From positions 1 to 64,000 of the forward strand of contig JBHIEG010000004.1 of the NCBI GenBank assembly GCA_046760505.1: 64,000 nt of DNA, given 5' to 3'. A model generated the notes under the pieces. It made no database searches. It saw only the letters and a program-made list of their open reading frames with translations, and had not been told where the DNA came from. Of this stretch, positions 1 to 64,000 are shown piece by piece (the first letter of the stretch is position 1; each line of letters starts with the position of its first letter). A program made the position numbers and the translations under genes. Source of the DNA: CAYFZR01 sp046760505 [NCBI: Candidatus Hydrothermarchaeota archaeon] (lineage in GTDB: Archaea; CAYFZR01).

Positions 1-231
1 CCTGAAGAAGAACCAGAGGTAAGAGAACCAGAAATCGAACCAGAAGTAGAACCCGAAGAAAAAGAGGAATTAAAGCCAGAGGTAAAAGAAAAAAGCGAAG
101 ATCTGGAAAAGAAGATAGAAGAACTCGAAAAACTTTTAAGAAATAGATATACGGAAAAGTCAGGGGAGTCTGAAGAGTCTGAAGAATCAGGGGAAGAAAA
201 AATAGACGAACTAAGAAAGAAGTTCAAGTGA
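1..231 (+). CDS. C-terminal part of an acidic, Glu-rich protein (5' truncated)
   Basis: The frame is open from the first base and ends at TGA 229-231, giving 76 residues of a gene that begins outside the window. The visible part is almost all Glu, Pro, Lys and Ser. It starts with repeated Pro-Glu segments, followed by a short heptad-like stretch near residues 36-50 that could form a coiled coil, then a Ser/Gly/Glu linker. No conserved fold is visible. It looks like a charged tail or linker of a larger protein, and the function cannot be told from this piece. Confidence 0.55.
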   Translation, partial: PEEEPEVREPEIEPEVEPEEKEELKPEVKEKSEDLEKKIEELEKLLRNRYTEKSGESEESEESGEEKIDELRKKFK

Positions 232-286
232 ATAATTAAGCACCTTGCTTGGAGTTAATGAGACCTTCAAACTGAGAGGACATTAC

Positions 287-736
287 ATGGATCGGCTATT
301 CAAAAATTTAAATAAAGAAGACATTGAAAAGTGCTCGAATTTAATTTCTAAAATTACAGCATCAGACATAATGATTCCCACTTCCAAGCTCTACGTTACA
401 GATCCAGACAAAACCATAGGCTATGCAAAATTAAAAATGGTTAGGAACAACATAGGATCGCTTTTGGTTGTTAAAGACGATGTGCTAGTGGGGATCATTA
501 CTCATAGAGACGCTAACTTTTTGGGTGATGATGCGGTAGAACTCTCTGTTAAGGATATAATGTCAAAGGAACTAGAGGTAGTATCTCCTGAATCTTCAAT
601 AAGGGAAGTAGTAGATATTATGTTAAGAAAAGGGTATCAAAGGGTACCTGTTCTAGAAAATGGGAAGTTAGTAGGACTTATCACTCAAGGTTCTGTGATC
701 AGGGCCCTTTCAAACATCCTAAATGTAGGTTCTTAG
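287..736 (+). CDS. CBS-domain pair protein
   Basis: This is a 149-residue protein made almost entirely of two CBS motifs (about residues 28-80 and 90-145). Such a pair normally forms one Bateman module that binds adenine nucleotides and acts as a regulatory sensor. Both repeats carry the usual pattern of a hydrophobic strand, Gly and 'V/LVGIITxxD'-like ends. A TTG start at 245 is possible in frame, but ATG 287 has a good GAGAGG ribosome site seven bases upstream and is preferred. No catalytic domain is attached. The stop overlaps the stop of the convergent thiI gene. The ligand and target are unknown. Confidence 0.8.
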   Translation: MDRLFKNLNKEDIEKCSNLISKITASDIMIPTSKLYVTDPDKTIGYAKLKMVRNNIGSLLVVKDDVLVGIITHRDANFLGDDAVELSVKDIMSKELEVVSPESSIREVVDIMLRKGYQRVPVLENGKLVGLITQGSVIRALSNILNVGS

Positions 737-1884
737 TCTAACTCAATGAGATAGCTTGCTTTTAGCGCTTTTTCTATCAAACCATCTATGTCAATATCTT
801 TTTCAATGTTCAATACATCTTCCAATTTGGCTCCAGTCACCGGATGCTCAGGGACTGCTGAGCAGCTCTTTGCCTTTTGAATAGACTTTTCAAATGTACC
901 GATAAGTTTTGCGTATCTTTCGGTTTCTTTCTTGTCTATTCCTATGAGGGGTCTAAATACGGTAATTGTGCTGGCATCGTCTAACACAAGAATGTTATCT
1001 AGGGTTTGGCTTGCCACCTGTCCGAGGCTCTCTCCAGTAACGATTCCTCTTGCATTATTCTCTCTGGCGATTATGTTGGCGATTCTGTACATGCTCCTCT
1101 TACATAGAACGCACGTGAATTTTCTTCTAGGGAGAGAGGTAAGTTTTTCTAGAAATTCTCCATAAGGCACTATTCTCAAACTCATTTTTTCTCCTATGCT
1201 CCATTTGGATAGAACTTTTGCTACTTCGATTGCTCTTTTTAAAGTTGTCTCATCGGTAAAAGGCGAATTATCGAAGTAAACGGGTAAGATACTACAACCC
1301 CTTTTCATCATCAGCCAGGTCGCAACAGGGCTGTCTATTCCTCCAGAAAGTAAAGATACAAGTTTACCTTGACTCCCTAGTGGCAGGCCTCCAGGTCCCG
1401 TGTAGGTTTCAGTGAATATAAAACAGTCCTTGTCTCTCACCTCGATGAATATTTCTCTGTCTGGATTATCCAAATCAACGGAATTTCCTAAATTTACTAA
1501 AACAGATCCAGCCTCCCTTGCTAACTCTTGGCTTGTATAATCGTGCTTTCCTACTCTTCTAGCCCGGATCGCGAAACTCTCTCCTTTTTTAATGAGAGAA
1601 GTGGCATTTTTCCTAATAAAAGATTTAATTTCTTCTAAATCAGAGTTGCAAGAGTATGCAGGACTCGCTGAAGAGATACCAAATACTCTTGATACTCTTT
1701 GTGAGACTTCAATGGGCTCCCTGGTCCATATGTATATTCTCCCCCATCTTCTATCTATGTTTCCTTTCAATCCGTTCTCAGACATGGAGTCTATTATGTT
1801 TTTTATCAATAACTCCTCAAACTTCCTCCTCGTCCTTTTACCCTTTAAACCTATCTCGTCGTATCTAATTATCACTGCATCCAT
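733..1884 (-). CDS. thiI: tRNA 4-thiouridine synthetase ThiI (THUMP plus PP-loop)
   Basis: The 383-residue protein has an N-terminal ferredoxin-like region and THUMP domain (about residues 1-165), followed by a PP-loop ATPase with the SGGIDSPVA signature near residue 180. This family adenylates U8 of tRNA before sulfur transfer, and some members feed thiazole synthesis. The bacterial C-terminal rhodanese domain is absent, as is normal in archaea. Cysteines in a CVLC motif and in a later KSCS motif are candidates for sulfur handling or cluster binding. The gene lies 16 bases downstream of the small winged-helix gene at 1901-2135, so the two may be cotranscribed. Confidence 0.9.
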   Translation of the reverse strand: MDAVIIRYDEIGLKGKRTRRKFEELLIKNIIDSMSENGLKGNIDRRWGRIYIWTREPIEVSQRVSRVFGISSASPAYSCNSDLEEIKSFIRKNATSLIKKGESFAIRARRVGKHDYTSQELAREAGSVLVNLGNSVDLDNPDREIFIEVRDKDCFIFTETYTGPGGLPLGSQGKLVSLLSGGIDSPVATWLMMKRGCSILPVYFDNSPFTDETTLKRAIEVAKVLSKWSIGEKMSLRIVPYGEFLEKLTSLPRRKFTCVLCKRSMYRIANIIARENNARGIVTGESLGQVASQTLDNILVLDDASTITVFRPLIGIDKKETERYAKLIGTFEKSIQKAKSCSAVPEHPVTGAKLEDVLNIEKDIDIDGLIEKALKASYLIELD

Positions 1885-1900
1885 TTATTCACCAAAAAAC

Positions 1901-2135
1901 CTAGTGGGCATCCACAAAATAAATTGGTTGTCTTGCATCTTTAAAATTAAATCTTTCTTTTATGTATTTAAGAGACTTAAGCCTTGTTAGGGCATATCTT
2001 ACCGTTCTTGGAGGAAGAACAGTCTCTTCAATAATCTCTTTTTGAGTCAGTGGACCCTTGTACTCCAATATCTTAAAAACAAACTTTGCAGAAGGCGGTA
2101 GCTGCTCAAAGACAAACAGAATTCCCCCTTTCCAT
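1901..2135 (-). CDS. Small winged-helix regulator with an apparent 1-nt frameshift near its start
   Basis: Read on the minus strand this encodes about 77 residues with a winged-helix core: QLPPSAKFVFKIL, GPLTQKEIIEET, LPPRTVRYALTRL. That is the MarR/ArsR-like small HTH family common in euryarchaea. A strong AGGAGGTG ribosome site lies just ahead of ATG 2135-2133. That ATG reads only nine codons before TGA. The HTH frame itself has no ATG, GTG or TTG start. Removing one G from the run of five G (minus strand, about 2122-2126) joins the ATG to the HTH frame exactly, giving MERGILFVF and onward. Sequencing error, mutation or frameshifting could explain this. It is probably cotranscribed with thiI. 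Confidence 0.7.
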
Positions 2136-2248
2136 TTTAGACACCTCCTTTTTTTTCATGAAGCTAATTCACCAATAAAAAGGTATATATTCACCTTTCA
2201 TATTAGCACGTTATAGAGGATGTATAAATAGGTTATGGAGGATAATGA

Positions 2249-2614
2249 ATGAGGCCCCCTTGTGAAGTGGTTGTTAAGATTATATTGCCAAGCATAAGGG
2301 CTTTGGTCGCCAAAGGACTTATAGAAAAGTATGATATGACTCAAAAAAGGGTGTCTGAAAAACTTGGAGTTACTCAGCCTGCGATAAGCCAGTACATGAG
2401 CGGAAAACATGCTTTTTGGAGGGAATTAACCGAGAATAAAGAAGTAATGGAGCTAATAAACGATTTTGAGCATAAATTAATGAGTGACGAAGCTGAAGCG
2501 TTCGATATGATTTCGTTGATCTGTGATATCTGCATGAGAATAAGATCAAGTGAAGAATTTCGAAATCTCTACGAGGAGCACCTTGAACTTCATGGGTGTG
2601 ATATTTGCAGATGA
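2249..2614 (+). CDS. XRE-type HTH regulator with C-terminal CxxC pairs
   Basis: This 121-residue protein has a Cro/C1-type helix-turn-helix at about residues 30-60 (MTQKRVSEKLGVTQPAISQYMSG). The C-terminal half carries two CDIC motifs, one at about residue 93 and one at the extreme end, which could bind zinc or an Fe-S cluster. It resembles the archaeal predicted regulators of COG2522. An overlapping ATG at 2245 hits a stop after six codons, so ATG 2249, behind GGAGGA, is the start. A TATA-like TATAAATA lies about 25 bases upstream of the start. Target genes are unknown; the divergent small HTH/thiI pair is the nearest candidate. Confidence 0.75.
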   Translation: MRPPCEVVVKIILPSIRALVAKGLIEKYDMTQKRVSEKLGVTQPAISQYMSGKHAFWRELTENKEVMELINDFEHKLMSDEAEAFDMISLICDICMRIRSSEEFRNLYEEHLELHGCDICR

Positions 2615-2683
2615 CATAACATGAGTAAAAAATAAATATAAGGACGTTTTAATTTATTCTAACAAGTTAGAGGGTTGTTATCG

Positions 2684-2908
2684 ATGACAGACTGCCGTCT
2701 GACAGTTAGATTATCAAATAGGGAACTCAGAGGGATTGATGTATTAGTTGAAAACGGTGTATTTCCAAACAGGAGTGAGGCTATTAGGGAAGCCCTAAGG
2801 AAGTTTTTGAGGAAGAAGGTTAAAGAAGAAGAACCTTTAAGAAGCATACAGATCAGGGAAGATCAGCATAGGTGGAGAATTTATCCGAGAAAATACACTC
2901 TGAGATAA
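2684..2908 (+). CDS. Ribbon-helix-helix (CopG/NikR N-domain-like) DNA-binding protein
   Basis: This is a 74-residue protein. Its N-terminal strand (RLTVRLSNRELRGIDVLV) and the helix pair FPNRSEAIREALRKFLRKK are the classic ribbon-helix-helix fold. The C-terminal 20 residues are charged and lack the metal-binding ACT-like domain of full-length NikR. ATG 2684 is preferred to TTG 2675 because GAGGG sits nine bases before the ATG. A TATA-like AAATATAA lies about 50 bases upstream. It precedes larE on the same strand with a gap of about 80 bases. It probably acts as a dimeric repressor; the operator is not known. Confidence 0.75.
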   Translation: MTDCRLTVRLSNRELRGIDVLVENGVFPNRSEAIREALRKFLRKKVKEEEPLRSIQIREDQHRWRIYPRKYTLR

Positions 2909-2986
2909 GTGGTAACTCTTACCTAATTTACCCTAGTCCATATTGACAGAAGATTTTGTAGTTACAGCATGATCAAGGAGAGAAAA

Positions 2987-3784
2987 ATGCTTTCTGAGAT
3001 AGATGAGAAACTTCGGGAGATGCTTTCTGAAAAAAGAGTTGCTGTGGCCTTATCTGGCGGTGTAGACAGTTCTCTGGTGACTGCATTAAGCAAGATTTAT
3101 GCAAAGGATGTTGTTGCGCTAACAGTGGACATGGAAAAAGTACCCTCAGGAACGATAGAAGATGCCAGAGAAATTGCCAAGCATATTGGAGTAGAGCACA
3201 GAGTTTTAAGAGCTGAGATAATGCACTTGGATAAATTTGTCGAAAATCCTCCGGATAGATGTTATCACTGCAAGAAGGTGATGTGGAGTATCATCGCTGA
3301 TCATTGCAAGGATATGAACATAGATTTATACTTGGATGGAACAAACGCGGATGAACTCAAAGAACACCGACCAGGGATAATAGCAAACAGAGAATTTGGT
3401 GTAATAAGCCCTCTTGCCGAATTAGGACTCAAAAAGAGAGATATAAGAAAGTTAGCAAGAGAATTAGGACTACCTAACCATGATAAACCATCGAACGCAT
3501 GTTTGTCCTCGAGGGTTCCTTATAATACCAGAATATCCAAGGAACTTCTTGAAAGAATAGACAAGAGCGAGGCCTTCCTAAGGAACTTCCTGAACTTAAG
3601 GCAAGTCAGGGTTAGAGTTCATGAGAATCTCGCGAGAATAGAAGTCGAGAAGGAAGAAATGCATAAATTTTTCGATAAAGAAGTTTTGGAGATGATTCAT
3701 CAAAAATTAGAAGAATTTGGATTTAAATACATATGTCTTGATCTAAGAGGATATAGATCTGGTAGCATGGACGAGGTACTCTAA
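2987..3784 (+). CDS. larE: LarE-type ATP-dependent sacrificial sulfur transferase
   Basis: This 265-residue PP-loop enzyme has the ALSGGVDSS ATP motif at about residues 21-29, a DRCYHCKK motif near 91 and NACLSSRVPYN near 170. These are hallmarks of LarE, which thiolates pyridinium-3,5-biscarboxylate mononucleotide on the way to the nickel-pincer nucleotide cofactor. In some LarE proteins one Cys is sacrificed as sulfur donor; others use a cluster held by three cysteines. Here at least three candidate cysteines are present. ATG 2987 has AAGGAG six bases upstream and is preferred to ATG 2969. The matching larC is at 25520-26647; no larB is visible. Confidence 0.85.
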   Translation: MLSEIDEKLREMLSEKRVAVALSGGVDSSLVTALSKIYAKDVVALTVDMEKVPSGTIEDAREIAKHIGVEHRVLRAEIMHLDKFVENPPDRCYHCKKVMWSIIADHCKDMNIDLYLDGTNADELKEHRPGIIANREFGVISPLAELGLKKRDIRKLARELGLPNHDKPSNACLSSRVPYNTRISKELLERIDKSEAFLRNFLNLRQVRVRVHENLARIEVEKEEMHKFFDKEVLEMIHQKLEEFGFKYICLDLRGYRSGSMDEVL

Positions 3785-3857
3785 TATCCACATAATCAGA
3801 TCCAAATCAGAATTAGGCGTTAAATATCTATTTTTTTATAAAAGTCTAATATTAATA

Positions 3858-3865
3858 TTTATAAA
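3858..3865 (+). promoter_or_regulatory. Likely TATA box of the hdrA-mvhD / polyferredoxin operon
   Basis: TTTATAAA lies in an AT-rich stretch 54 bases before the hdrA start, in the only upstream gap of useful size (3785-3918). This fits an archaeal TATA element with a leader of about 30 bases. It is called from sequence alone. Confidence 0.4.
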
Positions 3866-3918
3866 CGTTTAACGAGGTAGAAAACATTGGATATTCGATA
3901 AATCATCGGATGGTGTAA

Positions 3919-6279
3919 ATGAATAGTTCACTCGGAAAAACTGGTATTTACATATGCCACTGTGGAGTGAATATAGCCGGAGTAGTTGATGTAAAGAAAC
4001 TAGTGGAAGAGTTAAAGGAAGAATTGGGAGAAAGTTACATCGTAAAAGATTATGAGTTCATGTGCTCTGATCCTGGGCAGATATTGATTGAAGATGACAT
4101 AAAGGAAGAGAAGTTGGATAGAGTAGTTATTGCTGCTTGCTCTCCAAAATTACATGAACCCACTTTTAGAAGAGTCTTGGCTAAATCAGGACTCAATCCT
4201 TATCTTTTAGAAATGGCCAATATAAGGGAGCACTGTTCTTGGGTTCACATGAAAGATCCGGAAAAAGCAACAAAGAAAGCAAAAGACATTATAAAAATGA
4301 GCATTGCAAGATCAAAACTGCTAGAGCCATTGGAAAAGAAAAAAGTTAAGGTATTAAAAAGCGCTCTTGTAATAGGAGGAGGTATAGCAGGTATCGAAGC
4401 ATCTTTGAATCTTGCTAATCAAGGGTTCAAGGTATATCTCCTAGAAGAGACGCCGAGCATAGGAGGAAGGATGGCTCAGTGGGACAAAGTTTTTCCCACT
4501 GGAGATTGTTCCATATGCATACTAGGACCTAAAATGGTAGATGTGCATTATCACGAAAACATCGAACTTCTCACATATTCTGAGCTGTTGGATGTTGAAG
4601 GAGAAGTGGGATCCTTTAGGTGCAAGATAAAAAAGAAAACAAGGTTTGTAGATGAATCAAAGTGTACTGGATGTGGTTTGTGCTCTGATTTGTGTCCTGT
4701 TGAGGTTCCGAATGAGTTTGAATTTGGCTTGGGGAGTAGAAAAGCCATTTATGTTCCATTTCCTCAGGCGGTCCCTCTGATCTATGTTATAGACAAGGAT
4801 AATTGCATTGGTTGTGGACTCTGCTCTGAAGTATGCGAACCAGAAGCAATAAACTATGAAAGCAATGATGAGGAGATTGAGATAGAAGTTGGGACCATAA
4901 TAGTCGCTGTCGGTGGAGATCCCTTCGACCCATCTGTAATCAAGGAATACAACTATTCTGAGTATCCTGATGTTATCACCACTGCTGAATTGGAGAGAAT
5001 ACTCAATACAACAGGACCTACGAGGGGTAAGCTTATAAGACCTTCTGATAACAAGGTTCCAAAGAGGATTGCCTTTGTACAATGCGCTGGTTTTAGAGAT
5101 GATAGATTCAACGAATATTGCTCAAGATTCTGCTGCATGGCAAGCCTGAAGGAATCACAGTTAATAAAAGAGAAACATCCGGATGCAGAGATATTTATCT
5201 TCTACATGGATATAAGGGCATTTGGTAAGGGATACGAAGAGTACTATAAGAGAATTCAAAAAGAATTTGGTGTTAAGTTCATAAGGGGCAGGATAGCGGA
5301 AATAGTGGAGAAAAATGGAGTACTTCTGGTAAGAGGAGAGGACACACTCCTTGGAGAGCCCATAGAACTTGAAATGGATCTTGTTGTACTTTCTGTAGGG
5401 ATGGTACCCTCTAAATATTCCAAAAAAGTACAAGAAAAACTTAAACTATGCACGAGCCCTGATGGTTTTTTGATGGAGGCTCATCCTAAGTTGAGACCCG
5501 TAGAAACGGAAACCGAAGGAATATACATTTGCGGCTATGCTCAGGGACCCAAGGACATACAGGATTCTGTTGCTCAAGCAGCAGCAAGTGCTGCAAAAGC
5601 CAGCACCCTCATGGCTAGGGGGGAAGTAGAACTGGAGGCACTCATAGCAGAGGTGGACCAAGACAAATGTACGGGATGTAAGCTTTGTGAAACCATATGC
5701 GAGTTTAATGCTCCGAAGGTAGTGGAAAAAAAGGCGAACATAAGCGAGAAGTCATGCGTCGGATGTGGAGTCTGTGTTGGAGCCTGTCCTGCAGATGCTA
5801 TAAAGATCTATCATTTTACGGATGAACAGATAAGAAGCCAAATGCACGCTGTATTATCAAGTAAGAGAGAAGTACCCCTGATACTTGTATTCGCGTGCAA
5901 CTGGTGCTCTTACGTAGGGGCAGATCTTGCTGGAATAAGCAGATACCAGTATCCCACGAATGTAAGGATAATAAGGATGATGTGCAGTGGAAGGCTTGAT
6001 CCAGCTTTTGTGCTTGAAGCCTTTTATTTGGGAGCGGATGGGGTGCTGATAACCGGATGCCACCCAGGGGACTGTCATTACAGATTTGGAAATATACACG
6101 CAGAAAAAAGATATTATGCTTTGAAGGAGATATTGGGAATAATAGGAATAGATCCAAGAAGATTGAGGTTAGAGTGGATATCTGCCTCAGAAGGAGAAAG
6201 ATTTGCCTCTGTTGTTACGGATATGGTAAGAGAGATAAAGGAAATTGGTCCGATAGGATATGAGTTCTTAGGGGTATGA
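3919..6279 (+). CDS. hdrA: Heterodisulfide reductase HdrA fused to an MvhD/FrhD domain
   Basis: The 786-residue protein begins with the HdrA N-terminal region (IYICHCG). It then has an FAD-binding Rossmann motif (GGGIAGIEAS, about residue 153) and two inserted [4Fe-4S] motifs (CTGCGLCSDLC near 249, CIGCGLCSEVC near 296). A further ferredoxin pair follows (CTGCKLC near 584, CVGCGVC near 613). From about residue 650 to the end is an MvhD domain with CNWC, CSGR and CHPGDC motifs for a [2Fe-2S] centre. HdrA is the flavin site of electron bifurcation or confurcation. MvhD normally wires it to a hydrogenase or formate dehydrogenase. The next gene starts two bases after the stop, so transfer to a polyferredoxin is likely. 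HdrB and HdrC are not in the window. Confidence 0.92.
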   Translation: MNSSLGKTGIYICHCGVNIAGVVDVKKLVEELKEELGESYIVKDYEFMCSDPGQILIEDDIKEEKLDRVVIAACSPKLHEPTFRRVLAKSGLNPYLLEMANIREHCSWVHMKDPEKATKKAKDIIKMSIARSKLLEPLEKKKVKVLKSALVIGGGIAGIEASLNLANQGFKVYLLEETPSIGGRMAQWDKVFPTGDCSICILGPKMVDVHYHENIELLTYSELLDVEGEVGSFRCKIKKKTRFVDESKCTGCGLCSDLCPVEVPNEFEFGLGSRKAIYVPFPQAVPLIYVIDKDNCIGCGLCSEVCEPEAINYESNDEEIEIEVGTIIVAVGGDPFDPSVIKEYNYSEYPDVITTAELERILNTTGPTRGKLIRPSDNKVPKRIAFVQCAGFRDDRFNEYCSRFCCMASLKESQLIKEKHPDAEIFIFYMDIRAFGKGYEEYYKRIQKEFGVKFIRGRIAEIVEKNGVLLVRGEDTLLGEPIELEMDLVVLSVGMVPSKYSKKVQEKLKLCTSPDGFLMEAHPKLRPVETETEGIYICGYAQGPKDIQDSVAQAAASAAKASTLMARGEVELEALIAEVDQDKCTGCKLCETICEFNAPKVVEKKANISEKSCVGCGVCVGACPADAIKIYHFTDEQIRSQMHAVLSSKREVPLILVFACNWCSYVGADLAGISRYQYPTNVRIIRMMCSGRLDPAFVLEAFYLGADGVLITGCHPGDCHYRFGNIHAEKRYYALKEILGIIGIDPRRLRLEWISASEGERFASVVTDMVREIKEIGPIGYEFLGV

Positions 6280-6280
6280 G

Positions 6281-7600
6281 ATGAGTGATAAGAAAGAAAC
6301 TTGGATGGACATGGAAGATAAGAAAATTATTTACGGACAGAAATCTCCAGATCACGAAAGAAAGATAATCTACGATATTGAAAGATGCACCGGATGCGGG
6401 CTATGTGTTAAGGCATGCCCATTAAGATGCATAGAATTGGCTCCTATGAGCGAGGTTGCTACCGGAGTGATAGATGTCCCCCCAATATTTATAGATCATA
6501 CAGTGTGCGGGTTCTGCGGTATTTGCGTTGGGGTCTGTCCATTTCATTCTCTAAAAATGGAGATGGACGGGAAAGAATTTGATATCGAATCAGTTGGCGC
6601 TAGATTAATAGAAGATGTAGAAGTAACCGAAAAATGCCTTCCTTGTAAATTATGCGCTAAAGCATGTCCTGAGGAAGCAATAGATCTAAATTTAGAGCCT
6701 ATTGATAGGATGGATTATATAGAAGGGGAGATAGAAGAACTAGAGGGAGAAATAGAGTTTAACAAAGACGAATGCGTTTATTGCGGTCTTTGCGATGGAT
6801 TGTGCGATGCAATAGAGGTTGTGTGGAGGGAACCTACTCCAGACAATCCCAATCCAATAGATGAGATAATACTCCACAAAGATAAGTGCGATTTTTGCAA
6901 AGTTTGTGAAGTTGTTTGTCCTAAAGGCAGAGATTGTTTTAAGGTAGACGCAGACATAACATGGAAGGTAAAGGATTTTTCTCCAAAAGGGGAGATAAAG
7001 GTAGACAAGGAAAAATGCGTTTATTGCGGAACCTGCGAAGAACTATGTCCTTTTGAGGGAATAATAGTTCATAAGCCCTTTGAAGGAGATATTACTGTAA
7101 TAGAAGAGAAATGTGATCCAGAGGGTTGCGAGGCATGTGTCAAGATATGTCCCGGAAGAGCATTCTTTGTTCCAAAGAAGGAAAGTATCCATGATGAAGT
7201 GCCTAAGATAGCGGTGAGAAAGGAATCTTGCAATTTTTGCGGGGCATGCGAAAATGCATGCAGGTTGGAGATAGTGTCAGCGAAAAGAGACAAGATGAAT
7301 GTCACAGATTTTCCAAATCGTTCCAGCACGCATACGTGGAAACGCGCATTCGATTTATTGGTTGATGGGGCTAAACCCTTTGAGAGTCATACTTTTCTTA
7401 GACCTCCTTCAGAGGAAGAGGTAGAGGAAAAAGAAGAGGAAATTGAGTACAAAGAGGTGGATGAGAGTATTTTAGAGGGTATAAGGGCAGGAATAGATTC
7501 AGTTCTATCAGAACTAGATAAACCAAAGGTAAGGTTTCAGATAGAGAGAGGGGAACCGGATAAGGTTAGGAAGACCTTGGAAAAGAGAAAAGCGAAATGA
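6281..7600 (+). CDS. fwdF: Eight-cluster polyferredoxin, FwdF-like
   Basis: The 439-residue protein has eight cysteine motifs for [4Fe-4S] clusters: CTGCGLC, CGFCGIC, CLPCKLC, CVYCGLC, CDFCKVC, CVYCGTC, CDPEGCEAC and CNFCGAC. The first pair, with a Pro/Asp spacer and an ID-HTVC turn, closely resembles FwdF, the electron wire of formylmethanofuran dehydrogenase. The fourth, seventh and eighth motifs deviate from the usual CxxCxxCxxxCP. The last 60 residues form an acidic then basic helical tail. It follows hdrA-mvhD by one base, so it probably carries electrons between the Hdr flavin and a partner enzyme. No other fwd genes are nearby. MvhB-type polyferredoxin is the alternative. Confidence 0.8.
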   Translation: MSDKKETWMDMEDKKIIYGQKSPDHERKIIYDIERCTGCGLCVKACPLRCIELAPMSEVATGVIDVPPIFIDHTVCGFCGICVGVCPFHSLKMEMDGKEFDIESVGARLIEDVEVTEKCLPCKLCAKACPEEAIDLNLEPIDRMDYIEGEIEELEGEIEFNKDECVYCGLCDGLCDAIEVVWREPTPDNPNPIDEIILHKDKCDFCKVCEVVCPKGRDCFKVDADITWKVKDFSPKGEIKVDKEKCVYCGTCEELCPFEGIIVHKPFEGDITVIEEKCDPEGCEACVKICPGRAFFVPKKESIHDEVPKIAVRKESCNFCGACENACRLEIVSAKRDKMNVTDFPNRSSTHTWKRAFDLLVDGAKPFESHTFLRPPSEEEVEEKEEEIEYKEVDESILEGIRAGIDSVLSELDKPKVRFQIERGEPDKVRKTLEKRKAK

Positions 7601-7689
7601 GACACAAGTTTTCAATCGAATATGGAGATGTAATGATAGATAATAAAAATAATTATATAATTATGGTCCTGACCTGTTTTGGTCCTGAT

Positions 7690-7962
7690 TTAATTACCCG
7701 CAGCCTTGTTAAATAATTCTTCACCATCTTCAGTAAGCCTGTAGAACTTAGTTCTTTTTAAGTCTGACTCTATTTCTTCAATGAGACCCTCTTTTTTCAA
7801 AAGTTCTATTTCATATTTTACAGTCCCCCATTGCATACCTATCTTGTTAGAAATCTGATTTATATTTAATAGGCCATAATCTGAGTTTTTTAAAGCTCTT
7901 AAAATGTTAATTCTCGTTGATCCACCGCTGCTGACAAAGAGGATAATTTTCGGCTTCGCCAT
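7690..7962 (-). CDS. Small winged-helix transcription regulator
   Basis: This is a 90-residue winged-helix protein. A short N-terminal strand is followed by recognition-helix and wing segments (ILRALKNSDYGLLNINQISNKIGMQWGTVKYEIELLKKEGLIEE) and a C-terminal wing with TEDGEELFNKA. ATG 7962 follows a GGTGGTG ribosome site. A longer reading from 8016 has a Tyr/Trp-rich leader unlike coding sequence. It is divergent from the UbiA-family gene across a 171-base AT-rich gap and may control it. It resembles PadR/MarR-like archaeal regulators; the ligand is unknown. Confidence 0.75.
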   Translation of the reverse strand: MAKPKIILFVSSGGSTRINILRALKNSDYGLLNINQISNKIGMQWGTVKYEIELLKKEGLIEEIESDLKRTKFYRLTEDGEELFNKAAGN

Positions 7963-8133
7963 CCAGCACCACCACCGGTATTTATTGTAATTAATTTTAA
8001 TACAATTTGTTGTCAATTTTCTATAACATTCTTATTTTTTTTTGGATATATAAAGATTTGTTTTATGGAAGATAAGTTGCAAAAAATTTAAGATTTTCTT
8101 CTCATCCTTTGTGATTGAAGGTGATTTGTTAGA

Positions 8134-9036
8134 ATGAAGGCATTAGCTTTCATAAAAGAACTTCGGGCACCCTTCTTTACCGCTACAGTGGTCCCAGTTT
8201 TACTCGGAGGAACAATAGCATTTTCTCACGGTATTTTTCATATTCAATATTTCCTTCTCGCACTTATAGGTGCTATTTTTTTGCACGCTGGAACCAATGT
8301 GATCAATGATTACTTTGATTTTTTGAGTAAGGACGATTTGCTTGTAGAAATAAAAACTCCATTCAGCGGTGGGAGTGGAATATTACCTGCAGGACTTTTG
8401 AAGCCTAAAGAGGTCTTTATTTTTTCTCTAATACTATTTTTGATTGGTTCTATAATAGGACTGTATCTTACCTTTGTTAGAGGAGCCTTCATACTTTTGA
8501 TTGGTGTTGTAGCAGTATTTTCAGGCATTTTTTATTCTGCTCCACCAGTTTCTCTGGCAAATAGAGGTATAGGGGAATTATTTGTTGGTTTGAATTTTGG
8601 TCCTTTATGCGCATTGGGTTCGTATTATGTCCTGAGTCAAGAGATTTCATTTGAACCAATATATGCTTCTATTCCTGTAGGTATTTTGATAGCTACCGTC
8701 TTATACATAAATGAATTTCCAGATTATTCTGCAGATAAACAGGTAGGAAAGAGACATTTAGTGGTAAGATTGGGAAAGGAAAAGGCTGTTAGAGGATATG
8801 CCCTGTTATTCTTGGTTACTTATCTTTTCATTTTTGCAGGAGTAATCATTAAAATACTTCCGATGTACAGTTTGTTGGCCATGGCTACAGCTCCTTATGC
8901 GGTAAAGGCAGTGAAAATTGCAAAAAAATATTACGAAGACACGGTGAATTTAATTCCTGCTATGGGATTGACGATAAGGATACACCTTCTGACAGGACTT
9001 TTACTTTCCATCTCCTATCTTCTTGAAGCTCTTTAG
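8134..9036 (+). CDS. UbiA-superfamily prenyltransferase, MenA-like
   Basis: The 300-residue protein has eight or nine hydrophobic helices and both aspartate motifs of the UbiA family: NDYFDFLSKDD near residue 63 and DYSADKQVGKR near 198. These bind the prenyl diphosphate through magnesium. The spacing and the motif FSGGSGILP are typical of MenA-like 1,4-dihydroxy-2-naphthoate prenyltransferases. In archaea such proteins make menaquinone or related lipid-soluble electron carriers. The aromatic substrate cannot be read from the sequence. A membrane quinone would fit the multiheme cytochrome at 27678. It is transcribed alone, divergent from the regulator at 7690-7962. Confidence 0.8.
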   Translation: MKALAFIKELRAPFFTATVVPVLLGGTIAFSHGIFHIQYFLLALIGAIFLHAGTNVINDYFDFLSKDDLLVEIKTPFSGGSGILPAGLLKPKEVFIFSLILFLIGSIIGLYLTFVRGAFILLIGVVAVFSGIFYSAPPVSLANRGIGELFVGLNFGPLCALGSYYVLSQEISFEPIYASIPVGILIATVLYINEFPDYSADKQVGKRHLVVRLGKEKAVRGYALLFLVTYLFIFAGVIIKILPMYSLLAMATAPYAVKAVKIAKKYYEDTVNLIPAMGLTIRIHLLTGLLLSISYLLEAL

Positions 9037-9063
9037 GCGCTGATTTGATAATTTATGAATTTT

Positions 9064-9861
9064 TTAAGGGTATGCAAGATCTTCCATGACTAGTCTTCTC
9101 ATTTCTCTGGTTTCCTTTTCATTTTTTATAAAATATGCGATATCATTCTCATGGTTTAATCCTACGAGCGAGTGGATTTCTCTATATTTTTTTTGGCGAG
9201 CATATGTTCTCATGTACTCAGCCATGTATTTGGATCTATCAAGGCGCATTTCTGTTATAGATCTAATATTTGCTCTATTCAGGATTGTTTTTCTTTTAAG
9301 ATAATCTAGTTTAAATCTTCCTGGGATGTTATCCCCGATGAATATCAGCCTAGCTTTTTTAAAACAATTCTCATCCTCCAAAGAACGAAGCAACAGCTTT
9401 TCTCTCCCCTCTTTTAGAGGATTTTCTTCAGATGGAAAATAAAATGGAGAAGAAATTACAAATTTGTACTCAGATATCGGGACAATTTTCCCGTCTCTCA
9501 TGTTTATTCCTTTTTTTAGATCGAATATTTCTTTAAAACCCTCTTCGTAAAGCAAAACTTCAAGATCTTTGATTTTTGAATCTATATATTTCTTTACTGA
9601 TTCAGAAGGCTCTTTAAATCCTCTGAAACCATGAATTACTCCATGTACATAAAAACTTATTCCTCTATCGACAACTTTCGTTCCAGGTAAATCATCTAAA
9701 TCTTTTAATCCAATATATGTAAGAAACCAGTCTTTTTTGGCTTTTTCATACAGCCCCTCTGTATCTTTGAATTCAATGCCTTTTTCCTTGTATTTCTTGG
9801 ATAAGTCGTCTAAGTTTGCGCATTCTAGGAAGTCTTCTTTTTTAAGAATGGGGTCAGGCAT
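9064..9861 (-). CDS. Conserved-looking protein of unknown function
   Basis: This is a 265-residue soluble protein with no recognised domain. It has mixed charged and hydrophobic segments, a GISFYVHGVIHG stretch near residue 70 and a HSLVGLNHEND motif near the C-terminus; the histidines and acidic residues might bind metal. There is no signal peptide or membrane segment. It lies 23 bases downstream of the inositol-phosphatase-family gene and MFS gene on the same strand, so it is probably the last gene of that operon. A loose similarity of the C-terminal motif to TraB-like proteins was considered but not supported. Confidence 0.6.
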   Translation of the reverse strand: MPDPILKKEDFLECANLDDLSKKYKEKGIEFKDTEGLYEKAKKDWFLTYIGLKDLDDLPGTKVVDRGISFYVHGVIHGFRGFKEPSESVKKYIDSKIKDLEVLLYEEGFKEIFDLKKGINMRDGKIVPISEYKFVISSPFYFPSEENPLKEGREKLLLRSLEDENCFKKARLIFIGDNIPGRFKLDYLKRKTILNRANIRSITEMRLDRSKYMAEYMRTYARQKKYREIHSLVGLNHENDIAYFIKNEKETREMRRLVMEDLAYP

Positions 9862-9884
9862 AAAAGAAAAATCCGGTAAGAGCG

Positions 9885-10682
9885 TTAAAAATTTTTTGCT
9901 TTACCTCTTTCTTTGATTATTTCAATTAGTTCCCCATGTATTTTCCCATTAGAGGCCAGGATATCACTCGAGCTGATTTTAAATGAATTTCCTTTAAAAT
10001 CCGTAACCCTTCCGTTTGCTTCTTTAACTATCAGTGCTCCCGCTAAAACATCCCAGAGATTTGGTCCTGGCATGAAGAATGCCTCGACTCTACCGCATGC
10101 CACAAAACAAAGTTCCAGTGCTGCTGCACCGATTTGCCTAACTTTTCCATTGATCAACTTGAGTTTTCCAAAGATATCGATCATGATTTCTACAGACCTT
10201 TTGTCTCCTCCGTGAGAAAATGTTATTATGGAATTCTTTATTTCATCCTCTTCAGAAACTCTTATCCTATCTCCATTCAAAAAAGCCCCCTTACCTCTTT
10301 CTGCCTGAAAGATTTCATCTTCATAGGGATTGTAAACTACTCCCAGTATCGGTTCTCTCCTAAATGTCAGGGCTATGGAAGTGTTGAAAAATGGATTCCT
10401 CATCGTAAAATTGGTGGTCCCGTCCAGAGGGTCGATAACCCACAAATACTCAGAATCACCTTTCTCAATTCCAGATTCTTCTCCTAAAAAGGAATGATCG
10501 GGGAATTCTCTGGAGAGGATGTGCTTAATTATCCTCTCAACCTCGAGATCTGCTTCAGTAACTGTAGACCCGTCGTACCGGTAATTTCTATCTACTTTGC
10601 CGTAGTATTCCATCAACATTTTACCGGCTTCTTTTGCTGCGCGAGTCGCGACTTTCATTTCTTTTGAAATAACTTTAATCAC
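9885..10682 (-). CDS. suhB: Inositol monophosphatase / fructose-1,6-bisphosphatase family protein
   Basis: The 265-residue enzyme has the full metal-phosphatase signature: GEESG near residue 67, WVIDPLDGTTNF near 82 and WDVLAGALIVKEANG near 210. These hold the magnesium ions for hydrolysis of a sugar or inositol phosphate. Archaeal members are often bifunctional IMPase/FBPase enzymes, so the substrate could be inositol-1-phosphate or fructose-1,6-bisphosphate. Its start overlaps the end of the MFS gene by eight bases, which points to translational coupling. Confidence 0.88.
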   Translation of the reverse strand: MIKVISKEMKVATRAAKEAGKMLMEYYGKVDRNYRYDGSTVTEADLEVERIIKHILSREFPDHSFLGEESGIEKGDSEYLWVIDPLDGTTNFTMRNPFFNTSIALTFRREPILGVVYNPYEDEIFQAERGKGAFLNGDRIRVSEEDEIKNSIITFSHGGDKRSVEIMIDIFGKLKLINGKVRQIGAAALELCFVACGRVEAFFMPGPNLWDVLAGALIVKEANGRVTDFKGNSFKISSSDILASNGKIHGELIEIIKERGKAKNF

Positions 10683-11856
10683 CCCTCCTTTCCCTATTTT
10701 GGGTTATCAGATAGAATATAATTGCTCCAAAGAAAGATGCAAGACCGGCGAGGAAAAAACCAAGCCAGTAATTGTAAATAGATATTATTTTACCGCCGAT
10801 AACTGCGCTAATGGCAAAGCCTCCGTATAGGAAAGTGCTGTAACCTCCCATTGCTACTCCTCTTTTGTCCGATGTTACCGCTTCCGCAATAGATGTACTT
10901 ACAGCCATGAAGCAGATACCCATGTTTAATCCAAGAAAGGCAGCGATTGCGAGGAGGATATAACTGCTCTCTGTAGATACAAGGAGAATAATACAGAGCG
11001 ATAGAAGGAACATGCCGCCGATTATAAAGGGATCCCTCTTTCCTAGTTTGTCTGAGAAGTATCCAGCAGGAATTCTTGCAATTGCATTGAAAAACGACTG
11101 GGTACTGAAAATAAGACCGATTACCGGTACGCTTAATCCAATACTAGCGGCGTAGAGAGGGAAAAAAGGAGCAAAAATTCCGAAGGTGAAGGCTATGCAG
11201 AATGTACCTATCCAGCAGGCTAAAACAGTGGCGTTTTTACTTAGATCAAAAAAAGTTTCGCGGATATTGGATGATAGATTACTTTGCTCGCTAAAACTTG
11301 GAAAACCTATGATTGCGAGAATGAGTGCTATGGCTATAATTGTTCCGGAAAAGAGAAAAGGAACAGTTAAATTTGTGAGTCCTGCGATTATTCCTCCTAT
11401 TGCAGGACCAGAAGCCATACCTATTTGCATTGACGATGTATACCAGCCAAAAGCTCTTCCCATGCGCTCCCCTGGGGTTATGTCTCCCACAAAAGAGGCG
11501 ATAGCCGGAGCAAAGGCTGATGCTCCAAAACCCGCAAGAGTATAGACTATAATTAACTGTTTTGGCGTTTTAACAAAAAAAAGCAGAAAAGAGGTGAGTG
11601 AACTGATTCCTAAACCTGACAATACAAGAAGCTTCCTGCCGAATTTATCTGAGAGATGACCATAGGGAATTGCTAACAGAGATGCCATCACCATGAATAG
11701 AGAGGCGATAAGCCCTATTTCAAATGTTGTTGCGCCAATTGATTTTGCAAATAAGGGAACAATTGGTATTCGGATGAATATCCCTATGTACTGAAACAAT
11801 GTCAAAACGCACGCCAAAACCAAAAAGGTTGAAAACCTGCTTTTATTGATGCTCAT
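10675..11856 (-). CDS. Major facilitator superfamily transporter, 12 TM
   Basis: The 393-residue integral membrane protein has about twelve hydrophobic helices. The MFS loop motif GHLSDKFGRKLL lies between TM2 and TM3, with a second version, GYFSDKLGKRDP, in the second half. A conserved Pro/Gly-rich TM5 motif (GPAIGGIIAGL) suggests an exporter of the DHA1 (drug:H+ antiporter) type. It heads a three-gene operon with the phosphatase and an unknown protein. The substrate cannot be deduced. Confidence 0.85.
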   Translation of the reverse strand: MSINKSRFSTFLVLACVLTLFQYIGIFIRIPIVPLFAKSIGATTFEIGLIASLFMVMASLLAIPYGHLSDKFGRKLLVLSGLGISSLTSFLLFFVKTPKQLIIVYTLAGFGASAFAPAIASFVGDITPGERMGRAFGWYTSSMQIGMASGPAIGGIIAGLTNLTVPFLFSGTIIAIALILAIIGFPSFSEQSNLSSNIRETFFDLSKNATVLACWIGTFCIAFTFGIFAPFFPLYAASIGLSVPVIGLIFSTQSFFNAIARIPAGYFSDKLGKRDPFIIGGMFLLSLCIILLVSTESSYILLAIAAFLGLNMGICFMAVSTSIAEAVTSDKRGVAMGGYSTFLYGGFAISAVIGGKIISIYNYWLGFFLAGLASFFGAIIFYLITQNRERRGD

Positions 11857-11963
11857 ACCTCCAATATGACCAGTGAACTAACATACTTCCCTTGGTGGTA
11901 AAAAATTTTGCTTCGGATAATTTTCAGAAAGAGATTTTTTCTGCCTAATTATCTTACGCCTAA

Positions 11964-12239
11964 TTAATATCTCACTTCGAAACCATCGAATTCTCCTTTG
12001 TATTCTTCCCATTTTACATCAACAGAGGTTACCTTTGCGTGAGGAGGCCCTCTGCGGCACCAGTTTATCATTCTTTCCACTTTATCTTTTTCTCCTTCAA
12101 AAACTGCCTCCACCCTCCCATCTCTAAGATTCCTTACCCAGCCAGTAATTCCTAAGTCAATTGCAGTTCTTCTGGTATGGCTCCTGAAGAAAACTCCCTG
12201 AACCCTTCCCGATATGAAGACATGGGCTCTAACTTCCAT
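11964..12239 (-). CDS. acyP: Acylphosphatase
   Basis: The 91-residue protein has the family signature [16 protein letters not shown], containing the phosphate-binding loop and catalytic Arg. [18 protein letters not shown] segment carries the catalytic Asn. It hydrolyses carboxyl-phosphate anhydrides. It starts four bases after the argB stop, at the tail of an argC-argJ-argB run. One of those products, N-acetylglutamyl-5-phosphate, is itself an acyl phosphate. Whether that position is functional or incidental is unknown. Confidence 0.92.
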
Positions 12240-12243
12240 AATT

Positions 12244-13125
12244 TCACCCTTTGACCATTGTTCCTATTCCTTCATCAGTAAATATCTCTAAAAGTAGGGA
12301 GTGAGGTATTCTTCCATCTATTATATGGGCTTTTTCAACGCCGGATTCTGTCGCGCGAATGCAGGCCTCTAACTTGGGTATCATTCCCTCTGTTACTAAT
12401 CCTTTTTCGATATAATTTTTTGCCTCTTCTGATGTCATTTCTTTTATTATGGTGCTTGGATCTTTAGGGTCTTTTAAAACTCCTTTAACGTCTGTCAATA
12501 TTATCAACTTTTTTGCCTTCAGGGAGGCTGCAATTTCTCCAGCTACGGTATCTGCATTTAAATTCAAGGAGTTGCCATTGGTATCTATGCCAATTGGAGA
12601 GATAACAGGAATGTATCCTTTGTTAACGAGTATGTCAATTATCTCAGGATTTATCCTCTCTGTTTCACCAACCAACCCAAGATCAACCTCGAATTTTTCT
12701 CCAGTTTTTGAGTCGATTAACCATTGAGGGGCTTTTTTCTTTGCTATCAGGAGTTGACCATCTTTTCCAGATATTCCTATTGCCTTTACACCATGTTTAC
12801 TTAAATTGGACACTATATCAGTATTTATCTTTCCAACCATTACCATCTTAACGATCTCCAAGGTCTCTTCGTCCGTAACTCTCAGACCTCTTACAAACGT
12901 GGGTTTTTTCCCCATTTTTTTCATAGCATTTGTTATTTCAGGCCCTCCACCATGAATTATTATAGGATTCATTCCAACGTAGTGTAATAAGATTACATCC
13001 TGAGTAGTCCATTCCTTGGCATTTTTGTCCAGCATTGCGTGTCCACCGTATTTTATCACGATTTTTTGATCTTTAAAGGCTTTTATGTAGGGCAAAGCCT
13101 CGATTAGGATGTCTACTTTCTTCAT
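12244..13125 (-). CDS. argB: N-acetylglutamate kinase
   Basis: The 293-residue amino-acid kinase has KYGGHAM near residue 25 (phosphate loop), HGGGPEI near 59 (N-acetylglutamate site) and [12 protein letters not shown] near 190. These are the standard ArgB motifs. It phosphorylates N-acetyl-L-glutamate in arginine synthesis. The N-terminal helix before the kinase core resembles the arginine-sensitive hexameric type, so feedback control by arginine is likely. It lies nine bases after argJ in the argC-argJ-argB-acyP cluster. Confidence 0.93.
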
Positions 13126-13134
13126 TTTCTCACC

Positions 13135-14298
13135 CTAAGTTGTGTATTCAGAGTTAATCTTGACATATTCTTCTGTTAGATCGCATCCCCATGCTATTGC
13201 GGTTTTATCTTTTTCTCCCAGATCTACTTCGATAACTATCTCTTTTTCGAGCAGTATATTTCTTGCCTCTTCAAGGATTTTTTCATCAATTATTGGTTCT
13301 CCTCTTTCGAGCAGTAAGACCTCTTTATTTTTGGATTTAAATCTTATCGAGAGATTTTCAGGGCTGAAATACGCTCCAGAATATCCAGCAGCAATAGCCA
13401 CTCTTCCCCAATTTGGATCAGAACCGTAAATGGCTGTTTTAACGAGAGAAGATCTTGCAATACATTTTGCTGCCATTTCAGCATCTTTTGAAGATCTTGC
13501 ACCACTTACTCTTACTTCAATAAACTTTGAAGATCCTTCTCCGTCTTTCGCGATCTGTCTTGCAAGATCTATTAAAACTTCATCTAGAACTCTTTGAAAA
13601 ATTCTTTCATCGAATTTGCATTTCGATTCACCACTAGCAAGGATGAAAACACAATCGCTTGGACTCTGGTCTCCATCGACCACAACCATATTGAAGCTTT
13701 TTGAAACTCCTTTCCTTAATGCATTGCCAAGCTGTTTTGATGTTGCCCTGATATCGGTCAATATAAAGGATAGCATGGTACCCATATTCGGGCCGATCAT
13801 GCCGGCTCCCTTTGATATTCCAGTTACGGTGAATGTCTTATCATTTATTTTTCCGTAGGATGATTTTACCTTGGGGAAGGTATCTGTGGTCATAATTGAT
13901 CTAGCAAAGCTCCAAATATCCTTTTTTGGGAGTAACTCACACACATTTCGTATCAATTCTTCAACTTCCTTTATTGGGAATTCTCTTCCTATTATACCTG
14001 TGGATGCCAGAAGTATTTCCTCTTCCCTTAAGCCAAGCAAATCAGATGTAACTCTGATCATCTTTTTTCCAGCTTCTATCCCATTTTTTCCTGTATATAC
14101 ATTTGCATTTCCACTGTTCGCTACGATAGCACCTATTTTATTGTTAATATTCTTCTTTGAGAGCAAAACAGGAATCGATTTCACTCTGTTTTTTGTAAAA
14201 ACTCCAGCCGCGGGGCAAGGGGAATTACTCTTTATGATTCCAACTCCTATCTTGCCTTTCTTTATTCCTGCATAACTAAAACCCTTGGGGTTTACCAT
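13135..14298 (-). CDS. argJ: Ornithine acetyltransferase / glutamate N-acetyltransferase ArgJ
   Basis: The 387-residue protein has the ArgJ fold: an N-terminal FTKNRVKSIPV region, a central KGAGMIGPNMGTMLSF autocleavage site whose Thr becomes the nucleophile of the beta chain, and DPNWGRVAIAAGYSG near the C-terminus. It transfers acetyl from N-acetylornithine to glutamate, closing the acetyl cycle of arginine synthesis. Whether it is mono- or bifunctional cannot be told from sequence. It sits 20 bases from argC and nine bases from argB. Confidence 0.92.
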   Translation of the reverse strand: MVNPKGFSYAGIKKGKIGVGIIKSNSPCPAAGVFTKNRVKSIPVLLSKKNINNKIGAIVANSGNANVYTGKNGIEAGKKMIRVTSDLLGLREEEILLASTGIIGREFPIKEVEELIRNVCELLPKKDIWSFARSIMTTDTFPKVKSSYGKINDKTFTVTGISKGAGMIGPNMGTMLSFILTDIRATSKQLGNALRKGVSKSFNMVVVDGDQSPSDCVFILASGESKCKFDERIFQRVLDEVLIDLARQIAKDGEGSSKFIEVRVSGARSSKDAEMAAKCIARSSLVKTAIYGSDPNWGRVAIAAGYSGAYFSPENLSIRFKSKNKEVLLLERGEPIIDEKILEEARNILLEKEIVIEVDLGEKDKTAIAWGCDLTEEYVKINSEYTT

Positions 14299-14318
14299 GT
14301 AATTACACCTTTATCGAT

Positions 14319-15332
14319 TTAGGGATGTAAACCAATTGAGTGCAATCCGGTATCCTCTTCAATGTTCAGCATTACATTCATGTTTTGGACAGCGTTTCCT
14401 GATCCTCCCTTCACCAAATTGTCTATGGATGTGAATATAACCAGCCTGTCGTTTTTGTCTATTGAAAAACCTCCGATATCAATATAATTCGAGCCTCTAA
14501 CGGCTGAGAGTTTTGGAACCTCTCCACATTCCAGAATTCTAACGAATTTTTCCCCACTGTAGAATTTTATGTAAACTTCTCTAATTTCTTCGGGTTCGAA
14601 ATCTTTTTTTGGAAATGCATGAATGGTGGTTAAAATTCCTCTTACGATCGGAACCAAATGTGGAGTAAAATGAACTTTTGCGCTGCCGAATTTTCTCAGT
14701 TCCTTTTCTATCTCCGGCATGTGCCGGTGATGGGTAATGTTGTAGGGTATCACGTCCTCTCCACACTCGGGATGATGTGTTCTCTTGGAAGGAGCAGCTC
14801 CTGCACCAGAGGTTCCTGTTTTGGAGTCTATAATAATCCTCTCCTCTATTAGCCTGTTTTTTACCAGCGGAAGAATTCCCAATATCGCGCCAATTGGAAA
14901 ACATCCAGGATTCGCTACCAAGTTAGCATCTCTTATCTTGTCTCTGTACAACTCAGGAAGTCCATAAATTCCCCTCAAATTTTTTGCTCTATGTTCAATG
15001 CCATAGTACTTTTCGTAGAGACTGAAATCTTCAAATCTGAAATCACCGCTAAGGTCAATTACTCTTAATCCCTCTTCAATAAGATCAGGTACAACATTCA
15101 TGGAGGTGCCATGAGGCGTAGCAGTAAAAATGATATCGTAATCTGATTTTAATGATGAAGAGAACGAAAGATCTGTAAGTCCTTTGAGATGAGGATGCAC
15201 CTTGTGTACTGGGTTTCCCTCGAATTGTCTGGAAGTTGCTGCAGCAACCTCGACCTTCTGGTGGGAAAGCAGTATCCTCAGCAGTTCACCACCGGTATAT
15301 CCGGAAGCGCCCACTATCGCTACCTTATACAT
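14319..15332 (-). CDS. argC: N-acetyl-gamma-glutamyl-phosphate reductase
   Basis: The 337-residue enzyme has an N-terminal NADP Rossmann motif (GASGYTGGELLRIL), the active-site motif NPGCFPIGA with the catalytic Cys at residue 144, and a GTSGAGAAPS loop near 175. It reduces N-acetylglutamyl phosphate to the semialdehyde in arginine synthesis. It is the first gene of the arg cluster and follows ftsZ by about 50 bases. The archaeal homologue in LysW-dependent pathways has a different substrate pocket; the adjacent argJ and argB support the classical pathway. Confidence 0.93.
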   Translation of the reverse strand: MYKVAIVGASGYTGGELLRILLSHQKVEVAAATSRQFEGNPVHKVHPHLKGLTDLSFSSSLKSDYDIIFTATPHGTSMNVVPDLIEEGLRVIDLSGDFRFEDFSLYEKYYGIEHRAKNLRGIYGLPELYRDKIRDANLVANPGCFPIGAILGILPLVKNRLIEERIIIDSKTGTSGAGAAPSKRTHHPECGEDVIPYNITHHRHMPEIEKELRKFGSAKVHFTPHLVPIVRGILTTIHAFPKKDFEPEEIREVYIKFYSGEKFVRILECGEVPKLSAVRGSNYIDIGGFSIDKNDRLVIFTSIDNLVKGGSGNAVQNMNVMLNIEEDTGLHSIGLHP

Positions 15333-15382
15333 TTTGTCTTCCTCTGGGTTTCTAGGATATTTATGATGCTGAAAAAGATGTG

Positions 15383-16531
15383 TTAAATCAGGTCCAAGTC
15401 AAGGTATCTGTCGATGGACGGTCTCTCCACAGGTGGAATGTATTCCTTGCCAGGTCCCAAGATTTGAGGAGACTCGACTCCTACCACTATGAGCATTACC
15501 CTTATTAGATCCCTCATATCGTCCATAATTTGGGCGCCCCATATTACCTGTGCCTCGGGATCCAGTTTGGATACAACTGTATCTATTACCGTCTCTGCCT
15601 CCTTCATTGTAAGTTTTGGACCACCTACTATGTTTATTAAGGCACCTTTGGCGCCTGAAATGTCTACATCAAGTAAAGGACTTTCTATTGCTTTTTTGAC
15701 TGCCGTAGATGCACCACTCTGAATGTCAGTTTCTCCAAGTCCTATCATGGCTACCCCTCCGCCTTCCATGACGGTTCTAACGTCAGCAAAATCCAAATTT
15801 ATCAATCCTGGTTTTGTTATCAATTCTGTGATACCTTTTACTGCTCTTGCTAGAATCTCGTCCGCTACCTTGAAGGCAGCATTCAGAGGAAGATTAGGTA
15901 CCACTTGGAGTAGTCTATCGTTTGGAATGACAATGACTGTATCCACGACCTTTATCAGTTTTTCAAGTCCGTAGTGCGCATTGTTTAGCCTGACCCCACC
16001 CTCTACGGAGAATGGTAAGGTAACCACGGCAACGGTGAGAGCACCAACCTTCTGTGCTATATTCGCTATTATGGGTGCAGAACCGGTTCCTGTTCCTCCA
16101 CCCAGTCCACATGTAACAAATACCATGTCTGCCCCTTCTAAGGCATCTCTTATTTCTCTTTCACTTTCCAATGCAGCTTCTTCTCCTATTTTAGGGTCGC
16201 TTCCTGCACCCAAACCACCAGTCACTGTCCTGCCTATAAGCATTTTTTTCATGGACTTTGAGTAGAGTAAATCTTGAGAGTCAGTGTTAACCGATATGGT
16301 AAGTGCACCCTCGATTCCCATTTCAAGCAATCTTGTGATGGTGTTGCAACCTGCGCCTCCAGTACCAACAACTAGGATATTTGCCTTTGCTTGCTTTAAA
16401 AGTTCCTCAAGTTCTTTTTCTATTGTCTCTTTCCTTTCCCTGCTCAGTTGGGCTTTTGCTTCAGACTCCACATTTTTACTACCCATCTCTCTTTCATATC
16501 GTTTCATTGCATCTGATATGATATTCCTCAA
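15383..16531 (-). CDS. ftsZ: Cell-division GTPase FtsZ
   Basis: The 382-residue tubulin homologue has GTGGAGCNT at residues 56-64 and the tubulin signature [12 protein letters not shown] at about 142-153. NVDTDSQ is represented by NTDSQDL, and the synergy-loop region is [13 protein letters not shown]. About 50 charged residues precede the GTPase core, as in euryarchaeal FtsZ1-type proteins. It assembles the division ring. It lies between tmk (about 70 bases upstream) and argC, so it may have its own promoter. Confidence 0.95.
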
Positions 16532-16600
16532 TTTTAAGACCTCTCGAATTGATTTGTCGTTAAAATTTGTGCATTTTAGGCTTAAATACCTTTTGTTGTT

Positions 16601-17233
16601 TTACCCAACAAGATACTCATCTAACCTCTTTCCAATAGTCTTGCCCTTAGAATTAAAAAGCTTATCGTTGACAACTTCAACGATCGAGAAATGAACTTCT
16701 TCGATGGGTCTGTTTGCATCAATTTTGATCATGTTCCTATACTTTTTCAACATTTCGAGGTATATTTTTCTAACTTTTTCGAGAAAATCTATTTTCTCAA
16801 AACATTCTAATTTTTTTCTCGATTCTATTCTTTTCAATCCTGTTTCCGCCGGTATATCGAGCAATATAATAATCTCTGGTACTACCACGAAGTTGTTTAT
16901 CGTTTCAATCCAATTAATGTTCACGCCGGAAGCAGATTGATAGGCCATAGAAGAGTAAACATATCTCTCTGAGATCACAATCTTCCCTTCTTCAAGATTT
17001 TTTTTGATAATCTTTGTGTGTTCGAATCTATCCGCTGCAAATAACAGAGACAAGGAAACTGGATCTAAATCTCCTATTTTTAAGTCCTCTTTAATTATCT
17101 TACCTATTTTACCTTCTGTGGGCTCTTTTGTAAGAAAGGTACTTAGCCCTTTTTCCTCTCTAAGCCATTTTTCAAGCAGAGCTGCTTGAGTTGCTTTGCC
17201 GCATCCATCGATACCCTCAAAAACGATGAACAT
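16601..17233 (-). CDS. tmk: Thymidylate kinase
   Basis: This 210-residue P-loop kinase begins FEGIDGCGKATQ (residues 4-15, Walker A). It also carries the DRFEH and SERYVYSSMAYQ motifs of dTMP kinases and a LID region rich in Arg. It converts dTMP to dTDP. It begins one base after the flavoprotein gene ends, so it is the last gene of the tightly packed run that starts at cofE. Confidence 0.9.
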   Translation of the reverse strand: MFIVFEGIDGCGKATQAALLEKWLREEKGLSTFLTKEPTEGKIGKIIKEDLKIGDLDPVSLSLLFAADRFEHTKIIKKNLEEGKIVISERYVYSSMAYQSASGVNINWIETINNFVVVPEIIILLDIPAETGLKRIESRKKLECFEKIDFLEKVRKIYLEMLKKYRNMIKIDANRPIEEVHFSIVEVVNDKLFNSKGKTIGKRLDEYLVG

Positions 17234-17234
17234 A

Positions 17235-17933
17235 TCAAACCACGTTACTCAAAAATGTTTTAATATTCGAAGGCGAGTTTAACACGTAGATATTTTCCAT
17301 CCTTTTTAATTTTTCTAGGTTTTCTGCATCTATCTTTCTTAAATAAACTTCAACTGTTTCATTTACTCTTACCGCATTATTCGGACATATGAGACATTTT
17401 CCACAGCCTATACATTTATTTAGGTCTATTCTTCTATTTTTAATTGCATTCTTCTCACAAATCAATTCTATTTCACATATTTCGCATTTGCAGAGCTCTC
17501 TCTCAATCCTATAAGGTAGTTTTGTCTTTATGCTTTTTTCTACATCCACTGGAACCACGATCACCGGAATCCTGCTCTTCCCTGCTTGGGATATAATGTT
17601 AGTTACAAGTGTATCTGCAATTCCATTAACCACCTTCGCAATTGTGTTAGATGTGGTGGGAGATACAACAACTGCATCATACCTATTAAGTGCGAGTCTG
17701 CCTGTTATAGGCGAACTAGCCCCTTCCTCACTCTCCCTAAATATTTCATTCATATAAGAACCGTCAGAGATTTCGTTTAGCCTCTTTTCCAATCCGTATA
17801 TCCTTACGACTTCTTCTCCTGCCCTGCTCATAAAAATGGTGATGTATGAGGCGGATTTTTTAATAACTGAAAACTCGTCGAAGGTATCCTTCAAAAAATG
17901 ACCCGCTCCCGTTATGCACCATGCCAACCTCAT
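17235..17933 (-). CDS. Archaeoflavoprotein of the MJ0208 / dihydromethanopterin-reductase-like family, with Fe-S motifs
   Basis: The 232-residue protein has an N-terminal FMN-binding flavodoxin-like domain (ITGAGHFLKDT near residue 8, VVVSPTTSNTIAKV near 87). A C-terminal ferredoxin-like segment carries CKCEICEIELIC and CIGCGKCLICP. This matches the MJ0208-type archaeoflavoproteins, related to AfpA and DmrB/DmrX-like dihydromethanopterin reductases. It likely moves electrons to a pterin or other acceptor. It overlaps the DUF447 gene by four bases, next to a CitG-like gene. Related families occur among tetrahydromethanopterin synthesis genes, so that role is suggested. Confidence 0.75.
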   Translation of the reverse strand: MRLAWCITGAGHFLKDTFDEFSVIKKSASYITIFMSRAGEEVVRIYGLEKRLNEISDGSYMNEIFRESEEGASSPITGRLALNRYDAVVVSPTTSNTIAKVVNGIADTLVTNIISQAGKSRIPVIVVPVDVEKSIKTKLPYRIERELCKCEICEIELICEKNAIKNRRIDLNKCIGCGKCLICPNNAVRVNETVEVYLRKIDAENLEKLKRMENIYVLNSPSNIKTFLSNVV

Positions 17934-18547
17934 CGAAATCGCCCCATGGACTTTTCCAGTTCCTTTATTACATCAGTGTATTCCTTGTTGGTTCGTTTAG
18001 CAACCTCGATAAAATAATCGAAACGTTTCCTATAATTTTCGTCTTGAGATCTACTCAGACATATGGCTGCTTCAATTAAAGCCGTTTTTGCTCTGTTTAT
18101 AGCAACAACAGGCTCTCTTATGACTATTTCTCCTATATTGAACCTGAATACGCCTTTTCTTATCTTTCCCATACGATTTTCATGATCCACGAGTTCAAAG
18201 GCATGAAGAGATAATTCCACGTAAGCCTTTGCCAAATCCAAAATAGGTGCGTTAAAGTTCTTAGATCTTTTGTAGGGAAAATCTGGATCTCTTATTGTTC
18301 CGTATACAAATGGTACAGGATCATCTGTAATATTAATCACGCAGCATTTCTCTCTCATTAGATTTTGGAAAGTATGTGAGCCTTCGTGAACACGGAGAAC
18401 AATCATTCCTTCTTTCAGAAAACAACCCATTGGTGCCGTATTTAAACTTCTATCCGCATTAAATGTAGAGACTATAACTTCGCATATCCTGTCTTCCACG
18501 ATGCCAATTTTTTCTAATTTTCTTTTCATGGTCTGTATCCACACCAT
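17930..18547 (-). CDS. DUF447 family protein (FMN-binding split-barrel-like)
   Basis: This is a 205-residue protein of the archaeal DUF447 family, recognised from the N-terminal strand order (ICEVIVSTFNADRSLNTAPMG) and the Gly/His region HEGSHTFQNL. The fold resembles flavin-reductase-like split barrels. The family is found in methanogens and in bacteria with tetrahydromethanopterin, but its reaction is not established. ATG 18547 overlaps the citG-like gene by 22 bases; ATG 18529 is an alternative start. It is cotranscribed with citG-like and the flavoprotein. Confidence 0.75.
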   Translation of the reverse strand: MVWIQTMKRKLEKIGIVEDRICEVIVSTFNADRSLNTAPMGCFLKEGMIVLRVHEGSHTFQNLMREKCCVINITDDPVPFVYGTIRDPDFPYKRSKNFNAPILDLAKAYVELSLHAFELVDHENRMGKIRKGVFRFNIGEIVIREPVVAINRAKTALIEAAICLSRSQDENYRKRFDYFIEVAKRTNKEYTDVIKELEKSMGRFR

Positions 18548-19413
18548 AATGCTAACCAGATTGAACTAGCGAGAAGGTCAGCGGTAGTGCCTGGATTTAA
18601 GACGTTACCTTCTTTTTGCAATTCCCTGTCAAATTTTATAACCTCTTTTTTCCCTATTGAAGTGAAAACTCCGCCTTTTTTTAAAATATCTTTTGCTTTC
18701 CTGGATATATGGACCGCTCTTTCCATTCCTGCTTTCCTGCGTATCAGTGAGTCGGGATATTTCGACAGAATCGTCAAAAATGTCTCCACCATGGCGGAAT
18801 TAATATTCTTCTCCCATAACTCCGTTATTTTTTTAAAACCTACCTCGAACGTAATTTCATAGTTATACGTCCATTCCCTTGATATATTGTCCCACTCAGA
18901 CGAAATCTCCATTAATTTCCATAAAGGGGGAAGATCCCTTTCGGCCTTATATACATCATAGATTGAGAATTCACCCTCCAATTTACCTACGTTTGCATTC
19001 ACCACTTTAATTGCCTTATAGACATTTTTTGAATCTTCTGGGGTAGTTGATCTCACAACCTTCTTTAAATTTGTCCTAAGTTCTTTCAAAGAAGAAGAAA
19101 CAGATCCTGAAGAACACAGAGGAGAAAATAACAATATTATTCCGAGATTTGTGTTCCCACCTTTTTGCCATCTTTTCGTTTCATTGACCGCATCAAGAAT
19201 GAATTTGCCCAGATTTACATCCGGAAAACTTTCAACAGAGGCTTTAGCCAACTCCTCCATTGGAGGTCCAATTGCAATACCGCTAGCCAGGAAGTTTTCA
19301 AGGCAGACATCCTCAAAATCGTAAAATCTATGGACATTCCCTGGTTTTGGGTAAGAACTTGCCTCTAAAATTGATGCAAGTTGTGAAATTAGCCCTATCT
19401 CCTTTGGAGACAT
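18526..19413 (-). CDS. CitG-like (triphosphoribosyl-dephospho-CoA synthase family) protein
   Basis: The 295-residue helical protein has the CitG/MdcB signature near its N-terminus (SSYPKPGNVHRFYDFEDV) and a later GTTADLLASSIW segment. Bacterial relatives attach a phosphoribosyl unit to dephospho-CoA for citrate lyase, but no citrate lyase genes occur here. In methanogens and H4MPT-using methylotrophs, CitG-like genes sit with DUF447 and flavoprotein genes. A phosphoribosyl transfer in tetrahydromethanopterin assembly is therefore a plausible, unproven role. It begins one base after the marker-9 gene ends. Confidence 0.8.
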   Translation of the reverse strand: MSPKEIGLISQLASILEASSYPKPGNVHRFYDFEDVCLENFLASGIAIGPPMEELAKASVESFPDVNLGKFILDAVNETKRWQKGGNTNLGIILLFSPLCSSGSVSSSLKELRTNLKKVVRSTTPEDSKNVYKAIKVVNANVGKLEGEFSIYDVYKAERDLPPLWKLMEISSEWDNISREWTYNYEITFEVGFKKITELWEKNINSAMVETFLTILSKYPDSLIRRKAGMERAVHISRKAKDILKKGGVFTSIGKKEVIKFDRELQKEGNVLNPGTTADLLASSIWLALWCGYRP

Positions 19414-19414
19414 C

Positions 19415-19909
19415 TTAAGACTCCAGTTGTTTTATCTTCAGAATTTTCATTGCTTTTTTTACGTCGCCATTTGTTTGTTCAAGTACCTCTTCTACCTCGC
19501 TCGATGAGATGCCAAAAGCGGCTGATAATGCATTTATCGTCATGAGACGCTCTTTTTTTTCTAATTTAGGTCTCTTTTTCTTGGTTATCTCAAAAGCAAG
19601 CTGCTTTTTCAGTTCCATATATTCCTCAGGTGTGAGATTAGCCCTTGCCATAGCAGCGTCCCGATACGGACAAGGCTTTGTCACCTTACAGCACCATACC
19701 AAACTGCCGAAGCACGTCCCTTCTCCTTCTCCCAATTTAGTTTTTCTGGCAAAATTCATTTTTATTTTTATATATTCTTCATGCGTTAATCCTGCTTCTC
19801 TGATTGCCTTATGTGTCGGGCACCTCTTTATTGGCGGACAACAAAATGCAAGTCCTCTGATGTCTCCTCCCCTGCAGATATGTTGGGGTGCATCATCCCA
19901 GCCCATCAT
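19415..19909 (-). CDS. Methanogenesis marker protein 9
   Basis: The 164-residue protein has the cysteine pattern of methanogenesis marker 9: FCCPPIKRC near residues 23-31 and WCCKVTKPC near 73-81, with further Cys at 12 and 66. The family is known from methanogens, with eight invariant Cys in its core. The last 45 residues resemble a UBA/NAC-like helical domain (AFGISSSEVEEVLEQTNGDVKKAMKIL). Some family members are fused to an N-terminal NifR3-like TIM barrel. Here that domain is a separate gene immediately upstream, overlapping by four bases. Function is unknown; metal binding is likely. Confidence 0.85.
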   Translation of the reverse strand: MMGWDDAPQHICRGGDIRGLAFCCPPIKRCPTHKAIREAGLTHEEYIKIKMNFARKTKLGEGEGTCFGSLVWCCKVTKPCPYRDAAMARANLTPEEYMELKKQLAFEITKKKRPKLEKKERLMTINALSAAFGISSSEVEEVLEQTNGDVKKAMKILKIKQLES

Positions 19910-20673
19910 ATCCCTTCCGATAAGCCCTTTGAAATCTCTCCAACTAAAGATGGATTTTTGAGAGCTGCTCTTGCTATTGACACTGCATCAGCCCCAGCTT
20001 TTCTCATTTCTATCGCCTTTTTTAGGTCAGTTATTGAGTTATTGCCAATAAGAAATGTATCGGGGTTTGTAGATTTTATTTCCGATATTATATTCAGGTC
20101 TGCTTTATTTTCTCCCGGTAACATTGCGTCAAGATGCAGTATATCACATAATTTTGATATGTTACATAAATCTTTGGATGGCACAACGTTAGCCCTGGCC
20201 TTCAATATTGCTGGCATTCCCGTTCTTTTTTTTATGCGATCCAGTATTCCCTTCAACAATTGTGGCTTCTTCAGCAGTTCCTGTCCGAGACCAAGTTTCT
20301 TGTACTCTGGTTGTCTGCAGTGGGCATTCAATTCTAAGTAAGCGCCTCTTTCAATCAAAAATCTGGATAATTTTTCAAGTTTCTCTCCATCAATCCCTCT
20401 GACATTTATGAATATCGGAATTTCAAATTTTTTGAGTATTTTTATACCTTCATCTAAATAACTGTAAATGTCAGTCAAAGTAAAATGTTTTCGCCTCTTA
20501 GAAACAAGGACACCTGCCTCCTGTGATCTTTCATCGATGTTGAATCCTCCTAGAGTTATCCATGCTGCTCCTTCTTCCGCTACCTTTTTACAGAAATCTA
20601 TATCGGTATATCCGGACATTGCTGATAGTCCTGCTTTGTTATAAATTCTCTGAAAAAGAATTTCGCTCTCCAT
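19906..20673 (-). CDS. NifR3/dihydroorotate-dehydrogenase-like TIM-barrel protein, partner of marker 9
   Basis: The 255-residue protein reads as a TIM barrel with FMN-type motifs. These are NKAGLSAMSGYTD at the start, INVRGIDGEK near 91, LELNAHCRQPE near 115 and an ending IGNNSITDLKKAIEMRKAGADAVSIARAAL, where phosphate binding is expected. It is related to dihydrouridine synthase (NifR3) proteins but shorter. In other archaea this domain is fused to marker 9, so the two adjacent genes probably act together. It lies nine bases after cofD. Confidence 0.75.
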   Translation of the reverse strand: MESEILFQRIYNKAGLSAMSGYTDIDFCKKVAEEGAAWITLGGFNIDERSQEAGVLVSKRRKHFTLTDIYSYLDEGIKILKKFEIPIFINVRGIDGEKLEKLSRFLIERGAYLELNAHCRQPEYKKLGLGQELLKKPQLLKGILDRIKKRTGMPAILKARANVVPSKDLCNISKLCDILHLDAMLPGENKADLNIISEIKSTNPDTFLIGNNSITDLKKAIEMRKAGADAVSIARAALKNPSLVGEISKGLSEGI

Positions 20674-20682
20674 ATCTAAGCC

Positions 20683-21585
20683 TCATAGGCTAAGCAAGAA
20701 TCTTGCAAGTCTTATTTTATCACTCATACCTTTCATTATTATATTTGTGTATTCAGTTCTAACATCTGATTTCACAGGATTGTCCGTTGTATCCGCGACA
20801 AATATGTCAAGGAAGTCATAGATGATTGGAATGCTTTCGGGAGACACTTTGTATCCTAAGGCATTCATAAATTTGCCGGCTGGACCGCTCACAGGAGAAT
20901 TTCCTATGATGGGAGAAATCGCTATTTTTTTACTATTACTCTCTAAAATTGCCTTCTTAAATCCCTTCAAGTTGATTATAGGTAGAATACTCGTAATCGG
21001 ATTACTTGGGCCAATTATAATTTTATCTGCTTCCTTAATTTCGACTAACGCCTCTTTCAACGGTTCAGCGTCTTCTAAACCTTCAAATGTAACGTCTAAA
21101 ACATCTACTTTTCCTCTTTTTTCAACCCAGAACTCATGAAATGACATCGTTTTTTCAGGGGTATGAATTCGTGTAGCAACTCTGTCATTGGTCATCGGCA
21201 GCACCTTACAGTTTAAACCTAGAATCCTCAACTGGTGCTTAATTGCCTTGGACAATGGAAGTCCAGACTTAAGCAATAAGGTTCTTTGTAGCTTAAACGC
21301 TCTGTCTCTGTCTCCAATTCTTAAAATTTCCTTTTGACCTAATTTTTTAAGTTCTTCATGGCAGAAAAAGGTATCTCCTCTGATTCCGTACCATGTTTCC
21401 TCATTTATTATGTCCAAAAGGGTGTAAATAACGGTGTCAATATCGGGCGAAATGAACATGTTGGACAGCCAGAGATCTTCTGCTGTATTCACGATTATCG
21501 TCATATCTTTTTGATCTAATTCTCTCTTTAATCCCTGTAATAGCTTAGGAGTTCCGGTACCTCCTGAAAGGATTACAATGCTCAT
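20683..21585 (-). CDS. cofD: 2-phospho-L-lactate transferase (F420 biosynthesis)
   Basis: The 300-residue protein starts with the CofD signature (VILSGGTGTPKLLQGL). It also has NTAEDLWLSNMFISPDIDTVIYTL near residue 34, and IIGPSNPITSILPI near 190 for guanosine-diphosphate lactate and Fo binding. It transfers the phospholactyl group to Fo to make F420-0. It lies four bases after cofE, making a cofE-cofD unit. Confidence 0.94.
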   Translation of the reverse strand: MSIVILSGGTGTPKLLQGLKRELDQKDMTIIVNTAEDLWLSNMFISPDIDTVIYTLLDIINEETWYGIRGDTFFCHEELKKLGQKEILRIGDRDRAFKLQRTLLLKSGLPLSKAIKHQLRILGLNCKVLPMTNDRVATRIHTPEKTMSFHEFWVEKRGKVDVLDVTFEGLEDAEPLKEALVEIKEADKIIIGPSNPITSILPIINLKGFKKAILESNSKKIAISPIIGNSPVSGPAGKFMNALGYKVSPESIPIIYDFLDIFVADTTDNPVKSDVRTEYTNIIMKGMSDKIRLARFLLSL

Positions 21586-21589
21586 TTTC

Positions 21590-22324
21590 TCACCTGAAGA
21601 CGTCTTCCTTCGAATTTCTAATCAAGTCTTTCGATCCTTTTTCGGATTTTTTATACTTCAATCCCCTTACGATAACAGCGGGAATCCCTTCGCTAGCTTC
21701 TCCCATGATTAGGTTGGCAGCACAAGAGATGTTGTCGAGTAATGCGACTTTTGTTATTTTTAACTCCTTTCCAAAGAGATCCTTTTCCCCCCTTCTATCT
21801 TGTAGAGGTTCTATCCCGGAACTGCCAATACATACACCAGTAACTCCCGTTCTAAAAGGTCTCCCGCACGTGTCCGTAATTATCACTGCAACGTCTTTGT
21901 TGGAGAGACTACGTAGGGTTTTCCTAATCTCTTTTGCAGACCTATCTGGATCTTCGGGTAAAAGTATCGCATATCCTTTCTCTACATTGGTCTCATCTAC
22001 CCCAGAGTTCGCGCAAACATAACCATTTTTTGTTTCAGTGACTATGAAACCAGGTCCTACTCTCAGTATTTTTTCTGCCTCTCTTATGATTAATTCAACA
22101 ATTCTTGGATCTTTAGAAGTCTTCTTTGCCAGTCTAATTGCGTATTTACTGGGTTTAATGTCTTCTAATCGCACTACTCTTCCCTCTGCTTTTGACAAAA
22201 TCGTATGGGTTATAACCAAAATATCGTTTTCCTTGATTTTGGTGAATGAAGAAAATATCAATTTTCCGATATCGTCTCCAGGTTTAATTAGCGGTAAGTC
22301 TTTTATTGGTATAAAAGATACCAA
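21590..22324 (-). CDS. cofE: F420-0:gamma-glutamyl ligase
   Basis: The 244-residue protein has the CofE pattern: a first strand ending in PLIKPGDD, ILVITHTILSKAEGR near 40, and the metal-binding motifs CANSGVDETNV near 104 and IITDTCGRPFRTGV near 148. It adds gamma-linked glutamates to F420-0 using GTP. It is the first gene of the tight run cofE-cofD-TIM barrel-marker 9-citG-like-DUF447-flavoprotein-tmk, where gaps are ten bases or less. Confidence 0.94.
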   Translation of the reverse strand: MVSFIPIKDLPLIKPGDDIGKLIFSSFTKIKENDILVITHTILSKAEGRVVRLEDIKPSKYAIRLAKKTSKDPRIVELIIREAEKILRVGPGFIVTETKNGYVCANSGVDETNVEKGYAILLPEDPDRSAKEIRKTLRSLSNKDVAVIITDTCGRPFRTGVTGVCIGSSGIEPLQDRRGEKDLFGKELKITKVALLDNISCAANLIMGEASEGIPAVIVRGLKYKKSEKGSKDLIRNSKEDVFR

Positions 22325-22397
22325 CCTTAACCCTCTACATTTTTCTTGGGATTGAGTAAAAGAACTAGAAAAAGGTTTGAGGCATAATTACTAAGAA

Positions 22398-22673
22398 TCA
22401 ACCTGTAAGCGCTTTTTTCTCGTTTATCACTATCACATCACTTACGGCTTCCACAGAGTCATATGGAACTTTTGCAAATCCCTCTTCGTCCACAGGGAGT
22501 TGCAAAACACTTTGTGTTGGTCCTTTTGTTTTTTCAGGCTCTATTATGAGATTTAAAAGGGTACCGGTTTCTACGTCGAGAGTTATGTCGTACAAACTCC
22601 CTACCATCCTCCCCTTATCACTAACAACAGTTTTGCCAGCCAAATCACTTGCATATACTTTCTTCAAGTTCAT
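22398..22673 (-). CDS. PRC-barrel domain protein
   Basis: This 91-residue protein is a single PRC-barrel (about residues 3-85): KVYASDLAGKTVVSDKGRMVGSLYDITLDVETG is the typical opening, and a second strand set follows. Archaeal stand-alone PRC-barrel proteins are common and have been linked to cell-division machinery in some species, but no role is proven for this one. Its start overlaps the cobY end by 29 bases. The gap to cofE is 73 bases. Confidence 0.8.
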   Translation of the reverse strand: MNLKKVYASDLAGKTVVSDKGRMVGSLYDITLDVETGTLLNLIIEPEKTKGPTQSVLQLPVDEEGFAKVPYDSVEAVSDVIVINEKKALTG

Positions 22674-23235
22674 TCCTCCATAACCTCGCGTGCATAAGAT
22701 CTATAAAAGTATTTACGTTAATCGCTACTTCCAATCTATCCATACATATATTTTTCTGAGGCATCTCCTCCTTGAAATTTGAATCCACTATGTTGAAGCC
22801 AGTGTACTCCATCTCATCCTTTGCGATCAATCCCACACTCTCTTTAAACTTCCCTGAAACTACCACGGAAATTGCAGGTATTTCAGTTTTCTCGTAAATT
22901 TCTATTGTGTTCTCTATTATTTCTGCTGTTATGTATGGAATATCTGAAGGCAGCACTATTATCTTTCCGTCCAACTTATTTAAGATTTCTCGAAGATCAT
23001 TTACATATCCTTTTCCCTGTGTATCCAACGTGTGGATCCTGTTTCTCTTTGCCCACTCTTTTGTCTTAGGAGTCCACTTTGATACTGCAATCTTTATAAC
23101 ATTTATCTTTTTCGTTTCCTTGACAGCTTGGACGACTCTTTCTATCATCTTCTTTCCTTTTATCTCTAGAAGGGGCTTTTCCACGTAGCCTAGTCTAGAT
23201 CCCTTTCCTCCAGCCATTATAATGCATTTATACAT
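22645..23235 (-). CDS. cobY: Adenosylcobinamide-phosphate guanylyltransferase, archaeal CobY type
   Basis: The 196-residue nucleotidyltransferase begins with IIMAGGKGSRLG and has the KPLLEIKGKKMIERV and VSKWTPKTKEWA motifs of archaeal CobY. It activates adenosylcobinamide phosphate with GTP in the non-orthologous archaeal route of cobamide assembly. It overlaps the end of cobS by 19 bases. CofC/MobA-like nucleotidyltransferases are relatives; the cobS neighbour favours CobY. Confidence 0.85.
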   Translation of the reverse strand: MYKCIIMAGGKGSRLGYVEKPLLEIKGKKMIERVVQAVKETKKINVIKIAVSKWTPKTKEWAKRNRIHTLDTQGKGYVNDLREILNKLDGKIIVLPSDIPYITAEIIENTIEIYEKTEIPAISVVVSGKFKESVGLIAKDEMEYTGFNIVDSNFKEEMPQKNICMDRLEVAINVNTFIDLMHARLWRNELEESICK

Positions 23236-23927
23236 AGGATCACTACCAGTGAGAGGACCCTCGAAATCTCATGAGAGGCGCCGAGCGTGTCTCCTGTCGT
23301 ACCTCCGAAAGAAGAGGCAGAGAGTTTTGCGAAGGAGTAACCGAATATTACTGTTAGAATGACCAGTATTGGCGCAGGCTTATAAATCAAATAGGTAAAA
23401 AATAGGGCAATAAAGACACCGGATAAAAATTGTTTTGAGTCAATTCCCTCCACAAAGTGTTTACCGAGACCATTCCATAAGGGGTTGCCAAAGTACATGC
23501 AAGAAATCATACCAAGTTTTGCATAGGTTTCAGATAATATCAGTCCCACATATCCCAATTCGAGAAGGGAAAAGAAGGTTATTAGAATAGTAAAAATTGC
23601 GATACCAAAGCCGCCAACTCCAATATTGCTATCTTTCATGATTTCAACTCTTTTTTCCCTGTCTTTTATCATCCAAGCATCTCCCACGTCTATTAAACCG
23701 TCTAGGTGCAAAAAACCTGTGAGGAAATATAGTGAGAACAGCCCCGCTGTTAATCCTAATTTCATATCCAATATTCCAATGAAATTAGCAATCCAGTAGG
23801 AGAAGCACCCCAAGGAAAAACCCACAAAAGGTAAAAGATATAAAAATTTTATTATCTCTGAGATCTCACATTTCTTGAAGGGCATTACGGTAAAAAATGA
23901 GAACAGACCCCTTATTCCATTCAACAT
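23217..23927 (-). CDS. cobS: Adenosylcobinamide-GDP ribazoletransferase
   Basis: The 236-residue membrane protein has about six helices. The conserved FLHLDGLIDVGDAWM segment carries the acidic metal-binding motif of CobS, and MKDSNIGVGGFG follows. A C-terminal SSFGGTTGDTLGASHEISR segment binds nucleotide or phosphate. It joins alpha-ribazole (or its phosphate) to adenosylcobinamide-GDP in the membrane. It is cotranscribed with cobY and probably with the upstream unknown and cobZ-like genes. Confidence 0.92.
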   Translation of the reverse strand: MLNGIRGLFSFFTVMPFKKCEISEIIKFLYLLPFVGFSLGCFSYWIANFIGILDMKLGLTAGLFSLYFLTGFLHLDGLIDVGDAWMIKDREKRVEIMKDSNIGVGGFGIAIFTILITFFSLLELGYVGLILSETYAKLGMISCMYFGNPLWNGLGKHFVEGIDSKQFLSGVFIALFFTYLIYKPAPILVILTVIFGYSFAKLSASSFGGTTGDTLGASHEISRVLSLVVILCINAL

Positions 23928-23950
23928 AGCGAGGAATATGTGAAATGCAC

Positions 23951-24478
23951 CTAATAAATATTATTTTCCCGATCTACTTTTTGGTCTATTTTATGCGCCT
24001 TAACTCGAACCTCGTCAAAACCATCCTCTATGCTGAATTCATAAATTACAGGGACCATCCATTTATGATCCACTTCATCGATCAAATTTTTTATTATGAG
24101 GAAATTTCTTAATTTTTCTACCCTCACGAATGAGGGTTTTCCGAGGGAAAAATCAATTACATCTTCTCCTCGCTCAACCATGTCTCTCAGATGGTAGATA
24201 AGTCTATCGAAGAACTTTTTGGTTCTTACTTCGGTAAGACTACTTTCTTTTCTCAACGAGTGATGCTCCTTGATCAGGTCGAATATTTTTTGATACGTTT
24301 CTTCTTCAGAGAAACTCTTGATTTCAAGAATTCTTTCTCTAACGAATAGAACAGTGTCTTCATAATCACCTATTTTTTCTCTATCTTCAAATACTTTGTT
24401 TCTAGCAAGTATCATCAATTGATATATCTTTTCTGCATCATTTTTGGATATCGCTTGGATTATTTCCTTTTTGTACAA
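23951..24478 (-). CDS. Helical protein of unknown function inside the cobamide cluster
   Basis: The 175-residue predicted soluble protein is mostly alpha-helical for about 115 residues, with many Lys, Glu and Arg. It ends in a short beta-rich segment (WMVPVIYEFSIEDGFDEVRVKAHKI). It has no Cys motif, signal peptide or membrane helix. It lies 23 bases upstream of cobS and 67 bases after the cobZ-like gene. A GINS-type replication factor was considered on helix pattern but is not supported. Position makes a link to cobamide metabolism possible. Confidence 0.6.
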   Translation of the reverse strand: MYKKEIIQAISKNDAEKIYQLMILARNKVFEDREKIGDYEDTVLFVRERILEIKSFSEEETYQKIFDLIKEHHSLRKESSLTEVRTKKFFDRLIYHLRDMVERGEDVIDFSLGKPSFVRVEKLRNFLIIKNLIDEVDHKWMVPVIYEFSIEDGFDEVRVKAHKIDQKVDRENNIY

Positions 24479-24545
24479 AAAACATACCCATTATTACAGA
24501 AGATTTTTTATAGATTTAAATTATTCTGGACCCTGCTTCTAGCAT

Positions 24546-25475
24546 TCATTTTGAATAAAGGAGCCTTGATAATGCACCAGCTACAAATCCCGCGAGAACG
24601 TCATCCATAAATATCCCCTGTTCACGGATTATTCCTGGTTTTTTTTCATCATATCGCTTAAAATTAAATATACCTTTTGTTCCTGCAATTTCATTTGCAA
24701 TTGCCATCCCTAAAATCTCGTCTGCATATAAAAAAGATGGATCTTCTTTGTTGCTTAACCCTTTTATTTTTCCATGCGCTAATTCTTCTTCAAGTTTTAT
24801 TCCGGCTAAGATCAATGAAGAGATGTTGATATCCTCTGATAGCCCTATTAATTCTTTTTTCAACTCTTTCTTAATTATTTCGCTTTCCTCTCCTATATAC
24901 AATGCCATTCCTGCTTCTACAAGATCCCGCAGGAAAATTTTCTTTTCTTCGAGTTTTTCCAAAATCGTTTTCGGAAATTTGATGTTTTTTTGCTTTATCA
25001 AGGCATCCTTTAAAAGTTCCTTTGTTTTTTTAAATATTTCATCATAATCAATTTTTCTAGGATTTATTTCTTTTATAGCCAAAACTGCGTTATATGAACA
25101 GTATTCTCGTGCAGCATCCAGTTCTAAAAAAGCATATGCTTTTGCTTCTCCTATCAGAGCGTAGAGGTCTTGTATTGCATTCTCTGCTATCTCTCTAAGA
25201 ATTAATAGAGTGTTAATCTTCCCATTGAAAAACTCTAACAAGAGAAATGATTTTTGATCTTCCTTGAAGATACACCTTTCAATGTTTTCCACACCAAAGA
25301 AGAATCCTCTTGGATACTGTATTTTTAAATCCTCCAGATTTAAACCATCCTCGAAAACTACAATTCTATCCGTCTTGAGAGTTTCTTTAAGGGAGTATAC
25401 AGTAAATTCTTCTTTGAGGGATATAATGATATACTTATCCATGGGATATACTTCGATATCCTCCATCCCAAACAC
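24546..25475 (-). CDS. cobZ: CobZ/PgpA-like alpha-ribazole phosphatase domain with an extra N-terminal region
   Basis: The 309-residue protein has a C-terminal PgpA/CobZ domain (about residues 165-305) with ADEILGMAIANEIAGTKGIFNF and EQGIFMDDVLAGFVAGALSR, whose acidic residues bind metal. Archaeal CobZ dephosphorylates alpha-ribazole-5'-phosphate, or the cobamide phosphate, in the last stage of lower-ligand assembly. The N-terminal 160 residues resemble no domain I can name. They lack the motifs of adenosylcobinamide hydrolase CbiZ, so the CbiS fusion known from some archaea is not indicated. It is the first gene of the cobamide cluster, divergent from larC. Confidence 0.78.
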   Translation of the reverse strand: MFGMEDIEVYPMDKYIIISLKEEFTVYSLKETLKTDRIVVFEDGLNLEDLKIQYPRGFFFGVENIERCIFKEDQKSFLLLEFFNGKINTLLILREIAENAIQDLYALIGEAKAYAFLELDAAREYCSYNAVLAIKEINPRKIDYDEIFKKTKELLKDALIKQKNIKFPKTILEKLEEKKIFLRDLVEAGMALYIGEESEIIKKELKKELIGLSEDINISSLILAGIKLEEELAHGKIKGLSNKEDPSFLYADEILGMAIANEIAGTKGIFNFKRYDEKKPGIIREQGIFMDDVLAGFVAGALSRLLYSK

Positions 25476-25519
25476 CTTAAAAACCTCTAGTTAAAATGTA
25501 CTTAAGGATTGTGAGCACA

Positions 25520-26647
25520 ATGAAAGTACTCCTCCTAGATCCTCAACTAGCGGGAATATCAGGAGACATGTGCTTGGCATCATTGTTAGATATAGGCTTG
25601 GTTGAAATCATAGATGAACTGGAGAATTTGTTTCCCGTAAAGATTAATGCTACGGTGAGTGAAGACAGAGGTATCCGTGGGGTAAGACTTGAAATTTTGA
25701 GAGAAGAAAAAGAAATGTCTTTCGAGGAGATAAAGGAAAATATAAGAGGCAGTAAACAAATCGTTGAAACGTCCTACAAGATCATAGATGTACTCTCAAA
25801 GGCAGAGGAAGGAATTCATGGTGAAAGACATTTTCATGATGCATGGGATCTTCTGGTAGATGTAGTGGGTTTTTCCATGTGCATAGAGAAAATTTCTCCA
25901 GAAATAATACTTTCTTTGCCTCCAGCACTTGGAACAGGCATCGTAGAATCTCCTCATGGAACATTGCCTGTTCCAAGTCCAGCAACTCTTGAGATCTTGC
26001 GGATTTTAAACTTCTCAACAAGGAGAACAAGTATTAAAGAGGAATTGACCACGCCGACAGGCGCCTCACTGCTCAGCGTTTCTAGCCAAGTTCTATCTTT
26101 TCCGGAGATTTATGTGAATGAAATCGGTTATGGCCTAGGTTGGAAGAAATTGGAAGTGCCCAATGTTTTCAGAAGTATAGTTGGCGAATCAATAGATATT
26201 TTTCTCACAGACCAAGTATTCGTACTCGAGACAAATATCGATGATGTTAGTCCCGAGATTTTGAGTTACACCATGGAAAAATTGCTTGAAAAAGGTGCTA
26301 AGGACGTCTGCTACGTCCCAATATATGCGAAGAAGAACAGACCCGCCTATCAGTTGCAGGTCATATGCAGTGCTGAAGATTTATCAGACCACATAAAAAT
26401 AATTTCTAAGGAAACAGGGTCTTTGGGCATAAGAATATTACCTATACAGCATAGATGGATATCAGAAAGGAAAATAGATACTCTCTCGGTAAAGATAAAA
26501 GAGAAGGAGTTTGATGTAAGGATAAAAAGATCTCAGTATGCAGCATCCATAGAATATGAGGATGCAAAAAAGATATCGGAGGAGACTGGAATTCCTCTAA
26601 GAGAGGTTTTTTCCATCATAGAAAGGCAAATCAGGAAAAAAAATTAA
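25520..26647 (+). CDS. larC: LarC-type nickel insertion protein
   Basis: The protein, 375 residues from ATG 25520, starts with [15 protein letters not shown]. The family's His/Glu-rich part is short here ([19 protein letters not shown], near residue 97). An [11 protein letters not shown] motif lies near 175, and [12 protein letters not shown] opens the second domain near 236. LarC inserts nickel into the pincer nucleotide in a CTP-dependent step. In some bacteria larC is split and joined by frameshifting; here it is one intact frame. ATG 25520 matches the family start better than ATG 25496. Its 3' end overlaps the convergent pcm by four bases. Confidence 0.88.
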
Positions 26648-27396
26648 CTTTCTCCTTTCTTCAAGGCTTCGCCAATCATTGGAACAAATCTAACGTTTGT
26701 TATGTATTTAAGCTTCAATTCCCCTCTTTCTTTCTTTATCAGGGTTAGTGTTTGATAATATCTGGTGCTTCCCAAGGGTAAGACCATCACTCCACCCTCT
26801 TTCAGTTGATCTATCAGATACGGGGGAATATGGTTTACCGCGCACGTTATTATAATTGCATCAAACGGAGCGTGCTCTTTCCACCCAAAGTATCCGTCTG
26901 CATGCTTCACATGTACGTTGTCGTATCCTAGTTCTTTTAAAGTCTTTTTTGCATTATTAGCTAGCTTTTCACGGATCTCTATTGTATAAACTTCATCAGC
27001 AAGTTCAGATAGAATTGCTGCTTGGTATCCGGAGCCAGTACCTATTTCTAGAACCTTTTCAGTTCCATTTAGCTCCAAGGATTCGGTCATCAGAGCAACA
27101 ACATACGGCTGGGAAATGGTCTGGCCTTCTCCTATCGGGAGTGGATGATCGTCATATGCCTCATCTATCATGCTTGGTTCCACAAACTTGTGCCTTGGAA
27201 CCTTGTTCATGACTTCCAGTACCCTCTCATCTGAAATACCTCTTGCTTTAATCTGTTTTTCAACCATTTCTTTTCTTGCTTTGGTTAGACTTGGATCTTC
27301 AAAAAATTTTTCTTCCCTAGTTTCTTTAATGCTCTCCAAACAACCTAGGAATAGAAAAGTAAAGAGCATGATTAAAGTTATTTTTTTTAGATCCAT
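26644..27396 (-). CDS. pcm: Protein-L-isoaspartate O-methyltransferase with an N-terminal lipobox-like signal
   Basis: The C-terminal 210 residues are a standard [23 protein letters not shown] is the S-adenosylmethionine site near residue 112, and [17 protein letters not shown] and DGYFGW are also present. It methylates isoaspartyl residues in damaged proteins. Ahead of it is a signal-like leader, [19 protein letters not shown], ending in a Cys that fits a lipoprotein cleavage site, followed by a charged linker. Normal PCMTs start at about the [11 protein letters not shown] segment and are cytosolic. This copy may be anchored outside the membrane. Confidence 0.88.
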
Positions 27397-27539
27397 ATGG
27401 ATTGATTGTTAGTTTTATTAAAAAAATTTGTTGGACGACAGTTTGACTATTAAACGATAAAATCTTTTTAAGCGGAAGTTAGGAAGAAGATAGGGGTGTT
27501 TAAAAGCGCGGATAAGCTCGAATTTTTAGGAGGTAATTT

Positions 27540-27668
27540 ATGACCCATTTCCCCCCATATATAATACTTTTTAACTATTTTAATCGATACCACTCTAGCG
27601 TTCCTTATGGTATTAAAAATATAGCATTAAAAAGTATGAAATATAAGTCGATTATAATAAGATGTTAG
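27540..27668 (+). CDS. Possible 42-residue leader ORF upstream of the cytochrome gene
   Basis: A short frame starts at ATG 27540 behind a very strong AGGAGG ribosome site (27528-27533) and stops nine bases before the cytochrome start. The product would be aromatic and basic (MTHFPPYIILF, then a Lys/Ile-rich tail) with no recognised domain. Composition alone does not show that it is coding. It may be a leader peptide or a chance frame; the ribosome site is the only strong evidence. Confidence 0.3.
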   Translation: MTHFPPYIILFNYFNRYHSSVPYGIKNIALKSMKYKSIIIRC

Positions 27669-27677
27669 GTATGAATC

Positions 27678-29003
27678 ATGCTCCTGCGATGGATGTGCTT
27701 AATTTGCTCATTACTTGCTGTGGGCTACATTGCTTCAGGTGCAAATCTCTCAGTCTATGTTGTCTACAAAGAACCTGTGGTGAATACCAGCGGATATGAC
27801 TGTAAGGAATGCCACATGGAGAGAGAGGTACTCTCTAGATACGGTAGGCTAGATCTATACATAAATAGGACCGCATACGAAAAGACAAGCCACAACAAAA
27901 ACTGTACCGTCTGCCATCCTTATTCTGTAAAAATATTCTATAACGATACCCTTTTTATTTTTAATCTTACATATTGTCCACCAAGTAGATTTAGAGGAGG
28001 ATTTGGAAGGGAAAATGTAACTAGAACAACCCGGTCAGAGACGTGCGTAAGCGAAGAGTGCCATGAGTACAGAGAACTTTTCTTCGGTAGCAAGCACCAC
28101 CTTGCACCGGATATCGTGAAGATGCCTCAATATAGAAATGCATCTCATCCCGAATACAGACCCCAATACTGCGAGACATGTCATGCAACCTGCTCCTCAT
28201 GCCATTGGGCAGGTAAAATTCAAAATATCTCGGGGAAATTCACCCTAAATATATCAGTAAATATCAAAGATCACGCCTTTACGAAGAACATTACAAGCGA
28301 GAGATGTGCAATATGCCATACAGGCGAATATGTATTCATAAATAAATCCACGGTAGAAATAAAAGGTCACCCCCAATATCAGGAGAAAATGGCAAGCGTG
28401 CACAAAAAAATGGAATGCAAGGAGTGCCATACCACAATCCATACACTGGGAATCTCGGAAAAAGAAAAACCCGCGACATGCGATAAATGTCATAAGATTC
28501 AGGCTGAAATGTATAAATTTGGGCCACATAGAATTGTAGAATGTACTATATGCCATTCTTCTTGGCTTCCTGTTTCTATCGAGCGTGGGACGTACAAAAT
28601 ATTCCTAAAGGCTTACAGATTCGGAGACTACGCGAGCTGGAAGACCCATGAGGTAAGAAGAAAGGCTCGCAACTGCACCCTATGTCATGGAAACAGCACG
28701 ATAATTAAAGAATATAAAGAAAGGAGAGACATAATACTTGAAAAAATGAATTCAACAATTAATATGGGAGAAAGGGCCGGAGCAAATATGCTGGAGGCAA
28801 AATTGAAACATATAGAAGCAAGGGCGGCTTGGTTTCATATCGCGCCAAATAGGGAAGAACTTTCAGAAGAAACTATTCGTTTAGCAGAGAAAGCCATAGG
28901 CCAGGCAAATATAACAAATTTAATAGCTTTGTTAGCGGTAGTTACGGCTTCTGTCGTAACCGTTCTCGTAGTTTTGATCATCTGGCCCTACGAGGAAAAA
29001 TAA
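27678..29003 (+). CDS. Membrane-anchored multiheme c-type cytochrome (ten heme sites)
   Basis: The 441-residue protein has an N-terminal signal peptide (about residues 1-22). Nine CxxCH motifs follow (CKEC, CTVC, CETC, CSSC, CAIC, CKEC, CDKC, CTIC, CTLC, each before His), plus one CX4CH motif (CVSEECH, near residue 123). A C-terminal transmembrane helix (about residues 413-435) ends in WPYEEK. The domain would lie outside the cell, anchored by its tail. Such cytochromes carry electrons across or beyond the envelope in cytochrome-containing methanogens and ANME archaea. Two motifs overlap closely (CETCHATCSSCH), suggesting stacked hemes. The partner is unknown; no heme lyase genes are visible. 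Confidence 0.9.
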   Translation: MLLRWMCLICSLLAVGYIASGANLSVYVVYKEPVVNTSGYDCKECHMEREVLSRYGRLDLYINRTAYEKTSHNKNCTVCHPYSVKIFYNDTLFIFNLTYCPPSRFRGGFGRENVTRTTRSETCVSEECHEYRELFFGSKHHLAPDIVKMPQYRNASHPEYRPQYCETCHATCSSCHWAGKIQNISGKFTLNISVNIKDHAFTKNITSERCAICHTGEYVFINKSTVEIKGHPQYQEKMASVHKKMECKECHTTIHTLGISEKEKPATCDKCHKIQAEMYKFGPHRIVECTICHSSWLPVSIERGTYKIFLKAYRFGDYASWKTHEVRRKARNCTLCHGNSTIIKEYKERRDIILEKMNSTINMGERAGANMLEAKLKHIEARAAWFHIAPNREELSEETIRLAEKAIGQANITNLIALLAVVTASVVTVLVVLIIWPYEEK

Positions 29004-29035
29004 CTATGTTTATCTTTTTCTCAGTTGATTATGTA

Positions 29036-30226
29036 CTAGTTGATTTTGCATTCATCGAGATAAAGACAGCACATGAAGGGATCTTTTCCATAGAATCCGC
29101 CTTCTTTTAAAGCCCTGTATCGACATCCACCCTTACAATTTTTCAAAACTTTACAATCCTCGCAATCGAGCTCACTAAGTTTTGGCAGATATTCCCGAGT
29201 AATTATCTTCCAAAAATCTTCTAACTTGCCTTCTCTGATGTTACCGACGCCTTCATCGAAAAAACCACATTTGGTGACGTTCCCGCTCACATCAATTGAG
29301 CAGAGATTGGCTCCGCATGAATAATCTTCCTCACCCGCGTGAATTCCTACGGAGTACCCATATTCTTTGAAAATTCTTGCAGCATGAAGGAAATCGATGG
29401 TTAATTCTTTGTTTTTTATTAAATTTCCGCATTCCGCTGGAATATCAAGAATCCATTCGTCTACCATTAGTTCTCTCATCAACTTATTCATTTCATCGAA
29501 CTCCAGCATATTCGCGGAGTGAATCATTGTGGCTACTGTAACGTTAAGGTATTTTTTGGCATTTTTTATCCCATTTATCGTCTTGAGAAAAGTTCCTCTT
29601 CCTCTTAAAGTTTCATGACCTTCCTCCATTCCATCTAGACTTATTTGTACGCCGTTAACATACTTGAAAAGCCTTTCAGCGATTTCTTCTTCTATTAGAG
29701 TTCCATTTGTTAGTAATTCAATTCTTATGGGGAATTTTCTAGCGTATTTCAAAATGTCCCAAAAATTTTCGTGTAAGAGTGGCTCTCCACCTGTAATCAG
29801 CAGTTTAAAACCATATTCGCCGAATTCATTCAATATTTTCTTAATTAATCCCAGTTCCAGATCTCTATTGCTTTTTTCACCGAGATAGCAGTGTCTGCAT
29901 TTTAAGTTACACTTCTCCGTGATGTGCAGCAGTAGATATTTTAAAGGTGGTCTCGAGTTTTGTTTAACCGTAAATTTTTCGTTTGCTGTTTGATCCTTCT
30001 GAAAAACTAGGCATCTTTCTTTCTTCAGATAGTTTATCAATTCTAAACTTTCATTTTTATTACATCCAGTTTTCAGGAGTATGTCTTCAAAGCTATTTTT
30101 TCCGGTACAATAACTTAAAAATTCGAATGATTCATCGTCTAGCTCATATAATTCATCTTCCACAAAATTGTAAAGTACCCTCTTATCTGTCAATTTTAAC
30201 GCACAGTTCTTTAACTTCGGATACAT
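29036..30226 (-). CDS. Radical SAM/SPASM protein with an N-terminal PqqD-like domain
   Basis: The 396-residue protein begins with a small PqqD-like region (about residues 1-85: YNFVEDELYELDDESFEFL). The radical SAM core follows, with CNLKCRHCYLG near 110 and GGEPLLHENFW near 146. A C-terminal SPASM domain holds extra clusters (CSIDVSGNVTKCGFFDEGVG, then CEDCKVLKNCKGGCRY). This layout occurs in peptide-modifying enzymes and in the AhbC/AhbD heme-synthesis enzymes. The PqqD-like domain favours peptide binding, while the adjacent cytochrome gene (convergent, 32 bases away) makes a heme role worth testing. No precursor peptide is obvious beside it. Confidence 0.82.
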   Translation of the reverse strand: MYPKLKNCALKLTDKRVLYNFVEDELYELDDESFEFLSYCTGKNSFEDILLKTGCNKNESLELINYLKKERCLVFQKDQTANEKFTVKQNSRPPLKYLLLHITEKCNLKCRHCYLGEKSNRDLELGLIKKILNEFGEYGFKLLITGGEPLLHENFWDILKYARKFPIRIELLTNGTLIEEEIAERLFKYVNGVQISLDGMEEGHETLRGRGTFLKTINGIKNAKKYLNVTVATMIHSANMLEFDEMNKLMRELMVDEWILDIPAECGNLIKNKELTIDFLHAARIFKEYGYSVGIHAGEEDYSCGANLCSIDVSGNVTKCGFFDEGVGNIREGKLEDFWKIITREYLPKLSELDCEDCKVLKNCKGGCRYRALKEGGFYGKDPFMCCLYLDECKIN

Positions 30227-30329
30227 AAAAACTCTTCCCAGATATTCTTTATAACGTCTTACAATCGATAGATATGATCAAACACTAAAAGGAGTTTAAT
30301 AAATACTTTTCGTTGATGAGTTTTGACAT

Positions 30330-30359
30330 CAGGTATAAATATAACAGGTATAAATATAA
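30330..30359 (+). repeat. 15-bp perfect tandem repeat containing duplicated TATA elements
   Basis: The unit CAGGTATAAATATAA occurs twice head to tail (30330-30344 and 30345-30359). Each copy contains a TATA-box-like TATAAATA, so the promoter before the small metal-protein gene appears duplicated. It lies about 60-90 bases ahead of the GTG start at 30418. Confidence 0.6.
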
Positions 30360-30417
30360 CTGTTCATCTGTTAGACCAAACAATGAATTTAGGAAATGAA
30401 TTTTTGTCTTAAAGGAA

Positions 30418-30870
30418 GTGGATGCAACGATAAATTTAAAAAAATCATATGATAACATGAACATAGAAGGTACCAAAGTCTTTCCATCAGCAAGAGTGAT
30501 AATGCCCAGCTTATTCTCAAAGTTTTTTCCGGATATTTGTCATGGTTGTTTTAAAAGATCTCCACTGGAGAACTGGGGCGAATATAGATACTGTGAGGAC
30601 TGCGGAAATATGAGAAGAAAAAAATTCGCCTCAGCCAATCCAGATTTCGAAGTAAGACCCGTTAATTTTGCCATACCTGTCAAAGGAATAGCCTACAATA
30701 TGGACGAAGGGATATTCGAGATTGTCAATTTCTTAACCGAAGACTTCGAAAATCTCATAAAAGGACTCATTCATGAGTGCGTCCATCATGTAATACATCT
30801 AAGGGTTGGGGTGAGGGAATGTTATCAGTTTGATAACCTGCCTAAAAAGTGGTTTGAAAATGAGGACTGA
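30418..30870 (+). CDS. Small protein with a zinc-ribbon-like CxxC pair and an HExxH metallopeptidase motif
   Basis: The 150-residue protein has two CxxC pairs near residues 42 and 59 (CHGCF and CEDCG), suggesting a zinc ribbon. The sequence LIHECVHHVIH near residue 118 contains the HExxH zinc-protease motif. It resembles minimal metallopeptidase-like proteins but has no clear third ligand. The start is uncertain: GTG 30418 gives the full frame, with AAAGGA very close to it, and ATG 30457 would remove 13 residues. It stands alone behind the duplicated TATA region. Confidence 0.65.
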   Translation: MDATINLKKSYDNMNIEGTKVFPSARVIMPSLFSKFFPDICHGCFKRSPLENWGEYRYCEDCGNMRRKKFASANPDFEVRPVNFAIPVKGIAYNMDEGIFEIVNFLTEDFENLIKGLIHECVHHVIHLRVGVRECYQFDNLPKKWFENED

Positions 30871-30891
30871 TTTTATTGATTCAATGAAATC

Positions 30892-31029
30892 TCACAACTC
30901 TTCCCAAGTTACTTTACCTTCTCCTATTAATTTTTTAATCACCTTGAATGCATAACACTCTGATGATTCTCCTTCTTTGTAGAAATCGCATTTCCTGCAT
31001 ACATATGTTCTCAGGCGCTTTTCGACCAT
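30892..31029 (-). CDS. 45-residue CxxC protein
   Basis: A short gene on the minus strand starts at ATG 31029 behind an AGAGGA ribosome site and encodes 45 residues. It has a CRKC pair near residue 11, a third Cys near 25 and a basic/hydrophobic helix (YAFKVIKKLI). The Cys pattern and consistent charge suggest a real zinc-binding micro-protein. No family was recognised. It converges with the HExxH protein gene. Confidence 0.6.
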   Translation of the reverse strand: MVEKRLRTYVCRKCDFYKEGESSECYAFKVIKKLIGEGKVTWEEL

Positions 31030-31373
31030 TTTATCCTCTCTTAATCTTAGATATTAGAAAAAATTAATAAAAATTGAGCAAATTTGAATTACATGCAGGT
31101 CATCTTGCAGTCACAAGCACCGTATCTCATCTCTTTCTTTATTTTTCTGATCTTCATTCCAACACCTTGGAAATCTCATTAGAGAAGTCATTTTATTTAA
31201 ATCTTTTGTTATTTAAATTTAATTCAGTAATACTAATTAATAAAAAAGTATTAATTCAAATAGAAGGCTTGGAGATCAGAATAAACAATAAGGACACCAG
31301 ACCTTTTCGGAAGGCTCTTCTTTTAAGAAATGGGAATAACTTGCCTATACTTATCCGATTTTTAATATGATAC
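31030..31373. other. Intergenic stretch, no convincing gene
   Basis: This AT-rich stretch of 344 bases lies between the 45-residue gene and the KaiC-like gene. The longest frame in it starts with TTG, has poor composition and lacks a ribosome site. I see no RNA gene or repeat array here, apart from short A/T runs near 31190-31250. Confidence 0.5.
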
Positions 31374-32117
31374 TCAGAATTGTTTTTTGAGCTCAATGCC
31401 AGAATCAGTTATTTCAAAGGGAATTAGTTGAGTTGGATGTTTTGTATTGTGCATTTTGAGTATTTGGAGCTTTCTTTCCCATTTATCTTCAGTTCTGGCA
31501 TAGTGTAGAACTATAACCCCTTGAGTAACGTATTCTTCTACGCCAAAGGTGCTTATCTGATCTTTTCCTCCTATTCCCGATACCAGCAGACTTGTAGCAC
31601 CAGTATTGCCTAATGATTTTACCAAGGAGAGTATTTCTCCCCTCGCGGCCATGAGGCTTTCATGCTGTAAGAGAAGCGATGAAATCGGATCGATCACTAT
31701 TCTTTGAGCACCCATTTCATCCACTGTTTTTTCGAGAATGTTTCCTATGGAACTGGCGGAAAATTGTTTGGTTCCCAAAAATTCTGGAGGAGAAATAATG
31801 TATTCATCTTTAACGGATGTTCCGATTCTTACTGGAGATGCGTCAATGAATTTCAGCAGTCCTTTCTTTTCAAAACTCTCAAGATCCCAGCCAAATCTGC
31901 GCATAGCCCATCTAATATGAATGGGACTTAATTCAAGGGAGAGATATATTCCCGGCTCTTCGTATATCGCGGCTCCCTTGTACAAGTATTGGATCCCGAA
32001 TATGGTTTTACCAGCGCCAGCGCCGCCGGACAATAGCACTGTAAGACCCCTCGGTATTCCCCCCTCGATTAATTCGTCGAGATTTGGAACTCCTGTCTTG
32101 ACCCTAAATATACTCAT
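31374..32117 (-). CDS. KaiC-like RecA-superfamily ATPase (single domain)
   Basis: The 247-residue protein has VKTGVPNLDELIEGGIPRG, then Walker A GGAGAGKT at residues 31-38 and a Walker B-like RIVIDPISSLL near 138. These are typical of archaeal single-domain KaiC/RAD55 ATPases, which act as signalling or motility-linked switches. It starts eight bases after the coiled-coil membrane protein gene on the same strand, so the two are probably one operon. Its output target is unknown. Confidence 0.85.
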   Translation of the reverse strand: MSIFRVKTGVPNLDELIEGGIPRGLTVLLSGGAGAGKTIFGIQYLYKGAAIYEEPGIYLSLELSPIHIRWAMRRFGWDLESFEKKGLLKFIDASPVRIGTSVKDEYIISPPEFLGTKQFSASSIGNILEKTVDEMGAQRIVIDPISSLLLQHESLMAARGEILSLVKSLGNTGATSLLVSGIGGKDQISTFGVEEYVTQGVIVLHYARTEDKWERKLQILKMHNTKHPTQLIPFEITDSGIELKKQF

Positions 32118-32125
32118 ATCATCAC

Positions 32126-33370
32126 CTACAACATATTGCTTTTCTCATCGATTTCCTTACTTATTGCTTTTAATTTATTTTGAATTTTTGATCTTTTATA
32201 TTCGTAATCTTTAACTCCCTTTAATCTATTCAAAGCCTCTAATTTTTCTAATTCTACTTTTAATTTTTCTTCCTCGTGTTTTAATCTGGCTATCTGGTCT
32301 TTTAACTTGATTTCTTCTTCTTCCAAATTGATCAAAGCCGTCTTGTATTCTGTGTATAATTCTTCATAAGCTTTTTGCGTAATTTTTCCTTTCTTTAAAT
32401 CAGAGTCCAAAACTTTGAGTAAATGAGTAATTCTCCTTTTTTCTCTAGATATTTTTCTTCCTTCCCTTTTTTTACCAAATACTTCCTTAAAACTTTTTAT
32501 GTGCTTAAACTTACCTTTCAGATCTTTCAGATTATTCATTAGGATTGAGCCGACTCTAAGGTAATTAGCCTTAAAAATTTTTTCTCTTCCAAAGAACAAA
32601 AGCAGAATTCCAAGGAATAATAATGAGCCATATAAGACAATCGCTGGGTCGAAAAAAACAGGGATTTCTGGATAGAATGCTAGAAGATGAACCTTTTTAT
32701 ACATAAAGTCGATTTTTCCTGAAATTGGGGAAAATACAACTGGATGGGAAGCGACTATCTTGCAGACAGTGACCGGATTTCCTTGGTAGGATAAACCTTC
32801 TTTATGAACTTTAACGTAATTTCTTATTTTTTCGGAGGGAATGACCTCTAGATCTTCACTTTTATAGCCTATGAACAGTATGCTCAAAGATTTCTCAGGT
32901 GTTATCAGAACCTTTTTGTTGTTAATTTTTTCCTCTTCACCTGGTACTAAATAATCACAACTAAACTTTATCTTTGGATTCTCTTGTATTTGAACTGTGA
33001 TAGAATCTTCCCACAGTACCAGATTTGGAATGTCTTTTGGTCTGATGGAAATTGTTATGATGGATTCGCCAAGGGAAGAGTTTTTTCTTGTAACAATGCT
33101 CAGATGGAGGGGTTTATCCGTAACTTCCATTTCTTTTTCTAAGTTGGCAGGCAGATAAAACTTGGTTTCGTCAAAATTTATGGTTAAAACCGGTTTTAAT
33201 TCTTTAAACGAATAATTGACCATTAAAACTCCTATGTCGTTGAATTTCCCGGGATAAGTTTGTAGTACATCCGTCGTTGGGGTAATCCTTACGTTAAGGA
33301 TATCTTCCAACCCATTTACAACTGTAAAACAAAATAATAATGTTATCAGCAAGGCGAATTTAGTTTTCAT
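32126..33370 (-). CDS. Secreted-domain membrane protein with a cytoplasmic coiled coil, partner of the KaiC-like ATPase
   Basis: From ATG 33370 this is a 414-residue protein. It has a signal peptide (MKTKFALLITLLFCFTVVNG), a beta-rich extracellular region to about residue 240, one transmembrane helix (LYGSLLFLGILLLFFG) and a long, strongly charged coiled coil to the end. ATG 33391 is an alternative start with no better ribosome site. It looks like a receptor or scaffold that signals to the KaiC-like ATPase encoded eight bases downstream. No named family was recognised. Confidence 0.7.
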   Translation of the reverse strand: MKTKFALLITLLFCFTVVNGLEDILNVRITPTTDVLQTYPGKFNDIGVLMVNYSFKELKPVLTINFDETKFYLPANLEKEMEVTDKPLHLSIVTRKNSSLGESIITISIRPKDIPNLVLWEDSITVQIQENPKIKFSCDYLVPGEEEKINNKKVLITPEKSLSILFIGYKSEDLEVIPSEKIRNYVKVHKEGLSYQGNPVTVCKIVASHPVVFSPISGKIDFMYKKVHLLAFYPEIPVFFDPAIVLYGSLLFLGILLLFFGREKIFKANYLRVGSILMNNLKDLKGKFKHIKSFKEVFGKKREGRKISREKRRITHLLKVLDSDLKKGKITQKAYEELYTEYKTALINLEEEEIKLKDQIARLKHEEEKLKVELEKLEALNRLKGVKDYEYKRSKIQNKLKAISKEIDEKSNML

Positions 33371-33564
33371 GATTTTAGTTTTGGTATGCATCCAATAAAA
33401 AATGTATTGTATCAGAAATCTCTCTGCATTGGGTGGATGTTTACATCTCATATTTACACCTTATACATAGCACATGTTTTTCAAGGGGGATAAGTTGCCC
33501 ACTCTTGTTACTGCGAACAGGTTCTATCGGCACCGAGTTGGTTGAAGTTCATCTTGATAAAAAT

Positions 33565-33594
33565 GGTAATACTTTTATACTAGAAAGTATTACC
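33565..33594. promoter_or_regulatory. NikR-type inverted repeat over the nickel transporter promoter
   Basis: The perfect palindrome GGTAATACTTT (33565-33575) / AAAGTATTACC (33584-33594) contains GTAATAC-N14-GTATTAC. This resembles the GTGTTAC-N13/14-GTAACAC operators described for NikR. A third half-site, GTATTAC, is at 33603-33609. The TATA-like TTTATACT lies inside the palindrome, about 60 bases before the nikM start, so a bound repressor would block transcription. The regulator is not in the window as a full NikR. Confidence 0.7.
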
Positions 33595-33640
33595 GTAGTT
33601 CAGTATTACTAACTAACTGAAAATTATTACTGGTGTGAAA

Positions 33641-34276
33641 ATGCACATACCAGATGGATTTTTGAGTCCAGCAGTTTGGATGACCATGTGGATTATTTCA
33701 GCCGGAATAATAGGCTATGCAATTTTAAGAACAAACAAAAGGCTTAGAGAGAGACATGTTCCTTTAATGGGTGTTCTAGCAGCCTTTATATTTGCGGGGC
33801 AGATGTTAAATGTTCCTATTGCGGCTGGAACGTCAGGACACCTGCTCGGTGGAGTTTTGTCCGCCATATTCTTGGGTCCTTTCGCGGGTAGCATAGTGAT
33901 GTCAACTGTTTTTATTGTTCAGGCAGTATTTTTCCAAGATGGAGGGATCTTTGCGCTGGGAGCAAATATATTCAATATGGGCTTAATCGGTACCATACTA
34001 GGATATTACATTTACACAGGAGTAAAAAATCTTATAGGCGGAACTAAGGGCATGTTAGTAGGCGCAGGAATCGCTGGATGGCTGGCAGTAGTACTAGCAT
34101 CCATTGCTACTTCTCTAGAACTTGGTTTCTCGGGAACTGTTCCGCTCAACTATGTTTTACCGGCTATGGTAGGCATACACGCAATCATAGGGATTATTGA
34201 AGCAGCAATCACGATTACAGTTGTGGCATACGTTTTAAGAGTTAGACCAGACCTATTGGAACTACCTAAAGTTTGA
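33641..34276 (+). CDS. nikM: ECF nickel/cobalt transporter substrate-binding component (NikM/CbiM)
   Basis: The 211-residue membrane protein starts MHIPDGFLSP, the signature of NikM/CbiM. In the family the free N-terminus and His2 chelate the metal, so ATG 33641 must be the start rather than GTG 33635. It has seven hydrophobic helices, and the later loops contain GTSGHLLGG with a conserved His. It is the first gene of nikM-nikN-nikQ-nikO, directly behind the NikR-like palindrome. That site and the PDGLE partner favour nickel over cobalt. Confidence 0.88.
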   Translation: MHIPDGFLSPAVWMTMWIISAGIIGYAILRTNKRLRERHVPLMGVLAAFIFAGQMLNVPIAAGTSGHLLGGVLSAIFLGPFAGSIVMSTVFIVQAVFFQDGGIFALGANIFNMGLIGTILGYYIYTGVKNLIGGTKGMLVGAGIAGWLAVVLASIATSLELGFSGTVPLNYVLPAMVGIHAIIGIIEAAITITVVAYVLRVRPDLLELPKV

Positions 34277-34285
34277 GGTGATAAT

Positions 34286-34582
34286 ATGGGTTTAAAATGG
34301 TGGCATCTTGGATTAATAATCTCCTTGATTATGGCTGGAATAATTTCTATTTACGCTTCTTCAAGTCCAGATGGTCTTGAAAGAGTAGCGGAGGATAAAG
34401 GATTCATTTCAAAAGGAAAGAAAGAGGTCATTCACTCACCAATGCCTGAGTACACAATCCCAGGCATAAGTAACGTTAAATTATCAACATCTTTGGCAGG
34501 ACTAGTAGGTACGCTCTTAGTTTTCTTGCTTATGTACAGTATGGGAAAAGCGTTGAAGGGAGAAAAAAGGAATGGAGCATGA
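34286..34582 (+). CDS. nikN: NikN-type small membrane component with PDGLE motif
   Basis: The 98-residue protein has an N-terminal transmembrane helix, a short external loop with SSPDGLERVAEDKGF (the PDGLE signature), and a C-terminal helix. This is the small component that pairs with NikM in nickel-type ECF transporters. It starts nine bases after nikM and overlaps nikQ by eleven bases. Confidence 0.85.
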   Translation: MGLKWWHLGLIISLIMAGIISIYASSSPDGLERVAEDKGFISKGKKEVIHSPMPEYTIPGISNVKLSTSLAGLVGTLLVFLLMYSMGKALKGEKRNGA

Positions 34583-35342
34583 CTTTTTAGATAAGTATGC
34601 CGATCTCAACAGTCCAATACACAAATTGGATCCGAGAGTTAAGGTGGTCTCCTTTCTTATCTTCATCTTCTCAGTAATCTTGACTCCTCCTTTAAAATTC
34701 AAAAATTTTTTATTCTTCTTCATTTTGATTTTAGCGTTTATTTTAATCTCAAAAGTACCGCTGAGATTTATTTTAAAACGCTCACTCATAATAATACCCT
34801 TTGTTTTCTTGGTTGCTATTTTTATTCCCTTTTTAAAACAGGGTGAGATAGCTGGCTCCTATAGTTTTGGGACTTTGCATCTTTCGGTAAGTTATGGAGG
34901 TTTAATCGTACTGTGGAACGTACTGATAAAATCCTGGCTCTCTGTCTTAAGTATGATTGTTTTGGTATCAACCACAAAATTTCAAAGGATTTTAAAGGCA
35001 CTCGAGAGTTTGGGAGTTCCAAAAGTTATGGTCATGGTATTATCCTTTTTTTATCGCTATGTATTCGTACTTTTAGATGAAATGATTAGGATGAAAAGAG
35101 CAAAAGATTCGAGAAGTTTTAATGGTGGTAGAATCTGGCACATTAAAACCATAGGGAATATAATTGGCATTTTGTTTATAAGATCTTACGAAAGAGCAGA
35201 GCGAGTATATATTTCCATGGTCTCAAGGGGCTTTACAGGCAAAATGAGAACCATAGATGATTTTAAGATTAATAAGCATGATATTCTGTTTATCCTTCCC
35301 TTCCTCATAATTCTCATTATAATAAACGTTCTGGTGATATAA
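34572..35342 (+). CDS. nikQ: ECF transporter transmembrane component (NikQ/CbiQ)
   Basis: The 256-residue membrane protein opens with SPIHKLDPRVKV, a CbiQ-family feature. It has about five helices and ends its first half with the charged AKDSRSFNGG coupling motif; a second, weaker motif, RAERVYISMVSRGF, lies near 213. These helices couple ATP hydrolysis to the substrate-binding unit. Its stop overlaps the nikO start by one base. Confidence 0.88.
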   Translation: MEHDFLDKYADLNSPIHKLDPRVKVVSFLIFIFSVILTPPLKFKNFLFFFILILAFILISKVPLRFILKRSLIIIPFVFLVAIFIPFLKQGEIAGSYSFGTLHLSVSYGGLIVLWNVLIKSWLSVLSMIVLVSTTKFQRILKALESLGVPKVMVMVLSFFYRYVFVLLDEMIRMKRAKDSRSFNGGRIWHIKTIGNIIGILFIRSYERAERVYISMVSRGFTGKMRTIDDFKINKHDILFILPFLIILIIINVLVI

Positions 35343-36145
35343 TGCCGAGAAAAATGGTGGAAATTAAAGACCTGAGTTATATATACCCGGATGGAACCGA
35401 AGCGCTAAGAGGAATAAATCTGGAGATCTTTGAAGGGGAGAGCGTAGGTTTGATAGGACCCAATGGAGCAGGCAAATCTACGTTAATCCTACATTTAAAC
35501 GGTATTTTGAGGAGTAACAACGGAGAAGTTCGAGTTATGGACATGGATATGGAGAAAGATATCAAAGAAATCAGGAGCAAAATCGGATTGGTTTTTCAGG
35601 ATCCGGATGATCAATTATTTTCTCCCTCAGTATTTGATGACGTGGCATTTGGTCCCATAAACATGGGATTTTCAAAAAAGGAGGTGGAAAAAAGGGTTAA
35701 TATGGCGTTAAGTCAAGTTAACATGCTCGGATACGAAGAGAGATCTCCGCACCATTTGAGTTATGGAGAGAAGAAAAGAATAGCCATAGCAACCGTTCTC
35801 TCCATGAATCCCGAGATACTGGTCCTAGATGAGCCGACGAGCAACATCGATCCACGATCAAGAAAAGGATTGATAAAACTGTTGAGAAGTTTTAATATCA
35901 CGAAGATAATTGCCTCTCACGACATGGATTTGGTTGCAGAAGTGTGTGACAAGGCAGTTTTGCTGTACAATGGGAAAATAGTTGCAAATGGACCCGTAGA
36001 AGAAATTTTGACTGATATAGATCTCTTAGAATCTCATGGACTGGAGCCTCCAACCATGGTCAAGCTTTTTAAGACAATAAATCATAAAAATGTTCCCTTG
36101 AGGTTGGAAGATGGCATAGAGAGATTAAAGAAAATCATGGGATGA
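35342..36145 (+). CDS. nikO: ECF transporter ATP-binding subunit (NikO/CbiO)
   Basis: The 267-residue ABC ATPase has Walker [10 protein letters not shown] (about residues 40-48), Q-loop [14 protein letters not shown], signature [12 protein letters not shown] and Walker [14 protein letters not shown], with the switch His in [10 protein letters not shown]. It powers the transporter. It is the last gene of the nikMNQO operon; no terminator is evident before the convergent hxlR gene 70 bases away. Confidence 0.93.
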
Positions 36146-36216
36146 GTTTACACAAGGGAGACAATTCTTTACATTAAATTCTTTACATTATCTACCTTTA
36201 CGTTACCATTTCTATG

Positions 36217-36576
36217 TTACGAACCCTTCCTTGAATGACTCCATTCCATTAGAGGCATTACTGCCTTTCTTAATTCTTCTCCGTCTTTTGTGAGGGAATA
36301 CTCTACTCTTGGAGGTATTTCCGCAAACGTTTCTCTCTTGATGAGTCCTTCTTTTTCTAACTCTTTCAGTCTATCAGATAGGGTTTTTGGACTAATGCCC
36401 CCTAATTTTTCTTTAATTTCGTTATATCTTATTTTTTTGTGGTTACCTATGATTGCTATGATTTGTAGGGTCCACTTTTTACTTATGGTATTTATTATGC
36501 CTTCTAGAGGACATAGACACGTATCATCAACGTTTTTGTCAGTGTTTTTACACTTGGATTTGATTTCTTCCTGCAT
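36217..36576 (-). CDS. HxlR-family winged-helix regulator
   Basis: The 119-residue protein has the HxlR layout: CPLEGIINTISKKWTLQIIAII, then RYNEIKEKLGGISPKTLSDRLKELEKEGLIKR and a basic wing PRVEYSLTKDGEELRK. Two N-terminal Cys (CLCP) near residue 20 could make it redox-sensitive. It is divergent from the CopD-like gene, with palindromes in the gap that may be its operators. Confidence 0.85.
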   Translation of the reverse strand: MQEEIKSKCKNTDKNVDDTCLCPLEGIINTISKKWTLQIIAIIGNHKKIRYNEIKEKLGGISPKTLSDRLKELEKEGLIKRETFAEIPPRVEYSLTKDGEELRKAVMPLMEWSHSRKGS

Positions 36577-36592
36577 ACTCGGTCACTTTATC

Positions 36593-36628
36593 CATAGTTA
36601 CTATGTTACTTTAAACTCTATAGTTTAA
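36593..36628. promoter_or_regulatory. Two palindromes between hxlR and copD-like genes
   Basis: CATAGTTACTATG (36593-36605) is a perfect 13-base palindrome. TTAAACT-CTAT-AGTTTAA (36611-36628) is a perfect 7-base-arm inverted repeat. They sit 17-52 bases upstream of the hxlR start and ahead of the divergent gene, where a dimeric HxlR protein would be expected to bind. Confidence 0.5.
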
Positions 36629-36740
36629 ATACTTTATAATTTATATCTACTTCATAATAAGAAGTAAAGAAATGAGGTGTTGTCTACATATAAACACTCC
36701 GCAGAAGGATGCAGAAGCAAAAACAGGAGGAGAGGAAAAA

Positions 36741-37241
36741 ATGGAGTTTATTACGGTTATATTACGATGGATTCATGATGTTGCTACCGTTGTATGGATT
36801 GGTGGTATGGCCTTTAACATATCAGTTGTTCGTCCATCGCTGATCGTCGTCGATCCGTCTCAGCGTATAAAACTAGCAGTCACCGTATTAAAGCGTTTTA
36901 TATACTTTGCCTGGGGATGTATTTTTTTGCTCGTTTTCTCGGGCGTATTCATGGTAAATAAAGCCATTTCTCTTGGCATGTACTTAAATACTCCTTATGG
37001 GAATGTTTTAGCCATTAAACATTTTGTATTACTAGCAATGGTTGTTCTGGTAGCATGGATAAGTTTTATATCATGTCCAAAGGTCGCAGAGTTGGTGAAG
37101 CCTGAACAACCACCTGAGCCAACTCCTGAGCTAATGAAGTTGCTAGGAAACATTGTTTCAATAGTAAAGGTTAACTTGGCACTCGGCTTCCTTGTACTTC
37201 TTTTAACAGAGATAATGGTACAATTAGGAGGATTTGTCTGA
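36741..37241 (+). CDS. CopD-like four-helix membrane protein
   Basis: From ATG 36741 (behind GGAGGAGAGG) the protein is 166 residues with four or five hydrophobic helices. WIHDVATVVWIGGMAFN near residue 9 and AIKHFVLLAMVVLVAW near 93 carry paired His residues like those of CopD/cytochrome-b-like membrane proteins. A Pro-rich loop near 120 (PEQPPEPTPE) is cytosolic or external. It may bind copper or heme; the sequence does not decide. The divergent HxlR gene probably regulates it. Confidence 0.65.
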   Translation: MEFITVILRWIHDVATVVWIGGMAFNISVVRPSLIVVDPSQRIKLAVTVLKRFIYFAWGCIFLLVFSGVFMVNKAISLGMYLNTPYGNVLAIKHFVLLAMVVLVAWISFISCPKVAELVKPEQPPEPTPELMKLLGNIVSIVKVNLALGFLVLLLTEIMVQLGGFV

Positions 37242-37287
37242 GTGTTTGTTTGAGCATGTCTAGCAGCAAAGAAGGAGGTGAGGAAAC

Positions 37288-37353
37288 ATGTGCATAGAAT
37301 GTTTGCAACGTAAAAAAGAAAAAAAGGATAAGAATACTCCAAAAGACAAATGA
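37288..37353 (+). CDS. Possible 21-residue Cys-pair, Lys-rich peptide
   Basis: An AAGGAGGTGAGG ribosome site, one of the strongest in the window, sits four bases before ATG 37288. The frame encodes a CIEC pair followed by a very basic tail and stops at TGA 37351-37353. It follows the CopD-like gene by 46 bases and may be cotranscribed. It could be a metal-binding peptide or a chance frame; no homologue is known to me. Confidence 0.45.
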   Translation: MCIECLQRKKEKKDKNTPKDK

Positions 37354-37355
37354 AG

Positions 37356-37495
37356 TAGAAGGGGGTTTTAACATAGCTTATACTGAAATTATTTTATACT
37401 ACCTTATCACCCCCTCTCTACACCCTAGAAGGGGGTTTTAACGTAACTTATACCGCAATTACCCTATTCTAACTTATCTCCCCCTTTCTAAACCC
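37356..37495 (+). repeat. 70-bp direct repeat, two copies, each with inverted-repeat ends
   Basis: Two head-to-tail copies of 70 bases (37356-37425 and 37426-37495) share TAGAAGGGGGTTTTAAC at the start, CTTATAC in the middle and CCCCCT-CT-rich ends. Within each copy AGAAGGGGG can pair with the pyrimidine end (perfect with CCCCCTTTCT in copy two, allowing one bulge). They may form transcript hairpins or a small tandem element after the CopD-like gene. Confidence 0.6.
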
Positions 37496-37615
37496 CCATA
37501 TAAAATAGAATGCGTGAAAAAGCGGGTAAAAAAGTGGATAAAAAGTTTAGAACAGAAAACGACTCTTGTCTTAATTCTCGTCTCAGTAATAATATAATTT
37601 TTTATAAAATTGCGG

Positions 37616-37636
37616 ATGGAGCAAGCCATGCTCCAT
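37616..37636 (-). terminator. Hairpin terminator after ATP synthase subunit K
   Basis: ATGGAGCA (37616-37623) and TGCTCCAT (37629-37636) pair perfectly around a five-base loop. The hairpin lies 13 bases after the atpK stop. On the minus strand it is followed by an AT-rich tail. It would end the atpI-atpK transcript before the convergent region. Confidence 0.55.
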
Positions 37637-37648
37637 AGGCATACTCCG

Positions 37649-37987
37649 TTACAGTTTACCCATTAAAATGAACGCTACTGCCAACCCATATAATGCTACT
37701 CCTTCCGCTAGACCAACCATAACGAGACTCCAAGCAACCATCTCTCTCTTCTCTGCTATAGCGCCTAGTGCTGCTGATCCTGCTGTACCAACGCCTATTC
37801 CTGCTCCGGTGCAGGCAAGACCGGCAGATAGGCCAATTCCTATTGCTATCCCGAGGGATTTTAAACCGTCCCCAACTGCGAGCTCTTCTATTTTTTCTTC
37901 TCCTTGTGCAAGTACAGGTATTGTGCAAATCAAAAATAGTATCAAAAAGGCATTTAAAATTACAATTCCTTTTAACATCCTTTTCAT
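37649..37987 (-). CDS. atpK: A-type ATP synthase proteolipid subunit K (c subunit)
   Basis: The 112-residue protein has an N-terminal signal-like helix ending in a Thr-Ile-Pro-Val-Leu-Ala-Gln-Gly stretch. The two-helix hairpin of the c subunit follows, with Gly-rich LACTGAGIGVGTAG in the first helix and the ion-binding Glu95 in VGLAEGVALYGL. It forms the rotor ring. It follows atpI by about 50 bases. The usual next genes of the operon (E, C, F, A, B, D) are absent downstream. Confidence 0.9.
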   Translation of the reverse strand: MKRMLKGIVILNAFLILFLICTIPVLAQGEEKIEELAVGDGLKSLGIAIGIGLSAGLACTGAGIGVGTAGSAALGAIAEKREMVAWSLVMVGLAEGVALYGLAVAFILMGKL

Positions 37988-38034
37988 CCAATCCCTCCTT
38001 TTTATTGCTTTTTCTTATTGGCAATCATTGCGTT

Positions 38035-40032
38035 TCATAAAGGTGCTAAGAATGTATATTTACGTATTGCCTTAAAGGCTTCGAATTTAGTTCCCCCCGC
38101 ATCGTAAAACTTGGAAAACCACTCGTAGTAATGAAGCCTTAGTGTCTGTATAAAGGACACAAAGCCCTCTATTCCGATTATGAAGATGTTTCCGATTAAG
38201 AATATTATGGATTTCAAAAACAGCGGGGCTACCATTTCCATGAACATTACCATTATGCTACACAAAGCCGCGTGAACTAATGCAATTGCTGTAATTCTTA
38301 CATACGATATACAGTTCGCCAAATATCTCGTTATAGCCTCGAAAGAACCATAAAAGCCCCACAAAAAAGAGGTATGCTCAGCGTACTTGGTGCCGATGCA
38401 TATCACCAGCAAAGGCAAATACAGGAAGGGTATTGCTAGTGTATCTCTTAACAATAGAAATACATCTGTTCCGTGTTTTATAATCAATAATGTGCCGCCC
38501 CAAAGGAGCCAGAGACCGGAGAGGCTCCATGGAGGGAATAATGCTTCCAGATAATCTTTGTGCATGATGTGGTTTAGCATATTCAGTATTATACCCAGAC
38601 TTAACTGTACCAAGCCAATAACGATTGCAAATACAACCAGATTAGTACCGCTTTCTAAAGGTCTAAGCCAGAGAGGCTCTAATATTTCCAATCCGAATAC
38701 GCTTCCGTACAATAAACCTCCAAGCGTACCCATTATTCCACAAGCAAGCATAATCTTCCCAAATTTTTCTATAACTTCGCCGAATTTAAAATAAAAACCC
38801 AGCAAGAAACCTAAAATTGCTATTACGAGCCCCTGTCCGACATCTCCAAACATTAGCCCATACATGAAGGGGAAACTTATTCCCATAAAGAAGGTTGGAT
38901 CGATTTTGTCGTAGCCAGGGAGCCCGTATGTTTCTGTCAGGATTTCAACAGGCTTTATAGGGGGTGGATTTGATAGCATTGTAGGGGGGTTATCTCCTTT
39001 TTTTGGTTCATCTATTCTAATGATGCCATATCCATTCGTAGTATTGTTAAAGATCTCTTTTAACTTTTCAATTAGATAATAAGGAACCCAACCGCTTATC
39101 AAGTAGCTTTTAGTAGTCTTACCGAATAGAGAGGTGATTTCATCAAGATTTTTTTCTATTTCCAACTGTTCTTTCATTAAGAGTAGTTCTTTTTCATTAA
39201 CGTTTGCAATTCTTTTTAATTCTTCTTTAAGTTTATCCTCTTCTACGGTAATATGAGATATGCTTTCTTCCAAAAAGTTCTCAGCGTCTTCCAATTCAAG
39301 ATCACAAATTTTTCTTGGTATGCTAAGACTCTCAAAGCCTCTAGCGCGTAAAATTTTTCGTATTTCACTTTCATATTCATATAAACTAACAATTATGATG
39401 AATTTGGTTTTTTTATCGACATCCCCCGAGAACAAATAGAGAAAATCTTCTGTTGCTTCCTTAAGTTCTGGTTCAAGGAAATTTAATTGATCTTTAGGTA
39501 CGGTTCCAGTTTCTAAGTAAAATAGTTTGAAACCCTCCAGATACTTTGGACCGATACCAAAATTTTCCAAAATGGATAAAACTTCTTGGCAAGTAAGAAT
39601 ATCGCTTCTCTCTTCTCTCAAAGCATCAAGTTTCGATGAAGTCTTTAAAACTTCCTTTTCTATGTTCTCAAACTTTTTTTCGAATCCTTCAAATAGTTCT
39701 AGAATAGACGTTTCTTTGATCGGTATTTTTTCGATTTCTTTTACTTCTAAGATTTTTTTTATTTTGTTGCTAAATGTTTTTTCTTCTTCAACTGACTGCA
39801 GAATATCCAAAATCCTATTTATCCTAGATAAGAGCCCTGATGTTTTATATCTTACCCAAGTAGATGGTGGAACTTCTATTCCTATCTCCTTAAGCATTTC
39901 TTGGGATTCTATTTCCTCATGAACATTAATGAGATGAATTATTCCCAATTCTTTTAGTTCTCTCATTAGGGGATCTAACTTATCTTCAAGTACAATAGCG
40001 TGAACCTTTTTCATACGTATCGGTCTTAACAT
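38035..40032 (-). CDS. atpI: A-type ATP synthase subunit I (a subunit)
   Basis: The 665-residue protein has an N-terminal half with coiled coils and a globular tail-binding region. Its C-terminal half has about seven membrane helices, containing the MYGLMFGDVGQGL motif and the helix with LANCISYVRITAIALVHAAL, where the essential Arg sits. It forms the ion half-channels against the K ring. It is the first gene of a two-gene unit with atpK; the rest of the synthase must be elsewhere. Confidence 0.93.
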   Translation of the reverse strand: MLRPIRMKKVHAIVLEDKLDPLMRELKELGIIHLINVHEEIESQEMLKEIGIEVPPSTWVRYKTSGLLSRINRILDILQSVEEEKTFSNKIKKILEVKEIEKIPIKETSILELFEGFEKKFENIEKEVLKTSSKLDALREERSDILTCQEVLSILENFGIGPKYLEGFKLFYLETGTVPKDQLNFLEPELKEATEDFLYLFSGDVDKKTKFIIIVSLYEYESEIRKILRARGFESLSIPRKICDLELEDAENFLEESISHITVEEDKLKEELKRIANVNEKELLLMKEQLEIEKNLDEITSLFGKTTKSYLISGWVPYYLIEKLKEIFNNTTNGYGIIRIDEPKKGDNPPTMLSNPPPIKPVEILTETYGLPGYDKIDPTFFMGISFPFMYGLMFGDVGQGLVIAILGFLLGFYFKFGEVIEKFGKIMLACGIMGTLGGLLYGSVFGLEILEPLWLRPLESGTNLVVFAIVIGLVQLSLGIILNMLNHIMHKDYLEALFPPWSLSGLWLLWGGTLLIIKHGTDVFLLLRDTLAIPFLYLPLLVICIGTKYAEHTSFLWGFYGSFEAITRYLANCISYVRITAIALVHAALCSIMVMFMEMVAPLFLKSIIFLIGNIFIIGIEGFVSFIQTLRLHYYEWFSKFYDAGGTKFEAFKAIRKYTFLAPL

Positions 40033-40145
40033 ATTTTGTACTCCTAATTACTACAAATAGAGGTTATAAATGGATTATTAGACATTATATAATTTTTTTG
40101 GTTTTAATAGGAAACTCTAAATAGGAAGAGAAGAACTTTCTATCC

Positions 40146-40724
40146 ATGATGGAGGAAGCTTTAGGCGAAGATATAGGAGAGATAGAAGAAGAGATCGAAG
40201 TTAAAGAGGTTGATGAGGTCAAACTCGAGCTGAGAGATATATCCTCTAGCCCCGAAAAAATTACCGTTGGAGCAAAAGACGTACGGTTAAATGTTAGGAT
40301 ATTGAATTCCGGAACAAAAACCGCTGAACTGCTAGAGATAACGATAAAATCTGACGTGATGAAACCATCCATTACAGATTCCCACCGAGCATTCATAGAC
40401 GAAATAAAACCAAAGGGCTCTGAAACAGCGAAGTTTCGCGTTGATATAACCACGAGAGAGGACGGAGTGGTTCCTGTTGACTTTGAAATAAAGTACGTTG
40501 AAGATGAAACTGAGAAAAAGATAATTAGAACGAGAGAAATACCAATAATGCCAAAGAAAAAGAAATCAAAGGTTCTAACATTGATTACCGCCCTGATAAT
40601 TATCGCTGTTCTATTATCCATTTCTTTGGGGGCTAACTATTACTTTGATTTTTATCCGCCCGTAAATCAGCAGCTATCTCAAATCATCCAGAAGATACCC
40701 CTTGAAAAGATACCTATAAGATGA
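40146..40724 (+). CDS. Membrane-anchored protein with a CARDB-like beta domain
   Basis: The 192-residue protein has an acidic N-terminus (about residues 1-25) and a beta-sandwich-like domain (EKITVGAKDVRLNVRILNSGTKTAELLEI) resembling CARDB/Ig-like modules. A basic stop (KKKKSK), one transmembrane helix (about 143-163) and a short C-terminal tail follow. No signal peptide is seen, so the beta domain is probably cytosolic if the basic stop follows the positive-inside rule. Function unknown. It precedes the PINA-type gene by about 70 bases on the same strand. Confidence 0.6.
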   Translation: MMEEALGEDIGEIEEEIEVKEVDEVKLELRDISSSPEKITVGAKDVRLNVRILNSGTKTAELLEITIKSDVMKPSITDSHRAFIDEIKPKGSETAKFRVDITTREDGVVPVDFEIKYVEDETEKKIIRTREIPIMPKKKKSKVLTLITALIIIAVLLSISLGANYYFDFYPPVNQQLSQIIQKIPLEKIPIR

Positions 40725-40796
40725 GATAACGGTGTAAAGCAGAATAAGGTCTGATATCATTAGTTATTTAACGGGAAAGTTAGTGTAAAGGCGAAT

Positions 40797-42374
40797 ATGA
40801 TGAAGGTACTCGTACCAGATACAAGCGTCATAATTGATGGAAGATTCAACATTTTTCTAAAACAAATAAAGGATAAATGCAAGATCGTTATTCCTGAGGC
40901 AGTCATATCAGAGCTTGAAAATCAAGCCAATAAGGGTAGAGAGATAGGTTTTAAGGGGTTAGATGAGGTAATAGCCTTAAAAAAGTTAGCAGAAGAGATG
41001 GGATTGGAATTAGTATTTCATGGTGCCAGACCCACGCCAGAACAAATAAAATACTCTCGCACCGGAGAGATCGATGAAATAATTAGATACGTCGCATTAG
41101 ATGTTGGAGGAACCTTGGTTACAGGGGACAATGTCCAAGCAAAAGTTGCACAGATAAAAGGAATTGATGTTGAATTGCTCCCTCCTCTGGAAGAGAAAAG
41201 GGAAAACATCCTTGAAAGAATGTTTGAAGAGAATATAATGTCCATTCATCTAAAAGAGAACGTTATACCTGTGGCAAAGAAAGGCAGGCCAGGAAATATA
41301 AGAATCATAAAACTTCGTGAAACACCATGCACGCTGGAACAGCTTGAATATCTCGCTAAAGACATCCTGAGAGAAGCTAAGGCAAGAAGAGACGGTTTTA
41401 TTGAAATAGAAAGAAGAGGAGCCACTGTAATCCAACTTGGACCATACAGAATATCGATTTGCAGGCCGCCATTCAGCGATGGGTTCGAGATAACAGCGGT
41501 AAGACCCATAGCAAAGGTAAGTTTGGAGGACTATTCTTTGTCGGACAAACTGATGAACAGACTAGAAAAGAGAGCTGAGGGAATACTCATTGCAGGACCT
41601 CCTGGTGCTGGAAAATCTACCTTTGCTCAAGCACTGGCGGAATTTTACAGTAAAAGAGAGAAGATAGTTAAGACGATGGAAAGCCCCAGAGATCTTCAGG
41701 TCACGGAGGAAATAACTCAATACTCTCCTCTGGAAGGGAGCATGGAGAAAACTGCGGATATATTGTTGTTGGTAAGACCAGATTACACGATATACGATGA
41801 ACTTAGAAAAACAAGCGATTTCCAAGTATTCGCTGACATGAGACTTGCTGGCGTAGGCATGATTGGGGTTGTGCATTCCACAGAGGCTATAGATGCAATT
41901 CAGAGGTTAATTGGAAGAGTGGAGATGGGAATGATACCCCAAGTGGTAGACACAATTATATTCATAAAAGATGGGTGGATCAAGAAGGTTTACGAAATCA
42001 ATTTCACCGTGAGAGTACCCACCGGCATGGTAGAAGCAGACTTGGCAAGACCGCTGGTAGAGGTCAGAGACTTCGACTCTGGAAAGGTGGAATACGAGAT
42101 CTATACTTACGGAGAAGAAGTCATAGTTATGCCCCTCACCGGAGAGATTGATACTGAATCTAAAAGAGACAGGGCAATAGAGAAGATCACGAGAGAGTTG
42201 GAAAGATATGTGGAAGATATAAGAAAAATAGACATGATATCCGATAGAGAAGCAATAGTCTACATCGATAAAAGAAGTATACCAAGGCTCCTTGGAAGGA
42301 AGGGAAAAAGAATTTTAAGAATAGAAAAAAGATTAGGAATAAGGATAGATATAAGACCAATAGAGGATTATTAG
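40797..42374 (+). CDS. PIN-domain / KH-domain ATPase of the PINA type
   Basis: The 525-residue protein has an N-terminal PIN domain (VPDTSVIIDGRF, then EAVISELENQA and GTLVTGDNVQAKVA with conserved acids). The central AAA-like PilT/VirB11-type ATPase has Walker A GPPGAGKST near residue 266 and a Walker B region. A C-terminal KH domain includes VYIDKRSIPRLLGRKGKRILRIEK. Archaeal PINA proteins form hexamers that migrate Holliday junctions in Sulfolobus. Tandem ATG codons open the gene at 40797 and 40800. Confidence 0.88.
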   Translation: MMKVLVPDTSVIIDGRFNIFLKQIKDKCKIVIPEAVISELENQANKGREIGFKGLDEVIALKKLAEEMGLELVFHGARPTPEQIKYSRTGEIDEIIRYVALDVGGTLVTGDNVQAKVAQIKGIDVELLPPLEEKRENILERMFEENIMSIHLKENVIPVAKKGRPGNIRIIKLRETPCTLEQLEYLAKDILREAKARRDGFIEIERRGATVIQLGPYRISICRPPFSDGFEITAVRPIAKVSLEDYSLSDKLMNRLEKRAEGILIAGPPGAGKSTFAQALAEFYSKREKIVKTMESPRDLQVTEEITQYSPLEGSMEKTADILLLVRPDYTIYDELRKTSDFQVFADMRLAGVGMIGVVHSTEAIDAIQRLIGRVEMGMIPQVVDTIIFIKDGWIKKVYEINFTVRVPTGMVEADLARPLVEVRDFDSGKVEYEIYTYGEEVIVMPLTGEIDTESKRDRAIEKITRELERYVEDIRKIDMISDREAIVYIDKRSIPRLLGRKGKRILRIEKRLGIRIDIRPIEDY

Positions 42375-42463
42375 AATCTAGTTACGCATTTAACAATATT
42401 GCAAATTGGATGAGGGAAAATATAAAAATGTAAGATTTGAGACCAAAGTAGGAGGTTAACACA

Positions 42464-43090
42464 TTGGAAAATTACTTAAAAGGCACAACCTGTGTAGGTT
42501 TGGTATGTAAGGACGGCATTGTTCTGGCAGCGGAGAAAAGGGCTTCCATGGGCTCTTTAGTTGTTCATAAGGAGGCTGTGAAGATATATAAGATTGATAA
42601 TTATGTTGGGGCTACCATAGCGGGTTTAGTTGCCGATGCTCAAAGATTGATCAGATTATTGAAGGCAGAAACTCAATTATACAAGGTTACAAGGGGAGAA
42701 TCAATGAAAGTAGAAGCTATGGCAACTTTACTAGCAAATATAATGTTTTCACAGAGATGGTTTCCATACATAAGCCAACTGCTTGTTGGGGGAATAGACA
42801 ATGAAGGAAAACATCTCTTTGCCATAAGCTTTACCGGAGACATTATAGAAGATAACATGATTGCTACAGGATCAGGATCTCCGATTGCATACGGAATACT
42901 TGAAGGTTTGTATAAAGAAGATCTTACAGTTGAAGAGGGCAAGAAATTGGCTGTTAAGGCGGTTAAGGCAGCGACTGAAAGGGACGTCTTTTCGGGAGAA
43001 GGAATTGATGTAGTGGTAATCAATGAGGGAGGTTATAACAAGTTAAGCAAAGAGGAAATCAAAAAAATAGTCGAAGGGCCCGTGGCCTAG
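42464..43090 (+). CDS. psmB: Proteasome subunit beta
   Basis: The 208-residue protein starts at TTG 42464 behind AGGAGG. Residues 1-7 (MENYLKG) are the propeptide, leaving Thr8 as the mature N-terminal nucleophile. Mature Glu17 and Lys33 (VVHKEAVK) complete the catalytic set. The SGSPIAYGILEG segment near 140 is typical. It degrades unfolded proteins within the 20S core. Its last 15 bases, including the TAG stop, lie inside the tRNA-Arg gene, so transcript processing would cut at the stop codon. Confidence 0.93.
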   Translation: MENYLKGTTCVGLVCKDGIVLAAEKRASMGSLVVHKEAVKIYKIDNYVGATIAGLVADAQRLIRLLKAETQLYKVTRGESMKVEAMATLLANIMFSQRWFPYISQLLVGGIDNEGKHLFAISFTGDIIEDNMIATGSGSPIAYGILEGLYKEDLTVEEGKKLAVKAVKAATERDVFSGEGIDVVVINEGGYNKLSKEEIKKIVEGPVA

Positions 43091-43149
43091 CTGGATAGGG
43101 CGACGGCCTCCTAAGCCGTAGATCCCGGGTTCAAATCCCGGCGGGCCCG
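43076..43149 (+). tRNA. tRNA-Arg (anticodon CCU)
   Basis: A complete 74-base cloverleaf. The acceptor stem GGGCCCG pairs with CGGGCCC and is followed by discriminator G. The anticodon stem ACGGC/GCCGT holds the loop CTCCTAA with anticodon CCT, and the T arm is CCGGG-TTCAAAT-CCCGG. No intron and no encoded CCA. It reads AGG arginine codons and starts 15 bases before the psmB stop codon ends. Confidence 0.95.
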
Positions 43150-43213
43150 CTATATTTAATCTTTCTGTATTTTTGAAAATCAAATCAAGTCTGAAGTTTT
43201 AGGTGGTGATTCT

Positions 43214-43960
43214 ATGGATTGGAAAGATGTTGCCAACGTATTATACAAGTACATAAGACTGAATAGCTTCCCAGTAGGTGTAAAGTTACTGGAAAAAAAA
43301 GAGGAGATTCCTCCAAAAACGAGAAGATTTAAAACGAAAATGAATAATTGCCAGCTTGCTGGTCTTGCCCGATCTTACGGCTGGGTTGTGGGAGCCACGA
43401 AGGAGGATCTCGTTTGCGTGGCAGGAGCAGCCTGTGTTGGATTAATTGAGACTCCTGAAAAAATAACTTCGGGGAAAATATCCTACAAGGTAAATCAGAA
43501 AACATTGGAAGCCGCCAAAAAAATGCAAGACGCTGTTTTCCGATTAAAACCTATATACGAGGCAATACTCTTTTACTCTATAGAGAGGGCTCCGATGGAT
43601 CCTGATGTAGTTCTATGTTACGTAAATCCTGCACAAGCCATGAGGCTTATTCATGCTTCTTTATGGGAGATAGGAGGAAAATTAAAATTCGGGTCTAGCG
43701 GTGAATATGGTCTCTGCGGAGAGGCAATCGCTCAAACAATCATAGAAAAAGAACCAAAAATAGCAGTAGCCTGCTATGGCGACAGGAGGTTCGGTTTAAC
43801 TCAAGATCACGAACTGATTTTTTCATTTCCGGCTGAGTGGACGGAAAGAATCTTGGAAGGATTGGAAGAGACACACAAAGCGGGCGTCAGGTATCCAATA
43901 CCATTCCAATTAGAATTCGCGCCCCAGATGCCAGAAATTTATTTCATTGAAGAAGAATAG
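43214..43960 (+). CDS. DUF169 family protein
   Basis: The 248-residue protein matches DUF169: a short helical start (VLYKYIRLNSFPVGVKLLE), a Cys in MNNCQLAGLARSYGWVVG, CVAGAACVGLIE near 71 and SGEYGLCGEAIAQTI near 157. Several conserved Cys suggest a metal or redox site. The family is common in methanogens and strict anaerobes, and no reaction is established. It stands alone after the tRNA-Arg gene. Confidence 0.75.
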   Translation: MDWKDVANVLYKYIRLNSFPVGVKLLEKKEEIPPKTRRFKTKMNNCQLAGLARSYGWVVGATKEDLVCVAGAACVGLIETPEKITSGKISYKVNQKTLEAAKKMQDAVFRLKPIYEAILFYSIERAPMDPDVVLCYVNPAQAMRLIHASLWEIGGKLKFGSSGEYGLCGEAIAQTIIEKEPKIAVACYGDRRFGLTQDHELIFSFPAEWTERILEGLEETHKAGVRYPIPFQLEFAPQMPEIYFIEEE

Positions 43961-44011
43961 AGCATGAGTTCTGCATGTAACAACGCATCCTCCACATCCT
44001 CGAATAAGAAT

Positions 44012-44028
44012 TGATCTAAATTAGATCA
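44012..44028. terminator. Palindrome at the end of the aks operon
   Basis: TGATCTAA-A-TTAGATCA is a perfect 17-base palindrome that spans the stop codon of the last operon gene, between convergent genes. It could stop or stabilise the long minus-strand transcript, but lacks a clear T tract. Confidence 0.35.
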
Positions 44029-45524
44029 GGTATCTGCTCCTCCTCCCTGACTATGCATTCTATGAGAAAAGGCTCTCTTATTCTAATTGTCTCATTTAAA
44101 ACTTCATTTAGAGAGGGTATGTCATCTACTCTTTCCCCATTTATTCCATAAGAATTAGCCAGCTTTGTAAAATCGGGATTTCTTAAATTTATTGAGGTAG
44201 TTCTTCCGTATATTCTCTCTTGGAATTGTCCTATCAGTTCGAGAGATGAGTTGTTTATCAGAACTATTTTTATTGGTATCTCATATTGTTTTATCGTTGC
44301 TAGTTCACTTGAACTCATCATAAAACCGCCATCTCCAACTATAGAAACTACTAATTCGTGAGGCATTGCAATCTGCACACCTATTGAAGCAGGTACAGAG
44401 AAACCCATGGGGGTGAAGTTACCCGGTACGATAAAACTTCTCGGTCTATATACCTTAGAAAGCATGCAACCCCAAACGGTAAAGGATCCTATGTCATAGA
44501 CTGTTATTCCTTTCTTACCTAGCGTATCATGGACTGTTTTGCATATGCTCTTGCTTGTGAATCCTTTATGTCCTTCAAGGTCTTCTTTGTCCTTTTTTAT
44601 TCCTATCTTTTTGTTTATATCGTATTTCAACAGTCCCAGTAAGACTAATTTTGCATCTCCAATTATCTCCATATCAGCAAGGACTCTGGATGAATTTTTC
44701 TTAACGTCTATTCTTACTACCTCAGCATCGATATCTTCAAGATCAATGGTCAATGGAGAAGCGCTGCATCCTATAATGATTAAGAGATCTGTCTCCTTTA
44801 ACATTTCATTTGCTTTCTTATTACCCCTTTTCCCCATAACTCCTAAAGAAAGGGGATGATCCTCTGGTATAACTCCTCTTGCCATCATCGAGGTCGCAAC
44901 AGGTATGGAAATGGACTCTGCTAGTTTGACTAACTCTTTACATGCGTTACTCCATAAAATTCCTGATCCTGCTAAAATCATCGGATTACTCGAATTTTCA
45001 ATTCTCTCCGCAAGTTTTCTAATTAAGTTCTCATCGGGCTTTCTTCTAGAAACATGAAATTTTCTTCTTTTTACATCTTCTTTTTTCTTCAAAACGTCTT
45101 CAGGTACCGCTATGTGCACTGGTCCAGGACAATCTTTCAAAGAGAACTCATAACAAGAAAGGACGGTTTCATAAACATTATTTTCCAATATAACGCTTTT
45201 TTTTGTTATATTTCTAAATAAATTTGTTGAAACATCATCTACTCCGGTAATGGCTACGACTGGTATGTTATCTTTTTTTGCATTTGCTACTCCCATGGTA
45301 AGATTCAATGCTCCTGGACCTGCTGTTGCTATACAAGTGCCGGGAGAACCAGAAACTCTTGCGTAACCATCACATGCATGTACAGCTCCTTGTTCGTGTC
45401 TTGTCAATATGTTTTTGATGTTAGAATCTAGCAAAAGATCGTACATTTCCAAAATTCTTTTTCCGGGAATTCCAAAAACAGTCTTTACGTTAGCATCTTC
45501 TAATGCCTTTAAGAAGGGATTCAT
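44016..45524 (-). CDS. ThDP-dependent enzyme, acetolactate-synthase-like, in the coenzyme B operon
   Basis: The 502-residue protein has the ThDP fold: catalytic Glu44 in RHEQGAVHACDGYAR, GPGALNLTMGVANAK near 69 and the diphosphate motif GDGGFMMSSSELATI near 400. It resembles acetolactate synthase in layout. The RFDDR-type region is replaced by GCSASPLTIDL, and the GMVRQWQ-type motif by LELIGQFQ, so substrate use is likely different. It overlaps aksF by four bases as the last gene of the operon. A decarboxylase acting on a long 2-oxo-diacid is the best hypothesis. Ordinary acetolactate synthase is the alternative. Confidence 0.7.
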   Translation of the reverse strand: MNPFLKALEDANVKTVFGIPGKRILEMYDLLLDSNIKNILTRHEQGAVHACDGYARVSGSPGTCIATAGPGALNLTMGVANAKKDNIPVVAITGVDDVSTNLFRNITKKSVILENNVYETVLSCYEFSLKDCPGPVHIAVPEDVLKKKEDVKRRKFHVSRRKPDENLIRKLAERIENSSNPMILAGSGILWSNACKELVKLAESISIPVATSMMARGVIPEDHPLSLGVMGKRGNKKANEMLKETDLLIIIGCSASPLTIDLEDIDAEVVRIDVKKNSSRVLADMEIIGDAKLVLLGLLKYDINKKIGIKKDKEDLEGHKGFTSKSICKTVHDTLGKKGITVYDIGSFTVWGCMLSKVYRPRSFIVPGNFTPMGFSVPASIGVQIAMPHELVVSIVGDGGFMMSSSELATIKQYEIPIKIVLINNSSLELIGQFQERIYGRTTSINLRNPDFTKLANSYGINGERVDDIPSLNEVLNETIRIREPFLIECIVREEEQIPDLI

Positions 45525-46525
45525 AAGATTTCCCTTAACGTTTTTATTAGAGATTCAGTAAATTCTTTTGTAGACGAATTTCCATTTAAATCAGGAGTTT
45601 TTATTCCTCTTTTTAATACTTTTTCGATGGACGATTCAATCTTTTTTGCATAATCTTTTTTTCCGAGATAACTCAGCATTAGGCAAGAGGACAATATGCT
45701 AGCAATGGGATTTGCTATGCCTTTACCTGCGATATCTGGGGCACTACCATGAATCGGCTCGAAGAGAGCATAATTATCCCCCAAATTCATACTTGGAACT
45801 ATACCGATGCCCCCTATCAAACCTGCGCCGATGTCGGAGATTATGTCTCCGAAGAGATTTGTCGTCAGAATAACGTCAAATTTTTTTGGATCTTCTACGA
45901 GATGCATACAAAATGAATCTATCAGACACTCTTCTTTCTCTATTTCTTGATATCTTTCACCCACTTTAAGAGAGACATCTCTGAACAATCCACATGTCTT
46001 TCTTAGGACATTTGCTTTGTGGACAATTGTTACTTTCTTTCTTTTTTCTTTTCTAGCCTGTTCAAAAGCAATCTTTGCTATTCTCTCGCTTCCCTTTTTT
46101 GTAATAATTCTCTTCGCAGAGTATCCGTCGTTTAACTCTTCTTCAATTCCTGAGTATAATCCCTCTGAGTTTTCCCTTACCACTATCAGGTCGACATCTT
46201 TGTGGATTCCTCTTATTTCCTTTAGGCTCTTTATGGGTCTGATATTAGCGTATAATTCAAGTTCTTTTCTTAATGTAAGTATGGGACTTTTATATCCTTC
46301 AATAATCTTGGGAGGGGTGGTTGTTGCACCGAATAAACATGCATCAGTTTCTTTTACTGTCTCAATTACTTCTTCAGATATGGACTCTCCGCATTTCTTA
46401 TAACATTCATATCCTGCTTCCAGAAAGACGAATTCCATGTCCAAATTCAATTCTTTTAAAATTTTTATGGTGGCTCCAATTACTTCAGGTCCTATTCCGT
46501 CGCCTTCAATAACCGAGATTCGCAT
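45521..46525 (-). CDS. aksF: Homoisocitrate/isopropylmalate dehydrogenase family enzyme, probably AksF
   Basis: The 334-residue beta-decarboxylating dehydrogenase has [11 protein letters not shown] at the start, ANIRPIKSL near 94, [13 protein letters not shown] near 114 and the NAD/metal motifs [14 protein letters not shown] and [17 protein letters not shown]. It oxidises and decarboxylates a hydroxy diacid. VRENxEGLY is typical of archaeal AksF/LeuB. The operon partner AksE marks this copy as coenzyme B synthesis, which extends 2-oxoglutarate stepwise to 2-oxosuberate. It overlaps aksE by 34 bases. Confidence 0.82.
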
Positions 46526-47004
46526 ATCCTTTTCTTCCTGTAAGGGATTAAACCTCCACTTTTTAGAATATCTAACATAAATTCTGGAAGTTTTTCTGCC
46601 TTTAGCACGTTTTTTTCGGTTTTTACGATGCCATTTTCAATATCCACCTCTATTATATCACCTTCTTCAACCATTTTTGTTATTCCTTTGCATTCGACAA
46701 CTGGGAGACCTAAGTTTATCGAGTTTCTGAAGAAAATTCTGGCAAAGGATTCTGCGATAACACATTTTATGCCCGCCTCTTTTATTGCTATGGGGGCCTG
46801 TTCCCTACTAGATCCACATCCAAAGTTTTCTCCCGCTACTATTAAGTCACCTTCCTTTATTTTCTTAGAAAAATCAGGATCTAACCCTTCTAATAGATGT
46901 TCTACCCAGATGGTGTGATCCAACGTCCTTAGATATTTTCCAGGAATGATAACGTCAGTATCGATATGATCGCCAAGTTTCCATACCCTTCCTTTAATTC
47001 TCAT
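46492..47004 (-). CDS. aksE: Homoaconitase small subunit AksE
   Basis: The 170-residue swivel domain has [17 protein letters not shown] at residues 11-27 and the [15 protein letters not shown] motif near 60. Residues 24-27 read YLRT. In methanogen enzymes this loop, with Arg26, is the reported mark of homoaconitase as against YLVY in isopropylmalate isomerase. It therefore points to coenzyme B rather than leucine synthesis. It overlaps aksD by four bases and aksF by 34, so its last ten codons share bases with the aksF start. Confidence 0.85.
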
Positions 47005-48182
47005 GTTATCTCCCTTGGGTCCGTTATCTCTCCCGTTATCGCAGAAGCTGCCACGGTCGCAGGGCTAGCCAGGTATATCTTTGCCTTTCTGCTTCCCATT
47101 CTTCCTATGAAATTTCTATTCGAGGAGGAAATACAGATTTCCCCCTTTCCAAGAACCCCGAAATTCCCACCCAAGCACGGGCCGCAACCTGGCGGACCCA
47201 AAACCGCTCCGGCTCTTAAAAAATGTGCCAACAAACCTTCTTTACATGCTTTGTCCAAAGTCTTCTTTGAAGCAGGAACAATGATGAGTCTAACGTCTTC
47301 ATGGATTTTTTTATCCTTCAAAATATTTGCAACTATCCTAAGATCCTCTATCCTTCCGTTAGTACATGATCCAATGAAAGCCTGATCTATCGAGCTTTTT
47401 ACGTCTGATACTGGCCTTACAGAGTCTACTCTGTTTGGAGAAGAAACTGAAATATCTATATCGTCTGCATCTAAGAATATTTCTTTTTCCACCTGGTATG
47501 AATCATTGTTGGCGATGATTCCTGTTTTTGCACCCATCTCTACTGACATATTACAAAGAGTCTGTTTTTCTGAGATGTTCATGTTATTTACGGTCTCTCC
47601 GAAGAATTCTATGCACATATAGTGGGCCCCACTCATTCCGATTTCTTTTATTACATTAAGAATTACATCTTTTGCACTAACTAAGTTTGTGAGGTTACCG
47701 TTTATGTTCACCCTGTACGTTTTTGGTACCTTGAGCCAAGTCATCCCGCTTTCTAAAATATAGGCGCAGTCTGTAGCACCCATACCTATGGCAAGGGCTT
47801 TAGATGCCCCATTCGTACACGTGTGAGAATCCGCTCCTACCAATATCATTCCTGGCTTCACCAGTCCCCTTTCATAGATTACTTGGTGGCATATTCCGTG
47901 ACCTATGTCAAAGAAGTTTTTTATATTCTGCTCTCTTGCAAATCTTCTTATCATGTTGTGCAAGTTGGCTGTTTGTTCATTGTTAGCAGGTATTAGGTGA
48001 TCAAACACGATAGCTACTTTATCAGGATCCCATACTTTCTCTGCTAGCTCTTTAAAGCTTTTAACAACTAAGGTTGCGGAACCATCATGCATCATGCAAA
48101 GATCCACAGGAGTTTCAACGAAATCTCCAGCGTATACTTTTTCTTTTATTTTTTTGCTGATTATTTCCTCAGCCAAGGACAT
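47001..48182 (-). CDS. aksD: Homoaconitase large subunit AksD
   Basis: The 393-residue aconitase-family protein holds one [4Fe-4S] cluster through the Cys in [11 protein letters not shown] and the pair in [11 protein letters not shown]. Substrate residues lie in [17 protein letters not shown] and [14 protein letters not shown]. With AksE it dehydrates and rehydrates homocitrate and longer homologues. LeuC has the same motifs; the AksE loop and the length of the partner synthase favour AksD. It overlaps aksA by 14 bases. Confidence 0.82.
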
Positions 48183-49365
48183 ATCTTTCTCCTTTCTTTA
48201 CTCTTTCAGCAAATTCTCTGATTAAATCGTCTGTTATTGTGTATCCATCCTCTCTGTATTCTTTAACGAGATAAACTACCGAATCTACTTCTTCTTCGCT
48301 CAAATTATAGTTTAATTCCTTTAATTTTTCCAAAACACCACGAAATCCGCTGTGTTTACCATAAACTAATTCTCTTTTCTTTCCAACTATCTGAGGAAGG
48401 TATGGTTCGTAGGTAAATGAATTTTCCAATACGGCAGCAACATGAATTCCTGATTCATGTCTGAAAACATTTTTGCCGACTATAGCCTTGTTTGGTGGAA
48501 TATCTATTCCTGAGTACCTAGACACCAACTCAGAGAGCTCACTGAGCACAGAATACCTGAAGCCCAAGTCGACTCCATACAGGATGTAAAGAGACATGAT
48601 TACTTCCTCGAGAGAGGCATTTCCCCCTCTTTCTCCGATTCCATTTACCGTACATGATACCGCATTAATTCCGGCTTCCACAGCGGCTAAGGAATTGGCA
48701 ACTGCAAGCCCAAAGTCGTTGTGACAATGAACCGCCATGGGTATTTTGATCTCTTTTCTGAGCGTGGATATGAGTGATTTCATTGCAGTTGGGTGTATGC
48801 AGCCAACCGTATCTGCCAGCCCCACTCTATCGGTTTTTAATTCCTCAGCGATTTTGTATACCTTTAACAGGGCATCGATATCGGATCTCGTACCATCTTC
48901 ACAACTTAACTGTGTCCATATACCATGGTCTTTTGCATACTCTACTGTTTCTATTCCTTTTTCGATTATTTCGTCTAAACGCGCTTTTACTTTATACTTC
49001 AGGTGGATATGAGATGTTGGGAAAAATATTATGACACCGTCAACTCCACACTTCAGGGCATAGTCCACATCCTTTATGTTTGCCCTTGCAAGAGAAAGTA
49101 CTTTTAAATTTAAACCTTGGTCAACTATCTTTTTTATACCAATCCTTTCCCTTCTTGATACACTGGGAAAGCCAGCTTCGATTTCTTGAACACCCAGTTC
49201 ATCCAGCTTTATTGCTATTTCTAACTTTTGTTGGGGAGTAAACGCCACCCCCGGAGTTTGTTCACCATCCCTTAAGGTAGTATCATATATAGTCAGGTTT
49301 TCCGCTATAGAGATGTTTTTTCTCACTTCATCTGTTAAGTTAAATCCACTGACACAACTTTTCAT
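48169..49365 (-). CDS. aksA: Homocitrate synthase family enzyme AksA
   Basis: The 398-residue DRE-TIM enzyme has IYDTTLRDGEQTPGVAF near residue 24, HCHNDFGLAVANS near 216 and NGIGERGGNASLEEV near 242. HESGIHVAAVL and YGKHSGFRG lie near 300-340. It condenses acetyl-CoA with a 2-oxo-diacid. The length of about 400 residues, without the C-terminal regulatory domain of LeuA or CimA, fits AksA of coenzyme B synthesis. It begins one base after the unknown gene ends. Citramalate synthase is the alternative. Confidence 0.82.
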   Translation of the reverse strand: MKSCVSGFNLTDEVRKNISIAENLTIYDTTLRDGEQTPGVAFTPQQKLEIAIKLDELGVQEIEAGFPSVSRRERIGIKKIVDQGLNLKVLSLARANIKDVDYALKCGVDGVIIFFPTSHIHLKYKVKARLDEIIEKGIETVEYAKDHGIWTQLSCEDGTRSDIDALLKVYKIAEELKTDRVGLADTVGCIHPTAMKSLISTLRKEIKIPMAVHCHNDFGLAVANSLAAVEAGINAVSCTVNGIGERGGNASLEEVIMSLYILYGVDLGFRYSVLSELSELVSRYSGIDIPPNKAIVGKNVFRHESGIHVAAVLENSFTYEPYLPQIVGKKRELVYGKHSGFRGVLEKLKELNYNLSEEEVDSVVYLVKEYREDGYTITDDLIREFAERVKKGERYVLG

Positions 49366-50271
49366 CTATATCCTTCCTATGAGTTCATTCAGAGATGAGG
49401 CAATCTCTTCTTTTGAAGCGCCAAAGTGAATTGCGATTCCTATATTATTGTTTAACTTCATGAATCCTAATTTATCTCTCAGACAACACCTCAGTATAAA
49501 AGGATGTCTCACGATTTCTTTTGCTACTTCTCTTGGACATATGTTTTCGTGGATGAATTTCTCGTTAAATTTCTCTTCAAATACCATCTTTGATACTTCA
49601 CAGCCAATAAGCACATTATTTTCCTTTACCTCTTGGACATCTGTTAGAAAGGCGAAGTTTCCATTCAGTTCATTTTTTGTTATCCCGATATCACACGGAA
49701 ATAGGAGAAGGGTATTTTTAGCAATATATTTTCTTCCTTTTTCTATCAAATTTATGGCATTCAACTCGAAATCTATGAAAAAATCTTTTTCTTTTATCAA
49801 ACCGCACCGTCTTAGATAAGTGATATCCTCCATCAGTTTTGAGGGGAAAGGCGGAACAACGTCTATGACCTGTATTTTTTTGATATTTGAATCTAAGGGA
49901 TCGATAACGAAATTCATATGTTCATGCTCTCCAAATACTACTACTGCCTTTGCATTAGATTTTTTAGCCTCTTTGTAAGCAGTGGTTATAAGTTCGCTCT
50001 TACATCTCACGTCTATGGGTCTTTTTATCACTGAAGTCTCTTCTGGCATTGAAATTATGGATAAATTAATTATTTTTTGAATAAATCCTTTTCCAGCTAA
50101 TTCTGTCTCAACGATTGCTGCATCATTACTTTTTTCATTTAACAGAACTATGTACTTAGATGAAAAGTAGGCTTCTTTGTTCTTAAGAGACCTTTTAATT
50201 TCTTCTCTGTCCCTCAAATTGATTTTGACTTTTTTCAATGAAACAAATCTACAGTGCTCCGGCAAGATCAT
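49366..50271 (-). CDS. Unknown protein of the coenzyme B / marker-11 operon
   Basis: Taking ATG 50271, which overlaps the previous stop as ATGA, this is a 301-residue soluble protein. It alternates strands and helices, with a KAVVVFGEHEHMNFVIDP segment near 135 and a HENICPREVAKEIVRHPFILRCCLRD segment near 250 containing paired Cys. A longer reading from 50319 is less likely. No family was recognised. Its place between a radical SAM gene and aksA, with no gap, implies a role in the same pathway. Confidence 0.65.
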   Translation of the reverse strand: MILPEHCRFVSLKKVKINLRDREEIKRSLKNKEAYFSSKYIVLLNEKSNDAAIVETELAGKGFIQKIINLSIISMPEETSVIKRPIDVRCKSELITTAYKEAKKSNAKAVVVFGEHEHMNFVIDPLDSNIKKIQVIDVVPPFPSKLMEDITYLRRCGLIKEKDFFIDFELNAINLIEKGRKYIAKNTLLLFPCDIGITKNELNGNFAFLTDVQEVKENNVLIGCEVSKMVFEEKFNEKFIHENICPREVAKEIVRHPFILRCCLRDKLGFMKLNNNIGIAIHFGASKEEIASSLNELIGRI

Positions 50272-51266
50272 AAGATATCCCTGTGAGGAGTTAGGTCGCA
50301 TCCTGTACACGGCGGACACATTGTCTTTGGCTTATCCATCTTTAGCCCGTATGAATCGAGTATTTCCTTCTGCGCTATAGCGAGTCTTAAAAGCCTATCA
50401 GCGCTGGGTCTACTTGCTCTATTATCTGTTGAACGCATCAAATCCCCCCTTCTCAAAGGAGATATAACTAGTGCCCGTAGTATGGGAATGACCCCAATCG
50501 ATGCTAAATGCTCGATTCCTTCTATTACCGTTTCATCGCTCTCTCCCAGACCTATAATCATGTTTGAAGTCACTTTATTTTCTCCAAATACTTCTACAGC
50601 ATATTTCAGTGAATCTATAATTTCATCGAGAGATAAATCCTTGCATGTTCTTTTGAATATCTCCTGATCGTAACTCTCTATGTTGTACTTTATTTCATCG
50701 GCTCCAGCGCTGTACAGTAGATCTGTCCCCTCGTTTCCTGCAGAATAAGGAGATACGCCTATTGGGACATTAAATTCTTCTTTTGCCAGTCTGATTATTT
50801 TTGCCAGTTTAATTACCTCTTCTCTGGGATCTTTAGGTACCCCACTCGTTAGAGAAATCGCTGAAAATTCCTTATTTTTTGAGGCTGATCTTATCATATC
50901 CAATACTTTCTCAACTGATCTGTTTTCACCTTTCAGTTTGGGTACTGGACAGAATTTACAATCGAATATACAGGAGGCATCTACTGTTATGTAAGCCTGT
51001 TTTGGACAATGAAGAATTGGTTCTTCAAGTTCAAATTTATCGATTATTATTTCGTCCTCCATTATTATTTCATTTTCCTTTAGTATAAGAGGAGAATCCT
51101 TTGCTATTGTAAGTCTTACTCTTTTCCCACCTTTTTTTATGAATATGGATTCTGAACCGGCGCCAGGTCCAGAAGCAGAGTAACCTAGCCTTAAATTATC
51201 AATACTAACCTCGTCGATGTTTATTTTTCCTATTGAGATTAGTTTTGCCTTTATTTCGGGCTTCAT
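50268..51266 (-). CDS. Radical SAM protein of the marker-11 operon
   Basis: The 332-residue protein has a beta-rich N-terminal domain of about 95 residues containing SASGPGAGSESIFIKKGG. The radical SAM core follows, with CIFDCKFCP near residue 104 (CX3CX2C), LTSGVPKDPREEV near 140 and a C-terminal CPPCTGCDL motif for an extra cluster. The core resembles biotin-synthase/HmdB-like enzymes. It overlaps marker 11 and the unknown gene by four bases on each side. The substrate is unknown. Confidence 0.75.
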   Translation of the reverse strand: MKPEIKAKLISIGKINIDEVSIDNLRLGYSASGPGAGSESIFIKKGGKRVRLTIAKDSPLILKENEIIMEDEIIIDKFELEEPILHCPKQAYITVDASCIFDCKFCPVPKLKGENRSVEKVLDMIRSASKNKEFSAISLTSGVPKDPREEVIKLAKIIRLAKEEFNVPIGVSPYSAGNEGTDLLYSAGADEIKYNIESYDQEIFKRTCKDLSLDEIIDSLKYAVEVFGENKVTSNMIIGLGESDETVIEGIEHLASIGVIPILRALVISPLRRGDLMRSTDNRASRPSADRLLRLAIAQKEILDSYGLKMDKPKTMCPPCTGCDLTPHRDIL

Positions 51267-52201
51267 ATCAGAACACCTTGATCTGGTTTATCATAATAAG
51301 GTATCGCTGCCAATGCACCGATTAACCCTCTTTTTCCTGTTATTTGGAATAAGTTTACGTCGTTTTTTCTCGCAACATTATAGGCTTTTTCTATTGTGAC
51401 TATGCTTTCCTTTGCCTCTCTTGAAAATTTTTTTAAATCCTCATTAATAAAAAATCTCCCATATGTTGCGAGTCCGGTTTGATCAGATAGGGTATTCTTT
51501 TCGAGATATTTCTGGGCAAACTCTATGATTTCATTCTTTTTTTCTTTTTTTGAGGCAAATCCCAATGATACACTCACGCAATTTTGAGTTTTATCAGGAT
51601 TTTTTGGATAAAGCTGAACTATTGAGTGATATATGTATTCTCCCAATCCTTTTTTCTGAATTTCGCACCCCAAATTATGCGTTAATGACCATGTTGCTCC
51701 TTCTTCTTTATTATCTGTATCATCTACTCCCAAGACTAATCTTTCCATTCTTGGCAAGACTACGGTTGCTCTACTGTACTTGCTTCCGCCTCCGCTAGCG
51801 TGTATCTCGACTCTTTTAACTCCTTCTGCCATTCCACGCGAATAGGATGCGCCAACACCTCCTCCCCCCAATCCTGCATAAGTAACATGGATTTCATTCT
51901 CTATTATTTTGATTTCCTCTATTCCTGCGCCCGAAATGCCGGGAACCAAGTTGAGATCGCATTTTCCAGCAAGAGTTAAGAAAACATTTCTCTTTCCTTC
52001 CCTTCTAGCTTCTTTTACTAATTTGCTGGTTTTTTTGAAGTGGAGAGTGGTCCAAGCCGAACCCCCAAAACTTGCAGTCTCCTCTATAATCTCTACATAG
52101 GTATTGTCCTCGCTTGCTATGGCAATTATTTTGTCACAGGGAGCAATCCACTCCTTATCTCCGAATTCTTCAGCAAACTCCTCTCTCGAATAGACCTTCA
52201 T
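51263..52201 (-). CDS. Methanogenesis marker protein 11
   Basis: The 312-residue protein matches methanogenesis marker 11. It has an SFGGSAWTTLHF segment near 45, Gly-rich AGLGGGGVGASYSRG near 111 and VLGVDDTDNKEEGATW near 155, a nucleotide-binding motif shared with TiaS-like proteins. The C-terminal part (LATYGRFFINEDLKKF and GKRGLIGALAAIPYYDKPDQG) is also typical. It is found in methanogens; its function is unproven. It lies in an operon with two radical SAM proteins and aks genes. Confidence 0.85.
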   Translation of the reverse strand: MKVYSREEFAEEFGDKEWIAPCDKIIAIASEDNTYVEIIEETASFGGSAWTTLHFKKTSKLVKEARREGKRNVFLTLAGKCDLNLVPGISGAGIEEIKIIENEIHVTYAGLGGGGVGASYSRGMAEGVKRVEIHASGGGSKYSRATVVLPRMERLVLGVDDTDNKEEGATWSLTHNLGCEIQKKGLGEYIYHSIVQLYPKNPDKTQNCVSVSLGFASKKEKKNEIIEFAQKYLEKNTLSDQTGLATYGRFFINEDLKKFSREAKESIVTIEKAYNVARKNDVNLFQITGKRGLIGALAAIPYYDKPDQGVLI

Positions 52202-52225
52202 CCTATCACCTTTGAAGAAGGTTTA

Positions 52226-53032
52226 TTAAAATGATATTTCTTTTCTAAAGAACCTTTGGATGTCAAAGCCCTTAGTTTTCATCCTTAAGAGAGTTGTTGA
52301 GTAGGGATCGATAATCTCCTCTTCCAGATATTTTACCAAAATGGGATCTATCTCCTTTAATTTATCGATTAACTCGTTTCTTTCAGATTTATTCATTATT
52401 CTGGGATCTGTCATTGCTGCAACATGAAATCTTACACCGTAATCCAACAGATTTTTGATAGCATCAAATGGAATTTCGAAAGACTCGGGAATTGCTCCTG
52501 TCAGAAATGAGAACTTTTCCGGAGTTCCTGCTTTGAGCGATACTCTTACATGGACTTTTTTATAATTTTTTAATTTTTTTACGTAGTCTTTATCAATTCC
52601 AAATAAGATTCCGTTGGTTTCTAATATAAATAAAGAAAAATCCGAATCTTCTACATACTCTAAAAGAGATAGAAGGTGTTCTTTTCCTAAAGTTGGTTCT
52701 GCTCCTGAAATCCTTAATTTTCGAACGTTATACATTTTTGCTGCCTTGGATAACCTCTCATAGGCTTCTTTGGGAGAATAGAAAGAACCCATGCTCTCAG
52801 GATACTCTCTGCTTAAATCCACCCAGCAAAAACAGCATCTCAAGCAGCATCCACATGCGTATCCAGTACTGATCCCTCCATAGACACCTACCGTATAGAA
52901 ATCCGTGTATTTTCTCTCTTCTCTATTTTTTCCTCTGGTAACTATTTTCTCGGTTTCTTTAGCTAACCAAACCGGATCGAATGGTTTTGAGTCCTCTTCT
53001 AGAAGCCTTGGATACATAGGTGAAACATTCAT
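52226..53032 (-). CDS. Radical SAM protein at the head of the coenzyme B / marker-11 operon
   Basis: From ATG 53032 the protein is 268 residues. The cluster motif CCLRCCFC (CX3CX2C) near residue 60 sits in an unusual Cys-rich stretch, GYACGCCLRCCFCWVDL. It is followed by LRISGAEPTLGKEHLL and the FILETNG strand typical of the family. It has no extra C-terminal cluster domain. A longer reading from 53200 would translate the antisense of the tRNA-Met gene and is rejected. ATG 53017 is an alternative start. The target is unknown. Confidence 0.75.
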   Translation of the reverse strand: MNVSPMYPRLLEEDSKPFDPVWLAKETEKIVTRGKNREERKYTDFYTVGVYGGISTGYACGCCLRCCFCWVDLSREYPESMGSFYSPKEAYERLSKAAKMYNVRKLRISGAEPTLGKEHLLSLLEYVEDSDFSLFILETNGILFGIDKDYVKKLKNYKKVHVRVSLKAGTPEKFSFLTGAIPESFEIPFDAIKNLLDYGVRFHVAAMTDPRIMNKSERNELIDKLKEIDPILVKYLEEEIIDPYSTTLLRMKTKGFDIQRFFRKEISF

Positions 53033-53121
53033 AAATAAAATTTGGAACCGATGATTAATAAGTTGAAGGATAAGGCAAGAGATAAATATCAGTTTATGGT
53101 TTCTTAAATATCGTGTCTCAT

Positions 53122-53194
53122 GGGCCCGTAGCTTAGTGGTTAGAGCGCCCGGCTCATAACCGGGCGGTCGCGGGTTCGAATCCTGCCGGGCCCA
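53122..53194 (+). tRNA. tRNA-Met (anticodon CAU), elongator type
   Basis: A complete 73-base cloverleaf. Acceptor GGGCCCG pairs with CGGGCCC plus discriminator A. The anticodon stem CCCGG/CCGGG holds the loop CTCATAA. The D arm GCTTAGTGGTTAGAGC and T arm GCGGG-TTCGAAT-CCTGC are complete. It lacks the initiator-type start and resembles archaeal elongator tRNA-Met; a tRNA-Ile decoding AUA after modification cannot be excluded. No CCA is encoded. Confidence 0.92.
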
Positions 53195-53357
53195 CCTCAC
53201 ACGAAGATCGAAGATCCTCGGTGCGCCAAAAATCCTCGATTCAACCTTTTATAAAGGTTGATCAAAGGAACCACCTCTTCGAGGTAGATCATCATGCATT
53301 TGTTTTTACATTTTTGTTTTATTTCTAAAAGTTCGTTTTTTATTTTCGCTTTGTCAC
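53195..53357. other. Hairpin-rich spacer after tRNA-Met
   Basis: No gene is seen. The stretch holds a perfect hairpin, TCAACCTTT / AAAGGTTGA, at 53241-53261 with a three-base loop. A short palindrome (CCTCTTCGAGG, about 53273-53283) and the near repeats GAAGATCGAAGATC lie close by. It might be a terminator, a small RNA or the trace of an inserted element beside the tRNA. Confidence 0.4.
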
Positions 53358-53687
53358 CTATCTCACGCAAGATCTTCCCTCTTGAATTATTTCTTTCATT
53401 TCTACAGGAGCGTTCTCTTCATAAAATTGTGTCACATATCCTAATACTTTTTCAGCATTTCCTACCAATTCCTTAGACAACTTTTCATCGTAGATTTCTT
53501 CAGGGGAGATTATTCTCTCGTGTGTTTCCCATCCATATCTTGGCATACTCCGTTGTTCTTCCAACGAACCCGCTTCTTTAATAATTTTTACCAGGAGATT
53601 TACGTCTTTTTCTTTAATTTTCAGTCTCTTTAACTGAGTGGGCTTTCCAAAATATCTGAGATGTTTCTCGATGGAAAATGAGTTTTT
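53358..53687 (-). pseudogene. Start-less 110-codon frame, probable gene fragment
   Basis: The frame is open from TGA 53688-53690 to its stop at 53358, with coding-like composition throughout (KHLRYFGKPTQLKRL, then ISPEEIYDEKLSKELVGNAEKVL). No ATG or GTG occurs in a sensible place: TTG 53564 would give only 68 residues, and the coding character begins well before it. It is best read as the C-terminal remnant of a larger gene whose front is lost. No family was recognised. Just upstream the DNA is AT-rich and non-coding. Confidence 0.5.
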
Positions 53688-53870
53688 TCAATTGTCATCC
53701 GAAACCAATCAGAAGACCCTTGCGTGTTTTTCATTGATATCTAAATTTCATTTAAGAATAGGAGTTTAGATGCATGAGGAGAAAATCAAAAGCAAGACAT
53801 AATTAAGCGATTTCTAAGAATGAATATCACTTAATCAAATTATTTAAACTAGTTATGCTGGATAAAATTC

Positions 53871-55241
53871 ATGGATGATACTCTGAATAAGAGATCTGTT
53901 TTACTTGTTGCTACATTGGCTTCTTTCCTTACTCCATTTATGGGCTCATCCATTAATATTGCACTTCCTTCAATTGGAACAGAATTTGCAATGGATGCGG
54001 TTCTGTTGAGTTGGGTTGCCACTTCGTATCTTTTAGCCGCCGCAATGTTTCTTGTTCCATTTGGAAGGATAGCAGACATACATGGAAGAAAGAGAATCTT
54101 TACATACGGCATAATAATCTATACGGTTTCCTCATTCCTCTCCGCAATCTCAACTTCTTCTCTTATGCTTATTTCATTTAGGGTTTTACATGGGATAGGT
54201 AGTGCAATGATATTTGGTACTGGGGTTGCACTTCTCACTTCCGTATTTCCTGTTGGAGAGAGGGGTAAGGTCTTGGGAATAAATGTTGCAGCAGTTTATT
54301 TAGGACTTTCATCTGGCCCATTTTTGGGCGGATTTCTTACACAACATTTTGGCTGGAGAAGCATATTTCTTGCAAACATCCCTCTAGGCTTGATAATAAT
54401 TTTTTTAATTTTCTGGAAATTGAAGGGAGAGTGGGCAGGGGCAAAAGGTGAAAAGTTCGATTTCACCGGCTCCATAATCTACAGTCTCACGCTCATCGCG
54501 ATAATTTATGGTTTCTCCCTGCTTCCAGCGATGTCAGGTGCTTGGTTAATTTTGATTGGTCTTTTGGGGATTTCAACATTTGTTAGGTGGGAAATGAATG
54601 TGGAAAGTCCTGTTTTGGATATAAATCTCTTCAGAAATAACACAGTATTTGCTTTCTCTAATCTTGCGGCGTTGATTAACTATAGTGCAACCTTTGCGGT
54701 AAGTTTCCTCTTAAGTCTTTACTTGCAGTACGTAAAAGGGCTTAACCCTCAGGAAGCAGGTTTCATCCTTGTCTCTCAGCCAGCTGTGATGGCTGTTTTT
54801 TCACCACTAGCAGGAAGGCTTTCCGATAGAATAGAGCCAAGAATAGTTGCCTCATCAGGAATGGCCTTGACAACCATAGGACTTTTCCTATTTACCTTTT
54901 TATCTGAAAAAACAGCCTTAGAGTTCGTTGTGGGCAGTTTAATTCTGCTAGGTTTTGGTCTCGCCCTTTTTTCGTCTCCAAATACAAACGCGGTTATGAG
55001 TTCTGTTGAAAAAAGATTTTATGGAGTGGCTTCAGGGACACTTGCAACTATGCGGCTCGTTGGACAGATGCTCAGCATGGGCATTGCCATGCTGATATTT
55101 GCCATATTTCTTGGTAGGGTTCAGATTACACCTGCTAACTTCCATCTCTTTTTAATAAGTGCGAAGGTAGCGTTCATCGTTTTCTCCATACTTTGTTTTG
55201 GTGGCATATTCGCATCGCTTGGAAGGGGAAAAGTTAGATAA
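53871..55241 (+). CDS. MFS exporter of the DHA2 (EmrB/QacA) type, 14 TM
   Basis: The 456-residue membrane protein has about fourteen helices. Motifs include INIALPSIG in TM1, GRIADIHGRKRIFTYG between TM2 and TM3, and GPFLGGFLTQHFGWRSIFLANIPLG at TM5, all typical of DHA2 multidrug exporters. It probably exports hydrophobic compounds by proton antiport. No adjacent regulator is seen. The next gene on the same strand starts 47 bases later. Confidence 0.88.
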   Translation: MDDTLNKRSVLLVATLASFLTPFMGSSINIALPSIGTEFAMDAVLLSWVATSYLLAAAMFLVPFGRIADIHGRKRIFTYGIIIYTVSSFLSAISTSSLMLISFRVLHGIGSAMIFGTGVALLTSVFPVGERGKVLGINVAAVYLGLSSGPFLGGFLTQHFGWRSIFLANIPLGLIIIFLIFWKLKGEWAGAKGEKFDFTGSIIYSLTLIAIIYGFSLLPAMSGAWLILIGLLGISTFVRWEMNVESPVLDINLFRNNTVFAFSNLAALINYSATFAVSFLLSLYLQYVKGLNPQEAGFILVSQPAVMAVFSPLAGRLSDRIEPRIVASSGMALTTIGLFLFTFLSEKTALEFVVGSLILLGFGLALFSSPNTNAVMSSVEKRFYGVASGTLATMRLVGQMLSMGIAMLIFAIFLGRVQITPANFHLFLISAKVAFIVFSILCFGGIFASLGRGKVR

Positions 55242-55288
55242 TTTTTTAAGTTTTTTCTGGTATTTTAAGCACCAGATTTTTAAGTTTT

Positions 55289-56365
55289 ATGAAAAAGTCT
55301 AATGATATGACTCTTAAATTCAAACCCATATGGTTTGATTCTTTTGGTGCAAAAAGTTCTTGCACGCTGGTTAAAACTCCAGATGTTTCTGTTCTAATAG
55401 ACCCTGGGATAGCGGTCATGCATCCGAGTTTTCCCGCTGGTAAAGAAGAAAAAATTTACTGGAAATCTCAGGGTCAAAAAGCGATAAAAAAAGCGAGTGA
55501 AAAAGCAGATGTGATAATCATATCTCATTATCATTACGATCACTATCTTCCAAATGATATGAATTTGTACGAAAATAAACTTTTGCTCGCAAAAAATCCA
55601 AATGAATACATAAACGATTCACAGCGAAGGAGAGCAGAGGATTTTTATTCAAAAATTTGCGAGCAATTTGGAAAGATTAAACTGGAAAGTGTATTAAAAC
55701 AACCAAAGAGCAAAGAGTATGTAGATCCCTTGGACGATTTGCCCATAGCCAGACATAAAGACTTTGGAAATTATAACGAAAGGAGAAACCAATTGTTTGA
55801 TCAAGGTAGAAAAGGATTTAAACGCAGAGTTAGCAAGTGGAACAAAAATCCAGAGATACCTGAGTTGAGATTCAACGGGTTAGAGGTAAAATTCGCAGAA
55901 GGCAGGGAGTTCCGCTTCGGTGAGACAAAACTAAGATTCACAAACCCTTTGTTTCATGGAATTGAATTTTCAAGGGTAGGATGGATATTTGCTACGGTAA
56001 TAGAGCATGAAGGTAAAAAATTGATGCACACAAGCGATATGAACGGTCCAATAATAGAAGACTATGCAGAATTAATTGTAGGGGAAAAGCCAAACATACT
56101 GATTTTAGACGGTCCGATGACTTATATGCTCGGTTACTTGCTGAACAGAACTAATTTGAAAAGAGCAATAACCAATGTTTTGAGGATAATAAAGGATACT
56201 AAAACAGATCTCATTATCTATGACCATCATTTGCCGAGAGAAGCCAAATTTAAGGAAAATACCAAAGATGTCTGGGAGGTTGCAAAAAAATTAAATAAAA
56301 AGGTGCTTACTGCTGCGGAGTTTTTGGGTGAAACCCCAAAGGTTTTGGAAAGGAAGACTTCGTGA
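55289..56365 (+). CDS. UPF0282-type metallo-beta-lactamase-fold hydrolase
   Basis: The 358-residue protein has the metallo-beta-lactamase core: IISHYHYDHYLPND near residue 77 carries the HxHxDH zinc motif. LFHGIEFSR, MHTSDMNGP and IYDHHLPREAKF supply further His and Asp ligands. It matches the archaeal UPF0282 family, length included. The substrate is unknown; related enzymes cleave phosphodiesters or lactones. It may be cotranscribed with the MFS exporter. Confidence 0.8.
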   Translation: MKKSNDMTLKFKPIWFDSFGAKSSCTLVKTPDVSVLIDPGIAVMHPSFPAGKEEKIYWKSQGQKAIKKASEKADVIIISHYHYDHYLPNDMNLYENKLLLAKNPNEYINDSQRRRAEDFYSKICEQFGKIKLESVLKQPKSKEYVDPLDDLPIARHKDFGNYNERRNQLFDQGRKGFKRRVSKWNKNPEIPELRFNGLEVKFAEGREFRFGETKLRFTNPLFHGIEFSRVGWIFATVIEHEGKKLMHTSDMNGPIIEDYAELIVGEKPNILILDGPMTYMLGYLLNRTNLKRAITNVLRIIKDTKTDLIIYDHHLPREAKFKENTKDVWEVAKKLNKKVLTAAEFLGETPKVLERKTS

Positions 56366-56506
56366 ACTTTACTTCGACCTTCTTTTTTATTCTTTGAACT
56401 TCTTCCAGTAGGACAAATCCTCTCTCAGGACTTTATATGAATTGGTTTAAATCTAATTTCTGGAGAGAGTCAAGTACTCTTGACATATAGTAAAGTTTAA
56501 ATAACA

Positions 56507-56530
56507 TTATGTAATATATTCTTTACATAA
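56507..56530. promoter_or_regulatory. Inverted repeat before the DUF2178/XRE pair
   Basis: TTATGTAA (56507-56514) and TTACATAA (56523-56530) form a perfect inverted repeat with an eight-base spacer, centre-to-centre 16 bases. It ends eleven bases before the start codon. A dimeric XRE protein from the downstream gene could bind here and repress its own operon. Confidence 0.55.
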
Positions 56531-56541
56531 GAGGTGATGAT

Positions 56542-56928
56542 ATGGATCGGAAGAAATTCAGACTGTGCGCAATAATAATATCAGGAACTATGGGAGGCTT
56601 AATCGGTTGGTCTGTGGCAATTGGAAATCCCGTACTGCCAATAGTTGCGGTTTTTGGGGGGATGGCGCTACTTTACTTGTGTAAAAGCAGAGTTGAAGAA
56701 GTAATAGAGGATGAGAGACTCTGGAGAATAGGTGAAAAGGCATCCCAAAGAACGCTACAGATCTTCGGATTGATGATTGCGCTAACTGGTGCCGTTTTAA
56801 TAGCACTGAGTAAAGGCGGGAGCGCTGAGTTTACACAGGCTGGCTTTGCATTAGCCTACTCTGCCTGCGCCTTAATGGTGTTGTATTACATTTTCTACGG
56901 ATACTACAGCAAGAAATATGGATACTAG
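56542..56928 (+). CDS. DUF2178 membrane protein
   Basis: The 128-residue protein has four hydrophobic helices arranged as two pairs around a charged central loop (SRVEEVIEDERLWRIGEKASQRTLQI) that is the hallmark of DUF2178. These small archaeal membrane proteins commonly precede an XRE regulator, as here, where the two genes touch. Its function is not established. The ribosome site GAGGTGATG precedes ATG 56542. Confidence 0.8.
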   Translation: MDRKKFRLCAIIISGTMGGLIGWSVAIGNPVLPIVAVFGGMALLYLCKSRVEEVIEDERLWRIGEKASQRTLQIFGLMIALTGAVLIALSKGGSAEFTQAGFALAYSACALMVLYYIFYGYYSKKYGY

Positions 56929-56935
56929 TGGTAAG

Positions 56936-57139
56936 ATGAGAAACAAACTCAAGGTTTACAGAGCGATGCATGATTTAACACAGGAGGCGCTTGCAGAGGA
57001 GCTTGGAGTAACTAGACAGACAATAATAGCCATAGAAAAAGGAAAGTACGACCCATCTTTAGAACTGGCATTCAAAATAGCAAGGCTCTTTAAAGTTAAA
57101 ATTGAAGACATCTTTATCTATGAAGAAAATGAGAAATAA
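56936..57139 (+). CDS. Small XRE-family regulator
   Basis: From ATG 56936 the protein is 67 residues and is all helix-turn-helix: NKLKVYRAMHDLTQEALAEELGVTRQTI, then EKGKYDPSLELAFKIARLFKVKIEDIF. ATG 56918 would overlap the DUF2178 gene by eleven bases. It probably represses its own operon through the palindrome at 56507-56530. The DUF2178 protein may modulate it at the membrane. Confidence 0.85.
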   Translation: MRNKLKVYRAMHDLTQEALAEELGVTRQTIIAIEKGKYDPSLELAFKIARLFKVKIEDIFIYEENEK

Positions 57140-57154
57140 GTTGGCAACTCTGGT

Positions 57155-57301
57155 ATGCTTCGCTTATATGGTTCCACCGAGTCGAACAATGGCAAGTATA
57201 TGATCGCTTCTGCCGTTCAAATTGCTCTCGTCAACTCTCCTATCCGCGAAACGCTAGCAGAAATTTGGTGCTCTAAATTAGTTAACGATACAAAATTCTA
57301 A
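57155..57301 (+). CDS. Short 48-codon frame with foreign-looking codon use
   Basis: A frame from ATG 57155 to TAA 57299-57301 reads MLRLYGSTESNNGKYMIAS and on, with several CGC and GTC codons that are rare in neighbouring genes, which use AGA/AGG. There is no clear ribosome site, and the frame stays open to 57140. It may be the remnant of a transferred gene. No family was recognised; a chance frame is equally possible. Confidence 0.25.
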   Translation: MLRLYGSTESNNGKYMIASAVQIALVNSPIRETLAEIWCSKLVNDTKF

Positions 57302-57307
57302 AATTTT

Positions 57308-57826
57308 TTAAATATATGATTCAATCACGCTAGGATATTCTTTATGGAGCAATTTCTCTAGTTCTTCCGTTAACATTAAATCCAATTTCTTCTGCTTCTT
57401 TGAAATAAGCCTAAGATTAGAGTATATTACAGGTCCTTGCGCCACCATGGGACCCTTTAACTTATCTTGTGGAACCGGTTTTATGTCCGCAATCATTTCA
57501 ACCGTTTGCTGAGAAAGAAAACCTTTTTTCTCTATTTCTTTTGATAATTCAATCATCAATCTCTTAGAAATAGGTCTAAATCCATAAGATGGGAATTTTT
57601 CTGTGATTTTCTTTATATAATCTCTATCCGTTCTTGCACCAAATCCAACTGACTTGTAAGGATTTATTGTTTCCGTTTTAATGTGCCAAGATTCTTCTAA
57701 ACTGGAAATGAATATATTACTATAACCTCTCTCATCTTTTCCTACCAAAACTCCCCATCCCTCGGGTTTTTTGTTGTACTTTCTTACTATTTCATCCATT
57801 ATTTCTTCAAAGTGTTTTATTTCCAT
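57308..57826 (-). CDS. Unknown 172-residue protein
   Basis: The soluble protein has a helical start (FEEIMDEIVRKYN), a short strand set (GWGVLVGKDERGYSNIFISS), a FGARTDRDYIKKI stretch and a helical C-terminus (LDLMLTEELEKLL). No Cys motif, signal peptide or membrane segment is present, and no family was recognised. The gene starts 39 bases after the membrane protein at 57866-58453 ends, so the pair may be one operon. Confidence 0.6.
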   Translation of the reverse strand: MEIKHFEEIMDEIVRKYNKKPEGWGVLVGKDERGYSNIFISSLEESWHIKTETINPYKSVGFGARTDRDYIKKITEKFPSYGFRPISKRLMIELSKEIEKKGFLSQQTVEMIADIKPVPQDKLKGPMVAQGPVIYSNLRLISKKQKKLDLMLTEELEKLLHKEYPSVIESYI

Positions 57827-57865
57827 ACGTCATCATCTTAGGATCATTTATTTTAACATAAATCT

Positions 57866-58453
57866 TCATTCGGGAAGGTATATTACAACTTTCCCCTTCT
57901 CATTAGTACTCTCATTTATCTTCTTGATCAGGTAATTTCTCCATTCTTGGGTTCCAACGGCTCTGACATCTATATCTTTCAATTCTGAAATTGAATTTGC
58001 GGTTAATATTTTCTTTCTTAACCTAGCTTTTTCGGGATTATATGCCAGAGGGCCCGTGAAAATTTTCTCAACCTCTGATAGTTTTTCATACCTAAGTCTT
58101 TCAAGCGTGGCTATGCTCTTTACCTCTATTGCATTAACTTCTTCTATTGATCTTGCTTTCATTGTTCTTTCAATTAAGTCATTCATTTTTGGACTCCTAA
58201 TGCCAGAAAACTCCTTTTTAATCTCCAAAATTTTGTTCTTTTTTGTAATTTCTAGTTTTTCCTTTTTAGGCTTCAGATAAAATAAATAAGTGATTCCACC
58301 ACCTATTGAGGAGAATATTAAAATAAAAACCAACGCTCCCACAATCAATCTTAGTTTATCTCTTTCTGGAGGTCTTTCTACTACTAATTCAGCTTCAGGT
58401 ATTCTTTCTCTAAGATCCCTGATTTTTTCTCTAATATCCTCAGTCCTTGCCAT
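57866..58453 (-). CDS. Single-pass membrane protein with two short helical repeats
   Basis: The 195-residue protein has a basic/acidic helical N-terminus, one transmembrane helix near residues 32-58 (LRLIVGALVFILIFSSIGGG) and a long charged region. Two related helical segments follow: MKARSIEEVNAIEVKSIATLERLRYEKL and ANSISELKDIDVRAVGTQEWRNYLI. Their shared pattern suggests duplication. No family was recognised. Confidence 0.6.
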   Translation of the reverse strand: MARTEDIREKIRDLRERIPEAELVVERPPERDKLRLIVGALVFILIFSSIGGGITYLFYLKPKKEKLEITKKNKILEIKKEFSGIRSPKMNDLIERTMKARSIEEVNAIEVKSIATLERLRYEKLSEVEKIFTGPLAYNPEKARLRKKILTANSISELKDIDVRAVGTQEWRNYLIKKINESTNEKGKVVIYLPE

Positions 58454-58593
58454 CTTTAAAATGAATCATTTTTCTTTGTTTGGATTATTTTCAAATATAT
58501 GTTTCTTTCTTTAAGAACCTATCGTGTTTGCGATAACTTTGGAATTTAACGATAAAATACAATTTATATAAATAATTTAACACAATAATAGGT

Positions 58594-59313
58594 ATGGAGT
58601 ATTCCATAGTAAATACTACAAAATCCATGGTGTTAGCACATACGGCTAAAATAGCAAATAATTTTTTTTCTAGATTTAAAGGACTCATGCTGAAAACTGA
58701 GTTAAAAGACGGCTCTGGGTTGATTATTGATTTAAAAAAAGAGAGAAAATGGGCGAGCATTCACACCTTTTTCATGAGATTCCCAATTGATCTGATATAT
58801 GTTGATTCGAATAACATCGTAAAAGAGGTTGTGGAAGACCTAAGACCCTGGAGATTATACTTTCCTAAAAATAATGCTAGATACGTGATTGAATTGCCAG
58901 CGGGAATTCTTGCCGCAACCAAAACAGAAGTTGGAGATGAAATTTCATTAGAAGAGGCAGACTTCAGCTCAGCATTAACCCTAAAAGTCCAGTCTAGAAA
59001 AAACGTTACGAAAGCACTTACTTATGTGGTAAGAAATTCAATTCTCTCAATGAAATTGAAATCCGAGGTTTACTATAATCCGAACACAGGGGGACTCCAT
59101 GTTGGGGGGCCTGATAAATACTTCGTTATTGACGCTCTGGAAGAAATTTTCGGGGACGACATAGAAATTAGCGAGGGAAAAATGAAGTTCATGAAGGACG
59201 ACCATACACTGGTAGTTAGAGTAAAAAGAACGCTTCCTCTAATAAAAAAATTAAAAGAGATGAAAGGATACGAAGAAAGTATAATCCTCAAAGAAATCCA
59301 CGAGTTGTTCTAG
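58594..59313 (+). CDS. DUF192 domain fused to an unknown C-terminal domain
   Basis: Residues 1-128 of the 239-residue protein are a DUF192 beta-barrel, with FKGLMLKTELKDGSGL, the segment SIHTFFMRFPIDLIYVD and the IELPAGIL ending typical of the family. Residues 130-239 form a second domain of mixed strands and helices (YYNPNTGGLHVGGPDKYFVIDALEEIFGDDIE) that I do not recognise. DUF192 proteins are usually alone or secreted, and no signal is present here. The gene is monocistronic, divergent from 57866-58453. Confidence 0.7.
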   Translation: MEYSIVNTTKSMVLAHTAKIANNFFSRFKGLMLKTELKDGSGLIIDLKKERKWASIHTFFMRFPIDLIYVDSNNIVKEVVEDLRPWRLYFPKNNARYVIELPAGILAATKTEVGDEISLEEADFSSALTLKVQSRKNVTKALTYVVRNSILSMKLKSEVYYNPNTGGLHVGGPDKYFVIDALEEIFGDDIEISEGKMKFMKDDHTLVVRVKRTLPLIKKLKEMKGYEESIILKEIHELF

Positions 59314-59593
59314 AAGAGGACCCTACTTATTTAATGCTGATTTTATTCTATCTCCCATCCTAACTTATTATCTCCTCCTCTCTCTTTCCTGCATCCCTAT
59401 AAAGGAGGTCGGATAAAAATAAAGGGTGGAACACGACTAATTTAAACCATTAATAAAATAATCTCGGATATTATCGCGCATAGAACAAGTATCGCTGTAT
59501 TTTTCTATCAAAAAATTTGTAAAGTCTGACAAACGTCTTAAACACATTTATATACTTGTTATTCTAAGAATTAAATGTTCGGAGGGGGGCAAT
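59314..59593. other. Promoter-bearing spacer before the LolA-like gene
   Basis: No gene is seen in 280 bases. It has a pyrimidine-rich tract (59350-59398) and a probable TATA element, TTTATATAC, near 59547-59555. The sequence GGAGGGGGG just before GTG 59594 is the ribosome site of the next gene. Confidence 0.45.
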
Positions 59594-60838
59594 GTGCTCA
59601 ACGAACTCGTAATAGATGATTTGGGATTAACCAAAGAGGAGTTGTATCATTTATTCAAGGGAAAGTACAGTGCGGAATGGTTGCACAGTCTCTTGGATAC
59701 AAAAGATTCCCAGCCAATTAAGGAGAATGCAGAAGGAATATGGAGTAATGCCGTAAAAGCAGTTATTGACTTGGAATCCTGTAAGTATTATGAAGTGACA
59801 AGTATAAACTTGGGGAAAACAACAAAAATAGCAGGACATTTTGAGGTGGATTTTAAGTCCGAAAAGGCCCATCATGTAATCCAACTAAACGGGCAGAAAT
59901 CAGAGGCTTATATAATCGGGAATACCGAATACCTCTACAAGAATAAATGGAAGAAGACTCACGCAAGACTCGATTATTGGAGTGATGAAGCTAAACTGGA
60001 GGAACTATTGGGTTCAAAAGAAAATGCTAAAATAAGTTTTATCGGCAGTGATAATATAAATGGGGAAGAATGTTGGGTTTTGAAAGTTATACCTAACGAA
60101 AAACAAGAAGATGTCGAAAAAATCGTAAGAGTTTGGGTATCAAAAGAGAGTTACCTGCCATTGAAAAACGTGGTAGAGGCGAAGATAAAAGTTAAGAAGG
60201 GAATTCTCACTTCAACCAAAATAACATCCATATACGATTTCAACGTTCCGATAGATATAAAATTGCCTGATCACCTCCGCCCTCACTTTGCGAGTGTTGA
60301 GATCAACCATAACTTGAATAAAAAGAGATTTTCCGTGACTGGGGAAGTTGAGAATGTGGGCACAATGAACATTGGTTTCATGAGGGTCATTGCTTTCTTC
60401 CGTGATGAAGAAGGAAATCTGATAGATAAAGAATCTTTTGAAACCAACGACATAATAACGCCTGGAATGAAATATCCCTTCGAAATTAGTGTTGGATCAA
60501 CTCCATTTGAAATCGCGAGTTGCGATCTAGATGTTGATTTCATGACGACAAGAGAGAAACCTTATAAGGAGTTAGAGATTTTGAGGAAAGAACTTAAAGT
60601 AACTCACCATCACTATCAGGTCGAGGCGGTTGTGAAAAATAAAGGAGAATTGGATTTAGATAAGGTAAAAGGTATAGGTACTTTCTATGATGCAAAGGGA
60701 AATGTAATAGCCATGGTTAACTCAACAGTAAATAACTTAGCCTCAGGTAAAATCGCCTTACTTTATCTGCAGGTACCTAAAGATAACTTGACTGAGGAGG
60801 TAAGTGATTACTCTGTACAGGTGTTTGTTCCGAGGTAG
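59594..60838 (+). CDS. LolA-like fold protein with FxLYD-type C-terminal domains
   Basis: The 414-residue protein starts at GTG 59594; an ATG two bases earlier stops after six codons. Residues 50-220 look like a LolA/outer-membrane-lipoprotein-sorting fold, with repeated strands such as GHFEVDFKSEKAHHVIQL and ECWVLKVIP. Two beta domains follow (FSVTGEVENVGTMNIGFMRVIAFFRDEEGN and YQVEAVVKNKGELDLDKVKGIGTFYDAKGN), which fit FxLYD domains. There is no signal peptide or membrane helix, which is odd for such folds. Function unknown. Confidence 0.65.
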   Translation: MLNELVIDDLGLTKEELYHLFKGKYSAEWLHSLLDTKDSQPIKENAEGIWSNAVKAVIDLESCKYYEVTSINLGKTTKIAGHFEVDFKSEKAHHVIQLNGQKSEAYIIGNTEYLYKNKWKKTHARLDYWSDEAKLEELLGSKENAKISFIGSDNINGEECWVLKVIPNEKQEDVEKIVRVWVSKESYLPLKNVVEAKIKVKKGILTSTKITSIYDFNVPIDIKLPDHLRPHFASVEINHNLNKKRFSVTGEVENVGTMNIGFMRVIAFFRDEEGNLIDKESFETNDIITPGMKYPFEISVGSTPFEIASCDLDVDFMTTREKPYKELEILRKELKVTHHHYQVEAVVKNKGELDLDKVKGIGTFYDAKGNVIAMVNSTVNNLASGKIALLYLQVPKDNLTEEVSDYSVQVFVPR

Positions 60839-60847
60839 AATGAACTA

Positions 60848-61300
60848 CTAGAGTCTATCCAACTCATCACCTATTTTTTCTTTTATTATATTCAAAAGCG
60901 CTGTAAAACCATCTATTGCTCTCTTTTCTTCCTCTTTTTTTGCCTCAATTAATTTGAGGTTTGACTCTAGAACATCAACGCACGTTTCGATATTTACTCT
61001 ACCTTTTAGCCAAGCGTATAGTATTAACGATTCCACAATATCCCCTATTTTACCCCTATCTAGACGTGAAGGAAAAAATTCACGAATTCCGGAGGCAATA
61101 CAGGCATTTTTTAAAATTTTGTCTGAAACTTTTTTCCCTCCTGGTTTTTTGAGGGCTTTTGAATAAGAAAGCGAATATATGAAGTTGACAAAACTGTCCC
61201 CAAGCCTTGCCCACCCACTATCTTCCAGAACTGCTCTTAAATTTAATCCGGGAGAGATTTCAAGAATTCTTTCCTGAAGACTTGAAATTTCTTTATTAAT
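60848..61300 (-). CDS. RNase III-like archaeal protein without a canonical start codon
   Basis: The frame from 61303 to the stop at 60848 encodes about 150 residues resembling the archaeal ribonuclease III-like family: ILEISPGLNLRAVLEDSG, ARLGDSFVNFIYSLSYSK, FPSRLDRGKIGDIVESLILYAWLKGR. No ATG, GTG or TTG occurs in frame before GTG 61036, which would remove the core. An AAGGAGG site at 61311-61317 precedes ATT 61300 by ten bases, so initiation at ATT is the best reading. The start region overlaps the end of rpoL. Confidence 0.65.
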   Translation of the reverse strand: MNKEISSLQERILEISPGLNLRAVLEDSGWARLGDSFVNFIYSLSYSKALKKPGGKKVSDKILKNACIASGIREFFPSRLDRGKIGDIVESLILYAWLKGRVNIETCVDVLESNLKLIEAKKEEEKRAIDGFTALLNIIKEKIGDELDRL

Positions 61301-61524
61301 CTTTCAGCAGCCTCCTTAAATGCCTGCTTTGGATCTTTATTACCATCTGTAATTACATATATTTTTGGATTACTCAGGAGAGGATGTTCTATTATGTAAG
61401 CAGAAGAAACGACGTTTTCATCTTCAAACAATTCTGTTCTCAATGAGTTGCAAAAGGTATGGTCTTCTCCAATGATCTCAATCTCAAGCATATTCTCGCC
61501 GACCTCAACTAACTTGATCTCCAT
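61243..61524 (-). CDS. rpoL: DNA-directed RNA polymerase subunit L
   Basis: The 93-residue protein has the RpoL/Rpb11-like fold: MLEIEIIGEDHTFCNSLRTEL, then SAYIIEHPLLSNPKIYV and a C-terminal helix (QAFKEAAERLIKKF). It dimerises with subunit D to nucleate RNA polymerase assembly. It abuts the DUF2067 gene, whose stop lies immediately before its ATG. Confidence 0.93.
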   Translation of the reverse strand: MEIKLVEVGENMLEIEIIGEDHTFCNSLRTELFEDENVVSSAYIIEHPLLSNPKIYVITDGNKDPKQAFKEAAERLIKKFQVFRKEFLKSLPD

Positions 61525-62133
61525 TTAGAAACCCCCTAGGGCATTCATAATTTTTTCAATTGCTATTTTTTTATCTGTTGCCAGTTCAAATCTACTTTCG
61601 TCAATAACTCTAAATACTCCAATTTTACAGCCTGTTTCAGCGATTTCACGTGGGTCAAATTCGGTAAAGAACGATATTTCAGTCAGTATCTCTGCCAACG
61701 GTTTTGATGAAGAAATTTTGGAACTTTCATCCATCAAGTAAGATAGTTCAATGCATACGTCTACAAGTTCTTCCTCAGGGATGTTACTTTTTAAAATGTT
61801 TCCATGAGAATATGCAAGATGACCAAGGCGCCTTAAGACGTTGGTTACCAGTTTCGGGGAAACAGTCCTTTTACATTCCTTGAATATATCGTTCCAAACA
61901 TAAGTATAGAATCCATTTTTGTCAGCAAGTTTCTTTTTTCTCGCGTTCTCAACTATTTTTTTGATTAAATAGGATGCCTGCTTCAACTGGTCTCTTTCTC
62001 CATAAAGTCTTATCTTAATTTCTCCTGGTCTTGAGTCAATTTTCATGTTTAACTCTTCCAATCTGCTAAATGCAGTTAGCAGGCTTATCCTTTCTTCCTC
62101 GTTTACATGAATACCAATTACTTTCTTCTTCAT
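61525..62133 (-). CDS. DUF2067 family protein
   Basis: The 202-residue soluble protein matches archaeal DUF2067: KIRLYGERDQLKQASYLIKKIV near residue 42, a long helical middle and a C-terminal winged-helix-like part (FFTEFDPREIAETGCKIGVFRVIDESRFELATDKKIAI). It is conserved next to csl4 and rpoL, suggesting a role in RNA handling. Its function is not established. It directly abuts both csl4 and rpoL. Confidence 0.75.
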   Translation of the reverse strand: MKKKVIGIHVNEEERISLLTAFSRLEELNMKIDSRPGEIKIRLYGERDQLKQASYLIKKIVENARKKKLADKNGFYTYVWNDIFKECKRTVSPKLVTNVLRRLGHLAYSHGNILKSNIPEEELVDVCIELSYLMDESSKISSSKPLAEILTEISFFTEFDPREIAETGCKIGVFRVIDESRFELATDKKIAIEKIMNALGGF

Positions 62134-62712
62134 TTATATCATACCCTTCCCATAAAGTGTAGATAACTTTCTGGTTTCCATGTTTTTACATCGAGGACAT
62201 ATCAATGATCTTCTATTCTTTTTCACCATGGAAGCTCTGCACTTGGAGCAGTACGCCTTTATTACCCCCAGATGGTCTTGGACCGTGGAGAGTTGAAGGG
62301 GTAATTTCCCTGCGTTTATTACACTGGCAGTAATGATGTCTCCTGGTCTGAATTCTTCCGTGAGAGAGTTCACGTATGCGTCCTTTACTTGAGAGATATG
62401 TATTCCAGCAAGCGTAGGTACAGGAAGTTCTCTATCCTCTCTGCCTTTGAGTCTAGAAACATCTACGAGAACGAGTTGATCCCTAATTTCTATGACTTTA
62501 CCCATCACAACGTCCTTGTCTTTCAGTGTGGGCGGTGTGCTTGTCTTTGGAAATATCGAAATTACCTTTTCCTTAAGATCTATCAAAACTATGCCTGTTA
62601 AGGATGCGAAAACTTTTCCCTTCTCCTCATAGGTACCTTCTCCTGGTATGAATTCTTCTGAAACACCGAGTATATCTCCGGGAACAACGAAATCGCCACT
62701 CTTAACCTTCAT
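62134..62712 (-). CDS. csl4: Exosome RNA-binding protein Csl4
   Basis: The 192-residue protein has an N-terminal barrel (FVVPGDILGVSEEFIPGEGTYEE), a central S1 RNA-binding domain (GDIITASVINAGKLPLQLS) and a C-terminal zinc ribbon with CSKC and CPRC pairs. It caps the archaeal exosome and recruits RNA and DnaG. It is the first gene of csl4-DUF2067-rpoL-RNase III-like, divergent from the ligase gene. Confidence 0.92.
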   Translation of the reverse strand: MKVKSGDFVVPGDILGVSEEFIPGEGTYEEKGKVFASLTGIVLIDLKEKVISIFPKTSTPPTLKDKDVVMGKVIEIRDQLVLVDVSRLKGREDRELPVPTLAGIHISQVKDAYVNSLTEEFRPGDIITASVINAGKLPLQLSTVQDHLGVIKAYCSKCRASMVKKNRRSLICPRCKNMETRKLSTLYGKGMI

Positions 62713-62853
62713 ACCTACACCTCAACCAATTTGTCTTGGAAACAAACAGGAAAATCTCCATTAATTTTTCTATGGTATATATTTATAAACTTCTCGAAAG
62801 AGCATGAGCTTATAATTAAATTCATAACTTATGTTTGGTCCATAACTATTGTT

Positions 62854-64000
62854 ATGCTTTACTCAGAACTCGCAGACGTATTTGAGAAAGTGGAAGGGAC
62901 AAGCAAGAGACTTGAAAAAATTGAGATAGTTAGCAATCTTTTAAGAAGTTTGGAAGACGATGAAATTCCAATCGTTGTTTTACTTACCCTAGGCAAAATA
63001 TTCCCTGATGGTGATCCAAGGGAATTAGGTGTTTCTTCAAGGACGATAAAAAAAGTATTAACCAATCTGGCGGGATTAAAGGGGGAAGATATTGTGAGAG
63101 CCCACAAAAAAACAGGAGATCTGGGCGGGGCTATAGAAATATTACTTGATAAAAAATCCCAGACCACTCTCAGGGAATCTGCCCCTCTTTCTGTGAGAAC
63201 ACTGTACCAAAAACTCTTGAAGTTGTCGGAGTATAGCGGAGAGGATTCAATGAGAAGGAAGGAGAGATCCCTCTTCGATATATTTGGTAAGTTGTCCCCA
63301 AGAGAGGCGAAGTATGTCGTTAGAACGATCTTGTTTTCTATGTATATAGGGTTTAACGAGGGATTGATGGAAGAGTCAATTTCAAAAGCCTTCAATGTAA
63401 AAATAGATCTAGTCAGGAGATCCAATCAGATAATCTGTGATTTGGGCGAGATCGCCTTAATAGCCAAGCAAGAAGGTAGGGAAGGTTTAGAAAAAATAAA
63501 ACCAAAGCCATTGAAACCTATAAAACCTATGTTGGCAGTAAATGCATCATTAGATGAATTAAAAGGTGAATACGCCTTCGAATACAAGTACGATGGAGCG
63601 AGAATCCAGTTACATAGAAGTTACGACAGGATAAAAATCTTCTCAAGAAGGTTGGAAGATGTAACTCATGCTTTTCCTGAAATTGTCTCGGAAGCATTTG
63701 AAAAAATTGAGGGTAAAGAATACATAATCGAGGGAGAAATTATAGCAGAAAGAATGAAGGAAAAGTTACCTTTCCAAGAACTTCTCCATAGGTTGAGGCG
63801 CAAATATGATGTAGAAGAGAAACTTAAAGATATTCCAATTACACTCTATGCTTTTGATTTGTTGTACTACAAGAGCCTAAATTATGATTCCCTCTTAAAA
63901 AAGCCTTTTTTCCAAAGAAGAGGATTGTTAGAGAGTATAATCAAAGAATCCGATCATATCAAACTTTCTCATCTAACGATTACGGAGGATATGGATGAAA
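62854..64000 (+). CDS. lig: ATP-dependent DNA ligase (3' truncated by the window edge)
   Basis: The first 382 residues are present. They comprise a helical DNA-binding domain (about 1-210) and the adenylation core, with the nucleotidyl motif EYKYDGARIQLHR, whose Lys near residue 247 forms the AMP adduct. FSRRLEDVTHAFPEIV, EYIIEGEIIAE and TLYAFDLLYYKS follow. The usual archaeal enzyme is about 560 residues, so roughly 180 are missing beyond the edge. It joins Okazaki fragments. The gene is divergent from csl4 across a 141-base gap. Confidence 0.93.
   Translation, partial: MLYSELADVFEKVEGTSKRLEKIEIVSNLLRSLEDDEIPIVVLLTLGKIFPDGDPRELGVSSRTIKKVLTNLAGLKGEDIVRAHKKTGDLGGAIEILLDKKSQTTLRESAPLSVRTLYQKLLKLSEYSGEDSMRRKERSLFDIFGKLSPREAKYVVRTILFSMYIGFNEGLMEESISKAFNVKIDLVRRSNQIICDLGEIALIAKQEGREGLEKIKPKPLKPIKPMLAVNASLDELKGEYAFEYKYDGARIQLHRSYDRIKIFSRRLEDVTHAFPEIVSEAFEKIEGKEYIIEGEIIAERMKEKLPFQELLHRLRRKYDVEEKLKDIPITLYAFDLLYYKSLNYDSLLKKPFFQRRGLLESIIKESDHIKLSHLTITEDMDE

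What the first reader, a model, noticed from the sequence alone, without database searches (positions are those of the whole stretch)
44016..49365. ThDP enzyme coupled to aksA-aksD-aksE-aksF: candidate 2-oxosuberate decarboxylase
AksA, D, E and F make 2-oxosuberate for coenzyme B. The next known step removes its carboxyl group to give 7-oxoheptanoate, and to my knowledge no dedicated gene is firmly assigned. Here a 502-residue ThDP enzyme overlaps aksF by four bases. It keeps the ThDP glutamate and diphosphate motifs. It lacks the RFDDR-like and GMVRQWQ-like motifs of acetolactate synthase, where GCSASPLTIDL and LELIGQFQ appear instead. The coupling and motif loss together suggest it decarboxylates a long diacid.
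Basis: partly seen in the sequence, partly recalled or inferred. Interest (0 to 1): 0.8.

Follow-up and report, generated by a model that had tools for sequence, protein, structure and literature searches.

The report
Likely missing coenzyme B decarboxylase gene
A methane-cycling archaeon carries, at the end of its coenzyme B operon, a thiamine enzyme that has lost the hallmarks of its amino-acid-making relatives and probably performs the long-unassigned step that removes a carboxyl group from 2-oxosuberate.

Summary
A 502-aa ThDP enzyme (44016-45524, -) starts inside the aksF stop codon and ends an eight-gene operon: Mmp11, radical SAM, DUF7714, aksA, aksD, aksE, aksF, ThDP. It keeps the ThDP glutamate but lost the acetolactate synthase (AHAS) hallmarks tested (FQE loop, both RFDDR arginines, QWQ tryptophan), kept by 47 of 47 IlvH-linked AHAS. 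No IlvH homologue lies in the 64 kb, and the protein falls outside the AHAS clade, on a long branch.

The strongest support came from elsewhere. A second ThDP protein, derived from indolepyruvate oxidoreductase alpha (IorA), sits in or beside the aks/Mmp11 genes of many methanogens: in 27 of 30 fetched loci with aksA, and in 113 of 165 McrA+ against 6 of 129 McrA- genomes. In one genome (L275; no McrA match) it follows aksF with the same 4-base overlap. Two McrA+ genomes lacking coenzyme-type aksA and aksF also lack it, yet keep Mmp11, radical SAM and DUF7714.

I conclude that a ThDP decarboxylase belongs with the aks pathway and that this AHAS-derived protein fills that slot here, most likely as 2-oxosuberate decarboxylase (0.70). 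The substrate is inferred, no orthologue was found, and the window's genome is not held.

The parts
44016..45524 (-). 502-aa ThDP-dependent enzyme of the AHAS superfamily; proposed 2-oxosuberate decarboxylase; last gene of the operon
   Evidence: AF2 model pLDDT 90.2, pTM 0.92; closest folds AHAS
45393..45395 (-). codon of the ThDP-activating glutamate (E44, RHEQ)
   Evidence: invariant in the alignment
45225..45230 (-). site (residues S99/T100) where the AHAS loop with DAFQE is deleted
   Evidence: alignment; position
44751..44765 (-). residues S254-L258 (SASPL) where AHAS has RFDDR; both arginines lost
   Evidence: 47 of 47 IlvH-linked AHAS keep both Arg; position
44223..44225 (-). residue F434 where AHAS has the QWQ tryptophan
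   Evidence: 47 of 47 IlvH-linked AHAS keep Trp; position
45521..46525 (-). aksF-like homoisocitrate dehydrogenase (334 aa), 4-base overlap with the ThDP gene
   Evidence: (TIGR02088 446 bits, over cut-off; AksF2_Meth 451, below 540)
46492..47004 (-). aksE-like homoaconitase small subunit (170 aa)
   Evidence: TIGR02087 over cut-off; HacB_Meth 211.5, below 230
47001..48182 (-). aksD-like homoaconitase large subunit (393 aa)
   Evidence: TIGR02086 over cut-off; HacA_Meth 520, below 550
48169..49365 (-). aksA-like homocitrate synthase family protein (398 aa)
   Evidence: TIGR02090 510 bits, over cut-off
49366..50319 (-). DUF7714 protein (PF24830), distantly related to the XcbA family; proposed aldehyde-to-thiol step
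   Evidence: NF052538 116 bits, below cut-off 150; PF24830 197 bits; linked to aks genes
50268..51266 (-). radical SAM protein (332 aa), LipS2/BioB-like region; recurrent partner of Mmp11 and aks genes
51263..52201 (-). methanogenesis marker protein 11 (312 aa) with a TiaS-type TCKD domain
   Evidence: TIGR03280 367 bits, over cut-off; PF22641

Best explanation
The window carries a coenzyme B operon. AksA, AksD, AksE and AksF extend 2-oxoglutarate to 2-oxosuberate (established for these families; inferred here from homology). The ThDP protein, coupled to AksF, then decarboxylates 2-oxosuberate non-oxidatively: ThDP attacks the 2-oxo group, CO2 leaves, and the enamine is protonated and released as 7-oxoheptanoate. 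The protein descends from the AHAS side of the ThDP enzymes but has lost the residues that bind the second 2-oxoacid for carboligation and an active-site loop, as expected of a plain decarboxylase for a longer substrate. In many other methanogens the same role is probably played by an unrelated IorA-derived ThDP protein. Shown: gene order, coupling, motif loss, separation from the AHAS clade, recurrence of a ThDP gene in or beside aks/Mmp11 loci. Inferred: substrate, product, and absence of carboligation.
For: Operon with 4-base overlap. AHAS hallmarks lost while the ThDP Glu is kept; 47 of 47 IlvH-linked AHAS keep all of them. The 31 AHAS rows taken from the genome searches all have an IlvH match in the fetched locus; the window has none in 64 kb (best E 0.58). 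Outside the AHAS clade. Far below curated AHAS cut-offs (397 bits against 866; 376 against 538). An IorA-like ThDP protein is in 27 of 60 DUF7714 loci fetched and in 27 of the 30 with aksA; in 17 it lies between the radical SAM gene and aksA on the same strand. It directly follows Mmp11 in 14 of 14 genomes with split aks genes, and follows aksF with the same ATGA overlap in L275. It lacks the ferredoxin domain of true IorA, and the L275 copy also lacks the cluster cysteines, which fits a non-oxidative reaction. In the same 294 genomes it occurs in 113 of 165 McrA+ and 6 of 129 McrA-. Two McrA+ genomes that keep Mmp11, radical SAM and DUF7714 lack it together with orthologues of aksF and of aksA (one has a copy beside nitrogenase genes).
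Against: No orthologue of the AHAS-derived protein was noticed: nothing closer than AHAS at E 1e-94 in 392 genomes, and one that scored below AHAS would have been missed, so its own linkage rests on one locus. The window's genome is not held: an IorA-like gene or a normal AHAS elsewhere cannot be excluded. The long branch (2.36) makes its tree place uncertain. Genome G143, which holds L275, has no McrA match at E 1e-50, no DUF7714 and only a TiaS-level Mmp11 match, so the closest parallel to the window may serve another product than coenzyme B, or the genome is incomplete. 49 of 165 McrA+ genomes lack both IorA-like protein and DUF7714; in five of them with Mmp11 neither ThDP query matches the 12-19.5 kb around it. 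Four Thermoplasmatota genomes with aksA beside DUF7714 lack the IorA-like protein. No analysis of the substrate pocket was made.
Confidence: 0.7

Rival explanations
1. It is a divergent acetolactate/acetohydroxyacid synthase that serves branched-chain amino acid synthesis and sits beside aks genes because these resemble leu genes.
For: Best family hits and best folds are AHAS; the best protein matches in the genome search that I examined are AHAS, 36-41% identity.
Against: FQE, both RFDDR Arg and the QWQ Trp lost; no IlvH in 64 kb; outside the AHAS clade; operon partners are Mmp11, DUF7714 and homocitrate-type enzymes.
Confidence: 0.08
2. It decarboxylates sulfopyruvate for coenzyme M, and the XcbA-related DUF7714 turns the sulfoacetaldehyde into coenzyme M.
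For: DUF7714 is distantly related to the XcbA family; XcbA is described as functional analogue of a sulfoacetaldehyde dehydrogenase in bacterial coenzyme M synthesis (one passage). ThDP enzyme and DUF7714 share the operon.
Against: Methanosarcina acetivorans has ComDE and MMP16 for these steps (passages) and yet has DUF7714 (control genome); Methanosarcinales-type genomes keep DUF7714 and the IorA-like protein. In two genomes the IorA-like gene is gone with aks genes while DUF7714 stays.
Confidence: 0.08
3. It is a ThDP decarboxylase or carboligase for another 2-oxoacid of the neighbourhood (2-oxoglutarate, 2-oxoadipate, 2-oxopimelate), or the elongated diacid serves another product than coenzyme B.
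For: Substrate is not testable from sequence here; related ThDP proteins include guanidino-oxopentanoate decarboxylase and hydroxy-ketoacid synthases (meaning of HKA recalled). The aksADEF-ThDP block of L275 lies in a genome without McrA match.
Against: Decarboxylating the shorter intermediates would drain the elongation cycle (reasoning). The window block also holds Mmp11 and DUF7714, and the IorA-like protein follows McrA (113 of 165 against 6 of 129).
Confidence: 0.14

Closest known systems
Acetohydroxyacid synthase large subunit (IlvB/IlvI/IlvG; TIGR00118, NF004919)
   Same: Three-domain ThDP fold, alignment over nearly the whole length, ThDP Glu and GDG motif
   Different: 502 aa, against 552-614 aa in the IlvH-linked AHAS examined; FQE loop, RFDDR arginines and QWQ Trp lost; no IlvH; coupled to aksF; outside the AHAS clade
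IorA-like aks/Mmp11-linked ThDP protein of methanogens (far below the TIGR03336 cut-off)
   Same: ThDP enzyme in the same operon context; in L275 the same slot and the same 4-base overlap with aksF
   Different: Another ThDP family (indolepyruvate oxidoreductase alpha), no AHAS-type middle domain match, mostly with cluster cysteines
ComDE sulfopyruvate decarboxylase (coenzyme M)
   Same: Works like it: decarboxylation of an acidic 2-oxoacid to an aldehyde that then becomes a thiol (PMC12068725 passages; ThDP use recalled)
   Different: Sequence not compared directly; no ComD or ComE model among the 25 best of 54 NCBIfam hits shown
5-guanidino-2-oxopentanoate decarboxylase model (NF005712)
   Same: AHAS-superfamily protein named as decarboxylase of a long 2-oxoacid; 279 bits
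   Different: Far below its cut-off of 500 bits

Membership tests
Acetohydroxyacid synthase (AHAS) | ThDP-activating Glu and GDG diphosphate motif | tested here: met
   (E44, GDGG)
Acetohydroxyacid synthase (AHAS) | RFDDR-type arginine that binds the second substrate (role recalled) | tested here: not met
   Ser and Leu at the two Arg positions; Arg in 47 of 47 IlvH-linked AHAS
Acetohydroxyacid synthase (AHAS) | Trp of QWQ and the FQE loop | tested here: not met
   Phe for Trp; loop deleted; both kept in 47 of 47 AHAS
Acetohydroxyacid synthase (AHAS) | Regulatory subunit IlvH/IlvN nearby | tested here: not met
   best window match E 0.58; IlvH match in 31 of 31 AHAS loci from the genome searches
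Acetohydroxyacid synthase (AHAS) | Score above curated cut-off | tested here: not met
   397 of 866, 376 of 538 bits
Acetohydroxyacid synthase (AHAS) | Placement inside the AHAS clade | tested here: not met
   outside it in both trees; long branch
Indolepyruvate oxidoreductase alpha / IorA-like aks protein | Sequence match to IorA-like proteins | tested here: not met
   two IorA-like queries give no match in the window at E 0.01
2-oxosuberate decarboxylase (function, not an established family) | Genetic coupling to 2-oxosuberate synthesis genes | tested here: met
2-oxosuberate decarboxylase (function, not an established family) | Conversion of 2-oxosuberate to 7-oxoheptanoate | not testable with these tools
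   needs enzyme assay
ComDE sulfopyruvate decarboxylase | Match to ComD/ComE models | tested here: inconclusive
   one search shows 25 of 54 NCBIfam hits; none shown is ComD or ComE

The most novel reading that the evidence does not exclude
The 2-oxosuberate decarboxylase of coenzyme B synthesis was recruited at least twice from unrelated ThDP families, once from indolepyruvate oxidoreductase alpha (many methanogens) and once from the AHAS side (this window). The operon around it encodes the whole coenzyme B route: AksADEF, the ThDP decarboxylase, DUF7714 (with or without the radical SAM protein) for aldehyde-to-thiol conversion, and Mmp11, with its TiaS-type kinase domain, for the final phosphorylation.
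Probability: 0.28. Interest if true: 0.92.

Novelty: new variant of a known kind. Interest (0 to 1): 0.78.

Why it matters
Coenzyme B is the partner of coenzyme M in methyl-coenzyme M reductase. A 2011 gene inventory counts two unknown proteins in its synthesis (PMC3087415, passages), and a 2025 study still calls the pathway unknown (PMC12068725, passages). This work gives candidate genes for the decarboxylation step in two forms, one of them (the IorA-like gene after mmp11) in Methanosarcinales-type genomes, a group with genetic tools, and a candidate (DUF7714) for the next step, so the question becomes directly testable.

Tried and rejected
Own-genome search: no genome is held for the window. 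ThDP hits beside NifB-like genes (L010, L042, identified by eye) and in Methanoperedens (L019, L021, L027) belong to another branch and were set aside. The phylum of a Thaumarchaeota genome: DUF7714 in 0 of 200. Methanobacteriota-type class I methanogens could not be reached by handle; among 14 controls Methanocaldococcus jannaschii gives McrA and Mmp11 matches but no DUF7714 match. Lineages with McrA but neither DUF7714 nor IorA-like were examined at Mmp11: no ThDP match. I considered sulfopyruvate decarboxylation (coenzyme M) and rank it low because M. acetivorans has ComDE and MMP16 as well as DUF7714. I first read G145's AksA match as an aks relic; its neighbours are NifH and a nitrogenase component, so I treat it as NifV-like. 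No pocket analysis: model coordinates were not used in scripts, and the active site lies at a dimer interface (recalled). The second structure job and VIA-align were not used.

Literature searches for a prior assignment: (open-licence PMC papers; several lists capped). No listed paper assigns the decarboxylase; papers by White and by Graham cited there were not seen. The paper on the bacterial coenzyme M pathway is not held; XcbA's role comes from one passage and recall.

Full report
What is there. The minus strand from 52201 down to 44016 holds eight genes with overlaps or no gap between all neighbours (-4, -52, 0, -14, -4, -34, -4): methanogenesis marker protein 11 (Mmp11), a radical SAM protein, a DUF7714 protein, aksA, aksD, aksE, aksF and a 502-aa ThDP enzyme. 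The ThDP start codon shares ATGA with the aksF stop. It is the last gene; the next ORF with a family match is convergent (DUF169, 43214-43960).

Is the ThDP protein an acetolactate synthase? It aligns with AHAS over nearly its whole length and its predicted structure (pLDDT 90.2, pTM 0.92) is nearest to AHAS. But it scores 397 and 376 bits where the curated cut-offs are 866 and 538. I aligned it with 110 related proteins and three E. coli controls. Of the 110, 47 have an IlvH match in the fetched locus; all 47 keep Phe and Gln of FQE, both arginines of RFDDR and the tryptophan of QWQ. The window protein has a deletion at FQE, Ser and Leu for the arginines and Phe for the tryptophan, while the ThDP glutamate is kept. 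No IlvH homologue lies in the 64 kb (best E 0.58). In a tree of 114 rows the 48 AHAS rows form one clade (98*) without the window protein, which falls on the side of the other ThDP proteins (94, not starred). In a smaller set of 63 rows the 37 AHAS rows form one clade (97*) and the window protein stands next to it (96.6). Its branch is long (2.36), so the exact place is unsure, but neither tree puts it inside AHAS.

Is the linkage found elsewhere? The same protein was not: in 392 genomes of the phylum of a Methanoperedens genome (taken to be Halobacteriota) nothing came closer than AHAS at E 1e-94, and an orthologue scoring below AHAS would have gone unnoticed; the top hits examined are AHAS. 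The neighbouring DUF7714, however, proved to be a good tracer of aks loci. It occurs in 120 of 294 genomes of that phylum, in 17 of 116 of the Methanomassiliicoccales phylum and in 0 of 200 of the Thaumarchaeota phylum. I fetched 60 DUF7714 loci (chosen by hand); 55 hold at least one aks gene, commonly aksE-DUF7714-aksF. Of 15 further Thermoplasmatota loci only three have an aksA match. In 27 of the 60 a second kind of ThDP protein is present, that is in 27 of the 30 loci with aksA. In 17 of them it lies between the radical SAM gene and aksA on the same strand, and 16 of these also show Mmp11 upstream: Mmp11, radical SAM, ThDP, aksA, aksD, aksE, DUF7714, aksF. The protein resembles indolepyruvate oxidoreductase alpha (TIGR03336, 121 bits, cut-off 651). 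All 27 keep the ThDP glutamate; the seven compared lack the C-terminal ferredoxin domain that the six true IorA proteins beside them have.

Distribution of the IorA-like protein. With a profile of 20 members it is found at E up to 1e-66 (my limit) in 119 of the same 294 genomes: in 117 of 120 DUF7714+ genomes and 2 of 174 DUF7714- genomes (kinship ignored). Against McrA at E 1e-50, alkyl-type relatives included, it occurs in 113 of 165 McrA+ and 6 of 129 McrA- genomes. In 14 of 14 genomes of Methanosarcinales type (my label; two of them are a Methanoperedens and a Methanosalsum), where aks genes are scattered, it lies directly downstream of Mmp11.

Three further observations tie it to the front half of the pathway. 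First, in L275 (genome G143) the order is aksA, aksD, aksE, aksF, IorA-like, with the same ATGA overlap after aksF as in the window: the same slot filled by an unrelated ThDP family. G143 has no McrA match at E 1e-50, no DUF7714 and only a TiaS-level Mmp11 match, so it shows the tie between aksADEF and a ThDP enzyme, not necessarily one to coenzyme B. Second, that copy has lost the cluster cysteines, which argues against an oxidative, ferredoxin-linked reaction. Third, genomes G145 and G226 are McrA+ and keep Mmp11, radical SAM and DUF7714 side by side, but no IorA-like or aks match lies in those loci, and the genomes give only true IorA (for G226). Genome-wide, the best aksF matches are 42% beside leuA-like genes, against 68-71% for three relatives; the best aksA matches are 38% in G226 and, in G145, a 58% copy beside NifH and a nitrogenase component. 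aksD and aksE were not searched genome-wide. Loss of the aks genes thus went with loss of the IorA-like gene but not of DUF7714. A study of Methanocorpusculum reports homocitrate synthase, homoisocitrate and homoaconitase genes enriched in environmental species (PMC10035134, passage), perhaps a comparable loss; I do not claim that G145 and G226 are that genus.

Mechanism. Coenzyme B synthesis has one step that calls for a ThDP enzyme: removal of the carboxyl group of 2-oxosuberate to give 7-oxoheptanoate (recalled; PMC3087415 lists 2-oxosuberate and a semialdehyde as intermediates). The recurrence of ThDP genes from two unrelated families in or beside the aks/Mmp11 locus is best explained by that step. 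For the window protein, loss of the residues that hold the second substrate in AHAS (role recalled) fits a decarboxylase that no longer ligates. The steps of catalysis, the substrate and the product are inferred.

Against. The AHAS-derived form is known from this one locus. The window's genome is not held. 49 of 165 McrA+ genomes have neither DUF7714 nor the IorA-like protein, and in G029, G072, G101, G136 and G192 no ThDP match adjoins Mmp11. Four Thermoplasmatota genomes have aksA beside DUF7714 but no IorA-like protein. G217 has DUF7714 and aksA-like genes but no IorA-like match at the limit. So the solution is not universal, and other enzymes must serve elsewhere. For the thiol step, the 2025 study suspects MMP16 and/or L-ASST in coenzyme B synthesis (PMC12068725, passages), which rivals the DUF7714 idea.

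Compared with what is known. The protein should work most like ComDE of coenzyme M synthesis (decarboxylation to an aldehyde that then becomes a thiol) but belongs by descent to the AHAS side of the ThDP enzymes, of which it fails five defining features. I therefore call it a new variant of a known kind. In the papers listed by the searches I saw no assignment of this step; a 2025 paper says that the biosynthetic pathway of coenzyme B is still unknown (PMC12068725, passages).

Noticed in passing
window 49366-50319; loci L081-L085, L146-L205: DUF7714 (PF24830), distantly related to the bacterial XcbA family, is linked to aks genes in 55 of 60 fetched loci (often aksE-DUF7714-aksF) and is a candidate for the aldehyde-to-thiol step of coenzyme B; MMP16/L-ASST are rivals in print.
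   Followed up: partly
window 51263-52201: Mmp11 carries a TiaS-type TCKD domain (PF22641) and sits in the aks operon; it could be the kinase that phosphorylates 7-mercaptoheptanoylthreonine. In the family search four of 14 control genomes ring, two over the cut-off.
   Followed up: partly
window 50268-51266: Radical SAM protein with LipS2/BioB-like hits is a recurrent partner of Mmp11 in aks loci and, more distantly, in McrA+ lineages without DUF7714 (L313-L316); function unknown.
   Followed up: partly
L153, L154 (G226, G145): McrA+ genomes without coenzyme-type aksA/aksF and without the IorA-like gene that keep Mmp11, radical SAM and DUF7714; perhaps dependent on an outside coenzyme B precursor.
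   Followed up: yes
L275 (G143): aksADEF plus IorA-like ThDP gene in a genome without McrA match: an incomplete genome, or 2-oxodiacid elongation and decarboxylation used for another product.
   Followed up: partly
L010:2843-5800, L042:792-3741: Methanomassiliicoccales-type genomes have another AHAS-superfamily ThDP gene right after a NifB-like radical SAM gene (by eye); possible decarboxylase of that lineage.
   Followed up: no
window 27678-29003, 3919-6279, 8134-9036: Cytochrome c7-like protein, a ferredoxin/FlpD-type fusion that looks like HdrA, and a UbiA-type prenyltransferase hint at a cytochrome-bearing methanogen or alkane/methane oxidiser; the lineage was not resolved.
   Followed up: partly
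window 52226-53200 and 53122-53196: The radical SAM ORF's listed start runs antisense over a tRNA-Met gene; its true start is probably further downstream.
   Followed up: no
G029, G072, G101, G136, G192 (L312-L316): McrA+ genomes with Mmp11 but without DUF7714 or the IorA-like protein; their 2-oxosuberate decarboxylase is unaccounted for.
   Followed up: partly
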